Shown here: piece after piece, positions 1-23,063 of the stretch
Layout: every line of letters begins with the position of its first letter
Position numbering within the stretch: the stretch's first letter is position 1
Source of the DNA: a virus
Virus record (IMG/VR): IMGVR_UViG_3300029826_000019
Location: 1 to 23,063 of that record
Length of the DNA stretch: 23,063 nucleotides
Reading direction: 5' to 3' (one strand)
Notes under the pieces: generated by a model
The model's input: only the letters and a program-made list of their open reading frames with translations
Database searches by the model: none
Told to the model about the DNA's origin: nothing
Program-made: the position numbers and the translations under genes

Positions 1-86
1 CATCATGACAGAGCGTCAGATTCACACGAGGCGGAAGAGTAAAGTATTTACCCATTCCAGTGTAAATCTGACGCTCTGTCATGATG
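1..86. repeat. 27-bp inverted repeat at the left edge of the window
   Basis: Bases 1-27 and 60-86 are reverse complements with one mismatch (position 23 against 64), separated by 32 bases. It lies inside the coat reading frame at the extreme end of the sequence. A near-perfect hairpin of this size is not expected inside a capsid gene, so a fold-back or strand-switch assembly artefact is the simplest explanation; a true inversion junction is the alternative. Confidence 0.85.
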
Positions 87-523
87 GTGTCGGCCTCTGC
101 CACAAAATCGAACCCGGTAGAGTTTGATTCGTAGTACATCGTGCCAGTGGTAGCGATCAGATCAGCAATCGTCTTATTCAGATCAGATTGCAGAGTGCTG
201 GCCGCCGCAATAGCAGAACGCTCCATGAATCGAGGGTCTCGCAGATCGTCAACGCGGTATTCCATGAAGTCGTTCTGAGGGGTTCCCAGGGTCAGCGGGT
301 AGTACTGTTCGATTGTTCCGGTTTCCTTTCCGGTCAAATCCCAGCCAGAAATCGACTTGCGTTGCTGTTCCACGGTTCTCCAATACACATTGGATGAGTT
401 TTGGAGAGTGCCAGGGGAAACGTTATCGACATCGGTCAACGCAGTATAGAGGTCGTTGTCCTCCATCTGCTTCATCACTTCATCGAAAAAGGTGGCAATG
501 ATCTTGCCTGTTGAATTAGCCAT
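1..523 (-). CDS. P22-like major capsid (coat) protein, N-terminal part
   Basis: Reads leftward from an ATG at 523 and runs off the window, giving about 174 residues of a protein that in P22 has 430. The segment W-R-T-V-E-Q followed by GWDLTGKETG, a G-x-P-x-NDF block and DDLRDPRF lines up with the same series in the P22 coat protein gp5 (S-S-N-x-x-W, VEQ, GWDLT-K-TG, NDF, DDLRD). Coat subunits assemble on the scaffold into the procapsid shell. It starts 8 bp after the scaffold stop, the P22 gene order. The last 30 or so residues come from an inverted repeat at the window edge and may not be genuine coding sequence. Confidence 0.9.
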   Translation of the reverse strand, partial: MANSTGKIIATFFDEVMKQMEDNDLYTALTDVDNVSPGTLQNSSNVYWRTVEQQRKSISGWDLTGKETGTIEQYYPLTLGTPQNDFMEYRVDDLRDPRFMERSAIAAASTLQSDLNKTIADLIATTGTMYYESNSTGFDFVAEADTIMTERQIYTGMGKYFTLPPRVNLTLCHD

Positions 524-531
524 AAATCACC

Positions 532-1461
532 TTATGTTTTGAGCGTTATGCCCAGCGCCCTCGCCTTTCTCCGAATATCCACCAGCTTGCTAAAATCTTC
601 CTCCTTGTCGTACTGTTCTTGGAGTTTTTTAGCTTCAATAGTGGTATCGGCATCACCTTTCAGTGACTCATCAGGCTCCGGCGCTCGGCTGACTTGTTTT
701 CGCTGCTTGGGTTTCAGTTTTTCGGCCAGGCGCGTCATGTGAGCAATCGCAGATAATCCATTTGGATCTTTTCGCAACAGCCCTTTCAGTTGCTCTCTGG
801 CGGTTTCGTTCGTACCAAGGTAAAAACCAACACGGTCTTTACCTTCACCAACAGAATCAAGAAGATACACCATGCTTCCCTCAACGCCTGTTGCTTCATC
901 GATTTCAGACGTTGCTGTGTTCAGTGCATCAGCTACACGGTCAACTGAGATTTTGTTTTCGCTGGCGAACTTCGCTGCGGCTCCAGCTACACTTTTCGTA
1001 TAGCCTTCAATGCGTTTGCGATATTCTTCCTTCGCGTTTTGGTTTGCAGTCTCAGCCCCTTTATGGCGGTTTTGATAGGTGTCCATATCAGCCCACCATT
1101 TCTTAATCGCCGCGTCATACTGCTCTTTTGTCTCGATCCCATCCTCATACATTTGAGGAAAGGATGGAGCGTCAGAGTGACTTGTTGGAGGCGGAGAGAT
1201 TCGACTTTCAAGCTCTGCAAGGCGCTTTTTAAGCTCCTCGTTTTCGCCTTCTGCCGACTGCGCGCGCTTACGCTGTTTGGCCAGCTTGTGGACCAAAACC
1301 TCTTCTGGTGTGTACTGTTGGCTGGGTTCTGGCTCACCCTCAAGCTCAAGCTCGAATTCACCTTCAAGTTCTGGCTCCTCAGTCTCCACGGATGTTTCTT
1401 GTGGCTCTTGGAAGTCATCCATTTCAGGATTCTGCTCTTGCTCTAAATTTTCCAGTGTCAT
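532..1461 (-). CDS. P22-like scaffolding protein
   Basis: 309 residues, close to P22 gp8 (303). The N-terminal 55 residues are very acidic (many E, D, Q), followed by a charged helical region from about residue 58. The C-terminal third matches gp8: Y/F-x-LG-x-N near residue 215, an M/L-TRL-x-E-x-L-x-x-K block, then a Q-x-S-x-AP-x-P-D segment and a basic helix at the end. Scaffold directs coat assembly into a procapsid and then leaves. It sits between portal (70 bp upstream) and coat (8 bp downstream), as in P22. The basic C-terminal helix would bind coat, as known for gp8. Confidence 0.92.
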   Translation of the reverse strand: MTLENLEQEQNPEMDDFQEPQETSVETEEPELEGEFELELEGEPEPSQQYTPEEVLVHKLAKQRKRAQSAEGENEELKKRLAELESRISPPPTSHSDAPSFPQMYEDGIETKEQYDAAIKKWWADMDTYQNRHKGAETANQNAKEEYRKRIEGYTKSVAGAAAKFASENKISVDRVADALNTATSEIDEATGVEGSMVYLLDSVGEGKDRVGFYLGTNETAREQLKGLLRKDPNGLSAIAHMTRLAEKLKPKQRKQVSRAPEPDESLKGDADTTIEAKKLQEQYDKEEDFSKLVDIRRKARALGITLKT

Positions 1462-1531
1462 AGATTTTCCGCTCTATTTAACGTTATATGGAAACCGCCA
1501 TACTCGGTATAGGGATTTGCGCCCTACTCGC

Positions 1532-3589
1532 TTAGTGAACTCTCATGGATGGCGGCATAAGAACCTGCTGTAGCTTCTGCACGTTATCCAGTTTTGTGCC
1601 CGTAATTTCTTGCAAGGCATGAGTGCTTTTAATGCCAAGATTTTGTATTTCTGCTGCTGTCTTCATGCGCTCGGTTTGTGCTTTAAATGCCTTCACTTGC
1701 ACATCGGCCTGCTTGGTCTGCGCATTTATTTGGTCAGCCTGAGCCTTACCGATTTCTGCCTGAGCAGCCAACAACATCGGGTCCGGCGCTTGATTCTGCT
1801 GTGATTGCTGTGCCTGCTGCAAAAATGCTTTCTCTTCATCTGATTCTGGCTCAATTATGCCCTGCAATATCAACTGCTTCCGCGCATATTCTCGCAAATC
1901 ATCCATTTTTGGACCATCAAGAAGAGTAAGATAAGTCAGCAGAATTATGTTGCCTTCTGGTGTTCCCTGGAGAACGGTAAACAGTTCTTTCAGTTCTGCC
2001 CTGGCTTGTTCTTTTTGCGTCGAGAATGATGGGCCCGGGTCTGCATAAACCTCAAATTTTCCTTTTGAAATGTCATTCAAAACAATATCTTGCTGAGTTT
2101 CTGGGTCGAATACTGTTTCCTGTATCTTTACATCCTTCTCTGTACCATCAGGTAATGTTATATCAACTTCGCGGGGTACATCATAGAGTTCAGCCGCCAT
2201 GGATGCATATATTCTGCCGGCCTGCTTCATGGCAAGCGCGAACGAGTTCTGATAGAGGAACGTCTCCATGTTCTGGAATGATCGCGCCTGCGTGATCTGG
2301 GCATCTGTAACCTGCCCTGACAACATCTGGTTTTGATCCAGCTGGGTTCCAGTAACATCATCCACAGCTCTACGGGTAAGCTCCAATAAGCCTACAATAG
2401 ATTGAGGTATCTGGGGCGGCGGAGAAGTCGCAATGGGGCCGGGAGGGTATGGCTGCCCTGTCAATTTACTGACCTCATTCAGCTGACGATAGGGAAGGTC
2501 TTCGCCGGCTTGAGTCCAATAGATTTCCTGACCCTGTATTTGCCCAGGATAGAAGACAGGCTTTTCCCGTGGTGTGGTTGCTACTGTACCGGCCGTATAA
2601 CTCATAGACCAGTTATGCAGCCTTTGGGCATCTTGAGCGTCCCAGTAGATCCCACGCCAAATCTCCCGGCCTTCTACCCTGGACCAATCCCCATAAACAG
2701 GAACTACAGGGATGTGCTCGCCTGGCACCCGCTGAGTTTTTAGAATGCTTTTGCCATCAACTAGATATTTGGTAACAATCCAGCGATCCTTGAACTTTTG
2801 CCCAATCTGTTGAAATCCGCCCTGCTCCATTTCGTCAATCACGTCTTTGACTTTGCTGGCATACACGGCCATGGTCTGGCCCAGTGGATCTTCGAAAATT
2901 AGGACTTTTTCGCGCTTCTTTTCCTTGAAGTAGAATTCAGCTACTTTTACTTGGTCTTTGCTTGAACCCCAAAAGAAAACATTGGATGTATTGGGGTCTT
3001 TGAAGGGCGATGGGCTTTCTTCATATGTTAACTTGTTTTCCTGGCAATACTGTTTCCAGCCATCCTTTGTGAATGTTGAAAGTACTGCGCACCAGCGGGC
3101 ATCAGATTTATCCTTTTTCTTTGCATTTGCATCCCAATAAACAACGTTATTCGCCTCATTGATTGGCTCAGCGCGAATCCGCTGATAGTTGTTCATATCA
3201 TCAAACTGGGATTCGTATTCCGTTACATATCGGAATGCCCCATATCCACAATCCACCTGATCCTGAAGGGCTGTTTCAATAGCTTCCTCTGACCTCAGCA
3301 TGTCAGCTCGATACATCCCTGAAAGCGTTTCTGCCGCATCAGGATCAGCACCGTCTTTTGCCTTGAATGTAATGTCAATAGGATTTGACCACAGTTCAGC
3401 AAGAATGCGATTACGCTTCGATTTGATTAGGTCGAACGTCCCCCTAAAGTCGGCGTTAACATCCTGCCCTATAATGTCATCCCATTGGCTAATACGGCCA
3501 AATACCAACATGTTACTGGCTTCTTCACGGGTTGCGCTCGTGCTTGAATCAGCAGCATCAACGAGTTTTTTGATTTGCTCTAAATCCAT
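1532..3589 (-). CDS. P22-like portal protein
   Basis: 685 residues, against 725 for P22 gp1. It forms the dodecameric ring at the single capsid vertex through which DNA enters and leaves. Matches to gp1 run the whole length: RISQWDD near residue 32, NPID then KDGADPDAA near 70-85, SGMYR-x-DM, DKSDARWC near 160, GEHIPVVPVYG near 285, VLNDI and DPGPSFS near 510-525, and LLTYLTLLDG near 555. The end is Q/A-rich and helical, like the gp1 barrel. It overlaps the terminase gene by 32 bp, implying coupled translation. The slightly short C terminus suggests a shorter barrel. Confidence 0.95.
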   Translation of the reverse strand: MDLEQIKKLVDAADSSTSATREEASNMLVFGRISQWDDIIGQDVNADFRGTFDLIKSKRNRILAELWSNPIDITFKAKDGADPDAAETLSGMYRADMLRSEEAIETALQDQVDCGYGAFRYVTEYESQFDDMNNYQRIRAEPINEANNVVYWDANAKKKDKSDARWCAVLSTFTKDGWKQYCQENKLTYEESPSPFKDPNTSNVFFWGSSKDQVKVAEFYFKEKKREKVLIFEDPLGQTMAVYASKVKDVIDEMEQGGFQQIGQKFKDRWIVTKYLVDGKSILKTQRVPGEHIPVVPVYGDWSRVEGREIWRGIYWDAQDAQRLHNWSMSYTAGTVATTPREKPVFYPGQIQGQEIYWTQAGEDLPYRQLNEVSKLTGQPYPPGPIATSPPPQIPQSIVGLLELTRRAVDDVTGTQLDQNQMLSGQVTDAQITQARSFQNMETFLYQNSFALAMKQAGRIYASMAAELYDVPREVDITLPDGTEKDVKIQETVFDPETQQDIVLNDISKGKFEVYADPGPSFSTQKEQARAELKELFTVLQGTPEGNIILLTYLTLLDGPKMDDLREYARKQLILQGIIEPESDEEKAFLQQAQQSQQNQAPDPMLLAAQAEIGKAQADQINAQTKQADVQVKAFKAQTERMKTAAEIQNLGIKSTHALQEITGTKLDNVQKLQQVLMPPSMRVH

Positions 3590-5090
3590 TCCGCGAACCC
3601 ATAGGCCTTATTGGTGGAGGGACATATGTTTCTTGAACAACCGAATGAATGCGACCTGCAAGCGCGCCCATTGCGATATACTGAAGTGCATCATGAGGAT
3701 GAGAATATAAATTCTTTTCTGGCTCCTCCTTGTATCTCGCATCACCAGAGACGTTGAGAAGTCGGTATTTATAACCACCCTGGAATCCTTTTCTGATAAT
3801 CTTGCAGCGCCTATCTATAACCAAGCCGGGCTGCCCATCAACCATTTTTGTCAGATAGTGTCTTACTGACTCTGTACGCTTCACAATGATATTGCTTGGC
3901 GCTCCTTCTGTCAGAAATCCCATTTCCAAAGGAACGGTTTGTTCTTCGTCATCTGTTGAAATGTCATTCAAGATGTTAAGCGATGCTTTTGCCTCTGTTT
4001 CGTGTCTGATCTTTCCAGCCGGATCAGCCATGGAAAGCCCAATACTTGCAATAGAGTATTTCTGGGCTAAAAAAGGTTTTACCACGTCTCTGGCGAACTG
4101 TTTTACGCCCATATCTGTTGCGGCAAGTTCATCTATTATTCTCAGTTGTCCCCTGTCAGTAATCTGAACAATTACTATACAGGGAGTTAGCCCAAAATCC
4201 CATCCTATGCCGATGGGCAAATGAGGAAGGAAGTTAACGCCTGACTCTGGGCAATGGACAAGATCATTGTATTCTGGGTAAACAGGCTTCCCATCGACTA
4301 CCAAACCATACTCGTTGCCCAGGTTCACCGAAATCCAGTCAGATGATTTTCCAGCCATACCCTTTTCATAATACCCGGGCGGAAGGTTACTCAGATTCTC
4401 GGCGTTCGGGTTAGGCTCAAATATCGGTTGCCCCAATTCGTTTTTCCTGTCGGTCCTGATAACCCCGCCAGGCTGACGATAGAAATCCCAACCTTCCGGA
4501 TGATCTTCCTCGGCTAGCTTATAATACCAGTGAACATCATCAGGGGCGTTAGTATCGCCAATCATTCCGTGCCAAGTAGGGCCAATACCGCCAGTAGCCA
4601 TCGATGGGTATCGTCCATGCCGAAGATCAGCCATGTCAACGACCGCTTTGGGTAATTCTTTAACCTCATTCAGCCAGAACCCTGTGGCTTGCGCTCCGCG
4701 TAATTTTTTAACATGCTCAGGCCTATCAAGAGCGAGAAAAATTACCTCAGTTTGAACCATTGTGCCGTCATCAAGCCTAAATTGCGCTTTCCATGATGGA
4801 GGTTCCTTGTTTCCTGCCTTAAAAGTTCCGAGATCACCAAAAAGACCAGTCCAGTCCTTAATTGTCGTTGAAAACAGTTCAGAATATGTGTTCCTGATGG
4901 CAATCCATCTGGTTGGCCGAATTCCTTCTTTGTTTGGCTCCTGCTCCGTCATTAGCTTTATGATTTTTTGGCAAGCCTGAATGGTTTTACCTGAACCAAG
5001 CGGCCCCATGATAAAACTTACCCTAGCTCTCGATCTATGGAATTTCGCAAGGACTTCACCCTGCGCTTTCATCCTGATCTGTGTCTGCAT
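3558..5090 (-). CDS. Terminase large subunit (packaging ATPase and nuclease)
   Basis: 510 residues. The N-terminal ATPase has a Walker A loop GPLGSGKT at 29-36 and a Walker B-type FWLNEVKE near 138-145. The C-terminal RNase H-like nuclease shows three spaced acidic residues: D298 in GIGWDFG, D356 in SMADPAG and D467 in HPHDALQY. The enzyme cuts concatemeric DNA and pumps it into the procapsid through the portal. It overlaps the small terminase by 35 bp and the portal by 32 bp, forming a tightly coupled packaging module. I kept the ATG at 5090; an ATG six codons on (5072) is possible. Confidence 0.95.
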   Translation of the reverse strand: MQTQIRMKAQGEVLAKFHRSRARVSFIMGPLGSGKTIQACQKIIKLMTEQEPNKEGIRPTRWIAIRNTYSELFSTTIKDWTGLFGDLGTFKAGNKEPPSWKAQFRLDDGTMVQTEVIFLALDRPEHVKKLRGAQATGFWLNEVKELPKAVVDMADLRHGRYPSMATGGIGPTWHGMIGDTNAPDDVHWYYKLAEEDHPEGWDFYRQPGGVIRTDRKNELGQPIFEPNPNAENLSNLPPGYYEKGMAGKSSDWISVNLGNEYGLVVDGKPVYPEYNDLVHCPESGVNFLPHLPIGIGWDFGLTPCIVIVQITDRGQLRIIDELAATDMGVKQFARDVVKPFLAQKYSIASIGLSMADPAGKIRHETEAKASLNILNDISTDDEEQTVPLEMGFLTEGAPSNIIVKRTESVRHYLTKMVDGQPGLVIDRRCKIIRKGFQGGYKYRLLNVSGDARYKEEPEKNLYSHPHDALQYIAMGALAGRIHSVVQETYVPPPIRPMGSRNGFRANQKTR

Positions 5091-5505
5091 CTTCGCCCGT
5101 CAGGTCAATGATTTTAACGGTTTTAACGTTAACATCGTGCTCTTGCTTGTCTCGCCACTCATCCGGGCGTCGATTCTTGAGCCAGAAAATAGCTGCAACA
5201 GTATCAGGAGGGTAGTGTTTAACGGTAGGAACCACCATAGGCTCCCCATTATTGTTGAAAATCTTATCTTCAGGGCAACTGTAGCCTGTGGCTCGTTCAT
5301 ACAGAGACCTAACGACCCTTTCGTCAGCCTCGGCCTTCCACTTATCCAGCATTTCTTTGAATTCTGGATGCGCGTTCTGCCAACGATACCAGGTTGCAAT
5401 CCCGACATCGAAAAATTCAGCCAAGTCATTGTTAGTGAGGCCTAGCTTTGCTAGCTTTTCTACTTTTGATAGGTCAATGCCATCAAACTTTGAATTTTGG
5501 CCCAT
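5056..5505 (-). CDS. Terminase small subunit
   Basis: 149 residues. The N terminus (about 10-45) reads as a helix-turn-helix: LAKLGLTNNDLAEFFDV then TWYRWQNAHPEF, typical of DNA-recognising small terminases. After it comes the common E-x-x-LYERATGYSCPE-x-K segment (about 85-100), then PPD-x-x-A-x-x-FWLKNRRP-x-EWRDK (about 115-135), a signature of phage TerS families. The tail is acidic. The ATG shares one base with the stop of the upstream gene (TAATG). It should bind the packaging site and recruit the large subunit. Confidence 0.92.
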   Translation of the reverse strand: MGQNSKFDGIDLSKVEKLAKLGLTNNDLAEFFDVGIATWYRWQNAHPEFKEMLDKWKAEADERVVRSLYERATGYSCPEDKIFNNNGEPMVVPTVKHYPPDTVAAIFWLKNRRPDEWRDKQEHDVNVKTVKIIDLTGEDADTDQDESAG

Positions 5506-5723
5506 TACTTCTTGCCTTTCTTTTTACCAAGTACTTTATTTGCCTTGGCGTCAATCTTTGCTTTTGTGCTTGGAGAAATGTTGCCTTTCTTTTCCTGCTG
5601 CGCGGCTCGTGCCTTTGCATTGGCCGCGTGCGACTTGTCTGGCATAGGGTACTTTCGGCTTCCAGGCATCCCAAAATCAGCTTTTGGCAGAGACTTTCGC
5701 TTTTTGGTAGTTAGTTTTGCCAT
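5505..5723 (-). CDS. Small lysine-rich phage protein with LPKADFG / RKYPMPD motif
   Basis: 72 residues, strongly basic. Residues about 12-40 carry LP-K-x-DFG-x-PGSRKYPMPD-x-SHA-x-NAKARAA, a motif I recognise from many small phage proteins next to head genes, where the usual form is F-A-x-P-x-x-R-x-YPI-x-D-x-x-HA-x-NA. The rest is K/A/G-rich with a KKKGKK end. Its exact role is not known to me; the charge suggests contact with DNA or the capsid interior. The stop overlaps the TerS start. Confidence 0.75.
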   Translation of the reverse strand: MAKLTTKKRKSLPKADFGMPGSRKYPMPDKSHAANAKARAAQQEKKGNISPSTKAKIDAKANKVLGKKKGKK

Positions 5724-5730
5724 GATAGCC

Positions 5731-6063
5731 TCACGCTGGTGTATAAACTGTTGAGCCGTTGTAATCGACCCAGGAGGATGTTGCAGCAGATCCAGACGAC
5801 CACAAGGGCTGGAGCGTAGTTGAATTGAATACCGGCTTACCCAGGTATTTATCTGTAGTGTTTATAGAACTGGCTGCATCTTCGAAATTGGCCGTTGTTG
5901 CGGTCGCAGCTGAACTAATCGCGTCAGAAATTAGGCCATTTATCCATGTTTGCAGTGTGGAAATAGTGGTCTTTTTTAGGTTACCGCTACGTACAATGGG
6001 AATCTGGTCTGATGTCTGAGTGTCGGTAACAACAGGATATGCTGTTGAGGTAATGTCGCTCAT
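5731..6063 (-). CDS. Small virion-associated protein (putative)
   Basis: 110 residues. The N terminus repeats polar Thr/Ser stretches with a hydrophobic centre (L-x-T-W-I-N-G-L near 40). The C terminus (about 75-110) has LGKPVFNSTT, then W-x-SGSAATSSWVDYNG and TPA at the end. That ending resembles the terminal stretch of several phage tail or fibre-associated proteins, where K-x-x-x-V-x-D-T-T is followed by SGSA-A-x-x-W. No enzyme motif is present. Its ATG overlaps the stop of the upstream gene by a base, so it is part of the late operon. Function is not established. Confidence 0.6.
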   Translation of the reverse strand: MSDITSTAYPVVTDTQTSDQIPIVRSGNLKKTTISTLQTWINGLISDAISSAATATTANFEDAASSINTTDKYLGKPVFNSTTLQPLWSSGSAATSSWVDYNGSTVYTPA

Positions 6064-6371
6064 TACTCACACTCAACTATGTTGATAGTTGCTGAAGATC
6101 CGATGTAAGCAATATGCGTATCTGTTGATTTAAGCCGCAGAAGGTCGGTCATTCCACTTTGAAACAACATCCCGGTTGTATTCGTTACAGATACAGAGCT
6201 ATTACCTACTGCAATTCGTGCGTCTGCGCCTTTAACTGATACTCTAACCGCCTGACAATTATCATTTTCAATTGCATATTGAGCAGCGGATGCTCCACCT
6301 GTAACATCGGAACCCGAAATCATCCGAATTCCCATATCGTATGTATATGAAGGATTATCTGGATTTGACAT
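6063..6371 (-). CDS. Small beta-rich virion protein (putative decoration type)
   Basis: 102 residues, no signal peptide. From about residue 35 the pattern is alternating hydrophobic beta strands: QAVRVSVKG, ARIAVG-x-SSVSVT, a GMLFQSGM turn, LLRLKSTDTHIAYIGSS, then ATINIVE. I recall this layout (A-V-R-x-x, Y-I-A-x-G, T-x-x-x-x-F-L-P-x-G, IA-x-I-x-x-S-G-x-x-x-I/L) from small phage proteins near head genes that may decorate the shell. This is family resemblance from memory, not proof. It overlaps both neighbours slightly. Confidence 0.6.
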   Translation of the reverse strand: MSNPDNPSYTYDMGIRMISGSDVTGGASAAQYAIENDNCQAVRVSVKGADARIAVGNSSVSVTNTTGMLFQSGMTDLLRLKSTDTHIAYIGSSATINIVECE

Positions 6372-6594
6372 CGCTGCCCCCTTTGAACCTCAGTTCCTCG
6401 TGGCGCTTAGTTAGCTTTTGTTGGCTGGCAAGAAGTTTCTGTCGTTTTTTCGTGATTGCTTTTATTTTCTGCTCAATTTTAAAAAGCTCACCACTTTTCC
6501 ATCCATAGGATATGGAAGATCCTAATGAATATCTGAAAAAATAGGCAGCTATCGAAATAGCAAAAATAATAGCTCCGACAATGTAGTATGTCAT
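6355..6594 (-). CDS. Small membrane-anchored coiled-coil protein
   Basis: 79 residues. One N-terminal membrane segment (about 3-20, IVGAIIFAISIAAYFF) is followed by a short turn and a charged helix (about 38-70) with heptad-like K/E/Q and I/L, suggestive of a coiled coil. This resembles the build of i-spanins or other lysis accessory proteins, but the gene lies in the virion block and no partner lipoprotein was found. The start overlaps the upstream stop (ATGA) and the end overlaps the next gene by 17 bp. Function unknown. Confidence 0.7.
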   Translation of the reverse strand: MTYYIVGAIIFAISIAAYFFRYSLGSSISYGWKSGELFKIEQKIKAITKKRQKLLASQQKLTKRHEELRFKGGSDVKSR

Positions 6595-6938
6595 GGCGTT
6601 GTCTCAATCGTTGGAGTTCCGAATATTTCTCTACTTTTAATGCCTGGTGCGTTTTTCATATATCGCCTCAGTTCTCTGTTCCATTGTGCCTCGTTGTGCG
6701 CTTCTTCCAGCATTTTTTTATCACTACCGAGCCCAACAGGAATTCCTGCTCTCATTAGGATTGCCTGATCTGTCAGGTTTTGTCTTTGCCTCTGTTCATT
6801 TTCGATAATGAGCGCTTGCTGGTTAAGCGCAATAGAAAGCGACTTTGCCACTTCTGGAGGAAAATCAGCTGAAATTTTACCGTTTATCAACATAACTATT
6901 CTTTCGTTATGAATAATAAATCTGATTGCTTCTTTCAT
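6591..6938 (-). CDS. Conserved-type phage protein of unknown function
   Basis: 115 residues, soluble. The start (IRFIIHNERIVMLINGK) forms beta strands and is followed by ADFPPEVAKSLSIALNQQA and a helical, Q/E/R-rich stretch to about residue 58. The rest has RAGIP-x-GLG and a REIFGTP-x-IE end. Small phage proteins with a short strand pair followed by P-x-x-A-x-x-L-x-x-AL-x-x-QA and a charged helix are common near head genes, but I know no function. It overlaps its neighbours by 4 bp on each side, so it is translated with them. Confidence 0.7.
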   Translation of the reverse strand: MKEAIRFIIHNERIVMLINGKISADFPPEVAKSLSIALNQQALIIENEQRQRQNLTDQAILMRAGIPVGLGSDKKMLEEAHNEAQWNRELRRYMKNAPGIKSREIFGTPTIETTP

Positions 6939-7342
6939 AATTTGAAAATCTTATTAGATCCACTATCCCATGTCACCGTGATATCTCCACCATTTGGCGT
7001 TACCGGAAGCCCTGTTGCAGTATCAATATCGAACACCAAAATACTTGTTGATCCTGTCCCGGTATCTTGATAGCACACTATCTGCTCTGCTGATGAACCA
7101 GTTACTGCTGAAAATGTAACATCCGCAGCATCAGCCACTCCAGCGCTAACTGTTTTAGATGCAAGAGCGCTTGATGTTGCCACAATTGCCCCAGAAGTGA
7201 TCGCTGATAGATATTGATCTGTGGCAAGAACAGGTGTATAGGTTCCAGTGTCAATAAGATTTATTTTTAGAGTATCTGTTCCCCATGCCAGGGCTCCGGA
7301 TAAAAACGATTCTCTACCGTAATCAAATAATGCATTTGCCAT
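6935..7342 (-). CDS. Small beta-sandwich-like virion protein
   Basis: 135 residues. Recognisable layout: MANALFDYGRESFLSG at the start, a W-G-T-D-T-LKINLIDTGTY block, then LA-SKTVSAGVADAADVTF, a strand with EQIVCYQDTG, and GLPVTPNGGDITVTWD-x-G-x-NKIFKL at the end. The same scheme occurs in many phage structural-region proteins (F-x-x-G-x-I-x-W-x-x-D-x-I-x-V-x-L-x-D at the start, TPNGGD-x-x-x-x-W near the end), usually annotated as hypothetical or virion. The function is not known. It is 1 bp from the preceding DNRLRE-type gene. Confidence 0.75.
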   Translation of the reverse strand: MANALFDYGRESFLSGALAWGTDTLKINLIDTGTYTPVLATDQYLSAITSGAIVATSSALASKTVSAGVADAADVTFSAVTGSSAEQIVCYQDTGTGSTSILVFDIDTATGLPVTPNGGDITVTWDSGSNKIFKL

Positions 7343-7343
7343 G

Positions 7344-8441
7344 TCAATTAACTCTCGTTGGATAGCGTCTTGCTACATGTGCTCGAACAAGCGTAAGGCT
7401 TCCAGCAATGATTGTTCCGCCGCTTAAATATGCGGCACCGAATGCTTCCGAGCTGCTTATCCCGGATGGCTGAATGACAATTGTTCCTGGTGCTACATTT
7501 GTTAATCCAAACAACTCCAATGAATCAATGCTTGATGGTGCGATTATATAGCTTGATGTTAAAACTGCTAAACCGAATGCTTCTTGCGTGCTAATTCCTG
7601 ATGGCAGAATAAATACACCGCCAGGCGCAAGGCTCAATGCGCCAAATATCTCTTGTGATGCAATCGCAGATGGTAAAACAAAAACTCCTCCATTCACGAT
7701 AGATAGCACACCAAACGCTTCTATTGACGAAATGCCAGCAGGAATAATGGTTACAGATCCAACGGATAACGATTGTGAACCAAATGATTCTGAGCTTGAA
7801 ATTCCTGTTGGTGAAACTGTTGTTCCTCCGCCACCAGAAGTATAAACAACTACTAGCTCAGGACGTTGTCCGTCTGTTCCTTCGGACGTTGTAAATCTTA
7901 TAAAATTGGAATCGTTGCCGGCGTCTTGTCGGCAGAAATGCACTCCCTCATTTGCTATTGATCCATCTATCCAACCCTGAACTAATGACGTAACATCCCA
8001 TGAATAATAACCATGGCTGCTTCCATTAACAGATGTATACGATTCTGCTGTTGAGTTCTGGTCTATTCCTGATCCCAAACAACCGGCTATATTCCAGGCG
8101 TTTGTTCCGTCATATGTATTCCAATTTGCTCCGCTATTTGTCCATGACTGTATGACATTAAAAGCGTCTATGTAGTAACTACCACTTCCAGAATTACAAT
8201 ATAGATAAATGGTGGCCGAGGTTATTGTCGCGCCTGTAGGTATGTTTGAAACACCAGTGAATTTTACAAGGGCGTTAGTGTGGTCAGAAGGTTGGTACTT
8301 AGTAACCTCCATTGAGGTGAAGGTTGAATAGTTTGTTGTCAGATAGCTCTGTTTTAGCTGTAGATCATCTACGCCGGTGTATAGATTATCTGCCGTTGCA
8401 TTCTGTGCCGTGCTATTAGCCGTTATAACATCAGTAGTCAT
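7344..8441 (-). CDS. DNRLRE-domain protein with six C-terminal repeats
   Basis: 365 residues. Residues about 15-200 look like a DNRLRE-type beta domain: ALVKFTGVSNIPTGATITSATIYLY, then a W-T-x-SG-x-NWNTYDG stretch, a Y-SWDVTSLVQGW block and an R-PELVVVYT end. Such domains occur in extracellular and virion proteins. A glycine hinge (about 203-206) leads to six units of about 23 residues with the core P-S/T-G-IS-S-x-E-x-FG, then small hydrophobic residues. The end is basic (RRYPTRVN). The most likely role is a surface or fibre-like virion protein; binding to host or glycan is inference. No signal peptide. Confidence 0.75.
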   Translation of the reverse strand: MTTDVITANSTAQNATADNLYTGVDDLQLKQSYLTTNYSTFTSMEVTKYQPSDHTNALVKFTGVSNIPTGATITSATIYLYCNSGSGSYYIDAFNVIQSWTNSGANWNTYDGTNAWNIAGCLGSGIDQNSTAESYTSVNGSSHGYYSWDVTSLVQGWIDGSIANEGVHFCRQDAGNDSNFIRFTTSEGTDGQRPELVVVYTSGGGGTTVSPTGISSSESFGSQSLSVGSVTIIPAGISSIEAFGVLSIVNGGVFVLPSAIASQEIFGALSLAPGGVFILPSGISTQEAFGLAVLTSSYIIAPSSIDSLELFGLTNVAPGTIVIQPSGISSSEAFGAAYLSGGTIIAGSLTLVRAHVARRYPTRVN

Positions 8442-8865
8442 AATACTGGAGTATGTTATCCAGAGCAGATTCTAATTGAGTTTTCAGATCTCCAGAAACT
8501 GTCAATTGATAACTAGTACCGCTGAATTCCTGAGTTAACAAATTTATATTATTGGTAATTGCTGTAGATAGCGCTGGAGCGTCAGTAAAAATGGCCGCAA
8601 AATCCAACTTGTCAGTATCCCAGCTTGTGTATTTATATTCTGTTTCCATGACCAACTTTATAAACGAATCTGGGATACTGAGATTATCAAATGCAGTTTT
8701 TTGCGCTATTAGTGTAGCAACTCTTGCCGGAACAGTTTCAATGAGAGAAATATCACCGGCTGTATTATCTCTGATTATTTTAATCAAATTACCGAAATCA
8801 ATTACAGCTCCATGTAACTGTTTTATGGCTTGCGACTGATAATATGCTTTTGTTTTGACTGTCAT
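8431..8865 (-). CDS. Phage protein of unknown function, late operon
   Basis: 144 residues, soluble and largely helical. Visible features: an N-terminal YYQSQAIKQLHGAVIDFGNLIKII helix, a middle part with FDNLSIPDSFIKLVMETEYKYTSW, and a C-terminal part with AITNNINLLTQEFSGTSYQL and LESALDNILQYY. No catalytic or metal motif stands out. It overlaps the upstream fibronectin-type gene by 4 bp and the downstream DNRLRE gene by 11 bp. I do not recognise the family; position suggests a virion component. Confidence 0.7.
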   Translation of the reverse strand: MTVKTKAYYQSQAIKQLHGAVIDFGNLIKIIRDNTAGDISLIETVPARVATLIAQKTAFDNLSIPDSFIKLVMETEYKYTSWDTDKLDFAAIFTDAPALSTAITNNINLLTQEFSGTSYQLTVSGDLKTQLESALDNILQYYDY

Positions 8866-9398
8866 TTTATATCAACCGAAATGGGATTTGATTGTTCCGA
8901 CTCAAGCCCGTTTTTGTCAGTAGTTGTCAGCGTGTAAACGTGCGTGCCAATAGATACATTCGAAATTGTTGCGCTCAACCCTGTTGCTGTTTTAACTGAA
9001 TTAGCACCTTCATAAATCGTGTAATGATCTATTTCTGTTGGAGATAACTGGCTTCCATCGGCGCGAGTTGTTGGCGCAATCCAGGTTATCAGCACAGACC
9101 CGCTTGATGCCGTTCCTGTTCCAGTCGGTGGTGATGGCCTCCATTCCAAGCAAGAAATTTTCAGGTTTTTAGTGACAGTCAGCGTTCCGTCGTCTTCCTG
9201 CGTCAGCGTGATATCGCCAATTCTGGTTTCGCTCGGAAAGGTGCAGCCCTTATCGTGGAGAATTACTATGGCGGCATTGCGAGCGGCTTGCTCTTCATGA
9301 TGCGTGCTGACAATTGTTTCCGCATAAGCGCAGTTGATGTAAAACGCAACAACAGCGATCACTAACGTTGCAACTGCCCACCATTCAATTTTTCTCAC
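8862..9398 (-). CDS. Signal-anchored protein with a fibronectin type III domain
   Basis: 178 residues from a GTG at 9398. Residues about 6-26 form a hydrophobic segment ending A-Y-A, so a signal peptide or membrane anchor. Two cysteines (about 52 and 83) could form a disulfide in the periplasm. A Pro/Thr/Gly linker near 90 leads to a type III domain: V-L-I-TWIAPTTRADGSQL near 103-118, IDHYTIYEG, VGTH-type turn, YTLTTTDKNGLESEQSNP at the end. Such domains often serve adhesion in phage particles. The GTG start is required because the upstream 56-residue gene overlaps it by 14 bp. Confidence 0.75.
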   Translation of the reverse strand: MRKIEWWAVATLVIAVVAFYINCAYAETIVSTHHEEQAARNAAIVILHDKGCTFPSETRIGDITLTQEDDGTLTVTKNLKISCLEWRPSPPTGTGTASSGSVLITWIAPTTRADGSQLSPTEIDHYTIYEGANSVKTATGLSATISNVSIGTHVYTLTTTDKNGLESEQSNPISVDIK

Positions 9399-9555
9399 GT
9401 TTCAACTCCGCTCCGCAAAAAATGCAATGTTTTTTCCGTTCGGTGCTATTGTGCTCATCAATCCATTTATTCCAGAGCTCGACTGTGAATTTTTTCGGTT
9501 CGACGATTCTCTTATCAAATTCATCGTCTAATTGTTTTTCTGGATCGGCCATCAT
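9385..9555 (-). CDS. 56-residue protein with a CxxC knuckle
   Basis: ATG at 9555 overlaps the holin stop (ATGA), or the second ATG at 9552 is used; TGA at 9385-9387. The product starts MMADPEKQLDDEF, has an amphipathic middle with W29 and W31, and ends HCIFCGAELKREKN. One C-x-x-C pair near 44-47 could bind zinc in a dimer, but a second pair is lacking. It fits exactly between the holin-like gene and the fibronectin-type gene, with overlaps at both ends, which favours a real gene. Function unknown. Confidence 0.6.
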   Translation of the reverse strand: MMADPEKQLDDEFDKRIVEPKKFTVELWNKWIDEHNSTERKKHCIFCGAELKREKN

Positions 9556-10082
9556 TTCCCGATCGCAGCTTTCATTTGTGTGAATGCGCTGACACCTTTT
9601 CCAATCTGGCGCAGCCCCGCGTATGCAAATGGCAATGTCAAGAGAGCACCGAGAATTACAGGATCTGGAGATTGTGCATGCAGCGCATAGTAGATAGCAG
9701 CAAATAGGCTAAGCCAGCTCTGCCCTGGTCGAGTGTAACGAACAAATGGATATTCTGAGTTGTCGCCGTTTCGGATTGTGAGCTGGGTTTGTTCTTGTTC
9801 TTTCTGGGCATCCTGGAGTTGCAGGCTTGTCATGGCCTCCAGGTGCTTGCGGATGCTGTCTTTCTCATCGTCGGCCAGTTTTTGCAGCGCGATGATAGTT
9901 TGCGGATCTTGCTGCAATGCTGCGAGTGCTTTCTGAGGGTCGTTAGTGCCGGTGGCTGAGCTGATCATTGAAACGCCGGCGGCTACGGCTCCAGGAACAT
10001 TGCCAGTAGCTAGTGAACCGATCAGAGCAGCGCCTTTGCCTGCATTCTGTTCCAGCCATTTTCCGACGTCAGACCAATTCAT
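9552..10082 (-). CDS. Holin-like protein of the three-TM (Holin_3TMs) type
   Basis: 176 residues. An N-terminal amphipathic part with glycine-rich G-A-A-LIGSLATG and a VPGAVAAGVSMIS segment is followed by a Q-rich helical region (about 50-98), then R-Y-TRPGQSWLSLFAAIYYAL (about 113-132), and a hydrophobic segment PVILGALLTLPFAYAGLRQIG. The RP-x-x-x-x-LF motif before a membrane segment, and the final G-LR-x-IGKG, are what I know of holins from the HP1/gene transfer agent group. It would form membrane lesions that release endolysin. It overlaps another holin-like gene by 4 bp. Confidence 0.7.
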   Translation of the reverse strand: MNWSDVGKWLEQNAGKGAALIGSLATGNVPGAVAAGVSMISSATGTNDPQKALAALQQDPQTIIALQKLADDEKDSIRKHLEAMTSLQLQDAQKEQEQTQLTIRNGDNSEYPFVRYTRPGQSWLSLFAAIYYALHAQSPDPVILGALLTLPFAYAGLRQIGKGVSAFTQMKAAIGK

Positions 10083-10420
10083 TCGTCAATCTTCCTATCT
10101 AGCCATTTATTGATCAACTTGAATATGTTTCGTGTCCCAAGGTGCCCGGCAACTGCAGCAGCAGCACACATGCTGTATAGATCAGAGGTAAATGCATGCA
10201 TTCCCATCCCGATCACAACGCCAACAAATGCACTCGATGACACCTCGATTGCACCCTCTCCTAGCCTCATCGCTGCATGTCTAGCATTCTGATTATCAAC
10301 GTATCTCATGAGTCCACCCCAGGCACCGGCAATTAATAATCCGATCAGGGTAGCAAACTGGTCGCGACGCTGTAGTAACCATTGCACAATCTGAGTGTAA
10401 ATACTGGGATCGTCGTGCAA
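10079..10420 (-). CDS. Second holin-like protein (LydA / holin superfamily III type)
   Basis: 113 residues from a TTG at 10420, with AGG seven bases upstream. The nearby ATG at 10425 is in another frame. It has membrane segments at about 22-37 (TLIGLLIAGAWGGLMRY) and 62-95 (SAFVGVVIGMG and MCAAAAVAGHLGTR), with a polar stretch between. The GLMRY motif and the GHLGTR motif near the end are hallmarks I associate with LydA-type phage holins. Together with the next gene it may form a holin/antiholin pair; which is which cannot be said from sequence. It lies between the endolysin and the three-TM holin. Confidence 0.7.
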   Translation of the reverse strand: MHDDPSIYTQIVQWLLQRRDQFATLIGLLIAGAWGGLMRYVDNQNARHAAMRLGEGAIEVSSSAFVGVVIGMGMHAFTSDLYSMCAAAAVAGHLGTRNIFKLINKWLDRKIDE

Positions 10421-10535
10421 AACATGACCTCAAATCTCTGTGTTGTATTTGATCATTTTACTGTGCTTGTCACATTTCGCCATGTTTTCGGGTATTGTCC
10501 CGGAGATTTTGGAGACTTCTTGGTGATTTACGCCA

Positions 10536-11015
10536 TTATCTCAGGCTGAGAACACGAGAAATCCAGCCAGTGAGGAACTTTTTCTGGCTCGGATCGTGGT
10601 AGCAGATCTCAATGTACGCCTCGATACGCTCCAGCAGATACAGCGGCAGCAGATAATGGCCCGGGATCGCATTGATAGCCGCCAGGCTGTATTGGCCTAT
10701 TTTGCCGTCCACATCAACGCCTACAAGCGTCTGTATGAGCCTTGCGGCTGTGCTGGTGCCCATGTTAACACTGGTATCGAAAATCGCTGAGGCGAGATTA
10801 ACATCGTGAACCTGGTCTAAATTCAGTGCGTCCCAGTACTCTGCTTTGTAAATCGAAGCTGCCTGGTCTTTTGTCAGATTCGCAATGTCCAGATCCTGGT
10901 GCGTGCGCTGACTGATTCCGTATTTTGTCAGTCCACCACGGTCATCAGGGTCATTAACGAGTCCGCCCTCGCGCTCTAAAACTGCCTGTATTGCCTGATC
11001 TGATGCAGAACTCAT
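10536..11015 (-). CDS. Endolysin, GH108-type N-acetylmuramidase
   Basis: 159 residues. LEREGGLVNDPDDRGGLTKYGIS near residues 13-35 is the GH108 signature; the Glu of EGG (E16) is the expected catalytic acid. YWDALNLDQV near 61-70, ASAIFDTSVNMGTSTAARLIQ near 76-95 and VDGKIG further on belong to the same family and its attached peptidoglycan-binding half. It cleaves the glycan backbone of peptidoglycan at lysis. No signal peptide or anchor is visible, so it needs a holin, and two holin-like genes follow. It is the first gene of the late leftward operon and has 173 bp of regulatory DNA upstream. Confidence 0.9.
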   Translation of the reverse strand: MSSASDQAIQAVLEREGGLVNDPDDRGGLTKYGISQRTHQDLDIANLTKDQAASIYKAEYWDALNLDQVHDVNLASAIFDTSVNMGTSTAARLIQTLVGVDVDGKIGQYSLAAINAIPGHYLLPLYLLERIEAYIEICYHDPSQKKFLTGWISRVLSLR

Positions 11016-11109
11016 TGATTAACCTGAAGTTTTGTTGTTACAACCTGAATCTGTTTGATTTTTAGGGACTATCGTGTCTCTAAACCCGACGAACGGTATC
11101 TCTTTTCTG

Positions 11110-11138
11110 TTGCGTTACTAGTAACGTTCCGCTATAGT
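11110..11138 (+). promoter_or_regulatory. Candidate sigma70-type promoter for the rightward cassette
   Basis: TTGCGT at 11110-11115 and TATAGT at 11133-11138 with a 17-bp spacer; the -10 matches five of six consensus bases, the -35 only three. The block TATAGTTAATTCAT (11133-11146) recurs with one change at 22654-22667 before the only other rightward gene. The first gene of the cassette starts 51 bp beyond the -10. Confidence 0.5.
11113..11126. promoter_or_regulatory. 14-bp perfect palindrome, candidate operator
   Basis: CGTTACTAGTAACG is a perfect dyad centred at 11119/11120. It lies in the spacer of the rightward promoter and at the predicted start of the leftward one, so a protein bound here could control both. 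The binding partner is unknown; the two helix-turn-helix proteins in the window are candidates. Confidence 0.55.
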
Positions 11139-11158
11139 TAATTCATGAGCTGAGGCAA
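11131..11158 (-). promoter_or_regulatory. Candidate leftward (late) promoter
   Basis: On the minus strand TTGCCT (11158-11153) and TATAGC (11136-11131) are 16 bp apart, each matching four of six consensus bases. The start would fall near 11124, inside the 14-bp palindrome, giving a leader of about 110 nt before the endolysin gene. Its -10 region overlaps that of the rightward promoter, so the two would exclude each other. Confidence 0.4.
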
Positions 11159-11188
11159 TGACGCCAAGGCCTGAAAAAGGGAAACATC

Positions 11189-11398
11189 ATGGAAACTATC
11201 ACAATAATCAATCCCTGGTCCGGCATGCAAACAGAGAAAACTGTCGAAGAGCTAATGCAGGCAATGGAAGTTTTTGCATCGACCGAAGAAACCGAAGCCG
11301 TCAACCTGAATTTTTCTGGTGAAACTGATTTGGATTGGCTGCGGGCGTTCGAGGCAACCCACGGCCTGGATCGTCTTTCCGAAATCGCATTCAGTTAA
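11189..11398 (+). CDS. First gene of the rightward cassette, acidic 69-residue protein
   Basis: 69 residues, acidic (many E and D). AAGGGAAAC lies just before the ATG as a weak ribosome binding site. The protein begins METITIINPWSGM, has a helical EELMQAMEVFASTEE region and ends in DLDWLRAFEATHGLDRLSEIAFS. No known motif; small acidic early proteins in phages often bind host enzymes, but that is only inference. It is the first of four small genes on the strand opposite to almost everything else here, behind a sigma70-like promoter and next to a palindrome. Confidence 0.65.
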   Translation: METITIINPWSGMQTEKTVEELMQAMEVFASTEETEAVNLNFSGETDLDWLRAFEATHGLDRLSEIAFS

Positions 11399-11406
11399 CC
11401 ATAACC

Positions 11407-11422
11407 GCCCGGTTCGCCTGGC
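11407..11422 (+). other. UUCG-loop hairpin between cassette genes 1 and 2
   Basis: GCCCGG (11407-11412), TTCG, CCTGGC (11417-11422): six positions with one mismatch closing a UUCG tetraloop on the plus strand. It lies 9 bp after the stop and about 13 bp before the next ribosome binding site. No T-run follows, so it is not a good terminator. A related hairpin follows the next gene. Confidence 0.55.
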
Positions 11423-11444
11423 ACAACAACCTCTGGAGAAAACT

Positions 11445-11624
11445 ATGAACGTTTTTACTCACCGAATCAAAAAATCTGGCCAGCTCTGCTTTATGGTGCC
11501 GATCTTCCCGTGGCTTGGATTCAAGGACGCTCATCACAGGGCTCGAGAAAATGCATATCCGATGGTCCACATTGAGGGCGGCCAAGTCACGCGCGTAAAC
11601 CGTGAAAGTCTGGAGCGCATTTAA
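11445..11624 (+). CDS. Second gene of the rightward cassette, 59-residue protein
   Basis: Start chosen at the ATG at 11445 because TGGAGA lies 8-10 bases upstream; an in-frame ATG at 11319 would overlap the preceding gene by 80 bp. Product: MNVFTHRIKKSGQLCFMVPIF, then PWLGFKDAHHRARENAYPMVHIEGGQV and an RESLERI end. It is basic in the middle, with no membrane segment and no motif I recognise. Flanked on both sides by UUCG hairpins. Function unknown. Confidence 0.6.
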   Translation: MNVFTHRIKKSGQLCFMVPIFPWLGFKDAHHRARENAYPMVHIEGGQVTRVNRESLERI

Positions 11625-11632
11625 CCCAATCT

Positions 11633-11650
11633 AGCCCGGTTCGCCGGGCT
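11633..11650 (+). terminator. UUCG-loop hairpin between cassette genes 2 and 3, possible weak terminator
   Basis: AGCCCGG (11633-11639), TTCG, CCGGGCT (11644-11650): a perfect 7-bp stem with an exceptionally stable C(UUCG)G tetraloop. Only TTA follows, so termination would be weak; it may instead protect the upstream mRNA end or set the expression ratio. A strong AGGAGG ribosome binding site begins a few bases downstream. Confidence 0.5.
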
Positions 11651-11667
11651 TTATCCAAGGAGGATTT

Positions 11668-11865
11668 ATGAAACTTTCCCAGCAAATCGCCAAAATTCAG
11701 GCACTTAACTCATCTTTCCGGTTCCGGCTGGCAGCTATTTGTGCGCTCAGGCCGGTGTCTGTCAACGGCAAACGTCCGATTGTTTCCACGACTCGCCGTA
11801 AAGCCCTGTTTTCTGTTCCAGCATCTGACTCAGGTTATGGATTCGGAGATCGTTTCCATGGCTGA
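11668..11865 (+). CDS. Third gene of the rightward cassette, basic 65-residue protein
   Basis: AAGGAGG five bases before the ATG at 11668 is the strongest ribosome binding site in the cassette. Product: MKLSQQIAKIQALNSSFRFRL, then AAICALRPVSVNGKRPIV, STTRRKALFSVP and a glycine-rich end. It is basic with no recognised domain. Its stop overlaps the start of the next gene by 8 bp, implying coupled translation. Function unknown. Confidence 0.6.
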   Translation: MKLSQQIAKIQALNSSFRFRLAAICALRPVSVNGKRPIVSTTRRKALFSVPASDSGYGFGDRFHG

Positions 11866-12037
11866 TAGCAAAGCTGAGATCAAGCGCAAACAGAATGCCG
11901 AACGTCAGGCTAGGCGTAGGGCCAAAATGCGCCAGGATGGTTTTACAGAGGTTCCTGTGGTGATTCCGGATACCATAGAGGCCAGAGCTGACATTGAGGC
12001 TGCTGCTGAATATTTGCGTTCTCGGAAAGGCCGGTAG
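11858..12037 (+). CDS. Fourth gene of the rightward cassette, small basic DNA-binding-like protein
   Basis: 59 residues from the ATG at 11858, with GGAGAT upstream; longer in-frame starts at 11837 and 11741 lack good sites. The first 28 residues are a basic helix (ADSKAEIKRKQNAERQARRRAKMRQ-DG), followed by F-TEVPVVIPDT and a helical AR-ADIEAAAEYLRSRKGR. This basic helix plus a short strand (V-x-V-x-I-P) plus helix resembles small ribbon-helix-helix-like phage proteins, but I cannot assign it firmly. It might bind the nearby palindrome. Confidence 0.6.
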   Translation: MADSKAEIKRKQNAERQARRRAKMRQDGFTEVPVVIPDTIEARADIEAAAEYLRSRKGR

Positions 12038-12038
12038 T

Positions 12039-12094
12039 TTAAAAAAGCCCGGCGCTGTGGGGAGGCAGGCCGGGGTCGAGAGAAGGCCGGGCTT
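12039..12094 (-). terminator. Intrinsic terminator reading leftward, after the early operon
   Basis: On the minus strand AAGCCCGGC (12094-12086) and GCCGGGCTT (12053-12045) form a perfect 9-bp stem, followed at once by a run of T (six in a row counting the stem end, 12046-12041). The loop is long (32 nt) and GC-rich, and an outer, slightly bulged stem (12027-12034 with 12097-12104) may form too. It would stop leftward transcripts that have passed the RfaH-like gene, before they run antisense through the rightward cassette. It is 170 bp beyond the ops-like site. Confidence 0.65.
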
Positions 12095-12263
12095 GGACCG
12101 GCTTAGGAATTTATGCCAGGTAACGGATGGCGCCGTGCCGTTTCTGTGGGGAAGAGGTCCACGGACACGAAACCTGCTCACTTAACGATATTGCTATCAG
12201 TGCCCCTATATCAGCGACACCAGACGTTTATAAGCGCCGGCACCGCTAATTCTTTTGTTCAGA

Positions 12264-12275
12264 GACGCTACCGCC
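12264..12275 (-). promoter_or_regulatory. ops-like element, candidate recruitment site for the RfaH-like protein
   Basis: The minus strand reads GGCGGTAGCGTC (12275-12264). The E. coli ops element, where RNA polymerase pauses and loads RfaH, is GGCGGTAGCGTG: eleven of twelve positions match, including the whole GGCGGTAG core. It is 19 bp after the stop of an RfaH-like gene on the same strand, between that gene and an intrinsic terminator. I saw no other exact GGCGGTAG in the window. Confidence 0.65.
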
Positions 12276-12294
12276 AATTCTTGGCCAATCCAGA

Positions 12295-12774
12295 TCAGCG
12301 GCATATGAATTTGTTTTCAATTGTAATCAAGGTTTGCTTTTTAAGCAATTCTAGCATGATATCGGATCGTTTCAAGCCGTTAGGCTCTTGAAATATCGCT
12401 GTTAACCCTTTGAGCGGCCCCGCTGTGATATGCACGACTTCACCCGATTTAAAGCCGTCCGAATGTTCCGCATGCTCGAATGTTTTCCTAATAATTTCAA
12501 TGGTTTGATTGGGAATTGAGGCGAGTATTCCGCCGAAACTGACCAGGCTTGTGACGCCTGTCGTGTTATTTATCGTGTAGGCTGATTGGGTTCTGGGATC
12601 GAAATTGACAAAAACGTAACTGCGGAATGCTGGCTCTATTCGGGCCTCCAGCTTGCCCTTTCGTAATCGCTCCAAGTTGATCATAGGCTTGTATGTTGCG
12701 AAGCCCTGGCGCTCCAGGTTGTCCTGGGCCAGCTCTTCGTTGCCGTATTTCGTGCGGATTAGATACCAGGCCAT
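12295..12774 (-). CDS. RfaH-like NusG paralogue (transcription elongation factor)
   Basis: 159 residues, like E. coli RfaH (162). N-terminal NGN domain (1-100): WYLIRTKYGN, A-QDNLERQGF-x-x-Y-x-PM, E-x-LRKGKLEAR-IEPAFRSYVFV-FDP, TINNT-TGV-x-SLVSFGG; C-terminal KOW domain from about 108: GEVVHITAGPLKGLTAIF-EPNG then a hydrophobic L-x-L-L-KK end. This follows RfaH closely. RfaH family proteins join paused RNA polymerase at ops and keep it elongating through long operons. The residues aligned with E. coli HTT 65-67 read S-A-Y, and R11 and R73 are replaced (Y, T), so its contacts may differ. Last gene of the early leftward operon. Confidence 0.88.
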   Translation of the reverse strand: MAWYLIRTKYGNEELAQDNLERQGFATYKPMINLERLRKGKLEARIEPAFRSYVFVNFDPRTQSAYTINNTTGVTSLVSFGGILASIPNQTIEIIRKTFEHAEHSDGFKSGEVVHITAGPLKGLTAIFQEPNGLKRSDIMLELLKKQTLITIENKFICR

Positions 12775-12776
12775 GG

Positions 12777-13034
12777 TTATCTCAGAGTTGCGACAGAAAG
12801 CCTCTGCATATTCAATTCTAGCATATTACACCGCTCGTCTTTTCTCAGAGACTCCATCGCCCGTCGCTCCACTGTTTCGCAATGCTCCCCGCTGCTCATT
12901 GCAACGAGTTTCGCATGCCGCTTGACTTCTTTCTCTACATCCTGTTTTGATAGATATGCAAACGTCACATCCAGCCATGAATTGAGAAATTTGCGCGATT
13001 GTTTATCTATTCCGACGTAGTTTTCAAATTTCAT
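12777..13034 (-). CDS. Unknown phage protein upstream of the RfaH-like gene
   Basis: 85 residues with the ATG at 13034, chosen because GGAAG lies eight bases upstream; a longer in-frame start at 13073 would overlap the next gene by 38 bp. Product: MKFENYVGIDKQSRKFLNSWLDVTFAY, then a charged helical region with VEKEVKRHAKLVAM and RRAMESLRKDERC. All helical, charged, no motif. It ends 3 bp from the RfaH-like start, so the two are probably translated together. Function unknown. Confidence 0.65.
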   Translation of the reverse strand: MKFENYVGIDKQSRKFLNSWLDVTFAYLSKQDVEKEVKRHAKLVAMSSGEHCETVERRAMESLRKDERCNMLELNMQRLSVATLR

Positions 13035-13035
13035 A

Positions 13036-13260
13036 TTAATCACTTCCAAGCAGTTTTTGCTTTCCGTAATCAATCAGTATGTTAGCAACTGCTATATTGC
13101 ATTTAGTGCCAAATCCTCGAACGTCTACCTCTTCTCCATCAATAATAACAACAACGCATTCATGCAGCCTTCCATCCTCTTCGAGTTCATCAGCTAGTGA
13201 GCGCAATGCTTTGCATGTTGACATTGCTTCAAATGCTTCGATAACGTTTGAATTGCTCAT
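13036..13260 (-). CDS. Unknown small phage protein
   Basis: 74 residues with the ATG at 13260; GGTGA lies five bases upstream, and the upstream stop is only 1 bp away (TGATATG), which supports this start over the longer reading from 13326. Product: MSNSNVIEAFEAMSTCKALRSLADELEEDGR, then strands HECVVVIIDGEEVDVRGFG and a helical NIAVANILIDYGKQKLL. No recognised domain. Function unknown. Confidence 0.65.
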   Translation of the reverse strand: MSNSNVIEAFEAMSTCKALRSLADELEEDGRLHECVVVIIDGEEVDVRGFGTKCNIAVANILIDYGKQKLLGSD

Positions 13261-13261
13261 A

Positions 13262-13447
13262 TCAATCACCAATCGGTATGTTTTCGTGAAGCTGCCCTGC
13301 CATGATTTTGTATTTCCCGTTTTCAATCAGCATCGAATTATCCGTTTTTCGCGCTTTCTCTAACTCCCGCGATGTGATGTTCAACTCTTTCGATTTCGTC
13401 CGATTTACAAGCGCCATACATGCGTCTCGCCAGTTGAATTCGCTCAT
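13262..13447 (-). CDS. Unknown small phage protein
   Basis: 61 residues. Product: MSEFNWRDACMALVNRTKSKELN, then a helical REL-EKARKTDNSML stretch and an IENGKYKIMAGQLHENIPIGD end. The start overlaps the ninG stop by 4 bp and the stop is 1 bp from the next start, which fits a real translationally coupled gene. No motif that I recognise. Confidence 0.6.
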   Translation of the reverse strand: MSEFNWRDACMALVNRTKSKELNITSRELEKARKTDNSMLIENGKYKIMAGQLHENIPIGD

Positions 13448-13995
13448 GCTTCCCTCATCTTTTTTAATTCTCGCGCCAATTTATTATATAGCTTTTTCAT
13501 AGCCTTCAGCTCGTCGATTGTATATTTAGCCGGAGGATGATCTTTTTCAAGCCATTCCACTTCACGAACACCTATTTTTTTAATAAGATTCTTTCGGTAT
13601 TCGATAATGTTTCCGCTTAGCAATTCGTTGCATGGCCTGCATTGTTTGTGGACATTTAGTCTGTTGAATCTAAGTGCAGGGCATGCCTTTACCGATCTAT
13701 AATGTCCAGCATGATATTGGCCTTTATGGTGCCTACCGCAGCTTATACATGGCTTTTCGTAATCCATTTCACGCACCCATCTATTGAATGCAACCTGGGC
13801 TTCCTTAAGCCAATCCGAGCGTGTTTTTAGTTTTTCCTTTTTCTGTTTGAGTTCGGCTTTCTGATATTTTTTGGTTTTCTCTTTAGCAAAAATCAAAGCG
13901 CATGAAACATTGCAATACCTCTGAAAAGTTCTTTCAGGAATGAATTTCTTTTTGCATTGCTTGCATGTCTTTGGCTTTCCGCTAATTTGCTTCAT
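13444..13995 (-). CDS. ninG: NinG/Rap-type recombination protein
   Basis: 183 residues; lambda NinG (Rap) has 204. An N-terminal zinc-binding part (C11, C14, C28, C32) is followed by a long Lys/Glu helix, then RSDWLKEAQVAFN-x-W-R-MD, PCISCG (C83, C86), Q-Y-HAGHYRS, ACPALRFN-x-LNVHKQC-x-PCN-x-SGN-x-x-x-YR. These blocks match Rap in order. Rap binds branched DNA such as Holliday junctions and assists phage recombination. It overlaps the small zinc-finger gene upstream by 4 bp, as in lambda-type nin regions where zinc proteins are common. Confidence 0.9.
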   Translation of the reverse strand: MKQISGKPKTCKQCKKKFIPERTFQRYCNVSCALIFAKEKTKKYQKAELKQKKEKLKTRSDWLKEAQVAFNRWVREMDYEKPCISCGRHHKGQYHAGHYRSVKACPALRFNRLNVHKQCRPCNELLSGNIIEYRKNLIKKIGVREVEWLEKDHPPAKYTIDELKAMKKLYNKLARELKKMREA

Positions 13996-14198
13996 TCTTC
14001 ACGCCCAGGCATACGCCACACTGTACCTTCTCCGCGAGACCCAATAACGAGGCCGACAGATGCAGGATCAGCGCACACTTTGCTGCCATGTTTTCCGGTG
14101 CGGTGCCGGTCGAAGTTGGAAAGCGTACTGAAATATTCTCCGCAAACACCGCAATAACAAGTGTTGCCTTTAGTTAACTTTGCTTTTGTGCGTGCCAT
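13992..14198 (-). CDS. FDXHR-type small zinc-finger phage protein
   Basis: 68 residues. C16-x2-C19-x12-H32-x4-H37 is a classical C2H2 spacing, with the FDRHR motif at 29-33 that names the FDXHR family of phage zinc-binding proteins. The rest (C-ADPASVGLVIGSRGEGTVWRMPG) is typical of that family, where a DP-x-x-x-GL and a W-R-x-PG follow the finger. Likely a nucleic acid-binding accessory; the function is not known. Its stop overlaps the ninG start, and its start overlaps the tail of a small membrane protein gene. Confidence 0.85.
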   Translation of the reverse strand: MARTKAKLTKGNTCYCGVCGEYFSTLSNFDRHRTGKHGSKVCADPASVGLVIGSRGEGTVWRMPGREE

Positions 14199-14325
14199 AG
14201 AGTATCACCATCCGCTCAAATTCCATTGCCTTATGATCCAGAATCATCATATCCCGCTCGTAATTCGCCTCAACGACAAGATAGAACCAGATAAGAAATA
14301 CTACCAACCCAAACAAATTAAACAT
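14170..14325 (-). CDS. 51-residue membrane-anchored protein
   Basis: ATG at 14325 with GGGAGG about ten bases upstream; TAA at 14170. One N-terminal membrane segment (MFNLFGLVVFLIWFYLVV) is followed by a charged helix (EANYERDMMILDHKAMEFERMV) and a short basic end. It overlaps its two neighbours by 8 and 29 bp, normal for this dense region. Small type II-like membrane proteins in early phage regions can be superinfection or lysis accessories; nothing here decides. Function unknown. Confidence 0.6.
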   Translation of the reverse strand: MFNLFGLVVFLIWFYLVVEANYERDMMILDHKAMEFERMVILYGTHKSKVN

Positions 14326-14524
14326 GCTTCTTCGGCCTCCCTGGTCCTGGCTTCTTGTGAATCGAAAACGCTTGGCTGACTTCAGTTGATCGCTGCTGGA
14401 TTTCTTCCCGTTTGATCTTGCCGCCCGCTTTCAGAAATTCCTGAACGTGTTTTTCTATTTCAGAACGTTCAGCATTTTTTAAACTTGTCGAGCAGCATTG
14501 TGTTGCCCATGCGTCAGGATTCAT
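14318..14524 (-). CDS. Unknown small phage protein with a GPGRPKK end
   Basis: 68 residues from the ATG at 14524 with GGTGG five bases upstream; a GTG at 14533 would add three. Product: MNPDAWATQCC, a charged helix with EIEKHVQEFLKAGGKIKREEIQQ, then HKKPGPGRPKK at the end. The FL-x-AGG-KI pattern occurs in many small lambdoid-type proteins, and GRP-K-K is like an AT-hook, suggesting DNA contact, as inference. It overlaps its upstream neighbour by a few bases. Confidence 0.6.
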   Translation of the reverse strand: MNPDAWATQCCSTSLKNAERSEIEKHVQEFLKAGGKIKREEIQQRSTEVSQAFSIHKKPGPGRPKKHV

Positions 14525-14784
14525 AGCCGCCACCCCATCATCCCGCTAAAGTTCTTGTTGGTGTGATCTTTCGCAAGACTTTCGCTATATCCGTTGAATC
14601 GCTCTGCCCGCTCTTTCTCTGATTTTGCAATATCATTCTTGGCCTGCTGCTCTTTCGCTGCCTGCTTGGCTTCTGCTTTCTCTTTCAGATCCTTGATGAT
14701 TTCCAATATCTTCGCTTTGTTCTCTGGCGATTTGTCAGCAATATTTTTGATGACTCGCGCCAATGGTTCTGAAACGTGTTTCAT
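14521..14784 (-). CDS. Unknown charged helical protein behind the helicase gene
   Basis: 87 residues. MKHVSEPLARVIKNIADKSPENKAKILEII is followed by a long K/E/A/Q helix (about 30-65) with coiled-coil character, then FNGYSESLAKDHTNKNFSGMMGWRL. No known domain. Its start overlaps the helicase stop by 4 bp (ATGA). A helicase-loader role is conceivable by position but not shown by sequence. Confidence 0.65.
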   Translation of the reverse strand: MKHVSEPLARVIKNIADKSPENKAKILEIIKDLKEKAEAKQAAKEQQAKNDIAKSEKERAERFNGYSESLAKDHTNKNFSGMMGWRL

Positions 14785-16160
14785 AATTGTCTTCTCCTGC
14801 TTTTCGCGTATGGTATCTGTTCGACAATATCAGAAGGCTTGTCACCTGGAACAAATCTGCAAAATCCAAGTTGCGCATTAAACCAATCAGTCCCAGTCTG
14901 ACCGCCGCGAACCTTCCGCGAAATAAGCTCCATGACTTCTGGGTATGAAGTGTCTGCGTTATAAACCACATCGCGATATACAAAGGCGATCACATCTGCG
15001 TCCTGCTCGATGTTTCCCGATTGCCGAAGGTCTGACATGATCGGGCGCCTGTTCGGTCTGTCGTCGCACTTACGGCTGAGCTGGCAAAGCGCCACCACAG
15101 GGCAATTCAGTTCCTTGGCGAGGCGCTTAAGGCCAGCAGATACCTTGCCCACCCGGATGACTTCATTTTCGCCATCGGCTTCGACAAGGTGCATGTGGTC
15201 AACAACAATGAGCGAAAGTGTTTTTATTCTCTGAATACGTTTTGCGCGTGAAATGATCTGGCTGATTGATAGTGCAGGCGTCTGGTCAATTATCAAATCT
15301 GAATCTTTTGAATTGCCCACAAGACGCGTCAACTTTGGCCACTCTTCTTCATCGAAATCGGCCCGGCGCACTTTGTCGTAGGGAAGATTGCAGAAATCCG
15401 CTGTCAGCCGTCCAATCAACTCCTCCTCGGGCATTTCGAGCGAAAAGTACATGGCGGCTTTGCCTAGCGAAAAAACCGCGTGGCGGGCCATATTGAGACC
15501 AACAACAGACTTGCCCATAGCCGGGCGGCCAGCTATGACGATCAAAGCTCCAGGCTGCAGACCTCCGAGGCGCTCATCAAAATTGGAATATCCGCTTGGC
15601 AATCCGGTAATACCGCCCTCTGCCATCCTGCACTTGTCCAGATGCTCCAGGAACTTGCGCATGCCTTCCCGTATCCATCGGGGCCCCTGCTCGCTGGTAT
15701 TGGCGCTCAGAGCGCTAAGCTGTTCGTGAGCAGCCTCCAGGCGCTCGGTCAGGGTGCGGTTTGCATCCATTGCCAAGGTCTGAATTGCCATGCCGGCTTG
15801 GTACATCATGCGCAACTTGGAATATTCAGCGACCTTGGCGGCATAGGCCGTTACGTTGTAATCGCTGGGAGTGTTCTTGCTGATCGTGGCGCAAGTCACC
15901 CACCAGTTTGTGTCGCGATGCGTTTTTTCCAGATGATCAGCCAGCAAGCCGATGTCCAAGGTATCGCCCCGATTTTGAATATCGGTCATGGCCTCGAAGA
16001 TGCGGCGGTTCTCAAGCCGGAAAAAATCCTTGTGCGATACGATGGCCGCGACGTCTTCAAACCGCTCAGGATTGATCAGGATGCCTCCCAGCGTGAATTG
16101 CTCGGCCTCGATACTGAACAGGCGCTCGACGTCCATCATCGGCTCGTGGTCAGGCTGCAT
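14781..16160 (-). CDS. Replicative DNA helicase, DnaB family
   Basis: 459 residues, the usual DnaB length. The N-terminal domain begins with the E-A-E-Q-x-x-LGG-I-L signature (about 18-28) and continues with FF-x-x-x-x-R-x-I-F-x-A (about 46-57). The RecA-like C-terminal domain has GLPSGY-x-x-D near 186-195, Walker A GRPAMGKS at 211-218, FSLEMPEEEL near 239-248, Walker B SLIVVD at 316-321 and a QLSR-x-CDDR-x-x-RP-x-x-SDLR-SG-IEQDADV motif. It unwinds DNA ahead of the fork. It follows the initiator with an 11-bp overlap, the order of phage replication modules with their own helicase (as in P22 gene 18/12). Confidence 0.95.
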   Translation of the reverse strand: MQPDHEPMMDVERLFSIEAEQFTLGGILINPERFEDVAAIVSHKDFFRLENRRIFEAMTDIQNRGDTLDIGLLADHLEKTHRDTNWWVTCATISKNTPSDYNVTAYAAKVAEYSKLRMMYQAGMAIQTLAMDANRTLTERLEAAHEQLSALSANTSEQGPRWIREGMRKFLEHLDKCRMAEGGITGLPSGYSNFDERLGGLQPGALIVIAGRPAMGKSVVGLNMARHAVFSLGKAAMYFSLEMPEEELIGRLTADFCNLPYDKVRRADFDEEEWPKLTRLVGNSKDSDLIIDQTPALSISQIISRAKRIQRIKTLSLIVVDHMHLVEADGENEVIRVGKVSAGLKRLAKELNCPVVALCQLSRKCDDRPNRRPIMSDLRQSGNIEQDADVIAFVYRDVVYNADTSYPEVMELISRKVRGGQTGTDWFNAQLGFCRFVPGDKPSDIVEQIPYAKSRRRQL

Positions 16161-16932
16161 TCTGGTATCCTCCCTCGATGATCTTCTGGAATTTTTCGGA
16201 CCTGATCAAAAAATCAAAATCTGCTTGCCAAGTCTTTCCTGGCAATCGTCCCATTAAGAAATCTGAATCCTTGACGGTTAGAAAGTAATCACGCCACCAG
16301 TTTAGGTCTTGAAACCGTTTATGAGATTTCCATCTTGCCCTAAGCGCAGCCTGTCGTTTTGGTGTTAGGTCTCGAATGCTTGGCAGTTCAGGCAAAAGTT
16401 CGTGATATAACTTAACAATTTCGGCATGTGGGCACGAACTGGCGTTAGCCGGTTCAACGGGATTTCCCGTAAGTGTTTTTTCAGGATTCAGAGAATCAGG
16501 ATTCAGAGAATCAGGATTCAGAGAATCAGCCGGAGTGATTCCGATATTATCGGTACTTGTCGTGTAATTACTGGATTTATTGCAAGCTGTTGATTTTTCA
16601 GGTGGCGCGGGTATGTCTGATGCCTTTTCGTTTTTGTGCGGGTTCTGGTGCTCAAGAAAGCCACATACCTCAATGTATTGGTTTCCGTCTGCCTCATACA
16701 GCACTATAAAACCATTACTCGACAAGTTCCGAATGTATCCAGTAATTACTTGAGCGCTCAGGTCACGGTATGGGAATATCTGCGCCTTTATCCGGAGTGG
16801 ACGGAATTCAAGCCTTCCTTCTCTATCAGCCAAAAGCCATAGCCCTTCAAAAAGCAATGCCTCAAGGGGATCACATGTTCCAAGATATTCGTTTAGGAAA
16901 AACCCTGGCTTGATATTGCGAGCCCTAGCCAT
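16150..16932 (-). CDS. Replication initiator (lambda O-like position) with iterons in the gene
   Basis: 260 residues from the ATG at 16932 with GGTGA five bases upstream; the longer reading begins at a TTG (16944). N-terminal part (about 1-95): ARARNIKPGFFLNE-L, then EALLFEGLWLLADREGRLEFRP and IKAQIFPYR, then IEVCGFLEHQNPHKNE, a winged-helix DNA-binding domain of the phage replication type. A disordered linker carries the residues S-L-N-P-D/E in triplicate. C-terminal part (about 165-245): KLYHELLPELPSIRDLTPKRQAALRARW, ending with FLMGRLPGKTW-ADFDFLIRSEKFQKI, the common helicase/partner-binding end. It is followed by the helicase gene. Confidence 0.85.
   Translation of the reverse strand: MARARNIKPGFFLNEYLGTCDPLEALLFEGLWLLADREGRLEFRPLRIKAQIFPYRDLSAQVITGYIRNLSSNGFIVLYEADGNQYIEVCGFLEHQNPHKNEKASDIPAPPEKSTACNKSSNYTTSTDNIGITPADSLNPDSLNPDSLNPEKTLTGNPVEPANASSCPHAEIVKLYHELLPELPSIRDLTPKRQAALRARWKSHKRFQDLNWWRDYFLTVKDSDFLMGRLPGKTWQADFDFLIRSEKFQKIIEGGYQNAA
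16482..16526. repeat. Three perfect 15-bp iterons, candidate replication origin
   Basis: CAGGATTCAGAGAAT occurs three times in tandem at 16482, 16497 and 16512. Each unit with its next base holds the dyad GATTC-AGA-GAATC. They encode the linker of the initiator. In lambda the O protein binds repeats with dyad symmetry inside its own gene, next to an A/T-rich unwinding zone; here a moderately A/T-rich tract lies at about 16536-16600. Confidence 0.6.
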
Positions 16933-17353
16933 TACTTTCACCAATTAACGATAACCTTCTGAGAGACTCAGAAGCGGCGTATTCGCCTACCTCGCCAAAT
17001 GGCGTACCATCAAGATTGACACGGATGGCCTTTGGGTCTGTCATGGCGGTCAGGTATGGAATTGTCCATACATGTCGAGCAACGGCCCTGCTGACAAAGG
17101 ATTGGGTAATAGGCTTTGGCGGTTCTATCTGCTGATGAATGCCGATAGCGAGAGGTTGGTTATTCTTGAATACATCGAACGTTTTAAGCCATTCATAGGT
17201 CAAGGAAACAAGCAGTTCAGCCTGTTCCTTTTTTAGCTTGTTGGCCTTTTCTCTGGCTTTTTGTGCTTTTGCGTTGGCCTTGCGCTTTTTCTTGGCCTCA
17301 CGTTTGGCTTGTTTTTTGGCTTCTTCTTCAGCCGTAAGAGGTTGTTCTTGCAT
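16925..17353 (-). CDS. ProQ/FinO-family RNA chaperone with a lysine-rich tail
   Basis: 142 residues. Residues 1-48 are strongly basic and helical (repeats of EEAKKQAK, KKKRKANAKAQ, KLKKEQAE). The rest is a compact FinO domain: YEWLKTFDVF-NNQPLAIGIHQQI, FVSRAVARHVWTIPYLTAM, KAIRVNLDGTPFGEVGEYAA-S-x-LRRL. The P-L-x-x-GI, the aromatic Y-L region and R-x-x-LDG-x-x-x-GEV are the marks of ProQ. This family binds 3'-side hairpins of RNAs and pairs antisense RNAs. It stands 8 bp overlapping and upstream of the initiator gene. Carriage by a phage suggests control of phage or host RNA; target unknown. Confidence 0.88.
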   Translation of the reverse strand: MQEQPLTAEEEAKKQAKREAKKKRKANAKAQKAREKANKLKKEQAELLVSLTYEWLKTFDVFKNNQPLAIGIHQQIEPPKPITQSFVSRAVARHVWTIPYLTAMTDPKAIRVNLDGTPFGEVGEYAASESLRRLSLIGESNG

Positions 17354-17505
17354 GCAACAATCCTATTTTGAGTAGACCGGAACGGCGATAATTCCGCCGA
17401 AGGGCATCTAATTGGATAGACATTGAAACGGTACGAACCGGCCCACGCAAAATAGGACTGCCATACCTTCGATTTACGCTTATCACGGCGCTGATTCAAT
17501 TCTAT

Positions 17506-17534
17506 AAGCCCCGAACCGTTATGGCAAGGGGCTT
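17506..17534 (-). terminator. Hairpin between the 83-residue gene and the ProQ/FinO gene
   Basis: AAGCCCC (17506-17512) and GGGGCTT (17528-17534) form a perfect 7-bp stem with a 15-nt loop. On the plus strand TT follows the stem after GGGGCTT; on the minus strand TAT follows, so it is at best a weak terminator in the direction of the genes. Because it is the RNA hairpin nearest to a FinO-type protein gene, it could be an autoregulatory binding site; that is inference. The rest of the gap (17354-17546, 193 bp) holds no gene that I see. Confidence 0.45.
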
Positions 17535-17546
17535 TTCCATTCCTCT

Positions 17547-17798
17547 CTATTTGATCAATTCAGACTGCTTGCTTTCCATCTTCCGGTGCCGATTCAGCCA
17601 CTTCATAACGTCCTGCCGGATAAGTTCGTCGGTATCCGGTAGGTAGATATAGGCCCACCCGTTGAACGTTGCTCCACCATAATGTCGGGCAATACTGAAC
17701 TGAGTATGACTAACACCACGAATCAGGAACGGCGTGTCTTTTGGAAGGCCGGATGATTCCAGGGCTTCGAGTTCGGATTGGGTTATGTGGCTAGTCAT
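17547..17798 (-). CDS. Unknown phage protein
   Basis: 83 residues. Product: MTSHITQSELEALESSGLPKDTPFLIRGVSHTQFS, then IARHYGGATFNGWAYIYLPDTDELIRQDVMKWLNRHRK and a short Lys-rich end. The middle block (G-G-x-x-FNG-x-x-Y-x-Y-x-P-x-T-D-ELIR-x-DV-x-x-W) recurs in small proteins of Pseudomonas-type phages as I recall. No catalytic residue set stands out. It starts 1 bp beyond the stop of the methyltransferase-like gene. Function unknown. Confidence 0.7.
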   Translation of the reverse strand: MTSHITQSELEALESSGLPKDTPFLIRGVSHTQFSIARHYGGATFNGWAYIYLPDTDELIRQDVMKWLNRHRKMESKQSELIK

Positions 17799-17799
17799 T

Positions 17800-18378
17800 T
17801 CAGCTCAATTCCTCTTTGGATTTTCCCCACTGCTCAGCCATAGCGCGGGCAATTCCAAGATACGTCCGGCTGCGTTCCTTCCAGCGATTAGGGCTGGGAG
17901 GCATCCTGTGTACCCTGTTTTCACGCCCATCGACAATATCAGTTGCCTTGAGCGGCGGAAGATTTTTAAGCCACAGGCACGTCGCCTTTGTTTCTCCATG
18001 GCCAAACATCCACGGTTGAATAATCTGGTCAGGCTTTCTAATGGCTGTACTGATAATCGAAATGGGGTTTTCCAACGCGATCCGCTCAATTGGCGCATCT
18101 AGTAGCCGTTGGACAAAAGCAAGCGCAGCCTGCTGCCTACCATCAGCTCGTTTTTGCGGGAAATATCTAGCGCCAGACACTGCCAAATGTGTACATGGTG
18201 GATGACAAATCATCATATCAAAGTGTTCACTATTGATTAGGTCGAAACAATCACCTTGATAATGCCTATCGCTTCCATCCTCTGCCGGCTCAAAATCAGC
18301 AGACCATACATCATGTCCAAGCGCAGAAAAAGCGCTGCGGACTCTTCCGCTATACTCACAGGCTATTAAAATTCTCAT
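17800..18378 (-). CDS. DNA cytosine methyltransferase-like protein, short
   Basis: 192 residues. MRILIACEYSGRVRSAFSALGHDVWSADFEPAEDG at the start is a Rossmann S-adenosylmethionine site; C7 and E8 stand where C5-methyltransferases carry the F-x-G-x-G region. MMICHPPCTHLAVSGARYF near 54-72 contains PPC, the position of the catalytic PPCQ cysteine, and ALENPIS near 100-106 is the ENP motif. It ends W-MFGHGETKATCLWLKNLPPL and RSRTYLGIARAMAEQW. Families of this short type are common in phages. It would protect phage DNA; the lack of a target recognition domain makes activity uncertain. Confidence 0.75.
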   Translation of the reverse strand: MRILIACEYSGRVRSAFSALGHDVWSADFEPAEDGSDRHYQGDCFDLINSEHFDMMICHPPCTHLAVSGARYFPQKRADGRQQAALAFVQRLLDAPIERIALENPISIISTAIRKPDQIIQPWMFGHGETKATCLWLKNLPPLKATDIVDGRENRVHRMPPSPNRWKERSRTYLGIARAMAEQWGKSKEELS

Positions 18379-18433
18379 TTACTTTCCTATTCAATTAATC
18401 ATCAAGACCAATCGGATCGAGTTAGGTAACTAG

Positions 18434-18631
18434 TCATAATCTGAACTCCGCATATTCCAACACTAATTCATTAGTGATGTGATCATATTCAGAATCCATT
18501 ACGACAAACATTTCCCATTCTGGCATAAATCCAAGACCTGTATCTTGCATTTCAATACTGGCCAAATGCTTCTCAAGCAGAGCACCCAGTTCTTCCCGGA
18601 ACTCTTTCTCGCGCTGCTCTTTAGTTTTCAT
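18434..18631 (-). CDS. Unknown small acidic phage protein
   Basis: 65 residues from the ATG at 18631 with GGAG seven bases upstream; the longer in-frame reading (to 18775) would overlap the zinc-ribbon gene. Product: MKTKEQREKEFREELGALLEKHLASI, then MQDTGLGFMPEWEMFVVMDSEYDHITNELVLEYAEFRL. A charged first helix and an acidic second half; no motif recognised. It overlaps the preceding gene by 11 bp. Confidence 0.65.
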   Translation of the reverse strand: MKTKEQREKEFREELGALLEKHLASIEMQDTGLGFMPEWEMFVVMDSEYDHITNELVLEYAEFRL

Positions 18632-18821
18632 TCCCGCTCTCCGTTGAATTTTCGATTTCATCCAGGCCAGGTAAAGGGCTACCATCGCTATATTCCCTCT
18701 TCGGCTCCAGCATGCCTTCCAGATCAGTCTTGGCTCCGTTGTGCCGCCCGCAGTTATCGCACCGGAAAGATCCATCTCCGACGAAATGGTGCGGGAAGTT
18801 GCAGTGTTTGCAGTTACGCAT
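18621..18821 (-). CDS. Small zinc-ribbon protein
   Basis: 66 residues from the ATG at 18821, chosen because GGAGG lies five bases upstream. C4-x2-C7 and C21-x2-C24 (NCKHC, RCDNCG) make a zinc ribbon, like rubredoxin-knuckle nucleic acid-binding modules. The remainder is acidic and disordered (DGSPLPGLDEIENSTES). It overlaps the next gene by 11 bp. Likely an adaptor protein for nucleic acid or RNA polymerase; this is inference. Confidence 0.7.
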   Translation of the reverse strand: MRNCKHCNFPHHFVGDGSFRCDNCGRHNGAKTDLEGMLEPKREYSDGSPLPGLDEIENSTESGNEN

Positions 18822-18856
18822 GGTGGCCTCCGCAGGCTTCGATAAACTCGATTTGC

Positions 18857-19018
18857 TCATAAACAATGAGGGTCATCATAATTGTCTAAACAGTTGCTAC
18901 AGAGTGCATGCTTTTTCCACCGATGATCTTTCGGAACCCATAAATCCTTTTTTACTGCCTTCCCGCAGTCATGGCATCGCCAATGAAAATCCTTTTTATC
19001 TTTATGTTTCTCTGACAT
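18857..19018 (-). CDS. 53-residue zinc-binding protein
   Basis: ATG at 19018 with AGGAG seven bases upstream, TGA at 18857. Product: MSEKHKDKKDFHWRCHDCGK, then AVKKDLWVPKDHRWKKHALCSNCLDNYDDPHCL. C15-x2-C18 and C40-x2-C43 form a second zinc-ribbon-type pair set in this operon, with H51/C52 near the end. The start is 3 bp from the stop of the upstream gene. Function unknown; the basic surface would suit nucleic acid binding. Confidence 0.65.
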   Translation of the reverse strand: MSEKHKDKKDFHWRCHDCGKAVKKDLWVPKDHRWKKHALCSNCLDNYDDPHCL

Positions 19019-19020
19019 CC

Positions 19021-19224
19021 TTACTCTCCTGCTTTCTGGTAAAACTTCACCGTCGCCTGGCGCCTCTCCTGCTCACCAAGCCGCTTGTGGTATTCCTCAA
19101 GGGTTTCCCCGTACATCTGCCGAAATCGCTCGCTGTGGGTCTGCTTGGGTGCCAGCAGGCACCGATCATTGCGCTTGGGCCACCAGAGGCGATATAGGCA
19201 GCGTTTTTGGTGTTCGTCGGTCAT
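19021..19224 (-). CDS. Unknown small phage protein
   Basis: 67 residues. Product: MTDEHQKRCLYRLWWPKRNDRCLLAP, then KQTHSERFRQMYGETLEEYHKRLGEQ and ERRQATVKFYQKAGE. Two cysteines and many charged aromatic residues in the first half, a helical charged second half. Phage proteins with a cysteine pair and G-x-S/T-L-E-E-Y-x-x-R are common in early operons, often unnamed. It overlaps the helix-turn-helix gene by 4 bp and is 3 bp from the next. Confidence 0.65.
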   Translation of the reverse strand: MTDEHQKRCLYRLWWPKRNDRCLLAPKQTHSERFRQMYGETLEEYHKRLGEQERRQATVKFYQKAGE

Positions 19225-19442
19225 GCGGCCTCCACCCGAACCCGCCCCAACTCCCCAGGCTCCAAAACGTCACTGGCATAATCCAGAAGCGTCAGACCAT
19301 CCTCGAAAAACATGCGCTTCGTCGTGCCGTTTGAAATTTTGCCCAATGCGTCTTTGCTCAGGCCGGTTTCTTTGGCCACGGTGGTGGTTGATTTTCCGTG
19401 TGAGCGCAGGAGTGAGATTAGGAGTTGCCAGTTGATTTTCAT
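19221..19442 (-). CDS. Small helix-turn-helix (Cro-like) DNA-binding protein
   Basis: 73 residues. WQLLISLLRSHGKSTTTVAKETGLSKDALGKISNGTTKR is a helix-turn-helix of the Cro/XRE type: a first helix, then V-A-x-x-TG-S-x-x-x-L-x-x-I-x-x-G. The rest (FFEDGLTLLDYASDVL-PGELGRV) is helical. It would bind an operator as a dimer; the palindrome near 11.1 kb or the divergent region near 22.6 kb are possible sites. It overlaps the methyltransferase stop by 4 bp. Confidence 0.7.
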   Translation of the reverse strand: MKINWQLLISLLRSHGKSTTTVAKETGLSKDALGKISNGTTKRMFFEDGLTLLDYASDVLEPGELGRVRVEAA

Positions 19443-21028
19443 GCTTTGTCCGCCATCAAAATCACGACTGCAATCGAAGTGCCAGCAAATTCGTTTTCAT
19501 AGGGACCGTGCCATACGCAAGACCAACCAGGCAGGATGTCCTTGCCTCTTGCTGAGGCCGGCAGAATGGAGACAAGGCGACCACCGTTAGTGACCTGCTC
19601 TGCTGCTGCCTGAACATGCGCCTGCCATCTTCCGTCGCTGAAAGGGGGGTTCATGACAATGCGATCGAAACTGCCACGGCCTGGGTGCTTGAGAAAATCT
19701 CCGGTGACAACGTAGCGACCTTTTACCCGCAAAACTTCTGCCCGCAATTTGCTAACCTCGATGCAGGTCAGGTGCTTGCACTCAGGAATCAGATCGGCAA
19801 TTGCGCCAGTTCCTGCGCTGGGCTCCAGAACCATGTGATGCGGCTCAATTTCTGCCAGCCCAATTGCAATGAGCGCCAACTTTTCGGGCGTGGGGTAAAA
19901 CTGATGTGATTTGTCGTCAGGAATGCAGCCGCTGCAAACAATCCAATCCAGAGCAGCCTGGGGGTCGTAATCAAACCGCCAGAACCCGAGCTTGTCAGGC
20001 TCGCCACCAATGCTTTCCAGTACACGTTCCGCCTCTTTCACTGCGAATTTGTTGTCACGGTAGGCAATAGGCAAATATCGCGTATTGGGGATTCTTTTGA
20101 ACTGGCGGCGAATCTCATCAACCAGTTCCTGCGCTTCTTCCAGCTTTGCCAGGATATTGACAACATCAAAAGGCAATGGCCGCTGAATAAGCTGGACGTC
20201 TTTTGTTTTGCGCTTCGGCTTCTGGCGGAATTTTGGCGGAATAGCCATGGGGTAAATGCTGGCCAGTACAGCATTCAGGCGCCATGCCATGTCTGGGTGA
20301 ACTTCGATATGTGCAGTTCCGACTCCGGCGTAAACGCGGATTTTCAACGCCCCTCCATCCAGCAGCATCCACTGTCCTGGATTTCGTTTGCATGCTCGAA
20401 TGACTTGGTCAGTGGCGCCATAGCCGGGTTCGTCCCGGCCCATGAATTTCGCAACCACAGCGCGAAGGTCGCCTATATAACCGGCTTTGCTGCTGTTGGT
20501 CAGACCAAAGCTGTCGATGACAGATCCCACTATCATGCGCTTGCCAAAGCCTTCGGGTCGGTTCGTGACGTGCTCGCCGGACAATGCCCTGAATATTCCA
20601 TCGACGCGCTCAGCGAAAAACTGCGAGCGCATCTGCAGCAAATCCATCAGGGTATTGCGCACGGTCTCTTCCTCGAAATCAGGCGCCTTTTTCTCGCGGA
20701 TCAGGTCAAACCATTCGTCCCGCCGTTTTTGCGGCATGCAGTCTATAACATCAGTGAGCTTTAGGGTGCGCTGCCAGTATTCAGAGTTGAGCGCCGCGAC
20801 CGCTCCAGGAACATCGAATAGCCTTTCCAGGTGGTACCATTGATCGCGTCGATCGCGATTGCCTTCGATGAAATAGCCAATAGTGCCAGACAGCTCGCCG
20901 GTCATGATCGCAGCCGTGCGCTCAATTTTTTCGCGGGTCGCTCTGTATTGTGCAACCAGGCCGTCAACCATGTCGGTCGATGCCGGTGCGAAAAATTTAA
21001 AATCTGCAATTTCGGCTGCTGCTGTCAT
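19439..21028 (-). CDS. DUF4942-type N6-adenine DNA methyltransferase
   Basis: 529 residues from the ATG at 21028 with GAGGA upstream; a TTG at 21049 would add seven residues. The first 270 or so residues are the helical DUF4942 region seen in phage methyltransferases (RDRRDQWYHLERLFDVPGAVAAL, MQSQFF-type helices, an F-SG-H-TN block). The C-terminal catalytic domain has FYPTPEKLA (about 377), motif I VLEPSAGTGAI (about 400-410), IEVSKLRAEVL, and motif IV IVMNPPFSDGRW (about 457-468), the NPPF of amino-methylating enzymes. It would methylate adenine in phage DNA and so resist host restriction. A second, cytosine-type enzyme is encoded 1 kb on. Confidence 0.85.
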   Translation of the reverse strand: MTAAAEIADFKFFAPASTDMVDGLVAQYRATREKIERTAAIMTGELSGTIGYFIEGNRDRRDQWYHLERLFDVPGAVAALNSEYWQRTLKLTDVIDCMPQKRRDEWFDLIREKKAPDFEEETVRNTLMDLLQMRSQFFAERVDGIFRALSGEHVTNRPEGFGKRMIVGSVIDSFGLTNSSKAGYIGDLRAVVAKFMGRDEPGYGATDQVIRACKRNPGQWMLLDGGALKIRVYAGVGTAHIEVHPDMAWRLNAVLASIYPMAIPPKFRQKPKRKTKDVQLIQRPLPFDVVNILAKLEEAQELVDEIRRQFKRIPNTRYLPIAYRDNKFAVKEAERVLESIGGEPDKLGFWRFDYDPQAALDWIVCSGCIPDDKSHQFYPTPEKLALIAIGLAEIEPHHMVLEPSAGTGAIADLIPECKHLTCIEVSKLRAEVLRVKGRYVVTGDFLKHPGRGSFDRIVMNPPFSDGRWQAHVQAAAEQVTNGGRLVSILPASARGKDILPGWSCVWHGPYENEFAGTSIAVVILMADKA

Positions 21029-21041
21029 GGCTTCCTCGCTA

Positions 21042-21275
21042 TTATTCAAACTTCAGAGCGCTGATTTTCTTGATCTGCTTGTCCAGCGATTTCAGCTTTG
21101 CAATGCGCATTTCTTCGGCGCTGGCTATGGCTTCGGCTTTTGTGTGGTGCCATTGTTTTTTTGGTATGTATGACCAATAGCCGTCAGGATGAAAATATCC
21201 ATCATCATGTATCTCGCCTTCCATTTCCTTGATTCCGTCGGTAAGTGCATACCGTGTTACCCATACCTTTGCCAT
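21042..21275 (-). CDS. Small phage protein of the K-V-W-V-T-x-YALT type
   Basis: 77 residues from the ATG at 21275, with GAGGA five bases upstream; the longer reading would run through the tRNA-like gene. Product: MAKVWVTRYALTDGIKEMEGEI, then DDGYFHPDGYWSYIPKKQWHHTKAEAIASAEEMRIAKLKSLDKQIKKI. This layout (start V-x-x-YALT-GI, an aromatic middle, EA-x-x-AE-MR-x-KL-SL-x-x-Q at the end) is common in phage early regions; function not known. It begins only 21 bp after the tRNA-like gene on the same strand. Confidence 0.75.
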   Translation of the reverse strand: MAKVWVTRYALTDGIKEMEGEIHDDGYFHPDGYWSYIPKKQWHHTKAEAIASAEEMRIAKLKSLDKQIKKISALKFE

Positions 21276-21295
21276 GATATTCCTCACTTTTTGTT

Positions 21296-21380
21296 TGGAG
21301 CAGAGACCACGAATCGAACGTGAGACCGTCGTCTTTCCTTCCGGCTGGCTTCCGGATGCTCGCCTTGAGCTTATCTCTGC
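21296..21380 (-). tRNA. Aberrant tRNA-Gly-like gene, GCC at the anticodon position, long variable arm
   Basis: On the minus strand GCAGAGA (21380-21374) pairs with TCTCTGC (21306-21300), followed by discriminator T and encoded CCA (21298-21296). T arm: TCACG, loop TTCGATT, CGTGG. Anticodon stem TCCGG/CCGGA with loop AAGCCAG: GCC at positions 34-36, but A instead of the universal U33. The D stem GCTC/GAGC has a very short loop (AAGGC). The variable region has 16 nt with an AGAC/GTCT stem. G1:C72, C2:G71, C35, C36 and U73 are the E. coli glycine identity elements. It may be a degenerate or a specialised tRNA. Confidence 0.65.
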
Positions 21381-21386
21381 GTTGTT

Positions 21387-21463
21387 TGGTGCGCCAGACA
21401 GGGGTCGAACCTGCAACGTTCCGATTATGAGTCGGATACTCTAACCAGTTGAGTTACCGGCGC
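21387..21463 (-). tRNA. tRNA with CAU anticodon (Met, or Ile after lysidine change)
   Basis: 77 nt with encoded CCA (21389-21387). Acceptor GCGCCGG/CTGGCGC, D stem ACTC/GAGT with a GG-containing loop, anticodon stem TCCGA/TCGGA with loop CTCATAA (U33 and CAU present), 5-nt variable region, T stem GCAGG/CCTGT with loop TTCGACC. All parts of a canonical class I tRNA are present. CAU is carried by initiator and elongator Met and by Ile2; acceptor G1-C72 pairing excludes the usual initiator type. Phages often carry Ile2 or Met tRNAs. Confidence 0.92.
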
Positions 21464-21524
21464 TTGTTGATGTAGGTGCCGGGGTGCTACTCCTGGAATC
21501 GTCCGTCAGTCGGCTGAATCATGC

Positions 21525-22160
21525 GCCGGTTTATTGATCCTCAACTATTCACCGGCCTCGCGCGAAAAGGATTCGCGCGGAGTCATCTTTCACATGACGA
21601 TAGGCTTCAAATCCTCACTATGGCTCCATACTCTCACCCACACGAATGGCGGCTGCATCCACTCTTGTCGTTCTAACCAAGCTCGTGGGTGGAATACGTT
21701 GCACCGTTACCGGAATATGGCTTTCGCCTGCAACCGCCATGCGTCTAGGTCCTGGCCTTTAACGACGCCAGGGCGGTCGAGTGGTTGACAGGACTCTGCA
21801 CCATTCACAACCGCTCCCAGTGTTCCCGCGCATAATGCCGGTTCTCAGAATTGGTTGTTTAGCCACCCACTGAAAACCACTCTCCCGACGATGGACCCTC
21901 ACGCAAACGCGATCAGGCTTCAGGCAGTTCGCCATCTTTTCTCCATCTCGCCAGTGTCCGCTGGCTAAATTAGTGTTGACTCCGCCACTAACCCATACAA
22001 AGAGTGGTTATCGGTAGATGCCCCGCCGAAACGGGGCTGCACTGTAGAATTGAAGTTCACATGGCTTTACCCTCCGGCACGCTTGGCCTGTGATTCCTGG
22101 TGGTCTTCTTGCACCGCCAAAGCCCGCAAGACTGGGCGGGCTGTCGGGTTATCTTGGCGG
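21525..22160 (-). ncRNA. Candidate large structured RNA, upstream of the tRNAs (GOLLD/ROOL-like setting)
   Basis: From 21464 to 22165 (702 bp) no convincing gene appears, but inverted repeats are dense. Plus-strand arm positions: 21525-21530/21551-21556; 21559-21566/21572-21579 (8 bp); 21582-21586/21594-21598; 21646-21657/21729-21740 (12 bp, one G-U on the minus strand) enclosing three hairpins; 21751-21756/21767-21772; 21779-21786/21875-21882; 21807-21812/21853-21858; 21950-21954/21961-21965; 21970-21975/21986-21991; 22020-22025/22032-22037; 22121-22127/22136-22142 inside 22114-22120/22154-22160. Two small loops are GNRA (GAAA, GUAA) on the minus strand only, so the RNA should be leftward, the same direction as the tRNAs. 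Large ornate RNAs next to phage tRNAs are known (GOLLD, ROOL); family identity here is unproven. Confidence 0.5.
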
Positions 22161-22165
22161 ATTTA

Positions 22166-22324
22166 TTATTTATATTGCCGAATCATTGCTTCCTTTACAT
22201 ACTCGCTGGTCAGAGGGCGAAGGCGGCTATGCGCGACCCTTCCACCATTCGAGCTAATTACCCTGGCTTTACTGTATTTTCGGATCAGGTCTGCACTGCT
22301 TGTTGGGTTGTTTTTGCTTGCCAT
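22166..22324 (-). CDS. 52-residue basic protein
   Basis: ATG at 22324 with GGAG seven bases upstream, TAA at 22166. Product: MASKNNPTSSADLIRKYSKARV, then ISSNGGRVAHSRLRPLTSEYVKEAMIRQYK. It is basic, with a likely disordered start and a helical end; no motif recognised. It lies between the Cro-like gene (18 bp upstream) and the candidate structured RNA. Function unknown. Confidence 0.6.
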   Translation of the reverse strand: MASKNNPTSSADLIRKYSKARVISSNGGRVAHSRLRPLTSEYVKEAMIRQYK

Positions 22325-22342
22325 TTTGTTTCTCCGTTGTAG

Positions 22343-22576
22343 TTAACCTTTCTGGCCAGAAATGACCTTCACTGCCTTTCTGTTCTCAGGGCTGATCAGA
22401 TCCAGCGGGTCAATCAGGTTGTCGCAATGCCTGGCAATGTCAATTGCGGTAGGAAGAGCTGAAAACTGTAACCCCATGAAAATATTACTTAAAAGCTGCT
22501 TGCTCTTGCCTGTAGCCTTAGCCAAGGCGTTGCGCTCTTCAGAATCTAGTGACTGCCAAAAAGTTGATGGTTTCAT
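22343..22576 (-). CDS. YdaS/Cro-like helix-turn-helix regulator
   Basis: 77 residues from the ATG at 22576, chosen because GAGG lies six bases upstream; ATGs at 22582 and 22642 are in frame but less well placed. MKPSTFWQSLDSEERNALAKATGKSKQLLSNIFMGLQFSALPTAIDIARH is a helix-turn-helix of the YdaS type (L-S-EER-x-ALA-x-x-x-G-x-S-x-x-x-L), followed by a short acidic LIDPLDLISPENRKAV. Such proteins act as Cro in lambdoid phages. It is first in the leftward early operon, divergent from the hexapeptide-repeat gene, with promoters back to back. Confidence 0.75.
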   Translation of the reverse strand: MKPSTFWQSLDSEERNALAKATGKSKQLLSNIFMGLQFSALPTAIDIARHCDNLIDPLDLISPENRKAVKVISGQKG

Positions 22577-22600
22577 AAACATCCTCGCTTCAATGAGGTC

Positions 22601-22628
22601 AGAATAACATAAAAATAATATCGCGCAA
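22601..22628 (-). promoter_or_regulatory. Candidate leftward early promoter
   Basis: On the minus strand TTGCGC (22628-22623) and TATTCT (22606-22601) are 16 bp apart, with three and four of six consensus matches. The start would be near 22594, about 18 nt before the Cro-like ATG at 22576. Its -35 is only 3 bp from the -35 of the rightward promoter. Confidence 0.4.
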
Positions 22629-22631
22629 GCC

Positions 22632-22659
22632 TTGCTATACATTTTTTATATGTTATAGT
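22632..22659 (+). promoter_or_regulatory. Candidate rightward promoter of the hexapeptide-repeat gene
   Basis: TTGCTA (22632-22637) and TATAGT (22654-22659), spacer 16 bp, matching four and five of six consensus bases. TATAGTGAATTCAT (22654-22667) is shared with the cassette promoter at 11133. An imperfect dyad, CTATACAT (22635-22642) against ATGTTATAG (22650-22658), lies between the elements and may be an operator. Confidence 0.5.
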
Positions 22660-22689
22660 GAATTCATCGAAACGGCACAGGGGAAGGAT

Positions 22690-23063
22690 ATGACCACAGA
22701 CAAGCAGCAAACATTCACGCACATGTTCGGCGGATGGAAAGAGGCGCCAGCTCGCCGTTGGGTAAATCCGGACGGCAGCATCGGAGGAATTGTAGCAGTT
22801 GATGCGATCATCCCCGAAGAAACATTTATTTATGCTGAGTCGGTTGTTTGGCCCGGCGCATCCATCGGGTACCGCGCATCCATCGGGGACGACGCATCCA
22901 TCGGGGACGGCGCATCCATCGGTGACGGCGCATCCATCGGGGACGACGCATCCATCGGGGACGGCGCATCCATCGGTGACGGCGCATCCATCGGTGACGG
23001 CGCATCCATCGGGTACCGCGCATCCATCGGGTACCGCGCATCCATCGGGTCTATGTGCCGGTG
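22690..23063 (+). CDS. Hexapeptide-repeat (left-handed beta-helix) protein, N-terminal part
   Basis: ATG at 22690 behind GGGGAAGG. Open to the window end, about 124 residues so far. The first 56 residues (HMFGGWKEAPARRWVNPDG, GIVAVDAIIPEET, YAESVVWPG) lead into hexapeptides A-S-I-G-x-x, ten complete and one partial, encoded by an 18-bp repeat. The pattern I-G-D-G-A-S is the one that builds triangular left-handed beta-helices of acyltransferases and virion or polymer proteins. No transferase catalytic histidine is visible in this part. It is one of only two rightward units. Confidence 0.75.
   Translation, partial: MTTDKQQTFTHMFGGWKEAPARRWVNPDGSIGGIVAVDAIIPEETFIYAESVVWPGASIGYRASIGDDASIGDGASIGDGASIGDDASIGDGASIGDGASIGDGASIGYRASIGYRASIGSMCR
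22858..23063 (+). repeat. 18-bp tandem repeat array, reaching the right edge
   Basis: Ten complete 18-bp units from 22858 to 23037, and a diverging eleventh. The first 11 bases (GCATCCATCGG) are constant; the last seven bases vary between three types. Units 2-4 and 5-7 are the same triplet, so a 54-bp block was duplicated. The array reads in frame as A-S-I-G-D-G, A-S-I-G-D-D or A-S-I-G-Y-R. Confidence 0.9.

Follow-up and report, generated by a model that had tools for sequence, protein, structure and literature searches.

Positions 21464–22165 of the IMG/VR virus record IMGVR_UViG_3300029826_000019 raise the question of whether a gene-poor stretch of some 700 nt lying directly beside a tRNA gene encodes a large structured RNA and, if so, to which family that RNA belongs. 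An earlier note on this locus had proposed either a relative of GOLLD or ROOL or an unrelated new large RNA, read from the minus strand. The window analysed here is the whole 23,063-nt stretch of DNA from that record (positions 1 to 23,063). Judging from sequence comparison, the 21464–22165 stretch very probably encodes a large structured minus-strand RNA of a phage family that is absent from Rfam 15.

A non-coding stretch beside tRNA-Met

The stretch and its neighbours are as follows.

21464–22165, minus strand: predicted large structured non-coding RNA, boundaries approximate, with a conserved core inside
21387–21463, minus strand: tRNA-Met (CAT), directly downstream of the stretch (ARAGORN; Rfam 63.8 bits)
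21296–21380, minus strand: tRNA-Gly(gcc) call (ARAGORN)
19439–21034, minus strand: DNA methyltransferase gene, downstream and on the same strand as the RNA (phrog_6263, E 5e-190)
22166–22324, minus strand: 52-aa ORF bordering the stretch on its upstream side
22343–22603, minus strand: small upstream gene, possibly helix-turn-helix (HTH_3 at E 0.087 only, under the cut-off)

The 52-aa ORF, the stretch and tRNA-Met all lie on the minus strand, as does the rest of the phage block, which continues downstream with methyltransferases, a replication protein, DnaB and NinG; a search with the small upstream protein found nothing. The tRNA-Met gene, which starts one base past the 3′ end of the stretch, probably sets the 3′ end of the RNA. 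The tRNA-Gly call, in which the base preceding the anticodon is A, goes undetected by the Rfam tRNA model at a threshold as loose as E 10 and is probably a degenerate or decayed tRNA. On the opposite strand of the tRNA gene, the model RF04354 (Plastid-ycf2 5′UTR) matches below its cut-off at window positions 21389–21463 (plus), as it does on the reverse strand of tRNA genes in loci L148, L225, L226 and L231, which suggests that RF04354 may model an antisense tRNA. Elsewhere in the window, positions 1–200 at the left end of the contig are very strongly self-complementary (fold z −14, minus), and a sister contig (L082) carries the window's first 27 bases in inverted order; this left end is possibly an assembly palindrome. 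Near the other end, positions 22690–23061 (plus) hold a hexapeptide-repeat gene (PF00132) with near-identical DNA repeats that is broken by the contig end.

The two longest ORFs of the stretch (84 aa on the plus strand and 57 aa on the minus strand) had no match to Pfam or to any protein family, in agreement with the earlier note, which had seen no good gene here and had named conserved protein coding as evidence against an RNA; its placing of the stretch next to a tRNA was likewise accurate. The helix-rich character that it described is confirmed: there are 4 exact inverted repeats of at least 8 bp against 0.8 in shuffled sequences (4 was reached by 2 of 200), and the longest exact repeat, put at up to 12 bp in the note, is 9 bp, but one helix forms 20 pairs over 22 positions. 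The GNRA loops that it reported on the minus strand are present (21719–21728 and 21704–21713) but are not enriched, with 2 found and 1.8 expected. Folding of the whole stretch gave z-scores of −3.0 (minus) and −2.5 (plus) with 20 shuffles per strand; z-scores of 200-nt windows across it were ordinary, so folding energy alone is no proof of structure. Inverted repeats, GNRA counts and fold energy by themselves would have left the claim open, and it is the comparison of related sequences, not folding energy, that confirms the predicted structure and its strand.

A covarying pseudoknot core

Searched by blastn against phages and plasmids, the stretch had two weak matches, both overlapping one 42-nt piece, in a gap of more than 1 kb upstream of tRNA-Pro, -Thr and -Gly in Aeromonas phage ST4 and downstream of a helix-turn-helix gene on an Aquitalea plasmid; matches to Spirosoma, Pontibacter, Streptomyces and Mycobacterium plasmids were judged to be chance. 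Scanning IMG/VR with the 42-nt piece as a pattern returned 29 contigs, and a second scan that left the stem free returned 53, of which those whose stem pairs constitute the family; hits with an unpaired stem resemble chance matches within coding sequence. The same kind of scan in bacterial genomes gave 15 matches, the credible ones mostly in Betaproteobacteria. In total, a 33-nt core (21780–21748, minus) was located at about 27 distinct phage or prophage sites, including Aeromonas phage ST4, Aquitalea, Herminiimonas, Achromobacter, Chromobacterium, Comamonas, Herbaspirillum and many IMG/VR contigs. Surveys of bacterial genomes recovered it in 1 of 399 (order) and 1 of 369 (class), only in the genome already known, so the core is rare in bacteria, and a BLAST search of the core consensus against phages returned ST4 as the only credible match. 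Synteny searches with the methyltransferase and TerL genes recovered relatives (methyltransferase identity 44–59%) that have no homologous stretch, the sole near-identical phage contig stops short of it, and no close relative bearing this stretch was found. A pattern built from the GNRA hairpins retrieved four contigs, none with tRNAs nearby.

21748–21780, minus strand: core, a predicted H-type pseudoknot
21779–21776 paired with 21766–21763, minus strand: helix A of the core
21772–21767 paired with 21756–21751, minus strand: helix B of the core
21762–21757, minus strand: core loop UUAAAG

The window matches the core consensus, CNNC-CGC-SCUGGC-GNNG-UUAAAG-GCCAGS. Helix A joins the four bases before CGC to four complementary bases inside the hairpin loop, and our scans left the two middle bases on each side of it unspecified. 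At 27 of 28 sites both middle positions pair, compared with a mean of 11.6 and a maximum of 20 of 28 in 20,000 permutations, although these counts are not independent events given that related sites share ancestry; the lone non-pairing site (L216) resembles a chance match within coding sequence. Greater weight falls on the variety of complementary types, of which six are seen as middle dinucleotides: GA/UC (the window), GU/AC, CU/AG, AU/AU, GC/GC and UC/GA. Of the cells in a 24-site alignment, 99.2% pair, and the covariation score is 0.344, against 0.075 when shuffled and at most 0.075 when slid. Three of the four helix A pairs change on both sides, as does the outer pair of the hairpin stem, helix B. 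The inner stem, CUGG/CCAG, proved fixed in sequence in the free-stem scan, so most of helix B yields no covariation. The window itself carries a helix A variant that pairs (CGAC/GUCG), keeps every conserved core position and scores 53.4 bits against the covariance model R1, of which it is one of the 24 seed rows. These comparisons identify the core as an H-type pseudoknot, which also settles the strand. The minus-strand orientation favoured by the earlier note is thus borne out across relatives, and the covariation whose absence from homologues that note would have counted against an RNA is present in the pseudoknot. Some phages have two copies of the core, at 3180–3212 and 2176–2208 minus in L168 and at 3997–4030 and 4034–4066 in L148; the ST4 copies stand in tandem, the first with an inserted base in its stem.

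None of the known RNA families accounts for the stretch. With Rfam 15, tRNA alone reached its cut-off in the window and nothing else was credible at E 10. The GOLLD model (RF02032) gave no match in the stretch at E 10 and, over the whole record, a best score of 4.9 bits (cut-off 150) at 5452–5482, outside the stretch, in a search with no positive control above the cut-off; the ROOL model (RF03087) gave no match in the whole record at E 10, nor in the control genomes, leaving this search too with no positive control. The STnc100 model (RF02076) had no match in the window at E 10, and neither did the tmRNA model (RF00023), to which control genomes including E. coli do respond; ARAGORN reported no tmRNA in the window, and a search near the core for an AN-type tag found none that was credible. 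By these tests the stretch is not GOLLD, ROOL, STnc100 or tmRNA, and model search rejected every other Rfam family as well. Membership of GOLLD or ROOL, one of the two options of the earlier note, is not supported. The other, an unrelated new large RNA, is supported by a conserved core, covariation in both pseudoknot helices, an arm, a fixed strand, a phage setting, a neighbouring tRNA and the lack of a protein match.

Arms, genomic setting and tag-bearing relatives

Outside the core, one arm and several hairpins can be placed in the window.

21636–21750, minus strand: P2 arm, in which 21750–21729 pairs with 21657–21636 (20/22), enclosing the two GNRA hairpins
21525–21556, minus strand: hairpin GCCGG...CCGGC with AUCAA in its loop, seen in sequence only, with no kissing partner found in the window
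21557–21580, minus strand: hairpin CGCGCGAA/UUCGCGCG, seen in sequence, terminator-like on the plus strand only
22122–22142, minus strand: terminator-like hairpin AGCCCGC...GCGGGCU at the 5′ edge, resembling Pseudomonas plasmid intergenic hairpins

The layout of the window RNA is a compact H-type pseudoknot with a long arm directly after it and flanks that form further variable arms. The P2 arm starts directly after the pseudoknot in relatives as well, where the first 14 bases past the pseudoknot pair with a strand 39–198 nt downstream; when arms were swapped among 27 members, the mean helix score fell from 25.3 for a member's own arm to 14.9 for permuted ones, with a maximum of 17.2 among 500 permutations. 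Two hairpins, M2 and M3, follow in ST4, L158, L160, L161, L170, L178 and others, and their loops complement each other through compensating sets (GCUGAU/AUCAGC, GGUGAU/AUCACC and UUGAU/AUCAA). These kissing hairpins occur in a subset of members and are optional in the family. No clear M2/M3 kissing pair was found in the window, in which the hairpin at 21525–21556 may be a diverged counterpart of the M3 hairpin of relatives. Some arms contain degenerate tRNA-like sequences, recognised by eye, with a T-arm and an acceptor-like closing stem (L225 at about 2406–2510, L160 upstream of the core and L165 at about 1080–1160).

Relatives usually stand upstream of early recombination or replication genes or of tRNAs. 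Downstream of most core-bearing loci, translations read by eye point to RecT, Erf-like proteins, SSB, exonuclease or DNA polymerase; L165 is followed by a terminase, and tRNAs follow in the window, ST4, L154 and L158. The order in Aquitalea is a helix-turn-helix gene, a short ORF, the RNA and then ERF and SSB. Related modules lie beside tRNAs and opposite-strand genes in ST4, swi2, STGO-35-1 and KlebP_265, and in swi2 and STGO-35-1 the RNA stands alone with tRNA-Met between opposite-strand tail genes, a placement that speaks against its being purely an mRNA leader in these two phages. HK620 has a sibling module between pR′/qut and tQ.

BLAST searches with the ST4 stretch found its M2/M3 part in HK620, swi2, STGO-35-1, KlebP_265, SopranoGao, phiEt88 and many other phages, and in 738 phage records, those of Felix O1-like, Kuttervirus and Taipeivirus phages among them, there is a match to the 5′ part of the swi2 RNA. 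The swi2-type RNAs have a reading frame that starts with GCA AAC GA; as read by eye, it lies behind a pseudoknot and has its stop codon in a hairpin loop. In all 39 of the 39 distinct sequences this frame is exactly 10 codons long, under a pattern that fixed the first bases and a CTG and left the stop codon free. Translated, it gives 16 distinct full peptides that fit AN[DE]xxxL[AM][VAS]A, and a further one contains an ambiguous base; ANDNVFLAVA and ANEEMYLAVA are among the predicted tags. Three tags have enough copies for comparison, and in these 11 of the 12 sites that vary fall at the third position of a codon. The tag of E. coli tmRNA is ANDENYALAA. Positions 82–140 of the tmRNA model match the tag part in most of the phages tested, below the cut-off, and ARAGORN made no credible tmRNA call on the tag-bearing RNAs. 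M2 and M3 occur together in 14 of 77 tag loci under a strict pattern. The tag-bearing RNAs do not contain the core that marks the window's family, so the two groups are linked only through intermediates such as ST4.

The tag strings were not found in the literature searched, and tag-RNA matches in E. coli genomes are mostly unannotated among the matches listed. Tag frames behind a pseudoknot lie in mostly unannotated stretches of enteric phages, including HK620, Felix O1-like, Kuttervirus, Taipeivirus and other phages, at L225 2300, L226 2261, L179 2798, L232 1510 and L233 1542, and further at L234 1557, L235 1558, L236 1547, L241 1547 and many IMG/VR loci (L248 onward). In HK620 (AF335538.1) the tmRNA tag region is matched weakly at two separate places, 15873–15934 and 37272–37342, one of which falls between the late promoter and the lysis genes. 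A wider reading would make the window RNA a tag-less branch of a phage RNA superfamily that derives from, or imitates, the mRNA-like part of tmRNA, whose members share the layout of pseudoknot, arm and kissing hairpins, in many cases encode a ten-residue tag, and during infection engage host ribosomes that have stalled or been captured; this is speculative, and we think it rather unlikely.

Function, alternatives and known systems

The explanation that we favour overall, with a probability of roughly 55%, is an RNA of a new family whose 3′ end is cut at the tRNA and which works in trans as a scaffold. The RNA would be transcribed together with the leftward gene block, RNase P cleavage at tRNA-Met would free its 3′ end, and the folded molecule would then act in trans, most likely on the host translation machinery. 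The scaffold mechanism itself, perhaps on translation, is put forward tentatively; the link to translation is drawn from relatives in which the shared 3′ hairpin module goes with a tmRNA-like tag frame, and no tag was seen in the window itself.

The RNA might instead be a cis-acting leader of an early operon, whose pseudoknot and arms alter RNA polymerase or shield the transcript, giving read-through of terminators (compare the HK022 put RNA) or a stabilised mRNA. Because most core loci have recombination or replication genes downstream and thus open an early operon, as with ERF and SSB in Aquitalea, and the HK620 module sits between pR′/qut and tQ, this stays a serious rival, although we hold it to be doubtful: the ST4, swi2, STGO-35-1 and KlebP_265 modules adjoin tRNAs and opposite-strand genes, and the antitermination leaders known to us are all far smaller than 700 nt of structure. 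Decayed or chance-structured intergenic DNA beside tRNAs would fit the ordinary 200-nt z-scores, the unenriched GNRA loops and the lack of a close relative bearing the stretch, yet such DNA would hardly keep all conserved core positions, a pairing CGAC/GUCG variant and the R1 score of a seed member; covariation largely refutes this reading, which is highly improbable.

Size, phage setting, the neighbouring tRNA, long arms and the kissing loops of relatives would also suit an RNA-only assembly like GOLLD or ROOL (compare PMC12286853), unrelated in sequence, multimeric, made late and kept near tRNAs. We consider this improbable, as sequence and model searches gave no match to either family, the kissing partners of relatives sit in a single molecule and are able to pair intramolecularly, and many loci are in early regions. 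About as improbable is a precursor cut into small base-pairing sRNAs, as for STnc100 and PasD of lambdoid prophages, two RNAs that have been linked to each other (PMC13192938). Sub-threshold STnc100 matches do occur within related non-coding stretches of ST4 (39.1 bits) and LAh_6 (36.9 bits; cut-off 47), but the window has none, and its conserved part is a pseudoknot with an arm and not a single-stranded seed with a terminator.

The locus adds a comparatively proven large phage RNA family that is absent from Rfam 15, and the two pseudoknot helices with their natural compensatory variants are compact tests. Intermediates tie the family to RNAs that lack annotation in well-studied laboratory phages, HK620 and Felix O1 among them, so that what large phage RNAs beside tRNAs do can be tested in standard hosts. 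Should the siblings' tag frame be read, phages would run their own version of ribosome-rescue tagging.

Among known systems, GOLLD occurs in phages and prophages, often close to tRNAs, with many members longer than 800 nt and elaborate (PMC12286853); the window RNA resembles it in setting, tRNA neighbourhood and large elaborate form and differs in its motifs and in having no model match. ROOL is likewise found in phages and prophages, often beside tRNA islands, and is of comparable size, differing in the lack of any match to the window at E 10. STnc100 and the PasD sRNAs are prophage RNAs, PasD near the Q gene, and the weak matches in ST4 and LAh_6 are a point of contact; they differ in being described as base-pairing sRNAs, with a 206-nt model to which relatives score below the cut-off and the window not at all. 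Phage tmRNAs as such are already known (PMC9004378). The window RNA differs from tmRNA in having neither a credible tag near its core nor a model match, and perhaps also in lacking tRNA-like ends, and the sibling RNAs differ in scoring below the cut-off and drawing no credible ARAGORN call, whereas H-type pseudoknots with A-rich loops are a shared trait, to which the siblings alone add a ten-codon tag frame and the match to model positions 82–140.
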